Assembly: GCA_902514105.1 (NCBI GenBank)
Contig: CABXPU010000007.1
Span: 1 to 45,826 of the forward strand
Length of the DNA stretch: 45,826 bases
Reading direction: 5' to 3'
Source: an uncultured SAR86 cluster bacterium
GTDB lineage: Bacteria > Pseudomonadota > Gammaproteobacteria > Magnimaribacterales > D2472
Position 1 is the stretch's first letter. Every line of letters begins with the position of its first letter. Below the pieces are notes generated by a model, which made no database searches, had not been told where the DNA came from, and saw only the letters and a list, made by a program, of their open reading frames with translations. The translations under genes were made by a program, and so were the position numbers. Below, in pieces: positions 1 to 45,826 of this stretch.

Positions 1-1
1 A

Positions 2-589
2 ATTTATTCATTTGTATCAAGTCCATTGATAAATGCGCTGCCAGAGGGCGCTACTATGATAGCCACTGAAGTAAGCACCCCTTTTATGGTTCCAATTAAG
101 CTAACCATCTTTGTTGCAATGTTAATAACCCTTCCATATATGTTTTATGAATTATGGATGTTTATGGCTCCTGGATTATTTGAGAAAGAGAAGAAGTTTG
201 TTGCGCCCTTAATGTTATCAACAATAGTGTTATTTATATTGGGAATATCTTTTGCATTTTTTATTGTTGCCCCAATTATTTTTAGCTTTTTTATAGCTGC
301 AGCCCCTGATTCAATCCAGGTTATGACAGATATAAATCAGTACTTTGGGTTCTTTATAAAACTAATATTTGCCTTTGGGATCTCGTTTGAAATACCTGTA
401 GCAACTTTTATTTTAATTAACTCAAATATTGTAGAGAAAGGAGCATTAATCAAAGCAAGGCCGTACATAATTGTTATGTTCTTTATTTTTGCAATGTTTT
501 TAACGCCACCAGATGTTTTCTCTCAATTATTTTTGGCAATACCAATGTGGCTCTTGTTTGAGCTTGGTATCTTAATATCGAAGAAATAA
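2..589 (+). CDS. tatC: Sec-independent translocase subunit TatC, 5'-partial
   Basis: TatC is the multi-spanning inner-membrane receptor of the twin-arginine translocase, which exports folded proteins. The reading frame is open from base 2 and the first visible residues (IYSFVSSPLINALPEG) already align with the region after the first TatC membrane helix, so roughly the first 40-50 residues lie outside the window. The TTG at 26 is internal and not the start. Family hallmarks visible are ATMIATEV, the FEIPVA segment, the RPYIIV segment and the strongly conserved LTPPDVFSQ near the C-terminus. Several hydrophobic helices fit the six-helix TatC fold. It ends 7 bases before the converging LOG-family gene. 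tatA and tatB would be expected to the left. Confident. Confidence 0.95.
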   Translation: MYSFVSSPLINALPEGATMIATEVSTPFMVPIKLTIFVAMLITLPYMFYELWMFMAPGLFEKEKKFVAPLMLSTIVLFILGISFAFFIVAPIIFSFFIAAAPDSIQVMTDINQYFGFFIKLIFAFGISFEIPVATFILINSNIVEKGALIKARPYIIVMFFIFAMFLTPPDVFSQLFLAIPMWLLFELGILISKK

Positions 590-596
590 ATTAACG

Positions 597-1184
597 TTAT
601 AGCCCTAATCGATTAGTCCAATCTTCATCGGCAGGCCTGTCCTGATTGATTACTTTCTTAACTAGGTCTTCACATGAATCAGAAATAATTAAATCATCAA
701 AGTTTGCATGGGAAATAAAACCTTCATCGACGGCCTTTTTCATCCAGGATATTAAGTCGTCATAATATCCGGCTGTATTTAGAATGCCAATTGGCTTGTT
801 TATTATTCCAAGCTGATTGCTTGCCATAACTTCAGCAAGCTCATCTAAAGAACCAACTCCGCCAGGTAGTACTATAAAAGCATCTGATCTATCCATAAAG
901 ACGTCTTTTCTGCCAAGAAGAGTATCTGCTACCACAACTTCTTTTAGCCTTGGATTAACTAATTCAAGCTCATGAAGAGATTTCAAAGAAATTCCTAAAA
1001 CTTCAACTCCGTTATCTAGAGCTTCATCAGAAATTATTTTCATAAGGCCAACATTCCCACCACCAAAGACTATATTTATCCCTTGCTTTGATAGGATTGC
1101 AGCTATTTTTCTAGCTTCCATGGCATAAAGTGGATTTTTGCCTTCATGTGCGCCACAAAAAATTGATACGTTTTTTATTTCCAA
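597..1184 (-). CDS. LOG-family nucleoside-5'-monophosphate phosphoribohydrolase
   Basis: This 195-residue protein belongs to the LOG (Lonely Guy, TIGR00730) family of Rossmann-like hydrolases that cleave nucleoside monophosphates to a free base and ribose-5-phosphate. The sequence shows the glycine-rich GGGNVGLM segment (residues 41-48) and the family signature PGGVGSLDE (107-115), with the Arg-Lys pair at about 92-93 that contributes to the active site. Length is typical of short LOG proteins. The start is TTG, placed one base after the dtd stop, so it is probably co-transcribed with dtd and translationally coupled. In bacteria the physiological substrate is often AMP or other purine or pyrimidine monophosphates; the exact substrate is not readable here. 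Confidence 0.9.
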   Translation of the reverse strand: MEIKNVSIFCGAHEGKNPLYAMEARKIAAILSKQGINIVFGGGNVGLMKIISDEALDNGVEVLGISLKSLHELELVNPRLKEVVVADTLLGRKDVFMDRSDAFIVLPGGVGSLDELAEVMASNQLGIINKPIGILNTAGYYDDLISWMKKAVDEGFISHANFDDLIISDSCEDLVKKVINQDRPADEDWTNRLGL

Positions 1185-1185
1185 A

Positions 1186-1626
1186 TTAATTCACCTGAAA
1201 GTTAAATGTTACAGGCCCTTTGTTGGTTAAATTTATTTCCATATATTCACCAAAAATACCTTCTACTATATTGTTTTGCTCATTCTTAAATGCATTAACA
1301 AATTTATCATACAGCACTTTAGCTTCTTCGGGTTTGGCTGATTTATGAAAGCTTGGCTTGGTACCTTTTGTAGTAATAGCTGCTAATGTGAATTGACTAA
1401 TAATCATAATATCTTCTTTAAGCTCTTTTAACGAAGCAGTCATGCTTTTGTTATCTTTATCCAGCAAAGAAAATGAATAAATTTTATTTTTCATTTTTAT
1501 AACCTCTTCAGAAGAATCTGTAGATTCTATACAAATAAATATAACAACTCCCTGTTTGATAGATGAATATGATGTCCCATTTATAGAAACCTTAGCTTCT
1601 GTAACTCTTTGTACTGTTGCTAACAA
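1186..1626 (-). CDS. dtd: D-aminoacyl-tRNA deacylase
   Basis: Dtd removes D-amino acids (and glycine misloaded on tRNA-Ala) from tRNA as a chirality proofreading step in the cytoplasm. The 146-residue length matches the family. The two cross-subunit active-site motifs are present: SQFTLAA (residues 77-83, family SQFTL) and GPVTF (137-141, family NxGPVT), together with the N-terminal QRVTEAKV strand. The TTG start directly follows an in-frame stop, so no longer form is possible. It starts 4 bases after the stop of the truncated aldolase gene and runs into the LOG-family gene, forming a tight minus-strand run. Confidence 0.95.
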   Translation of the reverse strand: MLATVQRVTEAKVSINGTSYSSIKQGVVIFICIESTDSSEEVIKMKNKIYSFSLLDKDNKSMTASLKELKEDIMIISQFTLAAITTKGTKPSFHKSAKPEEAKVLYDKFVNAFKNEQNNIVEGIFGEYMEINLTNKGPVTFNFQVN

Positions 1627-1630
1627 TTAT

Positions 1631-2011
1631 TTATTGGTCTTCTAAGCCAGAATCCCACTCACCTAAAGATGCTAACTTATTCATTGAGGCTCTATGAGAG
1701 AGGGCGTCTTGAGATATAAACATATTCTCACGCTTGCCTTTCCATGCTTTAAGAGCTGCTGCTTGAAGGGCTCTTCCATAAGAAAAGCTTAATTTCCAAC
1801 TAAACCCTCCTATTTTATTCATTGCATCTAAATGAGCAGTAGCAAGAATGTCTGATTGTCCGCCTGATAAAAAAGTGATTCCTGGAAGTTCCGGTGGAAC
1901 ATTTGAAATTAAGCAATCAAGAGTTCTTTTGGCAACCTCATTAATATCAGCCTGATCTTTTGCTAAAGAGCCTGAAGTAACCATATTTGGCTTGAATAAA
2001 GAGTTCAGGAG
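1631..2011 (-). CDS. Class I fructose-bisphosphate aldolase, C-terminal fragment
   Basis: This is only the C-terminal third of a class I (Schiff-base) fructose-1,6-bisphosphate aldolase, the glycolytic and gluconeogenic enzyme that splits FBP into DHAP and GAP. Homology begins at the strand bearing the Schiff-base lysine, LFKPNMVTSG, and continues through PGITFLSGGQS, FSYGRALQAAALKAW and the C-terminal tail. A full enzyme has about 340 residues, so about 220 are missing. The frame stays open for roughly another 35 bases upstream, but the residues there (NDKTFVSL) are not aldolase; that DNA encodes YbeY on the other strand. No normal start can be assigned. Either a true deletion or an assembly or amplification artefact ends the gene here. 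Confidence 0.88.
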   Translation of the reverse strand, partial: LLNSLFKPNMVTSGSLAKDQADINEVAKRTLDCLISNVPPELPGITFLSGGQSDILATAHLDAMNKIGGFSWKLSFSYGRALQAAALKAWKGKRENMFISQDALSHRASMNKLASLGEWDSGLEDQ

Positions 2012-2017
2012 CATCAA
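1992..2017. other. Junction of two 5'-truncated genes (aldolase / ybeY)
   Basis: Recognisable aldolase coding sequence on the minus strand extends up to at least base 1999, perhaps 2011. Recognisable YbeY coding sequence on the plus strand starts at base 1992 (LNKEFRS). Both conserved readings therefore share about 8-20 bases, and both genes lack their 5' parts exactly at this point. The overlap looks like short shared homology at a recombination, deletion or chimera breakpoint. Confidence 0.75.
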
Positions 2018-2291
2018 TAAAGATACAAACGTTTTATCATTTGAAAATCAGGATATCTCACGGAGTCATACCAAAGATCTGGGTGATGTAGCTATTTCTT
2101 ATCAATATGTTGTAGAAGAAGCAATCTCAAAAAAGATAAAACTTAATGACCATATTGCTCATATGTTCATTCATGGAGTATTCCATATTCTTGGGTATGA
2201 CCACGAAAATAATCAAGATGCTGAAAAAATGGAATTAAAAGAGATTGAATTTTTATCAAAGTTGAATATCATTAACCCATATAACATATGA
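1992..2291 (+). CDS. ybeY: Endoribonuclease YbeY, N-terminally truncated
   Basis: YbeY is a zinc-dependent endoribonuclease needed for 16S rRNA 3'-end maturation and 70S quality control. The fragment starts at the conserved LNKEFR / TNVLSF region, has the DLGDV segment and keeps the zinc motif HGVFHILGYDH (three histidines). Compared with about 150 residues in typical YbeY, around 50 N-terminal residues are missing. The frame is open back to 1956, but the residues encoded there come from the antisense of the aldolase gene. The apparent TTG start at 1992 is probably accidental. The usual upstream partners miaB and phoH (ybeZ) are absent. Its stop overlaps the ybeX start as ATGA. Confidence 0.88.
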   Translation: MNKEFRSINKDTNVLSFENQDISRSHTKDLGDVAISYQYVVEEAISKKIKLNDHIAHMFIHGVFHILGYDHENNQDAEKMELKEIEFLSKLNIINPYNI

Positions 2292-3142
2292 ACGATAAAA
2301 TAGAACCCGACTCGGGAAACTCCTCTTCTGGATTTTTTTCAAAACTTAAGAAATATTTAAGGAACCCCTTTTTTATTAAAACTACTTCAGTGGCAGAAGT
2401 TTCGGAATTCCTTGAGAGCGCAAGACAATCTAATGTTATAGATAAAGAAGCCCAGATAATGGCTAACAAAGCTTTAAGGCTAGGCGATACATCTGTTAAA
2501 GAAATAATGGTCCCCAAAGTAGAAATGATCACTGTTGATATTGATGAGCCAGCATCATCTTTTATTGAAAGAATAATTCAATCTGGACACTCTAGATATC
2601 CTGTTTTGGGCAAAACTATGGACGAGGTTAGTGGAATATTGCTTGCAAAAGACCTTTTGCCACTATTATCAGTTGGTCAAACAGAATTTAATATTGAAGA
2701 TATGCTTAGAAAGGCCAATGTTGTCCCAGAAACCAAGAAAGCTGACTCCTTACTAGAAGAATTTAAAAAAGATCGCTCTCATTTAGCAATAGTTGTTGAT
2801 GAATATGGAGCTATATCTGGACTAGTAACAATTGAGGATATTTTAGAAGAGCTTGTTGGAGAAATAGAAGACGAGCATGACAATGAGGAAGAAGAGCTTA
2901 TACAAATATCAGAAAATGAGTATATTGCTGATGGCAAGTTAGATATTGAAACATTTGAAGACCATTTTGAGGTAGATGTAGGAGATCAAGATGTAGAAAC
3001 CATAGGCGGCTTGATGATTAACAAGCTGGGCGTGCTTCCTAAAATTGATGATGAAATTATGCTTGGCAACATGAAACTAAAGGTAGCTATAGCCGACAAA
3101 AGGAAGATCAAGAAAATTGGAATCAGCATTCTTCCTGAATAA
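2288..3142 (+). CDS. ybeX: CorC/YbeX-type CBS-pair protein
   Basis: This 284-residue soluble protein belongs to the CorC/HlyC family, linked to Mg2+/Co2+ efflux and to ribosome metabolism. It has an N-terminal charged segment, a CBS-domain pair starting at the motif VKEIMVPKVEM (about residues 74-84) and continuing to VDEYGAISGLVTIEDILEELVGEI (about 172-195), then the C-terminal CorC_HlyC domain (about 210-280). No membrane helices are seen, in line with CorC rather than with the membrane-anchored paralogues. It overlaps ybeY by 4 bases and lnt by 26, preserving the ybeY-ybeX-lnt order usual in Gammaproteobacteria and supporting a single operon. Confidence 0.93.
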   Translation: MNDKIEPDSGNSSSGFFSKLKKYLRNPFFIKTTSVAEVSEFLESARQSNVIDKEAQIMANKALRLGDTSVKEIMVPKVEMITVDIDEPASSFIERIIQSGHSRYPVLGKTMDEVSGILLAKDLLPLLSVGQTEFNIEDMLRKANVVPETKKADSLLEEFKKDRSHLAIVVDEYGAISGLVTIEDILEELVGEIEDEHDNEEEELIQISENEYIADGKLDIETFEDHFEVDVGDQDVETIGGLMINKLGVLPKIDDEIMLGNMKLKVAIADKRKIKKIGISILPE

Positions 3143-4610
3143 AGTTAAGCAATCATTTAACTATTTAATACCTCTTATTTTTGGGGGCATGGGCGTCTTA
3201 GCATTTGCACCCTTCTCTCTTAAGTTCTTAATAATTCCCTCCTATAGTTATCTTATTTGCTCACTATTACTTGATGCAAATGACTCTTATAAAAGGACCC
3301 TTGTAATGTGGACTATCGGGCATTGGGGAATAGGTGTTTCATGGATAATAGTAAGTGTTTACTATTATGGAAATATTGGATATATAGCATCTTCAATAGT
3401 TTATATGTTATTTCTGATTTTGATTTTATTATTTGCAGTTGCCCCCATACGCTTATTTAAAATAAAGAAAGAATATCCTCTCAATCTTCATTCAGCCCTA
3501 TATATTTCATCAGTGTTTGTATTGCTAGAGCTATCTAGAGATTTTTATTTTGGTGGATTCCCGTGGTTAGTTCCAGGAACTGTAGGTATAGATACAATAT
3601 TATCTATGGCCCTTCCTTTGATTGGAGTAGCCGGCGTATCATTTATCATCTATTTATTATCTGCGGTAATTGCAATGTCCTGGAATAATAATAGAAAGAT
3701 TTCATATTTATTCCTTGCATTGTCTTTTTTAATATTTATTCCATCTAATCCCCACACAGAAGAAGCAGATGAAACAACATTAAAGATCTCTCTTGTTCAA
3801 CCCTCCTTAGACCCCCAATTAAAGTTTAAAAGAGGATATAAGGCAGAGATCGAGGGAGCTCTTTTAACGCTTACTAATAAAATTCAAAATGAATCGGATT
3901 TAATTATATGGCCAGAAGTAGAATTGCCTTATTCATATAACAGTAAGCAATTTAAAGAACTAAAGAATAAAATAAACCCTTCAACAGAATTAATAACAGG
4001 AATATGGCATTTTGAAGAAAATAAACTATACAACTCACTAATTAGCATAAAATCTGATGAAATCTACAAAAAAAGGCATTTAGTGCCATTTGGCGAATAT
4101 ATTCCCTTTAAATCTATACTAAACCCTCTTTTAAACTATTTTGGTGCCCCAATATCAGACATTTCACCCGGGACATCAAATCAGGAGCTAATATCCATAA
4201 ATAAAGCTATAAAAGCAGCTCCATTAATATGTTATGACATAGTTTTTGCAAATGATGTTAGAAAAGCGGTCAAAAGTTCTGATTTTATTATAAATATAAG
4301 CAATGATTCATGGTTTGGAGGATCTTTAGGCCCTTATCAGCACCTAGAAATAGCTAGAATTAGGGCTATTGAGAATAATAGATGGATTGCTAGATCTACT
4401 AATGATGGCTTCACAGCATTTATAAATAATAAAGGGACAATAGTTTCTTTGATGCCAAAATATCAACAAGGATCAATAACAAATGAAATAAGTTTAATTA
4501 AATCGTCTACCGTATATTCTGAATATGGTTATTATGTGACATACTTATTCTCTATTATTTATATATTTATTACCTTGAGCTTATATTTATGGTCAAAATT
4601 AAGAAATTAA
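3117..4610 (+). CDS. lnt: Apolipoprotein N-acyltransferase
   Basis: Lnt adds the third acyl chain to the N-terminal cysteine of apolipoproteins at the periplasmic face of the inner membrane, the last step of lipoprotein maturation. The 497-residue protein has an N-terminal block of about six to seven hydrophobic helices (to about residue 210) followed by a nitrilase-like domain. The catalytic triad is visible: Glu in IIWPEVE (E267), Lys in YKKRHLVPFGEY (K318 or K319) and Cys in PLICYDI (C372). The TTG start at 3117 lies inside ybeX; no better start precedes the conserved N-terminal helix, so the start is probable rather than certain. A final hydrophobic helix closes the protein. Several lipoproteins in this window would be its substrates. 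Confidence 0.95.
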   Translation: MESAFFLNKVKQSFNYLIPLIFGGMGVLAFAPFSLKFLIIPSYSYLICSLLLDANDSYKRTLVMWTIGHWGIGVSWIIVSVYYYGNIGYIASSIVYMLFLILILLFAVAPIRLFKIKKEYPLNLHSALYISSVFVLLELSRDFYFGGFPWLVPGTVGIDTILSMALPLIGVAGVSFIIYLLSAVIAMSWNNNRKISYLFLALSFLIFIPSNPHTEEADETTLKISLVQPSLDPQLKFKRGYKAEIEGALLTLTNKIQNESDLIIWPEVELPYSYNSKQFKELKNKINPSTELITGIWHFEENKLYNSLISIKSDEIYKKRHLVPFGEYIPFKSILNPLLNYFGAPISDISPGTSNQELISINKAIKAAPLICYDIVFANDVRKAVKSSDFIINISNDSWFGGSLGPYQHLEIARIRAIENNRWIARSTNDGFTAFINNKGTIVSLMPKYQQGSITNEISLIKSSTVYSEYGYYVTYLFSIIYIFITLSLYLWSKLRN

Positions 4611-5131
4611 TATCAATATTTATTATCTTTATTTGCTTTAACATAGATGCTGAAGAGTCGATTCTTGTTAAGATTAGTGAGCAAAGACTTTATTTGATAG
4701 ATAATAATCAAATTATAATTAGTTTTCCAATATCGTCTTCTTTTTATGGAGAGGGACAGGAAGAAAACTCATATAAGACCCCTCTTGGGAAACATATCAT
4801 CAAAGAAAAGATAGGATCTAATGCCATCCAGGGCACCATCTTTAAGTCACGTATAAATACAGAAAATATAGCTCAGCTCGTAAAGGATCATATTGACACA
4901 GAAGATGACTATGTTACATCCAGGATTATGTGGCTAGAAGGCGAAGAAGAGGGCTTTAATAGGGGTGGTAAAGTAGATTCTTATAATCGATATATATACA
5001 TCCACGGAACCCACGAAGAGGGCCTAATTGGATCAAAAGCATCCCATGGATGCATCAGAATGTTCAATAATGATGTAATAGAGCTCTTTAATAGAGTTGA
5101 TATAGGGACAAAAGTCGATATTAAATCTTAA
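4589..5131 (+). CDS. L,D-transpeptidase, YkuD domain, secreted
   Basis: A 180-residue protein with an N-terminal hydrophobic signal (about residues 5-20, then AEES) and a single YkuD domain. The catalytic signature is IHG (H139) followed by SHGCIRM, with nucleophile C155. Such enzymes make 3-3 cross-links in peptidoglycan or attach outer-membrane lipoproteins to it, in the periplasm. There is no LysM or peptidoglycan-binding domain, so it is the minimal form. It overlaps the end of lnt by 22 bases, so expression is likely coupled to the ybeY-ybeX-lnt operon. Whether it acts as a cross-linker, a lipoprotein-attaching enzyme or in amidation-linked remodelling cannot be told. Confidence 0.92.
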   Translation: MVKIKKLISIFIIFICFNIDAEESILVKISEQRLYLIDNNQIIISFPISSSFYGEGQEENSYKTPLGKHIIKEKIGSNAIQGTIFKSRINTENIAQLVKDHIDTEDDYVTSRIMWLEGEEEGFNRGGKVDSYNRYIYIHGTHEEGLIGSKASHGCIRMFNNDVIELFNRVDIGTKVDIKS

Positions 5132-5152
5132 TCTTGCCCCAAAACTCTATTT

Positions 5153-7306
5153 TTATAAATTACCAGCTACAGAAGACTTCTCAAAGCTTAATTTCTCTTT
5201 TCTATCTTCTTTTGCAGGAGCATCACCAAACTTACCATCCTCTTCAGCAAGCTTTTTAATAAGGTTTGCTGGCTTAAAGGTATCGTTTTTAGTTAATTCA
5301 TGGTATTTATTAAGCTTATTAAGGACTTCTTTCATGCCCATTGCATTAGCATGATGCATAGGACCGCCTCTCCATATAGGGAATCCATATCCATTAATAT
5401 AAACTACATCTAGATCAACAGCCCTTTGACCAACACCTTCTTCTATTATGTCAGCACCCTCATTTACAAGAGCAAGAATACACCTATCTATAATCTCTTC
5501 ATCTGATATTTCTCTTCTTTCAATCCCATTCTCAGCAGAAACAGCTTTATAAATGTCTTCATTCTCTGGAGCTGGGTTTGGAGCTCTAGATCCTTCGGTA
5601 TAGTTATAAAAGCCTTTACCATTCTTTTGACCAAACCTATCTTGCTCACATAACTGGTCACTTATTTTAGAAGGAAGGGCAGACTCAGTGCCGCTTAGTT
5701 TTCTAGCACGCCAACCTAGGTCTAATCCAACTAGATCTAACATCCTAAAAGGCCCCATATTCATTCCAAATTTTTCAAGAGCTTGATCAACTTGATGAGG
5801 AAGAGCACCCTCTAATAGCAACATATTTGCCTGGGCAGTGTATCCAAATAACATTCTATTTCCTATGAATCCAGGAGCATTAAGAGAAACTACAGCAGCC
5901 TTTTTAAGCTTCTTGCCCACTGACATTACTGTTGCTAATGTTTCATCAGAAGATTGTGACCCTCTGACAACCTCTAAGAGCCTCATTATATTGGCTGGGC
6001 TAAAAAAGTGAGTACCCACTACCTTATCAGGCCTATTGGTTACTGATGCAATAGAATCTACATTTAGTCCAGAGGTATTACTTGCAAGGATTGCATCTTT
6101 ATTAACAACCTCATCTAGTGTTTTAAAGATCTTTTCTTTCAGCTCAAGGTTTTCATAAACAGCTTCAATAACAATATCGCAATCTGAGACATCTTGATAA
6201 TCGAGACTTGAAGTAATTAGGCCGAATACCCCATCTTTCATTTCTTGATTCATCCTTCCTCTATCAACCATAAATTGATAATTTTTTTCTATTACTGACA
6301 TGCCCCTTTTCAGGTTGTCTTCGTCTTGATCAATTATGTGAACAGGGATGCCTGCATTAGCAAAACACATTGCTATTCCACCACCCATTGTTCCCGACCC
6401 AATAATGCCAGCTTTTTTAATATCTTTTACAGGAGTTTCTTTAGGAACGTCTGCTATTTTAGATGCAGCTCTTTCACCAAAGAAGATATGTATCATTGCC
6501 TCTCTTTGCGGATTTACAAGGCATTCAATAAAGCAATCACTTTCAGTCTTCATGCCATCATCAAAATCATCAAGGTTTATTGCAGCTTCAACACATTGGA
6601 TTATCTTTCCAGGTGCAAATTGACCCTTTCTTGTTTTTGCTGCCATTGCTCTAGCTTCAATTAAAACATTGTCTGAACCTCTAGCTTCCACTACTTTTTC
6701 ACTTAAATCCCTTACTTTAGGATGATTTTCTGTATTAGCAGCTTTTTCTTGAATAAATTTAATGGAATCATTAACTAAATCATCAGAAACTTCATCAATA
6801 ATGCCCATAGATAAAGCTTTTTTCGCTGAAACGTGCATCCCAGTTAACATAATTTTTAAAGCTTCAGCAGGGCCCACAAGCCTTGGAAGTCTTTGAGTAC
6901 CGCCTGCACCAGGTAAAAGGCCTAAATTAACCTCTGGGAGGCCCACAAAGGCCGCAGGACCAGCAATTCTATAATTACAACATAATGCGGTTTCTAAGCC
7001 CCCGCCTAGTGCAGAGCCATTTATAGCTGCAACTACAGGTTTTGAGCAAAATTCTAGCTTTTTAAAGGCCTCATCAAGCCCTGGGCCATCAGGCTTAGTG
7101 CCAAATTCAGAAATATCTGCACCAGCAATAAAAGATCTTCCTGCTCCAGTAAGTACAAGACCTATAACATCTGGATCATTCTCAGCCTTAGTTATATTCT
7201 CGACAAATCCGGCTCTAACACCAGCACTTAGTGGGTTTACAGGCGGATTATCAACAGTTAATAATGCTACGCCATCTTTTACTTCGTAATGTACAGTTCC
7301 TTTCAA
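5153..7306 (-). CDS. Bifunctional enoyl-CoA hydratase / 3-hydroxyacyl-CoA dehydrogenase
   Basis: This is a FadB/EHHADH-type fusion that hydrates trans-2-enoyl-CoA and oxidises the resulting 3-hydroxyacyl-CoA in fatty-acid beta-oxidation. The N-terminal crotonase domain (about residues 5-190) shows GAGRSFIAGADISEF and GSALGGGLE with PEVNLGLLPGAGG. The dehydrogenase part has the NAD-binding GSGTMGGGIA (about 304-313), the HFFSPANIMRLLEV motif with the catalytic His, and the GFIGNR segment; a second C-terminal dehydrogenase repeat follows. I place the start at the TTG at 7306 because GGAG lies 6 bases before it; a TTG at 7318 would add four residues. No thiolase gene (fadA) is adjacent. The arrangement is like the peroxisomal-type bifunctional enzyme rather than classical FadB. 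Confidence 0.93.
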   Translation of the reverse strand: MKGTVHYEVKDGVALLTVDNPPVNPLSAGVRAGFVENITKAENDPDVIGLVLTGAGRSFIAGADISEFGTKPDGPGLDEAFKKLEFCSKPVVAAINGSALGGGLETALCCNYRIAGPAAFVGLPEVNLGLLPGAGGTQRLPRLVGPAEALKIMLTGMHVSAKKALSMGIIDEVSDDLVNDSIKFIQEKAANTENHPKVRDLSEKVVEARGSDNVLIEARAMAAKTRKGQFAPGKIIQCVEAAINLDDFDDGMKTESDCFIECLVNPQREAMIHIFFGERAASKIADVPKETPVKDIKKAGIIGSGTMGGGIAMCFANAGIPVHIIDQDEDNLKRGMSVIEKNYQFMVDRGRMNQEMKDGVFGLITSSLDYQDVSDCDIVIEAVYENLELKEKIFKTLDEVVNKDAILASNTSGLNVDSIASVTNRPDKVVGTHFFSPANIMRLLEVVRGSQSSDETLATVMSVGKKLKKAAVVSLNAPGFIGNRMLFGYTAQANMLLLEGALPHQVDQALEKFGMNMGPFRMLDLVGLDLGWRARKLSGTESALPSKISDQLCEQDRFGQKNGKGFYNYTEGSRAPNPAPENEDIYKAVSAENGIERREISDEEIIDRCILALVNEGADIIEEGVGQRAVDLDVVYINGYGFPIWRGGPMHHANAMGMKEVLNKLNKYHELTKNDTFKPANLIKKLAEEDGKFGDAPAKEDRKEKLSFEKSSVAGNL

Positions 7307-7335
7307 TTTATTCTCCAAAAAAAATCAAGAAAAGC

Positions 7336-7341
7336 ATTATA
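7336..7341 (-). promoter_or_regulatory. Candidate -10 element of the beta-oxidation gene
   Basis: On the minus strand this reads TATAAT, preceded directly by TG, about 30 bases ahead of the start of the bifunctional beta-oxidation gene. No convincing -35 box is seen. Sequence in this gap is AT-rich, so the match alone is weak evidence. Confidence 0.35.
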
Positions 7342-7374
7342 CATAAAAAAATATAGTTTATCTTATAAAAAGTA

Positions 7375-7402
7375 TTGATATTTAATTATAAATATATATA
7401 AT
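7375..7402 (+). promoter_or_regulatory. Strong sigma70-type promoter of the candidate small RNA
   Basis: TTGATA at 7375-7380 and TATAAT at 7397-7402 are separated by 16 bases. They predict a transcript start at about 7408-7410, exactly where an 8-base-pair inverted repeat begins. This is the best consensus promoter I can see in the window. Confidence 0.6.
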
Positions 7403-7407
7403 AATAC

Positions 7408-7487
7408 CTGTCAGCACTTCTCTTCCCCCAATCTAGAATGCTGACATCCTCTGGAATTATGTGGAGAGCCTAGCTCTCCACGCTTTT
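7408..7487 (+). ncRNA. Candidate small RNA with a C-rich loop and own terminator
   Basis: Immediately after a consensus promoter lies a perfect inverted repeat, TGTCAGCA (7409-7416) and TGCTGACA (7439-7446). The stem can be extended by TTCT/AGAA across a one-base bulge, leaving a loop that exposes CUUCCCCC. A 14-base linker is followed by a second perfect stem, GTGGAGAGC / GCTCTCCAC, and GCTTTT. The predicted RNA is about 80 nucleotides. I do not recognise it as a known family; it does not resemble 4.5S, 6S or tmRNA. A C-rich exposed loop is a known way for small RNAs to bind Shine-Dalgarno regions. Alternatively it is a regulatory leader of the downstream small ORF and peroxidase gene. Confidence 0.5.
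7461..7487 (+). terminator. Rho-independent terminator-like hairpin
   Basis: A perfect 9-base-pair stem (7461-7469 with 7473-7481) with a 3-base CTA loop is followed by GCTTTT. The T run is short (four), so termination may be partial, which would allow read-through into the small ORF and the peroxidase gene. The opposite strand has no T run after the stem, so it works only in the plus direction. Confidence 0.6.
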
Positions 7488-7502
7488 AAAATTAGGTTAT
7501 AT

Positions 7503-7589
7503 ATGAATAAATATATTGAAAATTTAGAAATTTTGGTCTTAATTCTGCTCTTTATGAGCACTTTATACGCCATTACACCAATACTGTAG
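7503..7589 (+). CDS. Possible 28-residue single-helix membrane peptide
   Basis: An ATG at 7503, preceded by TTAGG at a suitable distance, opens a 28-codon frame ending in TAG at 7587-7589. The peptide begins MNKYIENLE and then has an unbroken hydrophobic stretch (ILVLILLFMSTLYAI), the layout of known small single-span membrane proteins. It sits between the terminator-like hairpin and the peroxidase gene, whose ATG follows 13 bases later, so the two could be co-translated. No family is recognised. At this length and AT content chance occurrence is possible. Confidence 0.35.
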   Translation: MNKYIENLEILVLILLFMSTLYAITPIL

Positions 7590-7602
7590 TATCATTTTGC
7601 TG

Positions 7603-8127
7603 ATGAAACAGCTAATTTTGCTATTTGCAGCGACTCTATCTACTTATTCATACTCTTGTTCAGATCTACTTAATTCTGAGTTAAGAGTCTTAGACTCATC
7701 TGAAAAAAGAAATATGTGTGAATATAAAGGCGATGTACTCCTTGTTGTTAATGTAGCAAGCAGGTGTGGCTATACATATCAGTATGAAGGCCTTCAAGCT
7801 TTATATGATAAATATAAAGATCAAGGCTTAACAATTATTGGGATTCCTTCAAGAGATTTCAGACAAGAGTACAGTGAAGAGTCTTCCGTTGCTGAATTTT
7901 GCTCCACTGAGTACGGCGTCAACTTCCCGATGTTTGCTACAACAAAAGTAAGGGGGGATAAAGCACATCCATTTTACAAAAAATTATCTGCTCAATCTGG
8001 AATGACTCCAAATTGGAATTTTAATAAATATCTTATTGATAGAAATGGAGAAGTGTATAAAGGGTATAGAGCCAAAGTTAAACCAGACTCAGACTTGCTC
8101 ATAAATTCTATAGAAAAATTACTTTAA
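7603..8127 (+). CDS. Glutathione peroxidase family protein, exported
   Basis: A 174-residue thiol peroxidase of the GPx family (thioredoxin fold), which reduces hydrogen peroxide or lipid peroxides with glutathione or thioredoxin. The active-site motif NVASRCGYT has cysteine in place of selenocysteine; the conserved FPMF and WNFNKYLID segments, the latter carrying the catalytic Trp-Asn pair, are present. I chose ATG 7603 over the TTG two codons upstream. The first about 18 residues form a Sec-type signal (ILLFAATLSTYSYS), so the enzyme is probably periplasmic; SYSC is not a good lipobox. It overlaps the converging rpiA gene by 4 bases. Confidence 0.93.
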   Translation: MKQLILLFAATLSTYSYSCSDLLNSELRVLDSSEKRNMCEYKGDVLLVVNVASRCGYTYQYEGLQALYDKYKDQGLTIIGIPSRDFRQEYSEESSVAEFCSTEYGVNFPMFATTKVRGDKAHPFYKKLSAQSGMTPNWNFNKYLIDRNGEVYKGYRAKVKPDSDLLINSIEKLL

Positions 8128-8765
8128 ACTTCGCTAACCAAAACAACGCTTGGCTTATGAAATGCAAAAATTCCATTATCAACAATTCCAGCAATTGCGT
8201 TTAATCTTGATTCCATTTCCTTGGGGTTAGAAAGATCTAAATTTTTAACATCAAGAATTTGATTTTCTTGATCTGTGGTAACCCCTTGACGCAATTCAGG
8301 AATCCCGCCCAGCGCAACAATTTGCCTAGCTACAAGACTTCTTGATTCTGGTATAACTTCAATTGGAAGGGGGAAGGAGCCTAATTTATCTACAATCTTT
8401 GTTTTATCAACTATGCATATAAAATCTTTTGCCGCAGATGCAACAATCTTTTCTCTGGTATGGGCTGCGCCCCCGCCCTTAATAAGATTATTATTTTTAT
8501 CAACTTCATCAGCGCCATCTATATAAAATTCAATTCCGTTTACATCATTCAAACTGAAGACCTCTATACCCTTTGACTGTAATAGTTTAGATGAGGCGTT
8601 TGAACTAGAGACAGCACCTTTAAATAAATTTGAATAGCTGGCTAGCTCTTCTATAAAGCAATTAACTGTTGAGCCCGTTCCAATTCCCAAAATCATATTT
8701 GGTGTTAGTTTGTCGGCAATATATGATACTGCTTGTTTTGCAACATTGATTTTTGATGCACTCAT
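8124..8765 (-). CDS. rpiA: Ribose-5-phosphate isomerase A
   Basis: RpiA interconverts ribose-5-phosphate and ribulose-5-phosphate in the non-oxidative pentose phosphate pathway. The 213-residue length fits the family. Visible motifs are GIGTGSTVNCFI (phosphate-binding loop), the DGADEVD segment with the catalytic aspartates, and IKGGGAAHTREKI with the glycine-rich loop followed by the conserved Arg-Glu-Lys. The ATG start is 37 bases from the divergent ilvA, matching the rpiA/ilvA neighbour pair common in Gammaproteobacteria. Confidence 0.97.
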   Translation of the reverse strand: MSASKINVAKQAVSYIADKLTPNMILGIGTGSTVNCFIEELASYSNLFKGAVSSSNASSKLLQSKGIEVFSLNDVNGIEFYIDGADEVDKNNNLIKGGGAAHTREKIVASAAKDFICIVDKTKIVDKLGSFPLPIEVIPESRSLVARQIVALGGIPELRQGVTTDQENQILDVKNLDLSNPKEMESRLNAIAGIVDNGIFAFHKPSVVLVSEV

Positions 8766-8770
8766 GCGGG

Positions 8771-8776
8771 TATAAT
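8771..8776 (+). promoter_or_regulatory. -10 element in the rpiA/ilvA divergent gap
   Basis: TATAAT at 8771-8776 fits a -10 box for ilvA; a TTGATT at 8746-8751, inside rpiA, is a possible -35 at a long 19-base spacing. The site is part of GTATAATAC, so the reverse strand also reads TATTAT about 6 bases from the rpiA ATG. One short site may serve both directions. Confidence 0.4.
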
Positions 8777-8802
8777 ACTAGAAATTTAATAAGACTATTA
8801 CA

Positions 8803-10356
8803 TTGAGACTTAAAATAAATAAAACAGGAAGCTTTAAGCATTCTAAAAAATATCTAAAACTCATTAATGAGGCTAATGTTTATGATGTCGCAATTAAGAG
8901 CCCTATAACTTTTGCCAAAAATATATCTGCAAAAGGTAATAATAAAATTTTTTTAAAAAGAGAAGACCTTCAACCAATTTTTTCATTTAAAAATAGGGGA
9001 GCTTATAACAAAATTATTAGCCTTACGCCTTCCCAGAAGAAGAAGGGAGTAATTGCAGCGTCTGCAGGAAATCATGCCCAGGGTGTTGCTTATGCTTGCA
9101 AGAAATTAAGAATCCCATGTTTAATAGTTATGCCGATAACCTCACCAGATATTAAAGTTTCATCAGTTAAAAGTTTTGGTGCAAAAATATTATTAGACGG
9201 TGACAACATTAATCAATCTCTTAAAACAGCGCTTTCTTTGGCCAAGAAAAAGAAGCTTGAATTTATTCATCCTTTTGATGACCCTTTAACAATAGCAGGA
9301 CAGGGCACGATAGGAAAAGAAATTCTTGAAGATGATGAAGACTATAATGCAGTTTTTATTCCTGTTGGTGGAGGAGGTCTTCTGGCGGGGATATCATCAT
9401 GGATTGCTCAACATGAAGATAATAAGAAAATAAAAATCTATGGAGTTGAGGTTGAAGACTCAGCATCTTTATTAGAAGCAATTAAATTTGATAAAAGGGT
9501 TAGATTAAGAGAAGTGGGACTATTTGCCGACGGCGTTGCAGTTGAGCAAGTAGGGAAAGCAAACTTTGATGTGATCAAAGAGTGTGTTGATGGGGTAATA
9601 ACTGTTAGTGTTGATGAAGTATGTGCTGCCGTTAAAGATATTTTTGAAGACACAAGAGTTTTATCAGAGCCTGCTGGTGCTGTAGCTCTTGCTGGCTTAA
9701 AAAAATATGGTAAAAAAATAAAGGATAAAAAATTGCTAGCTATTAGCAGTGGAGCAAATGTTAATTTTGAAAGATTAAGTTACATAGTAGAGAGATCTGA
9801 GCTAGGTGAAAATAAAGAAAAAATATTAAGCATCCAAATTCCCGAAAAGCCTGGAAGTTTTTTAAAATTATGCAGAATTTTCGGTAGGGCGCAGATAACT
9901 GAATTTAATTATCGTATGGCAGATAATGATATAGCTTATGTTCTTGTGGGGATCAGAACTAAGACTGAAGAATCTTTTAAAGCCCTAAAAGTAAAATTAA
10001 GAAAATCTAGTTTTAAATTTAATGATCTAACAAGAAATGAAATCTCAAATGATCATTTGCGTCATATGGTTGGAGGAAGAAATAACCAAGATATTAATAA
10101 AAATTCAGAACGTATTTTTAGAAGTGAATTTCCTCAAAAGCCTGATGCGCTTCTTAATTTCCTTAAAGATTTTGGGAATAATTGGAATATTTCATTATTT
10201 CATTATAGGAATTTAGGGGCTGCTTTTGCCAAGGTTCTTATTGGCATTCAGGACAATCAAGAAAATGGCAAAAAACTTGAAGCTCATTTGAAGAGTTCTG
10301 ACTATTCTTTTATTGAAGAAACCTCAAATAATGCTTATCAAGATTTCCTAAGATAA
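8803..10356 (+). CDS. ilvA: Threonine ammonia-lyase, biosynthetic
   Basis: IlvA is the PLP enzyme that deaminates threonine to 2-oxobutanoate, the first step of isoleucine synthesis. The catalytic domain (about residues 25-340) has the PLP lysine in SFKNRGAYN, SAGNHAQGVAYA and the glycine loop PVGGGGLLAG. Two tandem C-terminal regulatory ACT-like domains follow (about 345-420 and 430-510), each opening with an F-P/IPEKPGSF or FPQKPDALL segment, as in the isoleucine-inhibited long form. At 517 residues it matches E. coli IlvA closely. The start is a TTG with about 20 bases of predicted leader. It sits alone rather than in an ilv operon. Confidence 0.96.
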   Translation: MRLKINKTGSFKHSKKYLKLINEANVYDVAIKSPITFAKNISAKGNNKIFLKREDLQPIFSFKNRGAYNKIISLTPSQKKKGVIAASAGNHAQGVAYACKKLRIPCLIVMPITSPDIKVSSVKSFGAKILLDGDNINQSLKTALSLAKKKKLEFIHPFDDPLTIAGQGTIGKEILEDDEDYNAVFIPVGGGGLLAGISSWIAQHEDNKKIKIYGVEVEDSASLLEAIKFDKRVRLREVGLFADGVAVEQVGKANFDVIKECVDGVITVSVDEVCAAVKDIFEDTRVLSEPAGAVALAGLKKYGKKIKDKKLLAISSGANVNFERLSYIVERSELGENKEKILSIQIPEKPGSFLKLCRIFGRAQITEFNYRMADNDIAYVLVGIRTKTEESFKALKVKLRKSSFKFNDLTRNEISNDHLRHMVGGRNNQDINKNSERIFRSEFPQKPDALLNFLKDFGNNWNISLFHYRNLGAAFAKVLIGIQDNQENGKKLEAHLKSSDYSFIEETSNNAYQDFLR

Positions 10357-10361
10357 ACTTT

Positions 10362-12635
10362 TTAAAATCTTAACCTTAATTTAATTGCAAAGATCTTACC
10401 AGATGGAGTTTTCCATGAGTCCTGAATAATAGAAGCACTATCAGAATTTATATCTTCTTCATAGATACTCCCTCCCTGATTATAGACAACATAAAGATCT
10501 GAGAGGGGGGCTATTTCATATTTGTATCTTATCTGAAAGGCCGCCTCACCAACATTAAATGAGCTCACTTCTTGGTCACCCAACAAAAGATAGCCCTGCT
10601 CATTTGACATCAAACTAGTTGGATTAGATGCCTCTAAAGCAACAAATTGACCCTTAAGTCTAAGTTCATGCTTATTACCCTTAAAATAATTAAGATTAAA
10701 TGTTAGAAATTTTTCAACCGCATCGTAAGCAGTCAAATTATTTGTATTAATCCACCTAATCCAATCGTTTTGATCTCTTAGGCTCAAACCAATTTTCATT
10801 GTTAAAAAATCTTTAGGAAAGAAATAGTAGGCAGCTTCCATCCAGTTTTTTTCATAACCCTTAGAATCCCAAGACTTGTTTCTATTTCCTCTTTCGAAAT
10901 TTATCTTAAGTCCTATCGCATAATTAGAATAATTCTTAGAATCAAATGAGGCTCCCATATTGTATCTAGCAGGTCTTTTTATATAAGGAGAATCAACATA
11001 CTTCCTTGTAATTGTTGTATTTTTGCCGGATGATTTAATAGCAGTCCAAAAATTAATTGAAGAAGTATCCCATAATCTAAATTCAATCTTTGGGTTAATA
11101 AAATTTTCAATTGAGTTGCCCTTAGTATCAGCTTGGTGGCCATATCTTACCGAGTATTCTATATTTTTAAATTTTGAGCTTTCATCATAATATTTATCAA
11201 TTGAAGATCTACCACCAATAGATACCCAGTCATTTTTTTGTAAATAACCCATATCATTTATATCTAGGTCGTCCCCATAATAATGAAATCCAATGCTATG
11301 ACTTTCGTCTTTGGTCGGTTTATATCGAAAGCTACTTTTAAGTCCCAGGGAAGATTTATCACCAGCATCTGCATGTAATAATATTGATGAAATCCTTAAT
11401 TTTTCATCAACTATATTGTCATAATCAAGGGTATTTACTATGGCAGTTCTGTCTAAAATAGGGTCATCAGTATAAGTGACCATATACCCCAAAGTTTTAT
11501 TATTATTTTCTTTTTTTATTCTCGCAGCATAATAAGATCTGCCGATGGAGAAATCTTCGTCTTGCTCATTTGCTGTAAAAAAACCATATTCAGTTCCACC
11601 TTCTTTTTGAGTATATCTAAGAGCATAATCAAGGTCTGAATAATTTTGCTTAGAATTATTACAGAGCTCTTCATTGTTTGATTCACTACAATTGTAAGAG
11701 GGCGAAGAGCCAATCCTTCGAGTATGCATAACTTTTAACCTCTCCCTATCACTAATATCAAAAAGGGTTTGGTTTTCATTAAAGAAAGCTCTTTTTTCTC
11801 CATAAAGCGTCTCTTCTGCAGAAAAGTTAACAACCACATCATCACTTTCTACTTGTCCGAAATCTGGATTTATAGTCGCATTTATTTGTTTGCCCGTACC
11901 TGTGTTGTAGAAGATTTCTACACCAACTTTATTTATTTCATTATTTGTAACTGAGTCTTGAGCAGCAACAATATAGGGGAAATAATTAATATTACTTTTT
12001 GCTGGGAAACTATCAATTTCATATTCATCAAGCTGATACATGTATTTATCTCTTTCAGCATTAGTTTTTGCTGTCCCATTCAACTCACCATTGAATGCTA
12101 AATATCTAAATGCACCAAACTTAATTTTTCGTTTTCCGGTTATCGGGATCATGTTTCCTATAGACCAAGGAATAAAAATTTCAGAAACCCAATTGTCTGA
12201 ATTTATTTTTGTAGCACCAATCCAATCGCCATTCCAGTCATAACTTTGATCATTTCCATTTCTAATGGTCGAATCTAGCATTGAATCACCCAATGACAGC
12301 ATAAATGTATACGCAGTATTCCCATCTCCATCAAAATCTACAATAAATGCATTTCTATCGGTTTTAGTATTCCACTCATCTCTTACATGTTTATATGAGC
12401 CCATTGTGGAGGGTTTTTGAGGGTTTATGAATCCAACATATACACCTTCTTCATTTGTAAATATTTTTACCTCTGTCTTATTCTTTGCTGGCTCAAGCGT
12501 ATACGGGCTTACAATATAGAATTCTGAGATAGAGTCAGCCTCATTCCATTCAGCCTCATCTAAGACCCCATCTATTTTCATTGAATAGACTTCAAATGAG
12601 ATGAGTATATTTAAAATAAAAAGTAGATTTTTCAA
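10362..12635 (-). CDS. DUF5916-type outer-membrane protein with N-terminal CBM9-like domain
   Basis: A 757-residue secreted protein. After a signal peptide (about residues 1-18) comes a domain opening KIDGVLDEAEWNEAD, the usual start of carbohydrate-binding family 9-like domains fused to DUF5916. The rest is rich in alternating aromatic/polar strands (for example YSVRYGHQA, FTLNYF-like segments) and ends in LRLRF, with the terminal phenylalanine typical of outer-membrane beta-barrels. The segment KINATINPDFGQVESD-like (about 245-265) is characteristic of the family. The start is TTG with AGGA eight bases upstream. Function of the family is not established; a role in binding or transporting a glycan or similar ligand is inference. 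No hydrolase or TonB receptor lies next to it. Confidence 0.82.
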   Translation of the reverse strand: MKNLLFILNILISFEVYSMKIDGVLDEAEWNEADSISEFYIVSPYTLEPAKNKTEVKIFTNEEGVYVGFINPQKPSTMGSYKHVRDEWNTKTDRNAFIVDFDGDGNTAYTFMLSLGDSMLDSTIRNGNDQSYDWNGDWIGATKINSDNWVSEIFIPWSIGNMIPITGKRKIKFGAFRYLAFNGELNGTAKTNAERDKYMYQLDEYEIDSFPAKSNINYFPYIVAAQDSVTNNEINKVGVEIFYNTGTGKQINATINPDFGQVESDDVVVNFSAEETLYGEKRAFFNENQTLFDISDRERLKVMHTRRIGSSPSYNCSESNNEELCNNSKQNYSDLDYALRYTQKEGGTEYGFFTANEQDEDFSIGRSYYAARIKKENNNKTLGYMVTYTDDPILDRTAIVNTLDYDNIVDEKLRISSILLHADAGDKSSLGLKSSFRYKPTKDESHSIGFHYYGDDLDINDMGYLQKNDWVSIGGRSSIDKYYDESSKFKNIEYSVRYGHQADTKGNSIENFINPKIEFRLWDTSSINFWTAIKSSGKNTTITRKYVDSPYIKRPARYNMGASFDSKNYSNYAIGLKINFERGNRNKSWDSKGYEKNWMEAAYYFFPKDFLTMKIGLSLRDQNDWIRWINTNNLTAYDAVEKFLTFNLNYFKGNKHELRLKGQFVALEASNPTSLMSNEQGYLLLGDQEVSSFNVGEAAFQIRYKYEIAPLSDLYVVYNQGGSIYEEDINSDSASIIQDSWKTPSGKIFAIKLRLRF

Positions 12636-12697
12636 ATGATATTTCCTTATGGGGACTATTTTATATATTTATATGTATTTTTTATACAGACAATCTT

Positions 12698-13267
12698 CTA
12701 GAATTTTAAAATTTTATTTTCTGTAATCAGAATATCAATCTTAATATCATGAGACTCGCCAAAGTCTTGATCTATATTTTGGAATTCATATCCAAGGCCA
12801 ATGATTAGAGGCTTATTGAGCGATTTATTGGTGTTATGAAGGCCTCTATCATAGTACCCACCCCCATAACCTAATCTGTAACCATTGTTATCTACCCCCA
12901 CTAACGGGAGTATGATTAAATCTAATAAATGAGGGCTTATCTCTTCCTTATCAGTTGATTCAAGAATATTGTATTTATTGTGTTTAACTTGATCATTACT
13001 TCTTAGTCTATTAAATACAAGATTATTACCAGGCTTAATTTTTGGTAGAAAAATATTTTTATTCTCTATAAACAGCATGCTTTCAATTTCATTAACCATC
13101 ACTTCATTAGCAAAAGATTTATAGATAAGGATGTTTTCATTTTCTTTAAGCGGTGCAATTAAGTTAATTAGATTCATTTGAATGGCCGCAGACTTCTCTA
13201 TGACTTCTCTCTCAGACATCATAGATAATTGGTGCTTAAGAGATTTTCTAATATTTTTTTTTGTCAT
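12698..13267 (-). CDS. fau: 5-formyltetrahydrofolate cyclo-ligase
   Basis: This 189-residue enzyme (YgfA/Fau, MTHFS) converts 5-formyl-THF to 5,10-methenyl-THF with ATP, recovering folate. The signature GYGGGYYDRGL lies in the C-terminal half, with the PKI and LPLVGVD segments before it and GLGYEFQ after. I start it at ATG 13267 (MTKKNIRKSL); an extension back to 13288 would run into the 6S RNA. It lies directly downstream of 6S RNA in the same direction, the classical ssrS-ygfA arrangement in which the RNA and the cyclo-ligase share a transcript. Confidence 0.94.
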   Translation of the reverse strand: MTKKNIRKSLKHQLSMMSEREVIEKSAAIQMNLINLIAPLKENENILIYKSFANEVMVNEIESMLFIENKNIFLPKIKPGNNLVFNRLRSNDQVKHNKYNILESTDKEEISPHLLDLIILPLVGVDNNGYRLGYGGGYYDRGLHNTNKSLNKPLIIGLGYEFQNIDQDFGESHDIKIDILITENKILKF

Positions 13268-13279
13268 ATAGAGTCTGCA

Positions 13280-13460
13280 AACCCACAAACCAATTCACCG
13301 CTATGTGCTATACCTGAACCGAAAGGACAGGTGGTGAACTTCTTATCGAATCAGGCTTCCCTTTATTAAGGTATCGCACAACAACGACATTGGATAATCA
13401 CCTTATAAATTAATATCGGTTCAAAATTTATTAACACATTAGCCAATGAACCAGAATGTA
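13280..13460 (-). ncRNA. ssrS: 6S RNA
   Basis: 6S RNA binds sigma70-RNA polymerase by mimicking an open promoter. The evidence is position plus structure. It lies between zapA and the 5-FTHF cyclo-ligase in the same direction, exactly as in E. coli. On the minus strand it contains GAACCGATATT, close to the E. coli 6S segment GAGCCGATATT. Its ends can pair: ACATTCTGG with TTGGTTTGT and TTCATTGGCTAATGTG with GCACATAGCGGTGAA, giving a long interrupted stem around a less paired centre. Length about 180 nucleotides fits the family. The exact ends are estimates from the pairing and the -10 box. Confidence 0.85.
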
Positions 13461-13465
13461 ATTTA

Positions 13466-13471
13466 ATTATA
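13466..13471 (-). promoter_or_regulatory. -10 element of 6S RNA
   Basis: On the minus strand this is TATAAT, ending about six bases before the predicted 5' end of 6S RNA at 13459-13460. No good -35 box is visible upstream. Confidence 0.5.
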
Positions 13472-13498
13472 AAACAATTGCGGGAGAAAAAAAGAAGA

Positions 13499-13771
13499 TT
13501 AATTTTCTAAAATATTCTCAATATTTTTAATTAATTCAGATATTTTAGATTCATCTTCAGAGCTTATTTCCGATTTATTTTCATTTTTCAGAAACTTATT
13601 TGCCAGACTAAGACCCGCCAAGATAAGAGCATTGCTTTTATTTTCAATACCATCAAGTTCTGATTTTAAAAGTTCAGCAGCCATGAGCAGGTCTTCTTTT
13701 TCATCAGCAGGGCAGGATAAACTAATGTCCCTTCCAAATATTTTTAATGGGACTACCTCCATATCACTCAT
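13499..13771 (-). CDS. zapA: Cell division protein ZapA
   Basis: ZapA is a small cytoplasmic protein that bundles FtsZ filaments at the division ring. The 90-residue length and the N-terminal fold fit: VVPLKIFGRDISLSCPADEKEDLLMAAELL is the usual globular head, followed by a helix (ALILAGLSLANKFL) and a short coiled coil. It overlaps the upstream small coiled-coil gene by 8 bases and precedes 6S RNA, the standard gammaproteobacterial order. Confidence 0.93.
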   Translation of the reverse strand: MSDMEVVPLKIFGRDISLSCPADEKEDLLMAAELLKSELDGIENKSNALILAGLSLANKFLKNENKSEISSEDESKISELIKNIENILEN

Positions 13772-13976
13772 CTGGGCTTTCCTTGATTCCTAGTTTTAAT
13801 ATTTGATCATTTAATTCATTAATTTCTTTATTTAATCCATGCTTTATAGACTTCCACTCTCTTTCTCTTTGTATATATGAATTAATTATTCCTTTTTGCT
13901 CATCGTACTTATTAATAAGCTTTTTTAATCTTTCTTCTAATGATGCTAGAAGTGTATTTTCATCGGATTCATTCAT
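13764..13976 (-). CDS. Small coiled-coil protein, TIGR02449/ZapB-like
   Basis: A 70-residue, almost entirely helical, charged protein with heptad-like spacing (ASLEERLKKLINKYDEQKGI and later LNKEINELNDQILKL). A short protein of this kind directly upstream of zapA is known in many Gammaproteobacteria as the TIGR02449 family and is assumed to act in division, by analogy with ZapB. The overlap with zapA supports joint translation. Homology to ZapB proper cannot be shown by eye. It is divergent from pepP with only about 30 bases between them. Confidence 0.75.
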   Translation of the reverse strand: MNESDENTLLASLEERLKKLINKYDEQKGIINSYIQREREWKSIKHGLNKEINELNDQILKLGIKESPDE

Positions 13977-14006
13977 TTATTTAATTTAAAAGAGTAAAAT
14001 TAACTT

Positions 14007-15299
14007 ATGAATAAAGTATATCAAAAAAGGAGAGATATTTTAGGCAAACTATTGCCTAAAGATTGTGGAATAATCATTCCGGGCGCAGACCTGCAATATA
14101 GAAATGCAGACTCTTCTTATAATTTTAGACAAGATAGTAGTTTTTACTACTTATCGGGCTTTTGTGAGGCAGATTCAACCATACTTATAAAAAATAATAA
14201 CGGAAGCATAGAGTCTTCAATTTTTGTTCCAAAGAAGGATAAATTAAAAGAAACCTGGGACGGCCATATAGAGGGTCCAGAGGGGGCTATATCAAGTTAT
14301 GCGTTTGACAATGCATATGTAAATGAAGATATAGATTCTTTAATGCCCGACTTAATTATTGGAATGGATAGGATCTTTTATCTATTGGGCAATAAAGATA
14401 ACTTTGACCAGAAAGTTGTTTCATGGATAAAAAAAGCTACATCTAAAGATAGGCATAGCAAATCAATAGATATTGCTAACGGCACTTCTTTAATTGGGAA
14501 TATGAGACTAATTAAGGATGATGAAGAAATTGCAATCATTAAGAAAGCTTGTGAGATTTCTGCTGATGCTCATATTGAAGGAATGAGGTCTGTTAAACCG
14601 GAAATGAATGAGCAGGCTATGGAAGCAATTTATTTACATGAATTTGCAAAAAGAGGCGGGAGATTTGCTGCATACACCCCAATAGTTGCAGGCGGGAGTA
14701 ATGCTTGTGTTTTACATTATGTCGAAAACAATGAGACGCTTGGTAAATCTGATCTTCTCTTAGTAGATGCTGGTTGTGAGTATGATATGTATGCTTCTGA
14801 CATAACTAGAACATATCCAGTTAATGGAAAATTTTCATCTGAACAATTGGCTATATATGAAGTTGTACTAGAAGCTCTTCATGCAGCTATAGAGTGTGTA
14901 AAGATTGGAAATAATATAATGGATCCTCAGACTAAGTCTGAAAAAATTATTACTAAGGGACTCGTAGATTTAGGTATCCTCAAAGGAGATGTTGATGAAC
15001 TTTATGAAAAGGGAGCTTATAAAGATTTCTATATGCACAAGATAGGCCACTGGATGGGATTAGATGTTCACGATGCCGGTGACTATATGGAAAATAATGA
15101 ATATATGAATTATCAAGCTGGCATGGTTACAACAATTGAACCTGGTATATATATTAGCAATGATGCAGAAGTAGAAGATAAATGGAAGGGGATAGGGATA
15201 AGAATAGAAGACAATATTTTAGTAACTAAATCTGGTAATTTAAATTTAACCTCTAAGGTTCCATCTGATCCGAAAGAAATCGAAGCTTTGATGTCTTAA
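14007..15299 (+). CDS. pepP: Xaa-Pro aminopeptidase
   Basis: PepP removes N-terminal residues that precede proline from peptides, using two Mn2+ ions in a pita-bread (M24B) fold. The 430-residue protein has the N-terminal aminopeptidase P domain (about 1-140; SSFYYLSGF) and the metallopeptidase domain with ligands visible in VDAGCEYDMYASDITRTYP (two Asp), GHWMGLDVHD (His), TTIEPGIYI (Glu) and GIRIEDNILVT (Glu). It is followed 6 bases later by the ubiH-type hydroxylase, conserving pepP-ubiH. The usual ygfB (UPF0149) gene upstream of pepP is missing. Confidence 0.96.
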   Translation: MNKVYQKRRDILGKLLPKDCGIIIPGADLQYRNADSSYNFRQDSSFYYLSGFCEADSTILIKNNNGSIESSIFVPKKDKLKETWDGHIEGPEGAISSYAFDNAYVNEDIDSLMPDLIIGMDRIFYLLGNKDNFDQKVVSWIKKATSKDRHSKSIDIANGTSLIGNMRLIKDDEEIAIIKKACEISADAHIEGMRSVKPEMNEQAMEAIYLHEFAKRGGRFAAYTPIVAGGSNACVLHYVENNETLGKSDLLLVDAGCEYDMYASDITRTYPVNGKFSSEQLAIYEVVLEALHAAIECVKIGNNIMDPQTKSEKIITKGLVDLGILKGDVDELYEKGAYKDFYMHKIGHWMGLDVHDAGDYMENNEYMNYQAGMVTTIEPGIYISNDAEVEDKWKGIGIRIEDNILVTKSGNLNLTSKVPSDPKEIEALMS

Positions 15300-15305
15300 A
15301 AGCCT

Positions 15306-16457
15306 ATGAATTATCCTGTCATAATATCGGGAGGAGGCATCATTGGTTGTTATATCAATATAAGGCTAAAGCAGGCTGGTATTGAGTCACTAATTATAGA
15401 AAAAACTCCTAAAGATAAAGATAAATCTGAAAACGTAAGAACAATTTCCTTAAATCCAAACACTTATCAATTACTTATGGATATTGGAATTAGCATTGAT
15501 GCTTCCGGAGTTAGTCAGATTAGAGTCTTAGATAAAGAGGGTTCAGGGAAAATAAAATTTTTAGCAGAGGAGATAGGCACCGATTTCTTATCTTATGTCA
15601 CCATGTTTAACGCTCTATCTGATCGAATGCAAGAAAAAGCTGGAGACTCTATTATGTTTTCCAGTGAGATTAAGTCTATTTCAAGATCGGGTGAATCATT
15701 AGATATTGCATTAAAGAATAATGAAGAAATTAAAGGTCTTCTTTTGATTGGCTCTGATGGCCGAATGTCTTCGGTGGCAAAGTTATCCAATTTTATTTCT
15801 AGAGACTACAACTATGATCAAACAGCCTTTACATTTTTAGCAAGTGATGGATCAAGTAGAGACAAATCCATAGCTAGTCAAATATTTTCAGATCAAGGAA
15901 TTTTTGCTCTTATGCCTATTATGCATAAGGACAAAAATTTGTTCTCAGTTGTCTGGTCGGTACCAAATAAGCTTTTAAATAATATAGATAAGGATGACTT
16001 TGTTTCAAAATATATAAATGAACTTGCAAGCAAGATAGACTCAGAACTTAATATTGAGTCAGACATTATCCAGTTTCCTTTATCAAAACATCATTTAGAT
16101 TCTTATACTAATGAAGGTGTTGTAATTGTTGGTGATGCAGCTCATTCCATACACCCACTAGCAGGACAGGGCATAAACTTAGGCTTTGCAGATGCTGAAG
16201 TTTTGTGTAAAGAAGTTATATCAGCTCATCGAAAAGGTTTTCCAATTGGATCATATTCGGTTCTAAAAAAATATGAATTAAAGCGAAGATCAATGAACGA
16301 GCTTATGCTAAAAACCATGGATGGTTTTGTTAACCTATTTGGTTCTAATAATATTTATGTAAAGCTTTTAAGAAATCTTGGATTAAATTTATTTAACAAG
16401 ATCTCATTTATGAAAGTCTTTTTTATCAATCATGCGTCTGGGTCTCATAAGTTATAA
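15306..16457 (+). CDS. ubiH: FAD-dependent ubiquinone-pathway hydroxylase (UbiH/UbiI type)
   Basis: A 383-residue flavoprotein monooxygenase of the UbiH/UbiI/UbiF family, which hydroxylates the aromatic ring of ubiquinone precursors. The N-terminal FAD motif is ISGGGIIGCYINIRLKQAG (about residues 5-23), and the second FAD motif GDAAHSIHPLAGQGINLGFAD (about 276-296) is nearly invariant in the family; the middle DG motif reads IGSDGR. Location right after pepP favours UbiH, but paralogues are hard to separate by eye. Only one such gene is present here, so the protein may cover more than one ring position, or others lie elsewhere. Confidence 0.88.
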   Translation: MNYPVIISGGGIIGCYINIRLKQAGIESLIIEKTPKDKDKSENVRTISLNPNTYQLLMDIGISIDASGVSQIRVLDKEGSGKIKFLAEEIGTDFLSYVTMFNALSDRMQEKAGDSIMFSSEIKSISRSGESLDIALKNNEEIKGLLLIGSDGRMSSVAKLSNFISRDYNYDQTAFTFLASDGSSRDKSIASQIFSDQGIFALMPIMHKDKNLFSVVWSVPNKLLNNIDKDDFVSKYINELASKIDSELNIESDIIQFPLSKHHLDSYTNEGVVIVGDAAHSIHPLAGQGINLGFADAEVLCKEVISAHRKGFPIGSYSVLKKYELKRRSMNELMLKTMDGFVNLFGSNNIYVKLLRNLGLNLFNKISFMKVFFINHASGSHKL

Positions 16458-16473
16458 GATTTCCTATTGATTT

Positions 16474-16492
16474 TTAAATGAGAATCATTATC
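16474..16492. promoter_or_regulatory. Fur box upstream of the iron-binding lipoprotein
   Basis: The 19-mer TTAAATGAGAATCATTATC matches the classical Fur box GATAATGATAATCATTATC at 15 of 19 positions. It lies between a TTGATT (16467-16472) and a TATAAT (16510-16515), upstream of the gene start at 16526. Iron repression through Fur is therefore expected. Confidence 0.8.
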
Positions 16493-16525
16493 ATCTAAAT
16501 ACTAATCTATATAATCTAAAAAGCA

Positions 16526-17524
16526 ATGCAATATATTAAACTTTTGTGTCTTTCAGTCTTATTAGTCTCTTGTAGTAAAGAGAATGATGAGAATTTATTA
16601 ACAATCTATACATCAAGACAACCTCAGCTTATTGAGCCCCTAATGGAACAATATACTGAGAAAACTGGTATTAAGGTTAGACTGTTATCAGGGAAAGCTC
16701 CAGAGTTAATGGAAAGGATTTCTGTAGAGGGAGAAGAAACAAAGGCTGATATATTTATGACTGTAGATGCAGGAGTTTTATGGCAAGCAGGAGAAAGAGG
16801 GATTTTTGAGAATGTTGAATCAGAGATGCTAAATAACAATATTCCAGAGCACCTTAGAGATATGGACGGAAAGTGGTTTGGTTTATCTAAAAGAGCAAGA
16901 ACCATAGTTTATTCTTCTGATAACATTTCTGGTTCAGACCTTTCAACGTATGAAAATTTAGCTTACCCAACTTGGTCAAATAAACTTTGCTTAAGGACCT
17001 CTAAAAAGGTATATAACAGGTCTTTAATAGCTAGCATGATAGATGCTCATGGTTATGAGCGTACCAAAAAGGTTGTTCAAGGATGGGTTAATAACCTCGC
17101 AACGGAAGTCTTCTCAAGTGACACACAGGTTTTAAAAGCCGTTTCTGCTGGCCAATGCGGAATTACGATAGTTAATACATATTATTTAGCTAGGCTTGCA
17201 GATGATCCTCAATATTCAAACCTTAAATTGCACTGGGCAAATCAAGATGGCAGAGGAACGCATGTTAATATTTCAGGAGCTGGAGTCGTTAAAGGATCTA
17301 ACAATAAGGCTAAGGCTGTTAAATTATTAGAATGGCTTTCTTCTGCGGAGGCTCAAGAAGTATATGCTGGAGCCAATAAAGAATTCCCTGTTTTGAAAGG
17401 AATCAAGGTTGGCCAGACTTTATCTAATTGGGGTGACTTTAAAGAGGACCTTATTTCGGTAGAAAAACTAGGCTCATTACAAAAGGAAGCAGTTTTATTA
17501 GCTCAAGAAGCTGGGTATAAATAG
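16526..17524 (+). CDS. Ferric-iron ABC transporter substrate-binding lipoprotein (FbpA/FutA type)
   Basis: A 332-residue periplasmic binding protein for Fe3+. The N-terminus MQYIKLLCLSVLLVSCSKE has a clear lipobox (LVSC), so it should be lipid-anchored. The mature part starts with LLTIYTSRQPQL, a standard opening in this family. Iron-ligand tyrosines are present in IVNTYYLARL (paired Tyr, as in FbpA) and YNRSLIASM. The Fur box upstream supports an iron role. No permease or ATPase gene follows: the next gene is rpmB on the other strand, 4 bases away. The partner subunits must be elsewhere or the protein works with another system. Confidence 0.9.
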   Translation: MQYIKLLCLSVLLVSCSKENDENLLTIYTSRQPQLIEPLMEQYTEKTGIKVRLLSGKAPELMERISVEGEETKADIFMTVDAGVLWQAGERGIFENVESEMLNNNIPEHLRDMDGKWFGLSKRARTIVYSSDNISGSDLSTYENLAYPTWSNKLCLRTSKKVYNRSLIASMIDAHGYERTKKVVQGWVNNLATEVFSSDTQVLKAVSAGQCGITIVNTYYLARLADDPQYSNLKLHWANQDGRGTHVNISGAGVVKGSNNKAKAVKLLEWLSSAEAQEVYAGANKEFPVLKGIKVGQTLSNWGDFKEDLISVEKLGSLQKEAVLLAQEAGYK

Positions 17525-17528
17525 GATT

Positions 17529-17765
17529 TTAGACTTTTTCGCCACGTGCACGAATATCTTTTAGGACTTCGCTAATACCTTTTTTATCAATAATTCGCAT
17601 ACCTTTAGCTGAAACCTTAAGGTTTACAAATCTATTCTCAGATTCAACCCAAAATCTGTGGGTATGCAAATTAGGAAAGAATTTTCTTTTTGTCCTATTA
17701 TTTGCATGAGAAACATTATTCCCAGACTGAGGAATCTTACCGGTGACTTGACAAATTTTACTCAT
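17529..17765 (-). CDS. rpmB: 50S ribosomal protein L28
   Basis: L28 is a small basic protein of the large ribosomal subunit. The 78-residue sequence matches the family: [23 protein letters not shown] at the N-terminus, then [14 protein letters not shown] and [14 protein letters not shown]. The usual partner rpmG (L33) does not follow; the next gene on this side ends 4 bases away on the opposite strand. Confidence 0.97.
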
Positions 17766-17942
17766 AGAAACGCGATTTTATAGAACACAGAGACACATAG
17801 CAATACATATATTCATAAATATACCAAGACAATTGAACTGCATTGATATTTTTTATATGTTCACTTGCAAAAATATTTAGAATACGAGAAAGTAGCGGTA
17901 ATATATCTAAACTAATTTTCTATAAAATATTAAAGGTTTTTC
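17766..17942. other. Divergent intergenic region, rpmB / dut
   Basis: 177 bases between two divergent genes, one of the longer gaps in the window. On the minus side, TATAAA close to the rpmB start could be a -10; on the plus side, CTATAAAATATT about 15-25 bases before dut could be another. I see no hairpin, tRNA or small ORF with a ribosome-binding site. Confidence 0.4.
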
Positions 17943-18398
17943 TTGTTAAACATAAAAGTAAAAATATTAAATCCAAGAATTGGAAATGAGATACCCCTGC
18001 CAGAATATAAGACTTCAGGATCTGCTGGCATGGACGTTAGAGCTTGTATCGAAGAGCCAATTATTTTAAAGCCTGGTAAAACAGAAATGATACCTCTCGG
18101 TTTTGCCATGCATATAAATGACACCAATGTTGCAGCATTAATAATTCCAAGATCTGGATTGGGCTCTAAGCATGGGATTGTTTTAGGAAATTTAGTGGGT
18201 TTAATTGATTCAGATTATCAGGGCGAGCTTATGGTTCCAGCCTGGAATAGATCAGATGAAGATTTTAGAATTTCTTTAGGCGACAGGATAGCTCAAATGG
18301 TAATAGCTCCAATTATTCAAGCTCAATTTACATTAGTTGAAGATTTTAACGAAACTGAAAGGGGAGAAAAGGGCTTTGGAAGCTCTGGGGTGAAATGA
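17943..18398 (+). CDS. dut: Deoxyuridine 5'-triphosphate nucleotidohydrolase
   Basis: Dut hydrolyses dUTP to dUMP, keeping uracil out of DNA and supplying thymidylate synthesis. All five trimeric dUTPase motifs are visible in 151 residues: SAGMDVRA (1), [10 protein letters not shown] (2), [11 protein letters not shown] (3), [10 protein letters not shown] (4) and the flexible C-terminal [11 protein letters not shown] (5). The start is TTG, 177 bases from rpmB. The usual neighbour coaBC (dfp) is not present. It converges on rpmE with a 5-base gap. Confidence 0.97.
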
Positions 18399-18403
18399 AT
18401 TTA

Positions 18404-18610
18404 CTATTTCTTTTTACCAAATCTTTTTTCAAAACGCTGGACCCTTCCTCCGGTATCAACAATCTTTTGTTTTCCGGTATAGAAAGGATGGCATGAAGAA
18501 CAGATATCCAAGGATAAATCATCTTTTAAAGTGCTCATGATAGAAAAAGTATTCCCACAGCCGCATGTGGCTTTAATTTCTGAATAATCCGGATGTATAT
18601 CGTTTTTCAT
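18404..18610 (-). CDS. rpmE: 50S ribosomal protein L31 (zinc-binding form)
   Basis: A 68-residue L31 of the C+ type. The zinc-site cysteines are seen in ATCGCGNTF and [15 protein letters not shown], the last being the family signature. C+ L31 can serve as a zinc reserve in bacteria that also carry a C- paralogue; none is visible here. It is divergent from priA, an arrangement known from E. coli and relatives. Confidence 0.97.
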
Positions 18611-18669
18611 AATAAATCTAAAATTTGGATGAGAACTATAACAAATAAGTCGATCTTTTCAATTAAAAC

Positions 18670-20646
18670 ATGAAATTTTTTTATTATGATATAGCTGTCC
18701 CAATACCCATAAGAGAAACTTTTACCTATAAATCAAAAGATGCCATAAGAAGAGGTACCAGAGTAGCTATAAGATTTAGGAATAAGAAAATGGTTGGTTA
18801 TGTTGTTAAAAGACTAACAAATAAACCTTCTTTCTCTACAATAGAGATTTCAGAAGTTCTTGATGATAGCCCAATATTTAAATCTTCTCATATTGAGATT
18901 ATTAAATGGCTTGCAGATTATTATCAACATCATATAGGAGAGGTTTTTGATACTTTCTGCCCACCATCGTTAAGAAAGATAGTAAAGATTGCTTCTAAAG
19001 AAATAGCTCTAGAATCTAACCATACTTTTGTTACAGAAGATAAAAATATTAAATTAACATCAGAACAATCCATCTGCTTAAAAGAGTTAAAGAAACTAAA
19101 GGGCTTTGATCCTTGCCTTATATATGGCGTCACAGGTTCAGGCAAAACAGAGGTCTATATAAGGATTACAGACCATTACTTATCTCAAGGTAAATCCGTT
19201 CTTATTTTAGTTCCAGAGATATCTTTAACCCCGCAACTAGAAGAAAGATTTATGAATAGATTCGGGAATAGCATAGGAATTTATCATTCAAAGCAAACTA
19301 TAAAGCAAAGAACTGATGTATGGGAAAAAGCTAGAAGCGGAGATATAAAAATAGTTATTGGGACCAGATCGTCGGTATTATGTCCTCTGCATAATTTAGG
19401 GATTATTATTGTAGATGAAGAGCACGATCAATCATACAAGCAGCATGAGGGCTTTAGATTTTCTGCTAGAGATGTAAGTATAAAACGAGCTCAAATAGAG
19501 AAAATTCCAGTTATCCTAGGCTCTGCAACTCCTTCTTTACAAACTTTAAAATCAGTTCAAGATAAAAAATATAAACAATTTAATCTTTTAAAAAGAGCAA
19601 ATGGCTCACAACCCCCTGGCTTAATTATTTTAGATATTAATGATTCCAAATTAGAGTCTGGGATTGCAGAAGAATCATTAGATGCGATAGAAATTACACT
19701 GGGCAAAGGTAAACAAGTTCTTATCTTTATTAACAGGAGAGGCTTCTCTCCTTTATATGAGTGTAATAATTGTAGATGGATTGCCGAGTGTAGAAAGTGC
19801 GATTCAAGGCTAGTTTTTCATCATAATTTAAATAGATTGGTCTGTCATCGATGTGATTCTGCCTTTGGAGTACCAACAAAATGCCCAGATTGCTCATGCT
19901 CAGATCTTAGTTTACAAGGTTCCGGCACTGAAAGAATCGAACTATTTCTTAAAGAATATTTTTCTAAAACAATCATTATCAGATTAGATCATGATACGAC
20001 TAAAAAGAAAGGAGCTTTAGAAAAAATACTTAATAATATCCATTCATCAAAAACGGCCATATTAATAGGAACTCAAATGCTAGCTAAGGGCCATGATTTT
20101 CCAAATGTTGAATTGGGTGTAATTTTAAATTCTGATGCTGGGATTATAAGCCCCGATATAAATAGTTTAGAAAAAATTTCTCAATTATTGATTCAAGTCT
20201 CCGGCAGGGTTGGAAGAAAGAATGCCAAAGGTAAAGTTCTTATCCAGACTAGATATCCAGAAGACAAGAACTTAAGAAAGCTTAGAAACGGAGATTACTT
20301 AGATTTTGCTTTAAATAACCTAAAACAAAAGAAAGAATTACATCACCCTCCATTTTCTGCAGTATGTATAGTTAGATCAACATCCCCGCTAGCTAAGCAT
20401 AATGTCAATTTTCTAGAAAAGATTGCTTTATCTGCAGGTAAAGATATGAGTATTTCAGCAATCGGGCCCATACCATCAATAATCTCAAAGACTAGAGGAA
20501 ATTATAGACATCACTTGATGCTGCAAGCATCTTCAAAAGTAACTTTAAATAGACTCTTAAAAAAGATCACTGCTGCTACTGTTTTGTGGAAAGAAACCAA
20601 GAAAGTAAAATGGTTCTTTGATCTAGACCCTATTGATTATAACTAG
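18670..20646 (+). CDS. priA: Primosomal protein N' (replication restart helicase)
   Basis: PriA recognises stalled or repaired forks and reloads the replisome. The 658-residue protein has an N-terminal fork-binding domain, then a superfamily 2 helicase with Walker A GVTGSGKTEVY (about residues 156-166), DEEHDQSYKQ (motif II, about 250) and the GSATPS motif III, then a zinc-binding insertion of four CxxC pairs (CNNC, CRKC, CHRC, CPDC at about 364-415), followed by IGTQMLAKGHDFPNV and the VSGRVGR motif VI. It is shorter than E. coli PriA (732 residues) but no motif is missing. The end overlaps the converging amidase gene by 4 bases. Confidence 0.97.
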   Translation: MKFFYYDIAVPIPIRETFTYKSKDAIRRGTRVAIRFRNKKMVGYVVKRLTNKPSFSTIEISEVLDDSPIFKSSHIEIIKWLADYYQHHIGEVFDTFCPPSLRKIVKIASKEIALESNHTFVTEDKNIKLTSEQSICLKELKKLKGFDPCLIYGVTGSGKTEVYIRITDHYLSQGKSVLILVPEISLTPQLEERFMNRFGNSIGIYHSKQTIKQRTDVWEKARSGDIKIVIGTRSSVLCPLHNLGIIIVDEEHDQSYKQHEGFRFSARDVSIKRAQIEKIPVILGSATPSLQTLKSVQDKKYKQFNLLKRANGSQPPGLIILDINDSKLESGIAEESLDAIEITLGKGKQVLIFINRRGFSPLYECNNCRWIAECRKCDSRLVFHHNLNRLVCHRCDSAFGVPTKCPDCSCSDLSLQGSGTERIELFLKEYFSKTIIIRLDHDTTKKKGALEKILNNIHSSKTAILIGTQMLAKGHDFPNVELGVILNSDAGIISPDINSLEKISQLLIQVSGRVGRKNAKGKVLIQTRYPEDKNLRKLRNGDYLDFALNNLKQKKELHHPPFSAVCIVRSTSPLAKHNVNFLEKIALSAGKDMSISAIGPIPSIISKTRGNYRHHLMLQASSKVTLNRLLKKITAATVLWKETKKVKWFFDLDPIDYN

Positions 20647-21914
20647 ATTGCTATCTTAATTTTTTGACCAGGGAATATTGGTTTATTTTGAAGATTATTT
20701 AAGTTAATTATCTCATCAACGCTCACTCCAAATCTTATAGCTATCTCTGAAATGACATCACCCTTTTGAATAGTATATTCAACACTAGATGGAACTGGGT
20801 CCATAAACGTATTAGGCTTCGGCTTTTCTTTGAAATAATTATGTATACCAAGGAAAATTGATCTAGCTATCATCCTTCTCCCCGGCTTACCTTTTAATCT
20901 AGCAGCATCTTCAGGATTTGAAATAAAACCAGACTCTACCAAGACAGAAGGAATGTCGATTGATTTCAGGACCCTAAAATCTGCAAATTCAACACTTTTC
21001 TTATGAAGCTTAGTATAGGGGTCTAATTTTAATTGATCTAAAATCTTATCCCCCAGCATTATGCTATTTTCTATTTTTGCTTCATAGGCTAATTGATATA
21101 GTGTTCTAGCGGCATCTTCATCAAAGTCATTTACATTCAATTTGCCAATCTTAGAATTTACTTCAGGATTAGTAACCAATTCTTTTTTTGATAAATTATC
21201 GGCTGTAATGCTAGAAGCTTCTTCAGACCACACAAATACAGAAGCTCCTTTTACAGAAGCTAGTCTGAATGCATCAGCGTGAATGGAGATAAAGATATCT
21301 GCACCCACTTTTCTAGCATTTTGGTATCTATCATTCAAATCAACAAACGCATCGTTTTGTCTTATCATCACTGGGTTGTAGCCTCTTGTATCTCTTAAGG
21401 TTCTTTCAAGCTCTTTTGCTATAAGAAGGGTAATATCCTTTTCTAAGATATTTAATTTACCAACAGCACCTGGGTCTTTGCCTCCATGCCCAGCATCAAT
21501 AGCTACAATAATATCTCTTATATTTTTCTTTAAAGCTTTATCTTTCTTAATTTCAAATATTAATAAAACATGATCTTTTTTTTGTACTTGCCAGGGCTTT
21601 TTCCAATAGACCGATTCATATAAATCAAGCACTATTCTCGAAGTAGAACCATCTTGATTAATACGAACCTTTTTTAATGGATAGTTTTGTCTACTATCTA
21701 ACTCTCCTTGATACATGGAATCTTTAATGTCTACAACGATCCTAGACGGCTCGTCCAAAGCGTATGATTTAATTAAGGCAACTTTATCAAGCTTAAAAGT
21801 AATCCTTACTTCTCCAGAAGGGAGCTCTTTAACAGATACAAAATCTACCTTGTTACTAGCAAAGGAGTTGAAACAAAAAAAGATAATGCAGCTTAGAAAG
21901 ATTATTTTTTTCAT
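20643..21914 (-). CDS. amiC: N-acetylmuramoyl-L-alanine amidase with AMIN and LysM domains
   Basis: A 423-residue periplasmic zinc amidase that cleaves septal peptidoglycan so daughter cells separate. It has a signal peptide (to about residue 19, ending FNSFAS), an AMIN domain (about 22-130; KVDFVSVKELPSGEVRITF), and an amidase_3 domain with zinc ligands in IVAIDAGHGGKDPGAVG (His), EKDITL (Glu) and SIHADAF (His), and catalytic Glu in VESGFISNPED. A C-terminal LysM repeat starts YTIQKGDVISEIAIRFGVS (about 378-396). AMIN at the front with LysM at the end is close to AmiB, while the overall role is shared by AmiB and AmiC, so the symbol is provisional. It abuts tsaE with no gap, the usual order tsaE-ami. 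Confidence 0.92.
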   Translation of the reverse strand: MKKIIFLSCIIFFCFNSFASNKVDFVSVKELPSGEVRITFKLDKVALIKSYALDEPSRIVVDIKDSMYQGELDSRQNYPLKKVRINQDGSTSRIVLDLYESVYWKKPWQVQKKDHVLLIFEIKKDKALKKNIRDIIVAIDAGHGGKDPGAVGKLNILEKDITLLIAKELERTLRDTRGYNPVMIRQNDAFVDLNDRYQNARKVGADIFISIHADAFRLASVKGASVFVWSEEASSITADNLSKKELVTNPEVNSKIGKLNVNDFDEDAARTLYQLAYEAKIENSIMLGDKILDQLKLDPYTKLHKKSVEFADFRVLKSIDIPSVLVESGFISNPEDAARLKGKPGRRMIARSIFLGIHNYFKEKPKPNTFMDPVPSSVEYTIQKGDVISEIAIRFGVSVDEIINLNNLQNKPIFPGQKIKIAI

Positions 21915-22373
21915 TTATTTATTTGCCTTAAGACTGTTTAGAAGAATTGTATCTCCAATTAGCGCAATTTTCCTGCTATTTTCAGCATGCAACATTTCGA
22001 TTTTTAAATCAAAATCTCTATCTTTTTTTAAATTTTCTGGCCATTCAATAAATATTATTTTTTTACCATCAAAGCGTCTTCCCAAATCTAGCATTTCTAT
22101 ATCTTCGTATGTTTCAGTCCTATATAGATCAATATGAAGTATTAAATATTCATTAAATTCATATTCTTCACAAATAGTATACGTTGGACTTTTTACCGAG
22201 CCCTCCCAGCCTAAAGATCTTAATATTCCTCTAACAAGAGTAGTTTTGCCAGCTCCCAGTTCACCTTGGAGATGAAATTCAAAATGGGGCTCTAAAGATT
22301 CCTGGATCAGATTAGAAATTACTTTTCCAAATTCTAGTGTTTCATTTTCACCATGAAGAATATGATTTTGCAT
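21915..22373 (-). CDS. tsaE: tRNA t6A37 synthesis ATPase TsaE
   Basis: TsaE is the ATPase that works with TsaB, TsaC and TsaD to make t6A37 in tRNAs decoding ANN codons. The 152-residue protein has Walker A GELGAGKTTLVRG (about residues 41-53), followed by the family motif VKSPTYTICEEY, and IDLYR with IFIEWPEN in the C-terminal half. It is adjacent to the NAD(P)HX repair gene upstream (sharing a base) and the amidase downstream, which is the conserved yjeF-yjeE-amiB order of E. coli. Confidence 0.96.
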   Translation of the reverse strand: MQNHILHGENETLEFGKVISNLIQESLEPHFEFHLQGELGAGKTTLVRGILRSLGWEGSVKSPTYTICEEYEFNEYLILHIDLYRTETYEDIEMLDLGRRFDGKKIIFIEWPENLKKDRDFDLKIEMLHAENSRKIALIGDTILLNSLKANK

Positions 22374-23851
22374 TATTTATTATTAAGCTTTTTTCTAATT
22401 AAAGGTATTAATTCAGTGGCGGCCAATCCATTCTCGCCGTGTAATCTCATAAATTCATTCCCAGCAGCGCCATGGGTTGCGACAGCCAATAGGGAAGCAT
22501 TAACTTCTGAAAGACCTTGAGCGATAAGGCTCCCAACTAGTCCAGCCAGAATATCTCCAGTCCCGCCTGTTGCAAGCTCAGGACCGCCTTCTTCACACAC
22601 ATATATTTTATCTTTATGAACAATAATTGTTCCAGATCCTTTTAGAATAATAGTTGCGTTATATTTAAGAGCTAGTTTCTTTGCTGCTTCAATTCTATCT
22701 AGTTGTACTTCATTTGTAGAAATACTCAGAAGGGCAGCAGCTTCTCCGGGATGAGGGGTAAGTATGATTGAACCATTTAACCCCTTAATAGAATTTGGAT
22801 CTTTTGCTATATATCGAAGAGCGCCAGCATCAAAGATGGCTGGAGAGTTAATATTTGTTAGATGTTGCATTGTTTTTTTTATTAATTCTTCCGACCATAG
22901 GCTTTCAGAAAGTCCCGGTCCGCATACAACTACATTTGCAGTTTCTAATATAGGATCTTTATCTTTTAAAGTCTCAAAACTGATCGCCATTATTTCAGGG
23001 TTTCTTTCAAGAGAAGCCTTTATATGATCTTTTTGCGTGAGCAATGATACTAATCCAGATCCAGATTTAAGGGCCATTTCAGATGCCATAATGGCCGCTC
23101 CTCCCATATTTTCATCTCCCCCTATTACTAGAATCCTCCCATAATTGCCTTTATGGGTATTAGCTGATCTTTTAACTATTAGATCTTTAATGTCTAAGAA
23201 TTTATATGATGTAGCAAACTCTTTTATTTCATCTTTCATATTCAAACCCAAATCATGAAAATTTATTTCACCAGCTGAGATTTTACCCTGATTAAGAGCT
23301 AGCCCAACTTTTCTTCCAACAAAACTTATTGTTTTGTTTGCACAAATAGATGTTTCAAGCTCAACACCCGTATTTGGATTAATTCCAGATGGGATATCTA
23401 TTGAAAAGATTTGATCATAAGAATTCATTGAATTTATTAAATCAACTAAGCTTTTATTCAATGGCCCTTTAAGGTTGGTCCCAAACACTGCATCTACAAT
23501 AGCAGTTTTAGAGCTACCCTCATTTAATATCGATGCATCATGCATTAGTTTATTTTTATTTGCCTCATCAAAAGCATCATTGCATAAAGGACCCTTTTTC
23601 TTTTCGTTTAAAGCATCAATAATGCTAACCTTAAAGCCCAATCTGGATAGATTAATGCCAATGTAATAACCATCTCCACCATTATTTCCAGGACCGCACA
23701 CACAAATAAATCTCTTATAATCAGTATTCTTGATAATAAATTTTGAAGCCACATCTGCAGCTTTTAACATAAGCTTTTTATCTGAATTGCCCTTATTAAA
23801 AAAAGCATTCTCGTATTCTTGAACCTGAGAGTTAAGGAATAATTTTTTCAA
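22373..23851 (-). CDS. nnr: Bifunctional NAD(P)HX epimerase / dehydratase
   Basis: This fusion repairs hydrated NADH and NADPH: the N-terminal YjeF_N domain (about residues 10-210) epimerises NAD(P)HX and the C-terminal carbohydrate-kinase-like domain (about 225-490) dehydrates it, ADP-dependent in bacteria. Motifs seen are CGPGNNGGDGYYIG and DAVFGTNLKGPL in the first half, and VIGGDENMGGAAIMAS, LTPHPGEAAALL and ATGGTGDILAGLVG in the second. It starts at TTG. Its end touches tsaE, as in E. coli yjeF-yjeE. Confidence 0.96.
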   Translation of the reverse strand: MKKLFLNSQVQEYENAFFNKGNSDKKLMLKAADVASKFIIKNTDYKRFICVCGPGNNGGDGYYIGINLSRLGFKVSIIDALNEKKKGPLCNDAFDEANKNKLMHDASILNEGSSKTAIVDAVFGTNLKGPLNKSLVDLINSMNSYDQIFSIDIPSGINPNTGVELETSICANKTISFVGRKVGLALNQGKISAGEINFHDLGLNMKDEIKEFATSYKFLDIKDLIVKRSANTHKGNYGRILVIGGDENMGGAAIMASEMALKSGSGLVSLLTQKDHIKASLERNPEIMAISFETLKDKDPILETANVVVCGPGLSESLWSEELIKKTMQHLTNINSPAIFDAGALRYIAKDPNSIKGLNGSIILTPHPGEAAALLSISTNEVQLDRIEAAKKLALKYNATIILKGSGTIIVHKDKIYVCEEGGPELATGGTGDILAGLVGSLIAQGLSEVNASLLAVATHGAAGNEFMRLHGENGLAATELIPLIRKKLNNK

Positions 23852-23854
23852 GAA

Positions 23855-25228
23855 TTAATTGATTGTAAAAGATGCCATTCTATCTGAATGGAACGAACCA
23901 ATATATACTTCATTACCAACCGGATAAGCAGTAGTTGGGAACCCAAATACAGTTTCTTGAAATGAATATATATTCTTCTTTTTCAAACTTGCCCTATCAA
24001 TCTCATGAACTGAGAAGGGCAATGAGCAATTTATGCTCCCGTCTTCAGTACATGGCATAGCATCAAAGGTTTCATGATCTAAAGAGGTAAGCCAAATTGA
24101 TTGATCTGTAATAATTATATTGTCAGGAGAATTAATCTTATATTTCCCAACAACCTGCCCAGTGAGCAGGTCAACAACTTCTAATTTATCTCCAAGATTG
24201 TGATTTATGTATAAGAGCTCTTTATCTTCATCAAGACCTATTCCATTTGGCTGACTCCCCAATGATCCAGGAACCTTTGCAAAAGATTCTTTGTCCCACT
24301 TTACGACATATCCAGTTGCATATTTAAATAAAGCAGCGCTTAACCATTCATTGATAGTGATATCTCTTTTATACATGTGACTTGCATAAAAAGAGCCATC
24401 CCTTCTAATGCTTAAATCGTTAAAATAATTTTCTTCAGGAGTATTTACACATCCCCTCCAGGTCATAACCCAATCAGATTCATTTTTATTTAATTCAAAT
24501 AATTCTATTGATTCAAAAGGAAAATGATTTACAAACCCAACCTCAATTGCTCCATCATTTCTTTTTACTAAATCAATGCCATGAGGCCCAAAAGCATCTG
24601 ATGTATTCCTTATACAATTCGGATCTCCCCAAGTATTTTCAGCAAAGATTATTTTAGGAGCAAATCTTTTTTTATCCACAAGACGCATAAGCGCAAAAGA
24701 ACCAGCGCCATCATTTTCTTCATAAGGCCTAATGCCTCCAAATTCCGACATTAGTAGGTATTCATTATCAGGCAACAGAGCCATATCTTCCGGGTTTGTA
24801 TATTCACAATAAATAGAGATTGATTCATCAGACTCACAAACATCAATATTTTTAACTGGGCCCAAGTAGTCACGGGATACCATAAGCAAAGCAACACTAA
24901 AAAACATCAGACTAAAAGGAATAGCTACCTTATAGTAGTTTTCTTTGTACAAGCTAACAAAAACTTTCCTAAAGAAATCTTCAAAGAAAATAACTATTAG
25001 ACCCCTTAATGTTGAAAGGATGCCAATAATAAATAGGGCTGATTTCCACAACCTATCAGACCATGTAAAGTCTGAAACAGACATAAAAAATAGCCCTAAA
25101 ATTATGCCTAAAACGCCTAGTAATTTTAGATTTGTTGTTAATACCCATTCAACTAATGGGAGCATTAGTTTTTTTAAGAGCATTACTATGCCGATAGCCA
25201 AGAAAGATATTGCTAAGACTTCATTCAT
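23855..25228 (-). CDS. Membrane-anchored paraoxonase/arylesterase-like beta-propeller protein
   Basis: A 457-residue protein not previously a standard neighbour of these genes. The first about 120 residues form about four membrane helices (roughly 3-20, 36-52, 62-82, 102-118). The rest looks like a six-bladed propeller of the paraoxonase (PON, arylesterase) family. Residues equivalent to the PON1 catalytic calcium ligands can be placed: E162 (MSEFGG), N270 (FNDLSI), N328 (QPNGIGL), D369 and N370 (SPDNIII). The PON1 histidine pair also has matches: H216 in GPHGIDL and H235 in FVNHFPFESIELF. This suggests a lactonase or esterase, but the substrate is unknown. Cysteine pairs hint at a periplasmic location; topology is not proven. 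It overlaps the alpha/beta hydrolase by 8 bases. Confidence 0.75.
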   Translation of the reverse strand: MNEVLAISFLAIGIVMLLKKLMLPLVEWVLTTNLKLLGVLGIILGLFFMSVSDFTWSDRLWKSALFIIGILSTLRGLIVIFFEDFFRKVFVSLYKENYYKVAIPFSLMFFSVALLMVSRDYLGPVKNIDVCESDESISIYCEYTNPEDMALLPDNEYLLMSEFGGIRPYEENDGAGSFALMRLVDKKRFAPKIIFAENTWGDPNCIRNTSDAFGPHGIDLVKRNDGAIEVGFVNHFPFESIELFELNKNESDWVMTWRGCVNTPEENYFNDLSIRRDGSFYASHMYKRDITINEWLSAALFKYATGYVVKWDKESFAKVPGSLGSQPNGIGLDEDKELLYINHNLGDKLEVVDLLTGQVVGKYKINSPDNIIITDQSIWLTSLDHETFDAMPCTEDGSINCSLPFSVHEIDRASLKKKNIYSFQETVFGFPTTAYPVGNEVYIGSFHSDRMASFTIN

Positions 25229-26126
25229 TTATAAAACCCCACTTTGAAATAGTTGATTTAAGTATATCAATAATCTCTAATGGTTTATCAAGCGGTACAT
25301 GGTGAGCAGCACCAGGAACTTCAATAAAATCCATGGTTTCTTTAAATTCTTCTTCCATAAATTTTAGTATTTTTGAGCCTAGCAGCAAGCTATCACCCCC
25401 ATATATATATAACGCTTTGCATTTAAATATAAATTTATACCCCGACAAACGACCTAACTTCCAAAATAAGGTGTCATCAAATTTCCATCGCCATCCCTCA
25501 GCTTCTTCTCTTATGGAATGCTCAGCTATATACCTAAGATACCAATCATTTTCACATTTTTGTGCAGGCATTAGCCTAAATCTATTCACAATAGCTAGCT
25601 TATTTTCATAATATTTAATCATGCGAACAGGGCTAGTACTTCTATGTTTTTCATAGTCATAGTCAGGTGGCCTAATGGGAGTATCTATCATTACAACACC
25701 ATCAATAATTTTTGGATTTTCACTTGCTATAAAGCCAGCAACATGACCCCCAAGCGAATGACCCACAAGAATAATATCTTTATCAATTAATCCTTCTTTA
25801 TCCACGATATCTAAAATAGCTGTAGAAAAACTTTTAATACTATAGTCTTCTCTATGATCAGAATCCCCCATACCCGGAAGGTCAATTGCTAATACATATG
25901 CATCATTTGCTAACTGAGGGCCTATAGGGTCCCACCACTTTTTGTGAGCGCCAGTACCATGAATAAGAAAAATAATTTTCTTACTGTGTACATTTCCCCA
26001 TGACTGGTAATGAACATTATGCCCCTCAGATTCTATTGTTTTATTGTCTGCAGAGAAGTTTATTGCTTTATGAAACCATTCTGGCGCATGAGAAATATCA
26101 TTCTGAAGATTGTCACTTACTTTCAT
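25221..26126 (-). CDS. Alpha/beta hydrolase
   Basis: A 301-residue cytoplasmic alpha/beta-fold hydrolase, no signal peptide. The oxyanion region is FLIHGTGAHKKWWDP, the nucleophile elbow is LVGHSLGGHVAG (Ser), and the catalytic His is probably in PGAAHHVPLDKP; the DLPGMGDSDH segment is typical of the epoxide hydrolase/haloperoxidase branch. Its 3' end overlaps the paraoxonase-like gene, so the two hydrolases are likely co-expressed and may act on related esters or lactones; this is inference. The substrate cannot be read from sequence. Confidence 0.88.
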   Translation of the reverse strand: MKVSDNLQNDISHAPEWFHKAINFSADNKTIESEGHNVHYQSWGNVHSKKIIFLIHGTGAHKKWWDPIGPQLANDAYVLAIDLPGMGDSDHREDYSIKSFSTAILDIVDKEGLIDKDIILVGHSLGGHVAGFIASENPKIIDGVVMIDTPIRPPDYDYEKHRSTSPVRMIKYYENKLAIVNRFRLMPAQKCENDWYLRYIAEHSIREEAEGWRWKFDDTLFWKLGRLSGYKFIFKCKALYIYGGDSLLLGSKILKFMEEEFKETMDFIEVPGAAHHVPLDKPLEIIDILKSTISKWGFINE

Positions 26127-26165
26127 TGCACGTATTCTAAGCTATTAATTACAATAAATTAACAA

Positions 26166-26960
26166 ATGAATACTCAACTTATTACTCCTGCAGCAACAGT
26201 ACTAGTTATTCGTGACGGAAAATCTGATATAGAAGTCTTTATGGTTGAAAGGTCTAATAGACCGCCCTTTGGAAATCTATTTGTTTTTCCAGGTGGAAAA
26301 ATAGATACCAGTGATCACGACAGCAGGGCGCATTCTTTATGCAAGAGCATATCAGATGGCGAAGCTTCAGCTCTATTGGGCATTAAAGAAAATGGTTTAA
26401 GTTATTGGGTTGCTTGTGTTAGAGAATGTTTTGAAGAAGTTGGAATTCTTTTAGCAGAAAAGAAAGACGGCACCAAGTTAGATCTAAATGGTATTGAAAA
26501 AGAAAAATATCAAAGTTACAGACAAGATCTTTTAAATGGAGATATAAGCTTCTATGATATTTGCTCAAAAGAGAACCTAGAGCTAATGACAGAAAATATA
26601 GCACCCTTTTCACACTGGATAACTCCAGATGTAGAGATAAAAAGGTTTGACACAAGATTTTTTATAGCATGCTTGCCTGATAATCAGACAGGTATCCATG
26701 ATGGCAATGAATTAGTAAATAGCCTATGGATATCTCCACAAGAAGCTCTCAAGAAAGCATATGCTGGAGAGATAAGCATGATCATGCCAACTATTAAGAA
26801 TCTTGAGCAGTGCGTAGGTTTTAATACAAGCGAAGAATTACTGAATCATCAAAAGCAGTTAACGAATGAAGATATCCCCCCAATATTACCCAAGTTTTTT
26901 AAGGAAAACGGTAATTGGGTTGGTCTGCTGCCTGGTGATGATGGTTATGATGAGGCATAA
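26166..26960 (+). CDS. NUDIX hydrolase, NUDT19-like
   Basis: A 264-residue NUDIX enzyme. The N-terminal strand (TPAATVLVIRDG) and VERSNRPPFGNLFVFPGGKID lead into the NUDIX box, which is split: the GGK part is separated by about 45 residues from the RECFEEVGILLA part. Such an insertion inside the box is characteristic of the NUDT19 (RP2) group, whose animal members hydrolyse CoA and acyl-CoA. The stop is directly followed by the ATG of the metallo-beta-lactamase gene, with no gap, so the two are coupled. Acyl-CoA as a substrate is inferred only from the family. Confidence 0.88.
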   Translation: MNTQLITPAATVLVIRDGKSDIEVFMVERSNRPPFGNLFVFPGGKIDTSDHDSRAHSLCKSISDGEASALLGIKENGLSYWVACVRECFEEVGILLAEKKDGTKLDLNGIEKEKYQSYRQDLLNGDISFYDICSKENLELMTENIAPFSHWITPDVEIKRFDTRFFIACLPDNQTGIHDGNELVNSLWISPQEALKKAYAGEISMIMPTIKNLEQCVGFNTSEELLNHQKQLTNEDIPPILPKFFKENGNWVGLLPGDDGYDEA

Positions 26961-27764
26961 ATGAGCAAACTTATTAAAAAAATTACAGCACCCAATGGCG
27001 GAGTATTTACAGGAGAGGGCACTAATACTTATTTAATTGGTACAAATGATATTACTCTTGTTGATCCAGGTCCAAATACCAAAAGCCACTTAGACAATAT
27101 TCTTAAAGAGGGGCAAGGCAAGATCAAAAGAATCATAGTTACACATACGCACTCTGACCACTCGCCAGGAGCAAAACCTTTAGCGGATATATTAAATGTT
27201 CCTGTAATGGGTCGCTTTGCTGATTTTGATATGTCTATACAAGATTCAACGTTTGAACCAGACAAGATTTTAGAAGATCAGGACATTATAAAGACCGATG
27301 AATATACAATTGAGGTAATTCATACGCCAGGACACGCATCTAACCATTTATGCTTTCTAATTCAAGAAGAAAGATGCTTGTTAACAGGAGACCACATCAT
27401 GAATGGGTCAACCGTTGTTATAGCCCCGCCTGATGGCAATATGACAGAATACTTAGATTCATTAAAAAAACTAGATAATTTTGATATTCAATTATTAGCC
27501 CCAGGTCATGGAGATTATCTTGATAATCCCAAAGCAGTTACTGACTGGATCATTAATCATAGACTAACAAGAGAAGGAAAAGTTTTACAATCAATGAAGA
27601 GCCTTAAAGAAACCAAGATAGAGGATCTTCTTTTAGATGTTTATGATGATGTAGATCCTAAACTTCACCCAATTGCATTATGGAGTTTAGAGGCTCATTT
27701 AATAAGATTAGAAGAAAATAATAAGGTGATAAGATTGGAAGATAATTTATGGAGAATCAATTAG
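26961..27764 (+). CDS. Metallo-beta-lactamase-fold hydrolase, LACTB2-like
   Basis: A 267-residue MBL-fold protein. Zinc ligands are seen in THTHSDHSPGA (about residues 61-71, HxHxDH), THxxGHASNH-like TPGHASNHLCF, LTGDHIMNGS and the APGHGDYL histidine. A C-terminal helical domain follows (about 195-267; LHPIALWSLEAHLIRLEE), which matches the LACTB2/winged-helix extension. LACTB2 is a mitochondrial endoribonuclease in animals; bacterial members are uncharacterised. Coupled to the NUDIX gene in front. It converges on the small lipoprotein gene with a 4-base overlap. Confidence 0.88.
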   Translation: MSKLIKKITAPNGGVFTGEGTNTYLIGTNDITLVDPGPNTKSHLDNILKEGQGKIKRIIVTHTHSDHSPGAKPLADILNVPVMGRFADFDMSIQDSTFEPDKILEDQDIIKTDEYTIEVIHTPGHASNHLCFLIQEERCLLTGDHIMNGSTVVIAPPDGNMTEYLDSLKKLDNFDIQLLAPGHGDYLDNPKAVTDWIINHRLTREGKVLQSMKSLKETKIEDLLLDVYDDVDPKLHPIALWSLEAHLIRLEENNKVIRLEDNLWRIN

Positions 27765-28198
27765 TTCATAGGCACATCATTTTTTTTGCAATTATAGTAT
27801 TTAGCATCTGCCCCCTCATCTTGTTTAAAGGCGTTAATATTTAATTCACAATTTAAGTCTTTGGATTCAGGACTTAGCAAAAGTTCAGCTGCCTCAGTTA
27901 ATTTATTTACTTCACCAAAAGCTACTTTTTTATTTTCGTTCTTATCTTTAATAGCTTCATCATATTGAATTGAATCCATGCAATCAAAATAATCATAAGT
28001 TTTAAGGAGGTAGTCTTTTCCCCCCTCAATTCTTGGGCTTTGATGAGTACTATTTGTTTTTTGGAAACATGTTATTGTTTGCGAATCATGCGGCCCTGAT
28101 TTTATAAGCGATAAATCATCTATATCTGGGCTAGAACTTTTATTTGATGCACAACTAGAGATCACAATTAATAATAAAAGCGGAGTTTTAATTTGCAT
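27761..28198 (-). CDS. Hypothetical lipoprotein with four cysteines
   Basis: A 145-residue protein, no family recognised. The start [20 protein letters not shown] gives a good signal with lipobox ISSC, so I use ATG 28198 and not the upstream TTG. After the lipidated Cys there are four more cysteines (in TITCFQ, YFDCMDS, DLNCELN, YYNCKKN), an even number fitting two disulfides in the periplasm. The start overlaps the acs stop by 11 bases, so it is probably translated from the acs transcript. Confidence 0.7.
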
Positions 28199-30122
28199 AC
28201 TTCTCTCCAAATGCAATTAGGTCTTCTACAACACTTGGATCAGCTAGTGTTGATGTATCCCCCAAATCATCAATATCTCCTCCAGCAATTTTCCGTAATA
28301 TTCTTCGCATAATCTTGCCAGAACGTGTTTTTGGAAGGCCTGGCGCCCACTGGATTAGATCTGGCTTTGCTATAGGGCTTATTTCATCTGATACAAATAA
28401 TTTTAATTCATTTTTTAATTCATCTTCATAGGACTCACCAGACATTAGTGTTACAAAAGCATAAATACCTTGACCTTTGATAGGGTGATCAAATCCAACA
28501 ACAGCAGCTTCTGCAACTTTTTGATGAAGCACTAATGCACTCTCGATTTCAGCAGTGCCCAGCCTATGCCCAGATACATTAAGAACATCATCAACTCTTC
28601 CTGTTATCCATAGATAACCATCTGAATCTCTTTTTGCCCCATCTCCAGTGAAATAGAAGCCATCATATTGAGAAAAATATGTTTCTAACATTCTTTGATG
28701 ATCGCCATAAACACTTCTTATTTGACTGGGCCAAGATTGAGTAATAACCAGGTTGCCTGAACTCTCATCTTTCAATATATTCCCGTCTGCATCAATTAAT
28801 TCAGGCTTTACTCCAAAGAATGGGAAAGTTGCTGATCCTGGTTTAACTGGGGTTACACCAGCAATTGGAGAGATTAGGACAGATCCTGTTTCGGTTTGCC
28901 ACCATGTATCTATAACGTGACATTTTTTACTACCAACAATTGAAAAGTACCACTCCCAAGCCTCTGGATTGATTGGCTCTCCAACAGTACCAAGTATTCT
29001 AAGTGAATCCCTTTTTGTTTTTAAAACAGGTTCATCGCCTTGAGACATAAGAGCTCTTATAGCAGTTGGAGCAGTATAAAAAATATTTATTTGATGCTTA
29101 TCACAAACTTGCCAGCATCTTGAGGCATCAGGATAAGTTGGAACACCTTCAAACATTAAACTCGTTGCTCCATTCGACAACGGTCCATAGACTATATAGG
29201 TATGGCCAGTTATCCAACCAACATCAGCTGTACACCAGTAATTATCTTCTTCCTTATAACCAAATAGATATTTAAATGAAATATGTGCCCCTAAAAGATA
29301 CCCAGCACTTGTATGCATTACACCCTTTGGTTTTCCAGTAGATCCAGATGTATAAAGAATAAAAAGAGGATCCTCTGAATCCATTGCCTCTGGATCACAT
29401 ACCGGGATCTGATCAGCTACAAGGTCTTCATACCAAATATCTAATTCATCATTCCAATCAATATTGCCATCAGTTCTTTTAACAACAATATTTTTTTTAA
29501 CGCAAGGACATTTTTTAAGAGCAATATCTACATTCTTTTTAAGAGGTACAATTTTACCTCCCCTAAAACCCTCATCCGCAGTAATTACAACAGAACATTT
29601 AGCATCCAGTATCCTATCCTTAAGAGCTTCAGGGGAAAAGCCTCCAAACACTACAGAGTGAACAGCGCCAATACGTGCACAAGCTAGCATTGCATATGAT
29701 GCTTCAAGAATCATCGGCATATAAATGCATACTCTAGAACCTTTTTTCACACCAAGTTCTTTAAGTCCATTTGCAAGTTTACAGACTTGATCATGAAGTT
29801 CTTGATAAGTTACCGAGGTCGAGTCATTAGGGCTATCTCCTTCCCAAATGAACGCAGTTTTATTAGCATTTTTTTCAAGATGTCTGTCAATACAATTGAT
29901 AGATAAATTAAGTTTACCCCCATCAAACCAAGCAGTATTAGCAAAATCACCATTATGAACTTGATCGAAAGGCTCAATCCAATCTATATTGGAAGTAGCC
30001 ATATCTCCAAAGAAATTTTCTGGTTGATTAACTGAATCAAGATACATAGCCTTATATTCATCAAAATCTTTTATATAAGGATTTTGTATATCTTTTTGAG
30101 GCTTATATATTTTTTTACTCAT
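28188..30122 (-). CDS. acs: Acetyl-CoA synthetase
   Basis: Acs activates acetate to acetyl-CoA through acetyl-AMP. The 644-residue length is typical. Visible motifs include the AMP-binding core [15 protein letters not shown] (about residues 257-271), the WWQTETG segment (about 408-414), [31 protein letters not shown] core (about 491-521) and the C-terminal [11 protein letters not shown] with the lysine used for adenylation and subject to regulatory acetylation. No actP, pta or ackA lies beside it; the small lipoprotein follows with overlap. Confidence 0.97.
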
Positions 30123-30142
30123 TTAAGTTTCCGTAGAAATTC

Positions 30143-30808
30143 TTAAATTATGGATGGTTGAGGGTTGATGAATTTTTTTCCTTTAGGGTCAGACATAATG
30201 TGACCAACAAGCATCTCAAAATCATCATCATTTGATTCTAAGTTTATATCTGCAGCATTAACAATTAACAATGGAGAGGATTCGTAATATAAGAAGAATC
30301 TTGAATATGCATCATTAAGCTTATCCAAATAATCTGCAGTTAAGAACTGTTCATTAGGGTTACCTCTTTTATTTACCCTATCCATCAAAACATCAACAGG
30401 TGCTTGTAGGTATATAACTAAATCTGGAGTAGGGGCATCAATTGTTGTGTGATCATATATTTTGTCATAAAGATCCATTTCTTCATTAGACAGAGTTACT
30501 TCTGCAAACAGCCTATCTTTTTGGATTAAAAAGTCAGCTACCCTAACTGTTTCAAATAAACTTCTTTGTTTTAATTCTTCAATTTGCTGCATTCTTTGAA
30601 ATAAAAAGAAAAGTTGAGTAGCTAATGCAGACTGGCTTGGATTTTTATAAAAGTTTTTAAGGAATGGGTTTTCTGATGGCCTTTCTAAAAAGGCATCATA
30701 GTTAAAATTTTTAGCGAGCTTATTAGCTAAAGTTGTTTTTCCAACTCCAATCGGACCTTCTATTGCAATATATTTTGGAAGCGGTGTTTCCTTAACAGCA
30801 AGTTTCAT
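30143..30808 (-). CDS. Deoxynucleoside kinase (dGK/dAK/dCK family)
   Basis: A 221-residue deoxynucleoside kinase that phosphorylates salvaged deoxynucleosides. It has the P-loop AIEGPIGVGKTTLANKLA (about residues 16-33), the substrate-binding glutamate in FLERPSENPF, the RVADFLIQKDRLFAEVTLS segment (DR-type motif) and the LID-like NKRGNPNEQFLT. In Gammaproteobacteria a kinase of this kind is often found between folK and panB near pcnB; here pcnB precedes it directly and folK is absent. Exact substrate among dA, dG and dC is open. Confidence 0.9.
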   Translation of the reverse strand: MKLAVKETPLPKYIAIEGPIGVGKTTLANKLAKNFNYDAFLERPSENPFLKNFYKNPSQSALATQLFFLFQRMQQIEELKQRSLFETVRVADFLIQKDRLFAEVTLSNEEMDLYDKIYDHTTIDAPTPDLVIYLQAPVDVLMDRVNKRGNPNEQFLTADYLDKLNDAYSRFFLYYESSPLLIVNAADINLESNDDDFEMLVGHIMSDPKGKKFINPQPSII

Positions 30809-30836
30809 TTATAAAAATAATATTTTTTTATTAAGA

Positions 30837-32072
30837 TTATATTAACTCACTCGAGAATCCAAATTTTTTATCAGCCTCTTGCTCTCTTTTTACTTTTAAA
30901 GCGTTAATTGCAATCTCTCGTTCAGAGTGATTTTTATTCTGAAACTTAGTCCACCACTTACCAAGAGTTGATTTTTCACGAGCCGCCAATTCTCTTATTA
31001 AGAGAAAATCATACGCAGCTCTAAATCTTGAATGCTTAACTAACTTATGAGGATATTTTCCAATTCTGCTTTCAAGCTTTAATTGAAGAACCCATATATC
31101 TTTTATATAGGTTTGGAATTTTCTTGGAATAGCAGTTAGCCGGTGTTGTTCTTTTAGAATGCCATCCATAGATCTAAAAAATTTTCTTATGTTTATTTCT
31201 TCTTTGTTAGAACACTTTTCTATTAAAGAGGGCCAAAGCAATGCTGCAAGCAGGAAACCTGGAGTAATAGATTTTTTATTTTTTATTCTTTTATCTGTAT
31301 TTCTTAGAGCCTCTATCATGAGATTCATTGAAAAGTCAGACAGGCCAGGGTTGGAAGAAATCAAATATTTAGATAAATTAAATGAATTAAGTTTTTTAAA
31401 GTTTTTTTCTGCGTGGCCATTCAAGAATATTTTACAAAACTCATCGAAAAGCCTCGCATTAGAAACTCCAGACAAAAGATGGCCTTTATCATATATTGCA
31501 TCTTTAACTTTATTATCAATCTTAAATCCAAGCTTAGTACTAAATCTTACAGCCCTTAATGCCCTGACAGGATCTTCTTCAAACCTTCCTTGAGGGTCAC
31601 CAATTGAAACAAGAATTTTTTTATTAATGTGCTTTAATCCGCCATGGAAATCTTGCACCTTATTCCTAGAAGGGCAGTAATATAGAGCATTCACAGTAAA
31701 GTCCCTTCTATGACAATCTTGTTGAATAGTTCCCCAGGTGTTATCTCTTAATATTTTTCCACTATCGTCTTTAACAAAATTATTTGGATTCTGACTTTTC
31801 AGTTTCCCAGCCCTAAAGGTAGCTACTTCTATTAATTCTGATCTATTAAATACATGAACAAGTTTGAATCGTTTGCCAATAATTCTTGATGCTTTAAAGA
31901 TTCTTCTGATTTCTTCAGGCTTAGCATTGGTTGCTATATCAAAATCTTTAGGATTAATGCCAGTTAGGGCATCTCTTATACAGCCACCCACAAGGTAAGC
32001 TTCAAAATTATTTTCTTGGAGAGTGTGAACTATAGAAATAGCAAATTTGCTAAATTTACTTGAATCTATCAA
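30837..32072 (-). CDS. pcnB: Poly(A) polymerase I / tRNA nucleotidyltransferase family
   Basis: PcnB adds poly(A) tails that mark RNAs for decay. The 411-residue protein has the class II nucleotidyltransferase head: YLVGGCIRDALTG (about residues 24-36), the metal-binding DFDIATNA (about 43-50), GTIQQDCHRRDFTVNALYY (about 113-131) and FEEDPVRALRAVRF. The C-terminal arginine/lysine-rich part (FRAAYDFLLIRELA) is typical of PcnB rather than CCA-adding enzymes. The start is TTG. It follows dksA and a small unknown gene; in E. coli the order is dksA-gluQ-pcnB-folK, so gluQ and folK are missing here. Confidence 0.9.
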   Translation of the reverse strand: MIDSSKFSKFAISIVHTLQENNFEAYLVGGCIRDALTGINPKDFDIATNAKPEEIRRIFKASRIIGKRFKLVHVFNRSELIEVATFRAGKLKSQNPNNFVKDDSGKILRDNTWGTIQQDCHRRDFTVNALYYCPSRNKVQDFHGGLKHINKKILVSIGDPQGRFEEDPVRALRAVRFSTKLGFKIDNKVKDAIYDKGHLLSGVSNARLFDEFCKIFLNGHAEKNFKKLNSFNLSKYLISSNPGLSDFSMNLMIEALRNTDKRIKNKKSITPGFLLAALLWPSLIEKCSNKEEINIRKFFRSMDGILKEQHRLTAIPRKFQTYIKDIWVLQLKLESRIGKYPHKLVKHSRFRAAYDFLLIRELAAREKSTLGKWWTKFQNKNHSEREIAINALKVKREQEADKKFGFSSELI

Positions 32073-32091
32073 TTGTGTTTATTTCTTTTAT

Positions 32092-32319
32092 TCAAGATTT
32101 TTTTATGAATTTTAATTCAGTTCCCCAATTCTTCTTATTTGTTTTGTAATACTCAGTGCCTTCCTGAGCTAGAAGTATTCTTCCTCCATCCATATCTACT
32201 CTAATGCTATCTGTAGTTGTAATACCACCATATCTATCATGAAAAACTCCAACCATATCGCCGGTTGTGTCTTCACTGTGTAGTTTTTGTATGAGTTTTA
32301 TTAGCTCTTCTTTTTTCAT
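32092..32319 (-). CDS. Hypothetical 75-residue protein between dksA and pcnB
   Basis: No family recognised. It begins with a charged helix (MKKEELIKLIQKLHSED) and continues with likely beta strands (GDMVGVFHDRYGGITT, RILLAQEGTEYYKT) and a basic end. No signal, membrane segment or cysteine. It lies 15 bases from dksA and 19 bases from pcnB on the same strand, so it is inside the operon where other Gammaproteobacteria carry gluQ. Probably a real gene because the frame fills the gap exactly and has a normal ATG. Confidence 0.65.
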   Translation of the reverse strand: MKKEELIKLIQKLHSEDTTGDMVGVFHDRYGGITTTDSIRVDMDGGRILLAQEGTEYYKTNKKNWGTELKFIKKS

Positions 32320-32334
32320 TATGGATCTGAAAGA

Positions 32335-32898
32335 TTATCCACTTAGTTGTTTTTCTTTAATCTCATCTAGTGTTTTACAATCAATGCAATGTGTAGCGGT
32401 TGGCCTTGCTTCCAGCCTTTTTATTCCTATATTAACCCCGCATGATTCACAATAACCATAATCATTTTGTTTTATAAGCTCTATAGACGAAGCAATCTTA
32501 TTAATAAGCTTTCTTTCTCTATCCCTTGTTCTTAATTCAAATGCAAATTCTTCTTCTTGTGACGCCCTATCTAGGTCATCAGCTGGCTTCTCGCCTTTAT
32601 CTTTTAGGTGATTAAAAGTTTTCTGCATCTCTTCTATTAATTGTTCACGCCAATTAGTTAGAATTGCTGTGAAATGTCTTTTCATAGCAGCGCTCATATA
32701 CTTTTCTTTTTTCTTTGGCTTATAAGCAACAATTTTCTTATTCTTCTTTGAAGAGGATTTAATTGCTACCACCTTCTTTTTAGCAGCAGTCTTTTTAACT
32801 ACTTTCTTTTTAGTAATTGGCTTTTTAGTTACAGCTTTCTTTGGTTTAGCTTTAACAGCAATTGATTTTGTTTTTTTCTTAGGCTTTGATTTTGTCAT
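32335..32898 (-). CDS. dksA: RNA polymerase-binding transcription factor DksA, with lysine-rich N-terminal tail
   Basis: DksA enters the RNA polymerase secondary channel and, with ppGpp, controls rRNA and amino-acid promoters. The C-terminal 120 residues are typical: coiled-coil tip ADDLDRASQEEEF with the two tip aspartates, RTRDRERKLINKI, and the four-cysteine zinc site CESCGVNIGIKRLEA / HCIDCK. The first 66 residues (from ATG 32898) are unusual: 30 are lysine, one is acidic, and alanine, valine, threonine and proline make up most of the rest, like histone H1-type tails. Total 187 residues compared with about 150 for E. coli DksA. The downstream gene order leads to pcnB as in E. coli. Confidence 0.95.
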   Translation of the reverse strand: MTKSKPKKKTKSIAVKAKPKKAVTKKPITKKKVVKKTAAKKKVVAIKSSSKKNKKIVAYKPKKKEKYMSAAMKRHFTAILTNWREQLIEEMQKTFNHLKDKGEKPADDLDRASQEEEFAFELRTRDRERKLINKIASSIELIKQNDYGYCESCGVNIGIKRLEARPTATHCIDCKTLDEIKEKQLSG

Positions 32899-32953
32899 TA
32901 ATAACAATATAAATTTTTAGGGTGAGCAAAATAGCAGAAACTCTATTAATTTA

Positions 32954-33955
32954 CTAGTATTTTTGTATATTATTTTTGACTTCAATATAACCATCTTTTG
33001 ATAATCTGGGCCCAAAAGTTTGTACAACCTTAGATGCAGCAAAATTACTAAATTTTGCAGCTGACTTTAAAGACATTCCATTTAGGTATGCATATATAAA
33101 AGAGCCAGCAAACATATCTCCAGCGCCATTGGTATCAATAGGATCTATTTCTTCACCAGAAACAATATCTTTGTTTCCATCTGACACCACTATACTGCCA
33201 TCTGCACCAGTTGTTATAACTGAAATAAAAGATTTTTCTTTAAGATCTTCTATAGCGCTATCTAAATTATCTTTCCCAGTAAAAGCCTTTGCTTCATCAT
33301 CATTCCCAAACACTATATCGATGCCGTAGGATTCTATTTTTTCAAATTTTTCTCTAAAACCAAGCACAATACCGGGGTCTGATAATGATAAAGCTTTTTT
33401 AATGCTCTTATCCTTAAGGAATTCAAGTACAGTGATTACTGCTTCAAAATTCTCGTCGCTGGTTACCATGTAACCTTCAATATAAAAGATCTTTGAATTA
33501 GCTATTGCTTCTAAGTCTAGGTCTATTGTGCTCATAAAAGCACTAACACCCAGCATACTTACCATAGTTCTTTTAGCATCAGGGGTTACCAATATAAGAC
33601 ATTTCCCCGTGGGTAAACTTAACTCCTCTTCACCAAAGCCCTTATGATAGACATTAGCTTGTTTTAAACTTTCTAGATATCTCATTCCATCATCATCTTT
33701 TGAGACTCTGCAAACATGATGACAGCTTGCTCCATAACTAGAAGCAGCAACTAAAGAGTTTGTTGCTGAGCCGCCACAGTCTGAAACAGATTCAATTCCC
33801 ATCTCATCTAATTTTTTGGTAATTTCATTTTGCTCGTCAGCAGACACTAATGTCATTTGATCCGCCTCTAACCCTACTGATTCTAAGAATTCATAAGAGA
33901 CCATATATTGAGTGTCTACTAAAGCATTTCCAAGAGCGCAAATATCATATTTCAT
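32954..33955 (-). CDS. PfkB-family carbohydrate or nucleoside kinase, adenosine-kinase-like
   Basis: A 333-residue ribokinase-fold kinase. The N-terminal ALGNALVDTQYMV, GGSATNSLVAASSYGA (about residues 61-76) and the anion-hole motif DTNGAGDMFAGSFIYA (about 279-294; catalytic Asp in GAGD) are PfkB hallmarks. The overall form matches the adenosine kinase-like subgroup widespread in Proteobacteria. The stop-start distance to hemL is only one base, so they share a transcript. Substrate (adenosine, inosine-guanosine, ribose or fructose) is not decided by the sequence I can read. Confidence 0.87.
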   Translation of the reverse strand: MKYDICALGNALVDTQYMVSYEFLESVGLEADQMTLVSADEQNEITKKLDEMGIESVSDCGGSATNSLVAASSYGASCHHVCRVSKDDDGMRYLESLKQANVYHKGFGEEELSLPTGKCLILVTPDAKRTMVSMLGVSAFMSTIDLDLEAIANSKIFYIEGYMVTSDENFEAVITVLEFLKDKSIKKALSLSDPGIVLGFREKFEKIESYGIDIVFGNDDEAKAFTGKDNLDSAIEDLKEKSFISVITTGADGSIVVSDGNKDIVSGEEIDPIDTNGAGDMFAGSFIYAYLNGMSLKSAAKFSNFAASKVVQTFGPRLSKDGYIEVKNNIQKY

Positions 33956-33956
33956 T

Positions 33957-35246
33957 TTATAAACCTTCCTCTATAATTTTTTTTATTTTATCTAAAACAC
34001 TTTTTAAGATTTCTTCATCATGCTCTGTAGACATAAATCCAGATTCATATTTTGATGGTGCAAAATAAATTCCCTGACCAATGCAAGCATTTAAGAAATT
34101 ATTAAAAATATTATCATTTGTTGAAACTACATCGTCAAAATTTCTAGGCATATTTTTTGAAAAAAAGAATCCAAACATGCCGCCCATCTGATTCTTAACA
34201 AAATTAATATTATTAGCTTTCATGATATCTGCCATACCATCCAATAAATATGAGGACTTCATTTCAAGTGTTTTATAGGGGTTTATTTTTATAAGCTCTG
34301 TTAATAATGCCTCTCCTGCTGCCATTGCTAAAGGATTCCCAGACAAGGTCCCGGCTTGATAAATTGGACCATCAGGAGCCAATTGATCCATTATGCTTGC
34401 TTTACCGCCGAATGCTCCAACAGGCAAACCAGCACCTATAACTTTCCCCAAAGCAGTTAAGTCAGGTTTTATGTTGTAAAGCTCTTGAGCTCCACCCAGA
34501 GCAACCCTAAAACCGCTCATCACTTCATCAAAAATTAGAATCGATTTATTTTGTTCAGAAACATTTCTTAATAATTCAAGAAATGATTTGTCTGCTGGTA
34601 TAAATCCCATATTGCCAGCTACAGGCTCAATGATAATCGCAGCTAAGTCTTTTTTTACTTCATCAAATACTTTTAAGAAATATTCCTTGTCATTATAAGG
34701 ACAGCTAATAGTTAAAGACGCAAGATTATCTGGCACACCAGGCGAATCAGGTAAACCAAAGGTTGATACCCCAGAACCAGCCTTTACAAGTAAAGAATCA
34801 ACATGGCCGTGATAACAACCAGTAAATTTAATAATTTTATTCCTACCAGTATGTCCTCTGGCAAGTCTAATACAGCTCATAGTGGCCTCAGTACCAGAGT
34901 TGACCATTCGAATTTTATCAATTGATGGCAAACATTTCTTTATTAATGTAGCTACATTAGATTCAATTTTGGTGGGGGATCCAAAACTTGTTCCTGCCTC
35001 TAATTGATTCTTTATTGCATGAACTATCTTGGGGTGAGTGTGCCCCATTATTAAAGGGCCCCATGAACCTATAAAATCTATATATTCATTTCCATCTTCG
35101 TCATATATATAGGCCCCTTTACCGCTTTTAAAGAATATCGGAGAACCTCCAATATTCTTGAAAGCTCTAACAGGAGAATTTACACCACCGGGCATTAAAT
35201 TCTTAGCCTCTTCAAACAATGCTTTTGATTTATCTATTTTCTTCAA
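33957..35246 (-). CDS. hemL: Glutamate-1-semialdehyde 2,1-aminomutase
   Basis: HemL makes 5-aminolevulinate from glutamate-1-semialdehyde, the C5 route to heme. The 429-residue protein shows MPGGVNSPVRAFK at the N-terminus, IDFIGSWGPLIMGHTHP, GTEATMSCIRLARG, CYHGHVDSLLVKAG, FDEVMSGFRVA and the PLP lysine in LGKVIGAGLPVGAFGG. All are family signatures. The start is TTG, with AGAGAA upstream. It is followed by the PfkB gene and preceded by hemG, giving two heme-pathway genes in a row. Confidence 0.97.
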   Translation of the reverse strand: MKKIDKSKALFEEAKNLMPGGVNSPVRAFKNIGGSPIFFKSGKGAYIYDEDGNEYIDFIGSWGPLIMGHTHPKIVHAIKNQLEAGTSFGSPTKIESNVATLIKKCLPSIDKIRMVNSGTEATMSCIRLARGHTGRNKIIKFTGCYHGHVDSLLVKAGSGVSTFGLPDSPGVPDNLASLTISCPYNDKEYFLKVFDEVKKDLAAIIIEPVAGNMGFIPADKSFLELLRNVSEQNKSILIFDEVMSGFRVALGGAQELYNIKPDLTALGKVIGAGLPVGAFGGKASIMDQLAPDGPIYQAGTLSGNPLAMAAGEALLTELIKINPYKTLEMKSSYLLDGMADIMKANNINFVKNQMGGMFGFFFSKNMPRNFDDVVSTNDNIFNNFLNACIGQGIYFAPSKYESGFMSTEHDEEILKSVLDKIKKIIEEGL

Positions 35247-35304
35247 TATGTTCTCTTTTTTATCAAGATTTGGTTGATTGCAATGATATCAAAGTTTCAC
35301 TTAG

Positions 35305-35832
35305 TTACTTTAATAAGATTATTTCGTTTGCAAATTCTTTTACTTTTCCCCAATTGGTAAATTCATAAGTTTGTGAAGTATCTGTTGGGCCTTTAGTAAG
35401 CCACATAATAAAACGTATCATCTGCTTATCAACAAAATTATATTTTGGATAATCTATTTTTCCAGCAAATACACCTATTAGGGCTGGGTTCCAATTAGAT
35501 AATTTAAGAAACTTTTGTATATATGGATTTGTTTCCGGGGAATCCTTTTCGGGTTTTCTTGCAACTGCATTCACTGTGAAGAAAACCGCTTTTTTCTTAT
35601 TAAGAATAGAAATATTATTTTTAATAAATTTGTATACTGCTGAATCATGTTTCCCATATCTAATGCTTGCGCCCAATACAATTTGCTTATAGTTTGAGAG
35701 ATTAATATTTAAAACATTTTCTAAAGAAATAACTTCAACTTTATTATCTCTATCAATTACTGAAGCAATTTCTTTGCAAATTGCTTGTGTTTGGCCATCA
35801 GTAGTTGAAAAAATAATTAATGTTGAATTCAT
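35305..35832 (-). CDS. hemG: Protoporphyrinogen oxidase, flavodoxin-type HemG
   Basis: HemG is the FMN enzyme that oxidises protoporphyrinogen IX to protoporphyrin IX, passing electrons to the quinone pool. The 175-residue sequence aligns with E. coli HemG along its length: IIFSTTDGQTQAI (FMN phosphate loop), LGASIRYGKHDSAVYKFI, FFTVNAVARKPEKDSPETNPY (the long loop specific to HemG) and TNWGKVKEFANEI at the end. It may be membrane-associated through its conserved WLTKGPTDT loop. It is upstream of hemL in the same direction with a 58-base gap. Confidence 0.94.
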   Translation of the reverse strand: MNSTLIIFSTTDGQTQAICKEIASVIDRDNKVEVISLENVLNINLSNYKQIVLGASIRYGKHDSAVYKFIKNNISILNKKKAVFFTVNAVARKPEKDSPETNPYIQKFLKLSNWNPALIGVFAGKIDYPKYNFVDKQMIRFIMWLTKGPTDTSQTYEFTNWGKVKEFANEIILLK

Positions 35833-35902
35833 TTAAATATATAGTATTTATGTATGTTTATTTTAGCCTTTCCTTAATAATTATTCAGATCAATTTTCCA
35901 AT

Positions 35903-35925
35903 AGATTAATAATTATTATTAATCT
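35903..35925. promoter_or_regulatory. Perfect 23-base palindrome between hemG and erpA
   Basis: AGATTAATAAT (35903-35913), one T, then ATTATTAATCT (35915-35925) are exact reverse complements. The site is just upstream of a likely -10 for erpA (TAAAAT, 35928-35933), so it covers the expected -35 and spacer. It looks like an operator for a dimeric regulator, or a protein-independent AT-rich palindrome. It does not match the IscR or Fur consensus as I know them. Confidence 0.45.
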
Positions 35926-35957
35926 GTTAAAATTAGTTTGGAGCAGGGATCATAAGT

Positions 35958-36293
35958 ATGGAAAATCTGACACAATCATTAGTTATAACTGAATCTGCAC
36001 TTGGCAGAATTGCCTCAGTTATGGATTTTGAGAAAAAATCTAAATTCAGAGTCTATGTTACTGGAGGAGGTTGCTCAGGTTTCCAATATGGTTTTAAGTT
36101 TGATGACGAGGCAGCTTTTGATGATGAAGTTATTTGCTGCGAAGGTTTTGAAGTTCTACTAGACTCACTATCATATCCTTATCTTTATGGCTCAACTCTT
36201 GATTATGTAGAGGATCTTTCTGGGGCAAAGTTTGTTATAAATAACCCAAATGCTAAGACTACATGTGGTTGTGGCGAATCATTTACAATGTAG
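35958..36293 (+). CDS. erpA: Iron-sulfur cluster insertion protein ErpA
   Basis: ErpA is an A-type carrier that delivers Fe-S clusters to targets such as IspG/IspH. The 111-residue sequence has the three conserved cysteines in VTGGGCSGFQYGF and TTCGCGESF, with the family ending. It has a ribosome-binding candidate AGGG 9 bases before the ATG. erpA is divergent from hemG/hemL and converges with anmK, overlapping its end by 11 bases. Both erpA-hemL and erpA-anmK are known gammaproteobacterial neighbour pairs. Confidence 0.96.
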   Translation: MENLTQSLVITESALGRIASVMDFEKKSKFRVYVTGGGCSGFQYGFKFDDEAAFDDEVICCEGFEVLLDSLSYPYLYGSTLDYVEDLSGAKFVINNPNAKTTCGCGESFTM

Positions 36294-37356
36294 CTTCAAA
36301 AATTTCACCTTTCTTTAAATATGCCAGATAGGCAAATGCAGCGGCCTCAACGGATTTAGATGGTATTTCGTCATCAGTAGTTCTTATTTCTCCTCCTAAC
36401 TTATTTCTTATTAGACTCATTAGGAATAAGTTCTTTGTGCCGCCTCCATGAAATATTATTTCTTGAGGATAATCACAAAATTCATAAAATTCTTTTATTT
36501 TTTCGGCGGTATATTCTGAGAATGTTCTAAGCAAAGACGAGGTTTCAATTCTAAGAAAATCTTCATAATCTGAAAGTTTATATTCATCAATATTCTTAAA
36601 TAACCAAGGAACAAGATTGTAATAGGTTTTTTTATCATCAGCTCTAGGATATGACATCTTTTCATTCATCAACTTATCTAGGAGTGTTTTGTTTATTTGT
36701 CCCCGAGAAGCCTCTTCACCATTCATGTCAAAAGGTTCACCTAATTTCTTTATAGCAACCAAGTCTATAAGACAATTACCAGGCCCTACATCTGTTCCTT
36801 GTGATATTGTTTCTCCCTGAAGATAAGTTCCATTAGATATTCCACCAATATTAAATACCAATTTATCTTTACCTTTTTCAGCGAAGAGGTATTTATGAAA
36901 AGCTGGAATTAAGGGGGCTCCCATGCCGCCCGCTTTAATATCGTAATTTCTAAACTCAGAAATTACTTTGATATTTAGATTATTTGCTATTAGTTGAGGA
37001 TTTCCAAGTTGGTAGCTTCTAGTATATGTATGGTGAATAGTTTGTCCCGAGAAACCAACAGCACAGACATCTTTTATATTTATATTGGCATCCAATATAA
37101 TTTTATTAACTAGTTCACAGGTCTTAATATTGATGACATTATCTAGATCTAGCATCTTTGATGAATCGCTTGCAAGTTTATATCCAGCTTTTACACAGTC
37201 CTCATAAATATCTTTATAAGTTCCGTTTAATGAGGGGCTTTCAAGGTCTTCAGAGGCTACATTAATAAGCTTAAATTTGTCTTCGAAAGATACCAAACAC
37301 CCATCAAGAGCATCAGCACTTGTGCCAGTCATAATACCAATGAAATATTTACTCAT
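36283..37356 (-). CDS. anmK: Anhydro-N-acetylmuramic acid kinase
   Basis: AnmK phosphorylates 1,6-anhydro-MurNAc while opening the anhydro ring, giving MurNAc-6-P for cell-wall recycling. The 357-residue protein starts with the family motif GIMTGTSADALDG (family GxMSGTSxDGID), has GFSGQTIHHTY, NIGGISNGTYL, GTDVGPGNCLID (with the catalytic Asp) and EIIFHGGGTKN. Its start overlaps the end of the M23 peptidase gene by 8 bases, matching the M23-anmK order of pseudomonads. Confidence 0.96.
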   Translation of the reverse strand: MSKYFIGIMTGTSADALDGCLVSFEDKFKLINVASEDLESPSLNGTYKDIYEDCVKAGYKLASDSSKMLDLDNVINIKTCELVNKIILDANINIKDVCAVGFSGQTIHHTYTRSYQLGNPQLIANNLNIKVISEFRNYDIKAGGMGAPLIPAFHKYLFAEKGKDKLVFNIGGISNGTYLQGETISQGTDVGPGNCLIDLVAIKKLGEPFDMNGEEASRGQINKTLLDKLMNEKMSYPRADDKKTYYNLVPWLFKNIDEYKLSDYEDFLRIETSSLLRTFSEYTAEKIKEFYEFCDYPQEIIFHGGGTKNLFLMSLIRNKLGGEIRTTDDEIPSKSVEAAAFAYLAYLKKGEIFEATL

Positions 37357-38593
37357 CTTCCTTCAAAGTATACTTATTAAGTTTATTAATATTTAAACTT
37401 AACAGATTATTAAAAGAATTTATTTGATTTTGATTAATTGGTTTAGCTGACGGTAGTTTAACTTTAACAGGGTCTGTCCTCTTATTGCCCTGCCAAAACT
37501 CAAAATGTAGATGAGTTCCCGTTGCCTGACCGGAATCTCCAACATATGCAACGATGTCACCCTGTTTAACCTTACTTCCCACTTTTGATTGGGGATTGAA
37601 TTTCTCTAAATGAGCATACAAAGTTTTTATATCTCCACCGTGTTTTATTTCTAAGGTTCTCCCATAACCACTTTTTTTCCCAACAAAAGAAATAACCCCA
37701 TCTCCAGATGCTTTCACGGGTGTATTTCTTTTAGCAGCATAATCAACCCCATTATGAGCCTTAATTCTATGCAAGATGGGATGCATTCTATTTGGATTAA
37801 AATGAGAGCTTATGTATGCAAAATCTAATGGAGCTCTTAAGAAAGCTTTTTTTACATTATCTCCATTTTCATTGAAGTATTGCTTACCTTGTTCCTCATC
37901 ATAGAACCTCTGAGCAATGTATCGATTATTTTTATTGATAAATTCAGCAAAAACAACATCCCCACTAGATATTTTTTCTCCTTGAGAAAATTCGGTTTCA
38001 AAAATAACTGAAAATCGGTCTCCTTTTCTTACATCAAATATAAAATCAATATCCCATCCAAAAATGTAAGCAAAGTCCATGATAATGCTATCTGGAATTC
38101 CTGCTTTTAATCCTGCCTCATAGAATGAAGTCTCAATAATTCCAGTTTTAAAACTTGGGACTGTCTCTGGGCTTTTAAATACTTTTTCTAATGATACGTC
38201 CTCACCAATATTAATCACTAATGAGCTTGAAGTATCTTTAATAATCTCTATTTGGACTATTCCCTCATTTAAATAAGTAAAAATCATTTTATTGCCAGGC
38301 CTGACATCCCTTAAAGATCCATTGCTATCTTTTCTAAATATTTTATATGCAGTATTTAAGGGCACCTTAAACTCCTCAAATATTATAGAAAGGTTTTCAC
38401 CTTCCTTAACTGTATAAAAATCATAAGATTTAAAGGTGGCAGCGGTAGTAATAATTTCTTCTGATTCAAAGATATCCTCTTCAGGTAATTGCGGATTATT
38501 TTTAAGATCTAGATTAACCAAAAGAATAAATCCAATGAATAATATAAAAATTATCATTACATTCTTAAAAGAAACTCTTTTAAATCCAACCAT
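37349..38593 (-). CDS. M23 family metallopeptidase, membrane-anchored
   Basis: A 414-residue envelope peptidase, probably a D,D-endopeptidase or activator of amidases. An N-terminal hydrophobic helix (about residues 10-26) anchors it. A LysM-like OapA region (SYDFYTVKEGENLSIIFEEF, about 53-72) precedes the M23 domain (about 270-385), whose zinc motif is intact: HPILHRIKAHNGVDYAA (His and Asp) and GTHLHFEF (HxH). Its gene is followed by anmK with overlap. In pseudomonads it is next to tyrS; here putA lies between. Confidence 0.93.
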   Translation of the reverse strand: MVGFKRVSFKNVMIIFILFIGFILLVNLDLKNNPQLPEEDIFESEEIITTAATFKSYDFYTVKEGENLSIIFEEFKVPLNTAYKIFRKDSNGSLRDVRPGNKMIFTYLNEGIVQIEIIKDTSSSLVINIGEDVSLEKVFKSPETVPSFKTGIIETSFYEAGLKAGIPDSIIMDFAYIFGWDIDFIFDVRKGDRFSVIFETEFSQGEKISSGDVVFAEFINKNNRYIAQRFYDEEQGKQYFNENGDNVKKAFLRAPLDFAYISSHFNPNRMHPILHRIKAHNGVDYAAKRNTPVKASGDGVISFVGKKSGYGRTLEIKHGGDIKTLYAHLEKFNPQSKVGSKVKQGDIVAYVGDSGQATGTHLHFEFWQGNKRTDPVKVKLPSAKPINQNQINSFNNLLSLNINKLNKYTLKEDE

Positions 38594-38596
38594 TGT

Positions 38597-41500
38597 TTAT
38601 TCTTTATCTAAATTAAGTAATTCTGTATTGCCGCCAAAGGCAACAGTATTTTTTGAAATAACCCTTTCATTAACAAATTGGAGCAAATAGTTAGGACCTC
38701 CAGCTTTAAACCCACAGCCTGATAGACCCTCTCCACCAAAGGGCTGAACACCAACAACTGCTCCAACCATATCCCGGTTAATATAAGAATTACCTACAGA
38801 CATATATGATGCGATTTCTTCATGTTTTGATTCTATTCTTGAATGAACTCCTAAAGTTAGACCATAGTTTTTTTTGTTTAATTCTTTTAAATCATCATTT
38901 AATGAAGAAGCATTATATTTATATATATGCAATATAGGACCAAACTGCTCTTCATTTATTTCATTCAAAGAATTTAATTCAATTAAACATGGACCAATTA
39001 TATTTTTACTAGGAATATGTTCATGAGGTTGGAATTTCTTATTGTTTTGTGAAAATGATTCTATGTAAGAGGATAATTTCTTATATGCTTTTTGATTAAT
39101 TATTGGACCCACATCAGTTTCAAAATTATTAGGAGTATCTAAAACCATTTCTTTCATGGCCCCGGTTAGGATTCCCCATAAATCCTCATAGATCTCCTCT
39201 TGGACAAGAATAAGTCTAAGAGCAGAACATCTTTGACCTGCTGAATTAAAGCTTGATCTTATAACATCATCAGTTACCTGTTCTAATAAAGCGCTTGAAT
39301 CAACAATCATTACATTAAGACCACCAGTTTCAGCGATGATAGGAGTTATAGGGCCTATTTTTGAAGCTAATTTTTTATTAATAGACTGTGCTGTCAGATG
39401 AGAGCCAGTAAAGCTTACAGTATGAATGTCATCAATTAGACTTAAAGCATTACCCTGATCAGCTCCACCCATGATTAATTTTAATGCACTCTTGGGCACT
39501 CCGGCCTCATAAAATAACTCTATTATCTTGTAACCTAATAAAGAGGAATTTTCTGAGGGCTTAGCAATAACATTATTGCCAGTTACTAAAGCCGCACTAA
39601 TTTGCCCAACCAAGATTGCCACAGGGAAATTCCAAGGACTAATGCATAAGATATTTCCTTTGGCATGGTATGAAAGCTCATTTAATTCACCGGTTGGGCC
39701 TTTTAATTCTATATTCTTGGACTGTAATTTATTTGCTTCAGCTGCATAAAATCTTAAAAAATCTTCTCCTTCTCTTAACTCGTCCCATGCATCATGAATA
39801 GTTTTTCCTGTTTCATGCATTAAAAGATATAACAATTCATCAGAGTTTGACTGGATCAGGTCAGCAACTCTTTCCATAGCTTTACTTCTATCTTTTACAC
39901 TAGTTTCAGACCATTTTTCATCAACTGGGGAGTGTTTAAAAATATCTTTTATTAACTCTGGATCATCAAATGTAACAGATCCAATAGTCTTTTGGTCGCA
40001 CAATGAAAATACATTGTGTTTCTCAACTTTTTTATTAATAGCATCTAGTGAAGAGGCCGCATTAATCTCCATGCCTTCAAACTTTTTTAATCTGGATTTT
40101 AGTTGATCTATATTATCTTTCTCTGACAGATCAAGACCTGGCGAATTTTGTCTTTCTTCAAACATATCTTTTGGTAAGTTTATTTTTAGTAATGCATTTT
40201 CTTTTAGTTTTGATTCTAATATCTTAGCTGGATTTTCTGCTAATTTCTTGGCTTCTATGTTTGAGTCTAATAATCTATTTATAAATGAACTATTTGCTCC
40301 ATTTTCAAGTAATCTTCTTACAAGATAGGGCAGCAAATCCTTATATGCACCAATGGGTGCATATATGCTTGCATTGGGCATATCTTCGCATATCTTTTGG
40401 GCAGAATCGTATAAGAGCTCTCCCATGCCATACAATCTTTGAAATTCGTAAGTACGATTCTTACCCATATGATAAATAGATGAAATAGTATGAGCGTTAT
40501 GGGTTGCAAACTTTGGATAGATCTTTTCTACTTCAAATATCTTTTTTGCCGTGTGAAGATAACTTAAGTCAGTCAAACTCTTATTTGTATATACTGAATA
40601 GCCTGGATGAGATTTAATTTGAGATTGCTTTATTTCATAATCCCAATAAGCACCTTTGACCAGTCTAATATGAATAGGAGCTCTTACTTTTAAGATCTCT
40701 TCAGTCCAATTGATAACACCTATCGATCTTTTGCCATATGCCTGAACAGCTAATCCAATGTTATCCCATTCTTTATATTTTTTATTCAATAGTATGTTTT
40801 TTATTAGCTCTAAGCTAATAGAAAGCCTATCTTGCTCTTCTGCATCTATTGTTACTTCTATATCTTTGTTAAAAGCAAGATCTATAAGAGAATCAAGCTT
40901 GGGTATTAGATATTTTTTTATATGAGTTTGATTTAACATCTCATATTTCGGGCTTAAGGCAGATATCTTTATTGATATGCCATTATTGGCTTTATACTTT
41001 GAATTTATTTCACTTACATTATTTATTGCATTCTCATAAGCAAGAAAATAATCTTTTGCTTGATTCTCAGTTCTTGCTGCTTCTCCTAGCATGTCAAATG
41101 AATAAGAATCTTTATCAATTCCTTTTATGGATTTAATTTCTTCAAAATCTCTTCCCATAACAAACTCACCGCTAAGGATCTTCATAGCCATCATAATGGC
41201 TTCTCTTATAGGAATTTCTCCTGATTTTTTAGTTAGCTCATTTAGCCATGTGAGCGGGTTTTTTGATAATTCATTTGAAGGTTTTATTATTTTACCCGCC
41301 AACAGAAGCCCCCAAGTTGAAGCATTTACAAAAAGGCTATCAGCTTGATTTAAGTGGGTTTCCCATGCTCCAGCTGACAATTTCTCAGATATTAGCTTAT
41401 TTCTTGTATGACTATCTGGAATTCTTAGCAGAGATTCTGCTAAGCACATTAAGGCGACACCTTCGTTATTTGATAAACCGTATTCACTTAAGAATGCGTC

Positions 41501-41653
41501 TAGTTGAGTTCTTTCACTTTTTCTATCTCTGCATAGATTAACTATATTAATAGCATCTTCTTCTATTGATGAATTATTGAGAAATTGACTATCTTTTATA
41601 AAATCTTTGGCTAAGATTTCTTCTGAATAAAATTTTCCTTCTATTAGTGACAT
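38597..41653 (-). CDS. putA: Bifunctional proline dehydrogenase / P5C dehydrogenase
   Basis: PutA oxidises proline to glutamate in two steps with substrate channelling. The 1018-residue size is that of the shorter form without an N-terminal ribbon-helix-helix DNA-binding domain, so it is not expected to repress its own gene. The proline dehydrogenase part (about 120-490) shows ISIKISALSPKYE, VQAYGKRS, RLVKGAYWDYEIK and YAPIGAYKDLLPYLVRRLLENG. The aldehyde dehydrogenase part (about 560-1000) shows ISPWNFPVAI, the Glu in AETGGLNVMIVD, the catalytic Cys in SAGQRCSALR and FGPILHIYKY. The end reads into the M23 gene 3 bases away. Confidence 0.96.
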   Translation of the reverse strand: MSLIEGKFYSEEILAKDFIKDSQFLNNSSIEEDAINIVNLCRDRKSERTQLDAFLSEYGLSNNEGVALMCLAESLLRIPDSHTRNKLISEKLSAGAWETHLNQADSLFVNASTWGLLLAGKIIKPSNELSKNPLTWLNELTKKSGEIPIREAIMMAMKILSGEFVMGRDFEEIKSIKGIDKDSYSFDMLGEAARTENQAKDYFLAYENAINNVSEINSKYKANNGISIKISALSPKYEMLNQTHIKKYLIPKLDSLIDLAFNKDIEVTIDAEEQDRLSISLELIKNILLNKKYKEWDNIGLAVQAYGKRSIGVINWTEEILKVRAPIHIRLVKGAYWDYEIKQSQIKSHPGYSVYTNKSLTDLSYLHTAKKIFEVEKIYPKFATHNAHTISSIYHMGKNRTYEFQRLYGMGELLYDSAQKICEDMPNASIYAPIGAYKDLLPYLVRRLLENGANSSFINRLLDSNIEAKKLAENPAKILESKLKENALLKINLPKDMFEERQNSPGLDLSEKDNIDQLKSRLKKFEGMEINAASSLDAINKKVEKHNVFSLCDQKTIGSVTFDDPELIKDIFKHSPVDEKWSETSVKDRSKAMERVADLIQSNSDELLYLLMHETGKTIHDAWDELREGEDFLRFYAAEANKLQSKNIELKGPTGELNELSYHAKGNILCISPWNFPVAILVGQISAALVTGNNVIAKPSENSSLLGYKIIELFYEAGVPKSALKLIMGGADQGNALSLIDDIHTVSFTGSHLTAQSINKKLASKIGPITPIIAETGGLNVMIVDSSALLEQVTDDVIRSSFNSAGQRCSALRLILVQEEIYEDLWGILTGAMKEMVLDTPNNFETDVGPIINQKAYKKLSSYIESFSQNNKKFQPHEHIPSKNIIGPCLIELNSLNEINEEQFGPILHIYKYNASSLNDDLKELNKKNYGLTLGVHSRIESKHEEIASYMSVGNSYINRDMVGAVVGVQPFGGEGLSGCGFKAGGPNYLLQFVNERVISKNTVAFGGNTELLNLDKE

Positions 41654-41772
41654 TTTTGTATTTTAATCTTATGTTCTTAAGTATCAATGCTTTATATTCG
41701 ATCTAATTTTTATATCTAAAAACTATGGAATTTTCTAAATCTCTTAATAATACTATGGTAGTCTAGCAATAT

Positions 41773-42960
41773 ATGAAAGAGGCATTAAAACTTATTAATC
41801 GCGGAGCTGACGAGATTCTTACCGAAGCAGATTTAAAGAAGAAGCTTGAATCGGGTAAGCAGCTTGTTATCAAGGCTGGATTTGATCCAACTGCACCTGA
41901 TCTTCATTTTGGGCATACAGTTTTATTAAATAAAATGAGACATTTTCAAGAGCTGGGCCATAAGGTTATTTTCTTAATAGGTGACTTCACGGGTCAAATA
42001 GGCGATCCTTCTGGAAAGAATAAAACCAGACCCACACTTGACGCTAATGAGGTAGCCGAAAATGCAAAGACATATAAGAACCAAGTTTTCAAGATATTAA
42101 AAGAAGACTTAACAGAGATTCGTTTTAATTCTGAGTGGTGCAATGATCTGGGCGCTGAAGGAATTATAAAACTTGCTTCTAATTATAATGTTGCTCGAAT
42201 GCTTGAAAGAGATGATTTTAATAAGAGATACTCTTCAAATCAAAGCATAGCCATACATGAATTTTTATACCCATTGATTCAAGGTTATGACTCTATTGCG
42301 CTAGAAGCTGATGTTGAGTGTGGCGGTACAGACCAGAAATTTAATCTTTTAGTTGGCAGAGAGCTCCAACGAGCATATGGGCAAGACCCCCAAGTTGTTC
42401 TAACTGTTCCTATTCTTGAAGGGTTAGATGGAACAAATAAAATGTCAAAATCATTAAATAATTATATTGGAGTTGATGAAGCTCCAGATGAGATGTTTGG
42501 GAAAATAATGTCAATTTCTGATGAGCTTATGTGGAGATGGTTTGAACTTTTAAGTTTTATACCTGAAGAAGAGATAGCATCTTTAAGAAAAGAAATGGAG
42601 GCGGGAACAAATCCTAGAGATATTAAATTTATTTTAGCTGAAGAGCTCGTTGATAGATTCCACTCAAAGGGTGATGGAAAAGATTGCAAAGAATCTTTTT
42701 TAAAACGTTTCCAAAAAGGGCTAATGCCAGAAGATATTCCAAGTATTAATATTGAAATAGAAAAAGACAGCATTCCATTAGTTAATTTGTTAAAAGATGC
42801 TGAAATGACAAGTAGCACTTCAGAAGCTTCTAGACTTATAAAGCAGGGCGGAGTAAAGATAGATTCAGTTAAAGTTGAAGATCCTAAAATAGAGATTCAA
42901 AGAGGCAGCGAAGCAATATATCAAGTGGGCAAAAGAAAATTCTTAAAAATAAAAGTTTAG
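41773..42960 (+). CDS. tyrS: Tyrosyl-tRNA synthetase
   Basis: A class I aminoacyl-tRNA synthetase of 395 residues. It has the HIGH-type motif [11 protein letters not shown] (about residues 42-52), the tyrosine/tRNA contact region, the KMSKS motif in [13 protein letters not shown] (about 222-234), and a C-terminal S4 RNA-binding domain (about 330-395; [22 protein letters not shown]). The motif form HFGH with [12 protein letters not shown] matches the TyrZ-like group used by pseudomonads. It is divergent from putA with 119 bases between, which probably hold its promoter. Confidence 0.96.
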
Positions 42961-42962
42961 GA

Positions 42963-43973
42963 ATGAGAAAGATATTTTTTTTCTTTTTGCTGATTATCAG
43001 TTTTACTCCTTTTGCTAATGAGCAGGGTGCAGTTACTCCATTAAATGGAGTTGATATTTGGTGGCAAGCCCATGGAGATAAATCTGATCCACCTGTCTTG
43101 TTGATCATGGGCATTAATTCTAATAGCAAGCTTTGGCCTCAGGATCTAATAGACGGACTAGTTAAAGAGAGTTTTTATGTGATTACCTATGATAATCGTG
43201 ATACCGGAAAGAGTTCATGGGTCACCTCAGAACCAATTTTTATAAAAATTATAAAAATCCTTCCTGATTTTGTAATTGAGTCATTTGTAGATACTGTCTT
43301 TGATTTTATGTTCAATGAAGAAGGCAAATTTAATATGGAAGAAGTTCCATCTGAATATAACCTTAGCGATATGGCTAAAGATGGTTTATCAATTCTTGAT
43401 TATCTGGCTATTGAAAAAGCCCATATAGTAGGGGCTTCATTAGGGGGAATGATAGCTCAAATTATTGCAATAGATCATCCAGACAGAGCGCTAAGCTTAA
43501 CAGCTATCATGACAACTCCAGGTTTTGATACTGAAGGTTTGTCGGCCCCCAGCCCAATTTTTAAGCAGGCTATGAAGGAATCCTTTGTTCTTAATCTACA
43601 AGGAATGGAAAAAGAAGCGTTAAAAATTTCTCAAATTGCATTAACTGGATCTAGGTTCCCATTTAATGAGGAGGCTTATGAAAAAAGGTTTGATGAGATA
43701 TTATCCCACGGTAATAATACATCTTCCGGCCACATGGCCGCAGTTGGAGCAAGCCCAAATAGATTTAACAGATTAGGAGAAATAGACTTAAATACATTAA
43801 TTATTCATGGAGCCGAAGACCCACTTATCCCTGTAGATCATGGAATATCTTTATTTGAAAATATTAATAATAGCGAGAAAATGATTTTAGATGGAGTTGG
43901 TCATGAGATTCCAGATGAATTATTATCTGAAATAGTTGCTAAGTTAAAATATCATTTCAATAAAGGGAGCTAA
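42963..43973 (+). CDS. Secreted alpha/beta hydrolase
   Basis: A 336-residue alpha/beta hydrolase with a Sec signal (MRKIFFFFLLIISFTPFANE). The conserved elements are LLIMGINSNSKLW (oxyanion region), TYDNRDTGKSSW, the nucleophile elbow VGASLGGMIAQ (Ser), the acid in HGAEDPLIPV and the His in DGVGHEIPDE. The fold and motifs resemble the family often labelled alpha/beta hydrolase/aclacinomycin methylesterase-like. It begins 2 bases after the tyrS stop, suggesting read-through from tyrS, and is followed by the FKBP gene 3 bases later. Confidence 0.87.
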   Translation: MRKIFFFFLLIISFTPFANEQGAVTPLNGVDIWWQAHGDKSDPPVLLIMGINSNSKLWPQDLIDGLVKESFYVITYDNRDTGKSSWVTSEPIFIKIIKILPDFVIESFVDTVFDFMFNEEGKFNMEEVPSEYNLSDMAKDGLSILDYLAIEKAHIVGASLGGMIAQIIAIDHPDRALSLTAIMTTPGFDTEGLSAPSPIFKQAMKESFVLNLQGMEKEALKISQIALTGSRFPFNEEAYEKRFDEILSHGNNTSSGHMAAVGASPNRFNRLGEIDLNTLIIHGAEDPLIPVDHGISLFENINNSEKMILDGVGHEIPDELLSEIVAKLKYHFNKGS

Positions 43974-43976
43974 AGC

Positions 43977-44444
43977 ATGAAATATTTTTTGCAATTTATA
44001 ACTTTAACTATTCTCGTTGGTTGCGGCCAAGATCAATCAAATAATTTACTGGATACTAATATGCAAGAAGGAAATATCTTTTTAGCATCAAATATAAATC
44101 AGGACGAGGTCATAGAGGTTGAGACAGGTCTTCAATATGAAGTTATTAAGAGCGGGAATAGTGCGGCAGAAAAGCCAAGCTTATCAGACACTATTTCAGC
44201 TCATTTTCATGGCACCCTAATAGATGGAACGGTTTTTTGGAGTTCTGTAGATATGAATGAACCATTAGTTATTAAACCTTCTCAATTAATACCGGGTTGC
44301 CAAAAGATACTACCTTTAATGAGAATTGGTGATAAATGGAGGGTATTTATTCACCCCAGCTTGGCATATGGTGAAGAAGGGCGGCCAACCATACCTCCAA
44401 ATTCAGTACTAACATTTGAAATTGAACTTTTATCTATTCAATAA
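43977..44444 (+). CDS. FKBP-type peptidyl-prolyl isomerase lipoprotein with altered active site
   Basis: A 155-residue lipoprotein (lipobox LVGC, Cys16) with an FKBP domain from about residue 68. GTLIDGTVF, IPGCQKILPLMRIGDKW, HPSLAYGEEG and IPPNSVLTFEIELL match the family. Two positions that line the FKBP12 binding pocket differ: Asp37 of FKBP12 (FDSS) is Trp here (W88, FWSS), and Trp59 (IPGW) is Cys (C108). Tyr82 (Y131) and Phe99 (F147) are kept. It may still fold peptides or act as a chaperone without normal isomerase activity. Third gene in the run after tyrS. Confidence 0.88.
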   Translation: MKYFLQFITLTILVGCGQDQSNNLLDTNMQEGNIFLASNINQDEVIEVETGLQYEVIKSGNSAAEKPSLSDTISAHFHGTLIDGTVFWSSVDMNEPLVIKPSQLIPGCQKILPLMRIGDKWRVFIHPSLAYGEEGRPTIPPNSVLTFEIELLSIQ

Positions 44445-44447
44445 GAA

Positions 44448-45826
44448 TTATTCCATTGATGATAAAGCAAAACCGTAAACATCAGATATTGCTTCTATTC
44501 GTTTGCTTTTAGGAGTTCCTGCTCCATGACCAGCTCTATCTTCTATTCTTATTAGTATTGGATTATCACATCCTTGTGCTGATTGAAGTCTTGCTGCAAA
44601 TTTAAAAGAATGTGACGGAACAACTCTATCATCTCTTTTTGCAGTCGTAACTAAAGTTGGCGGATAGCATTCTCCAGCCTCAATATTATGATATGGCGAA
44701 TAAGATAAAAGATTATAAAACTCATCAGTCTTTTCTGGAGAACCATAATCACTTTCCCAAGCCCATCCAATTGTAAATTTATTAAACCTCAGCATATCTA
44801 AAACGCCAACCTGAGGAATTGCTGCACCAAAAAGTTTAGGATTCTGTAACATAGTAGCTGCTACCAGAAGCCCTCCATTAGAGCCACCCTGTATAGCTGT
44901 TGTTGCAGGCGAGCCTATTTTAGATTTATGAAGGTATTTTGCAGCAAAAGCAAAATCATCAAACACATTTTGTTTATTTAAAAGCATTCCATCAGCATGC
45001 CACTTTTGACCATACTCTCCACCACCCCTAAGGTTGGCAACTGCTACAACTCCACCCTGATTCATCCATGCTAGATAGCTTTTACTAAACCTTGGTAAAA
45101 TAGAAATATTGAATCCTCCGTATCCATAAAGCAATACAGGTGTCGACGAATTAATATTAGTAGAATTCTTGTAGCTTAAATGTAGAGGAATTTTTGTACC
45201 ATCTTTAGATCTATAAAATTTTAATTTAGATGTATATTCTGAGGCATTAAAATCAACAAGCTTTTCTTCCCAAAATAATTCGCTTGTATTTTTTGTAAGA
45301 TCAATCTTATAGATCTGAGAGGGGGTAGTGAAATTTGTATAACTAAAATATGTCTCTGAATCATCGATTTTGCCTCCAAAACCACCCACACTTCCATTAA
45401 ATTCTCCCTTTAGGTCATGACTAAATGAACCATCTAAGTTATAGAATTTAACTCTAGAAAGGGTATCTTCAAGATAGATCACAACAAATGAATTATTAAT
45501 GATATTTACACTAGAAATTGAATCCTTGCTTTCTTGTATAACCTCAGACCATTCCATGCTTTTATCTTCATTAATTCTTAATTTAACAATTTTTCCATTC
45601 GGAGCATTATTAGTAGTGTAGAACCATAAGATATTTTCTTTCGCAGAAATTAAGCTATAGGCACCTATAAGCTCATCAATTACAGGAATAAATTCTCCAT
45701 CTTCTTCTAGCTGAATATAAATTCTATTTCTTTCATCTGTTCCCTCACTAATATATAAAACTTTATAAGGCGTATCTTTAATTACACTAATACCAAAACC
45801 CCATTTTGGTTTTTGAGAGTTTTTAT
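44448..45826 (-). CDS. Prolyl oligopeptidase, 5'-partial (C-terminal two thirds)
   Basis: A serine peptidase of family S9A, which cleaves short peptides after proline. The frame is open to the right window edge, so the N-terminal part is outside; the ATG at 45557 is internal because upstream codons read as continuing propeller (NGKIVKLRINEDKS). The catalytic domain has SKDGTKIPLHLSYK, LYGYGGFNISILPRFS, RGGGEYGQKWH, the nucleophile in GGSNGGLLVA, Asp in KRDDRVV and His in DRAGHGAG. It converges on the FKBP gene with a 3-base gap. Confidence 0.95.
   Translation of the reverse strand, partial: KNSQKPKWGFGISVIKDTPYKVLYISEGTDERNRIYIQLEEDGEFIPVIDELIGAYSLISAKENILWFYTTNNAPNGKIVKLRINEDKSMEWSEVIQESKDSISSVNIINNSFVVIYLEDTLSRVKFYNLDGSFSHDLKGEFNGSVGGFGGKIDDSETYFSYTNFTTPSQIYKIDLTKNTSELFWEEKLVDFNASEYTSKLKFYRSKDGTKIPLHLSYKNSTNINSSTPVLLYGYGGFNISILPRFSKSYLAWMNQGGVVAVANLRGGGEYGQKWHADGMLLNKQNVFDDFAFAAKYLHKSKIGSPATTAIQGGSNGGLLVAATMLQNPKLFGAAIPQVGVLDMLRFNKFTIGWAWESDYGSPEKTDEFYNLLSYSPYHNIEAGECYPPTLVTTAKRDDRVVPSHSFKFAARLQSAQGCDNPILIRIEDRAGHGAGTPKSKRIEAISDVYGFALSSME

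Follow-up and report, generated by a model that had tools for sequence, protein, structure and literature searches.

Does the DNA between the fadB-like gene and the glutathione peroxidase gene (gpx) of this SAR86 contig encode a small RNA that acts elsewhere in the cell, or is it the leader of whatever lies downstream? The element occupies a small part of the window (the whole 45,826-nt stretch of DNA analysed here), which belongs to a 956-kb assembly that is 68% complete. The features that matter for the argument are as follows.

7375–7402, forward strand: promoter, with −35 TTGATA (7375–7380), a 16-nt spacer and −10 TATAAT (7397–7402), read directly
7409–7446, forward strand: 5' hairpin, UGUCAGCA (7409–7416) paired with UGCUGACA (7439–7446), a perfect 8 bp
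7420–7429, forward strand: C-rich loop and putative seed, CUCUUCCCCC in the window and CUCUCCCCCUAU in most relatives
7461–7487, forward strand: terminator-like hairpin with a short U-tract, GUGGAGAGC (7461–7469) paired with GCUCUCCAC (7473–7481), a perfect 9 bp
7503–7589, forward strand: small ORF of 28 residues, MNKYIENLEILVLILLFMSTLYAITPIL, conserved and hydrophobic
7597–8127, forward strand: glutathione peroxidase, the downstream neighbour (ORF call; Pfam GSHPx, E 5e-28)
5153–7318, reverse strand: fadB-like enoyl-CoA hydratase / 3-hydroxyacyl-CoA dehydrogenase, the divergent neighbour (ORF call; Pfam ECH_1 and 3HCDH)

Fold and conservation of the RNA element

Direct reading of the letters places the promoter, the 8-bp hairpin, the C-rich loop and the terminator-like hairpin where an earlier note on this DNA had located them, with CUUCCCCC at 7422–7429 inside the loop of the 5' hairpin, and GCUUUU following the terminator-like stem and ending at 7487. 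An 80-nt RNA from this region folds at −29.3 kcal/mol, compared with −14.84 ± 2.63 for 200 shuffles (z −5.5), none of which folds as well (0/200), and the C-run of the loop is unpaired in the predicted folds. At the same time, the promoter match alone is within chance (3 sites in 501 bp, 2.7 expected), and a strict consensus terminator scan called no terminator in the window copy, due to the weak U-tract of that copy; the copies of relatives have better U-tracts. It is conservation, beyond the promoter match or the terminator scan, that raises the feature above chance.

The region is matched in all five genomes of the genus (5/5, the four others at 80–84% identity), and its 126-bp core is matched by BLAST in 79 of 107 family genomes, some of which align over the promoter part only, that is, over the pseudoazurin promoter described below. 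A covariance model trained on 20 sequences matches 96 of the 107 family genomes, 18 of the 19 good ones and 10 of the 10 genera. When the search was extended to the order with a stricter cut-off, 95 of 203 genomes matched, every one of them in the window's family, and none of the 96 genomes of the order outside that family did. An exact-motif search of the named GTDB collection returned 56 stretches, from SAR86 or from unplaced gammaproteobacterial or proteobacterial bins.

The earlier note had named compensatory changes as the check on the two stems, and we find such changes in both, with the stems kept across the family, including all five genomes of the genus. When 66 distinct sequences were aligned with MAFFT, independently of structure, 93.2% of cells were paired and both sides had changed in 12 of the 17 pairs; none of 500 shuffles of this alignment attains any of the measures, and slid controls pair at 37–52%. 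Compensatory changes occur in 6/8 pairs of the 5' hairpin (93.5% of cells paired) and in 6/9 pairs of the terminator-like stem (92.9%), and an alignment fitted to the model shows changes in 16/16 pairs overall and in 8/8 of the 5' hairpin. For example, stem 1 occurs as GTCAGCA/TGCTGAC, ATCAACA/TGTTGAT, ACCAACA/TGTTGGT, AACAGCA/TGCTGTT and CTAGCA/TGCTAG, and across these variants the loop CUCUCCCC(C)UAU is nearly invariant, its C-run being four long in genus g8 and five long elsewhere.

No Rfam 15 family reaches its gathering score at this RNA, the best of three sub-threshold hits being to a microRNA model (E 0.15), and the statement that it resembles no known class holds against that database. 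The titles and abstract starts of the open-licence literature, both on SAR86 small RNA and on marine metatranscriptome psRNA, contained no description of it; an earlier detection of the transcript in a subscription paper is possible. The sole Rfam match in the window is a 6S RNA at 13283–13460 on the reverse strand (56 bits, gathering 46.4).

Two kinds of locus and a small reading frame

The RNA is found in two settings. Of the 37 copies examined, all of them divergent or additional ones, 21 sit between fadB and gpx-rpiA, 15 beside an exonuclease I gene and one in neither place. The exonuclease I-locus copies keep promoter, hairpin, loop and terminator, and the RNA converges on the exonuclease I gene; on their fetched stretches there is a pseudoazurin gene in 11 of 15, the small ORF in 0 of 15 and gpx in 0 of 15.

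These copies bear on the alternative that the element is a leader in cis, in which the second hairpin attenuates the transcript of the 28-residue peptide (perhaps also of gpx) and the RNA serves chiefly as a regulatory 5' region. The peptide ORF is present in 30/30 loci, and in 22/22 fadB-locus copies with the window included, and it follows so closely behind the terminator in the 30 loci that there is little room for a promoter of its own. It is under purifying selection (median dN/dS 0.35 over 191 pairs, 98% of which have a value under 1), and the U-tract of the window copy is weak, as would suit an attenuator. On the other hand, 15 of 15 exonuclease I-locus copies have the hairpin, loop and terminator without the peptide ORF, the loop is conserved more than attenuation requires, and a conserved antiterminator pairing is not established. 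We consider such a leader unlikely. The version put forward in the earlier note, a leader attenuating the oxidative-stress gene, fares worse as a main reading and was rejected, since the first ORF past the terminator is the peptide and not glutathione peroxidase, and the regulated gene that should always lie downstream, gpx, is missing from the 15 exonuclease I-locus copies. A by-eye idea that the loop kisses the GGAGGG arm of the terminator, as in antitermination, was also dropped; the compensatory changes are consistent with the terminator stem as it stands.

The compensatory changes and the second copies lacking the small ORF argue instead for the first proposal of the earlier note, an independent small RNA that has a promoter and a terminator of its own. 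A conserved structured RNA with a predicted promoter and terminator of its own, and with no fixed downstream gene, is what a trans-acting sRNA would look like. At the fadB-gpx locus, read-through of the terminator would lead into the 28-residue ORF. Across relatives the predicted peptide is 24–33 residues long, includes a hydrophobic segment and in most cases ends in A-[IV]-x-P; it is probably a single-span membrane peptide, the span being judged by eye; a Pfam search with the 28-residue ORF gave no match.

G-runs upstream of TonB-dependent receptor genes

That the loop might pair with ribosome-binding sites had only been suggested in the earlier note, and it now has statistical support at the mRNAs of TonB-dependent receptors. 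We first searched seven family genomes for GGGGAG-N2-12-ATG and viewed 90 fetched loci; TonB-dependent receptors were among the few matches placed at real starts. A uniform start rule (the first ATG of the open frame, with GGGG sought at most 25 nt upstream) was applied to 50 of 98 Plug matches, from six genomes other than the window's own assembly, and to 229 non-receptor genes, one per similarity cluster, which are mostly neighbours of the RNA and not a random genome sample. GGGG lies upstream of 26/50 receptor genes versus 6/229 other genes (p 2e-17; 18/871 over all non-receptor genes), the receptor counts per genome being 4/6 in G003, 5/7 in G010, 3/9 in G048, 6/9 in G052, 5/12 in G060 and 3/7 in G104. 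It is absent upstream of the other 24 of the 50, and, considering that the receptor idea came from loci-search hits of which two are within the 50, the count without those two is 24/48. In three genomes of sister families without a covariance-model match (400 kb in all, with one sub-threshold hit, E 0.55), GGGG was found in 0/6 receptor-like genes, these being the only six that BLAST identified (26/50 vs 0/6, p 0.025), and in 6/333 other genes.

In the 26 receptors with a G-run, the run ends 2–9 nt upstream of the start codon and is preceded by A in 22, followed by A in 24 and flanked by A on both sides in 20, which fits the complement of a UCCCC(C)U loop. The mean duplex energy with the loop is −9.87 for receptors versus −3.84 for others, a difference attained by one of 300 composition-matched shuffled loops, and a Watson-Crick match to the loop of at least 7 occurs in 11/50 receptors versus 2/229 others. 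Statistically, an unpaired C-rich motif thus appears complementary to the translation-initiation region of a candidate target class.

Part of this signal reflects generally stronger ribosome-binding sites at receptor genes, as C/U-rich shuffled loops give 4.09 of the 6.03 energy difference, or two thirds, and receptors bind a generic anti-Shine-Dalgarno tail better than other genes do, by 3.73 kcal/mol. The RNA could accordingly be a general decoy or broad blocker of Shine-Dalgarno sequences, with receptors standing out only through their stronger sites, a reading that we regard as somewhat unlikely. GGGGAG-N2-12-ATG exceeds its reversed control in 7/7 genomes, and its matches extend beyond receptors, for example to genes that, recognised by eye, we take to be ftsZ and riboflavin synthase. 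A broad blocker, on the other hand, does not explain why receptors are enriched for GGGG and not significantly for GGAG (10/50 vs 27/229 others, p 0.16), AGGAG or GGAGG in the same comparison of 50 with 229 genes.

Longer complementarity gave no comparable picture. Antisense targets sought with a 12-mer loop complement in 107 genomes were rejected: at the 20 inspected loci the near-perfect complements fall within reading frames or on the other strand, and no site at a start codon recurs. In the genus, 10-mer complements were not consistently commoner than the reversed control (G000 16 vs 17, G001 20 vs 11, G004 19 vs 24). The window itself contains no receptor similar to the 55 query receptors. 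Receptor G-runs of at least five occur in 1/12 cases in g8 (one run of eight) and in 7/38 elsewhere, as judged by eye, which is too few for a correlation with C-run length.

Several minor observations concern start sites. Upstream regions of genes near the RNA (L207–L262 and the window; first-ATG rule) contain AGGAG in 0/298 and GGAG in 7/298, and ordinary Shine-Dalgarno sequences look rare there. GGGG also lies upstream of seven members (L091, L095, L099, L107, L227, L253, L255) of a cluster of 22 neighbouring genes whose product is probably secreted, a possible further target. A receptor type with the N-terminus MFNLxNTKEQLNK... has GGGG in G052 (L414) and lacks it at the first ATG in G060 (L407); in G060, translation may really begin at a later ATG.

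Our preferred reading, to which we assign a probability of roughly 0.6, is that the element encodes a trans-acting sRNA of about 78 nt, belonging to one SAR86 family, whose C-rich loop would block translation of TonB-dependent receptor mRNAs without Hfq. RNA polymerase would start near 7407–7410 from a sigma-70-type promoter, and transcription would mostly end at the second hairpin. With the loop kept single-stranded by the first hairpin, pairing with a non-canonical AGGGG(G)A, 2–9 nt upstream of the start codons of many receptor genes, would block ribosome entry, and less outer-membrane receptor would be made while the promoter is on. SAR86 ranks with the commonest heterotrophs of the surface ocean, and much of its carbon probably enters through TonB-dependent receptors. 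If the reading is correct, the RNA would give a clade with few cultured members an Hfq-free, post-transcriptional control of its chief uptake system, and its target code could be tested directly.

Repression without Hfq would fit the hosts: Hfq profile PF17209 matched 0/21 relatives, 15 of them good genomes, while it matched 5/14 control genomes, E. coli included, and the Hfq that an Hfq-dependent sRNA would need was not found among the 21 relatives. Enterobacterial OmrA/OmrB, RybB and MicA, which repress outer-membrane protein mRNAs, are Hfq-dependent and have seeds unlike that of the SAR86 RNA.

Closer parallels are likenesses in mode of action, and we claim no kinship with SisA, LhrC or IsrR. 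SisA-D of Caulobacter crescentus (the alphaR8 sRNA family) are sibling copies with a C/U-rich core, 5'-UUUCCUCCCU-3'; they were recovered with Hfq and are partners of the sponge CrfA, and SisA lowers mRNAs including those of TonB-dependent receptors (PMC12559287). The SAR86 RNA shares the several copies, the C/U-rich core and the candidate receptor mRNAs, and Caulobacter is also an oligotrophic aquatic bacterium; the SisA-D core, however, lies in a single-stranded stretch and not in a hairpin loop, and the recovery with Hfq contrasts with SAR86 relatives in which Hfq was not found, and with an RNA that matches no Rfam family. Multicopy LhrC1-5 of Listeria monocytogenes pair UCCC motifs with a G-rich stretch that precedes the start codon and do not need Hfq (PMC4132741), a resemblance in copy number, motif and apparent Hfq independence, but they belong to a Firmicute, have three redundant motifs and have been studied on the target lapB. 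Staphylococcal IsrR and Bacillus subtilis FsrA place C-rich single-stranded regions on Shine-Dalgarno regions in AT-rich genomes, with no RyhB-like use of Hfq (PMC9410917); they differ in being Fur-regulated, in targeting iron enzymes, in structure and in phylum. A small protein gene shares a transcription unit with RNAs in the alphaproteobacterial Cuckoo/CcsR RNAs with CcaF1 (the CIN1 locus; PMC10253847), where a gene for an RNA-binding DUF1127 protein of 71 residues lies ahead of four RNAs, unlike the SAR86 arrangement of one RNA preceding a 28-residue hydrophobic peptide, whose ORF gave no DUF1127 or other Pfam match.

A promoter shared with electron-transfer genes

The promoter spacer holds a near-dyad, TTGATAWT-NN-AWTATAA, and its conservation makes it a probable regulator site. 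Allowing up to one mismatch, TTGATAWWNNAWTATAANTNNNNATAAT occurs in 101/107 family genomes, compared with two hits for its reversed control in the same 107. The 28-bp promoter is also found 5' of pseudoazurin in several genera and of etfBA in one genus: 41 other promoter-like sites that we inspected comprise 24 at pseudoazurin or its operon, eight at etfB, one at a Rieske gene, five at the start of sdhA, which may be coding chance, and three without a clear gene. Pseudoazurin (TIGR02375) and Rieske (TIGR01416) identities are above cut-off, and etfB matches electron-transfer-flavoprotein models below the cut-offs of those models. Several pseudoazurin genes begin a few nt past the −10 box, and their messages may therefore be leaderless. 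By-eye comparison with consensus sequences of FNR, HexR, ArcA and Fur as binders of the dyad yielded none that was convincing.

The shared promoter could also point to an iron-starvation sRNA like RyhB, FsrA or IsrR, with Fur acting at the dyad and copper-bearing pseudoazurin standing in for an iron protein. Fur profile PF01475 is matched in 20/21 relatives, the promoter is held in common with a copper protein, and iron-responsive C-rich sRNAs are known (PMC9410917). We nevertheless find this reading very improbable: the dyad has a 2-nt centre and, judged by eye, does not look like a Fur box, the sharing with etfBA and with one genome's Rieske gene suits energy metabolism better than a saving of iron, the probable targets are receptors for uptake and not iron enzymes, and no Fur was found in the window's own assembly (G000, 68% complete).

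Returning to the trans-acting sRNA, a tentative extension, to which we give less than even odds, is that in a family of Hfq-less SAR86 the RNA co-evolved with a private ribosome-binding-site code, AGGGG(G)A, present on many TonB-dependent receptor mRNAs. A single promoter, common to the RNA, pseudoazurin and etfBA, would adjust outer-membrane uptake to respiratory electron flow, and the read-through peptide would play its part in that response at the membrane. Receptor synthesis would then be linked to the promoter of electron-transfer genes.

The promoter-sharing loci form a small regulon (L161–L169, L171, L173, L174, L178, L109, L187–L200, L202, L206). A Pfam search with a 60-residue ORF of the pseudoazurin operon gave no match; in two genera, two such small hydrophobic ORFs, of about 60 and 50–57 residues, precede pseudoazurin (L187–L189, L198–L200, and L093 at 2405–2587 and 2257–2430 on the reverse strand).
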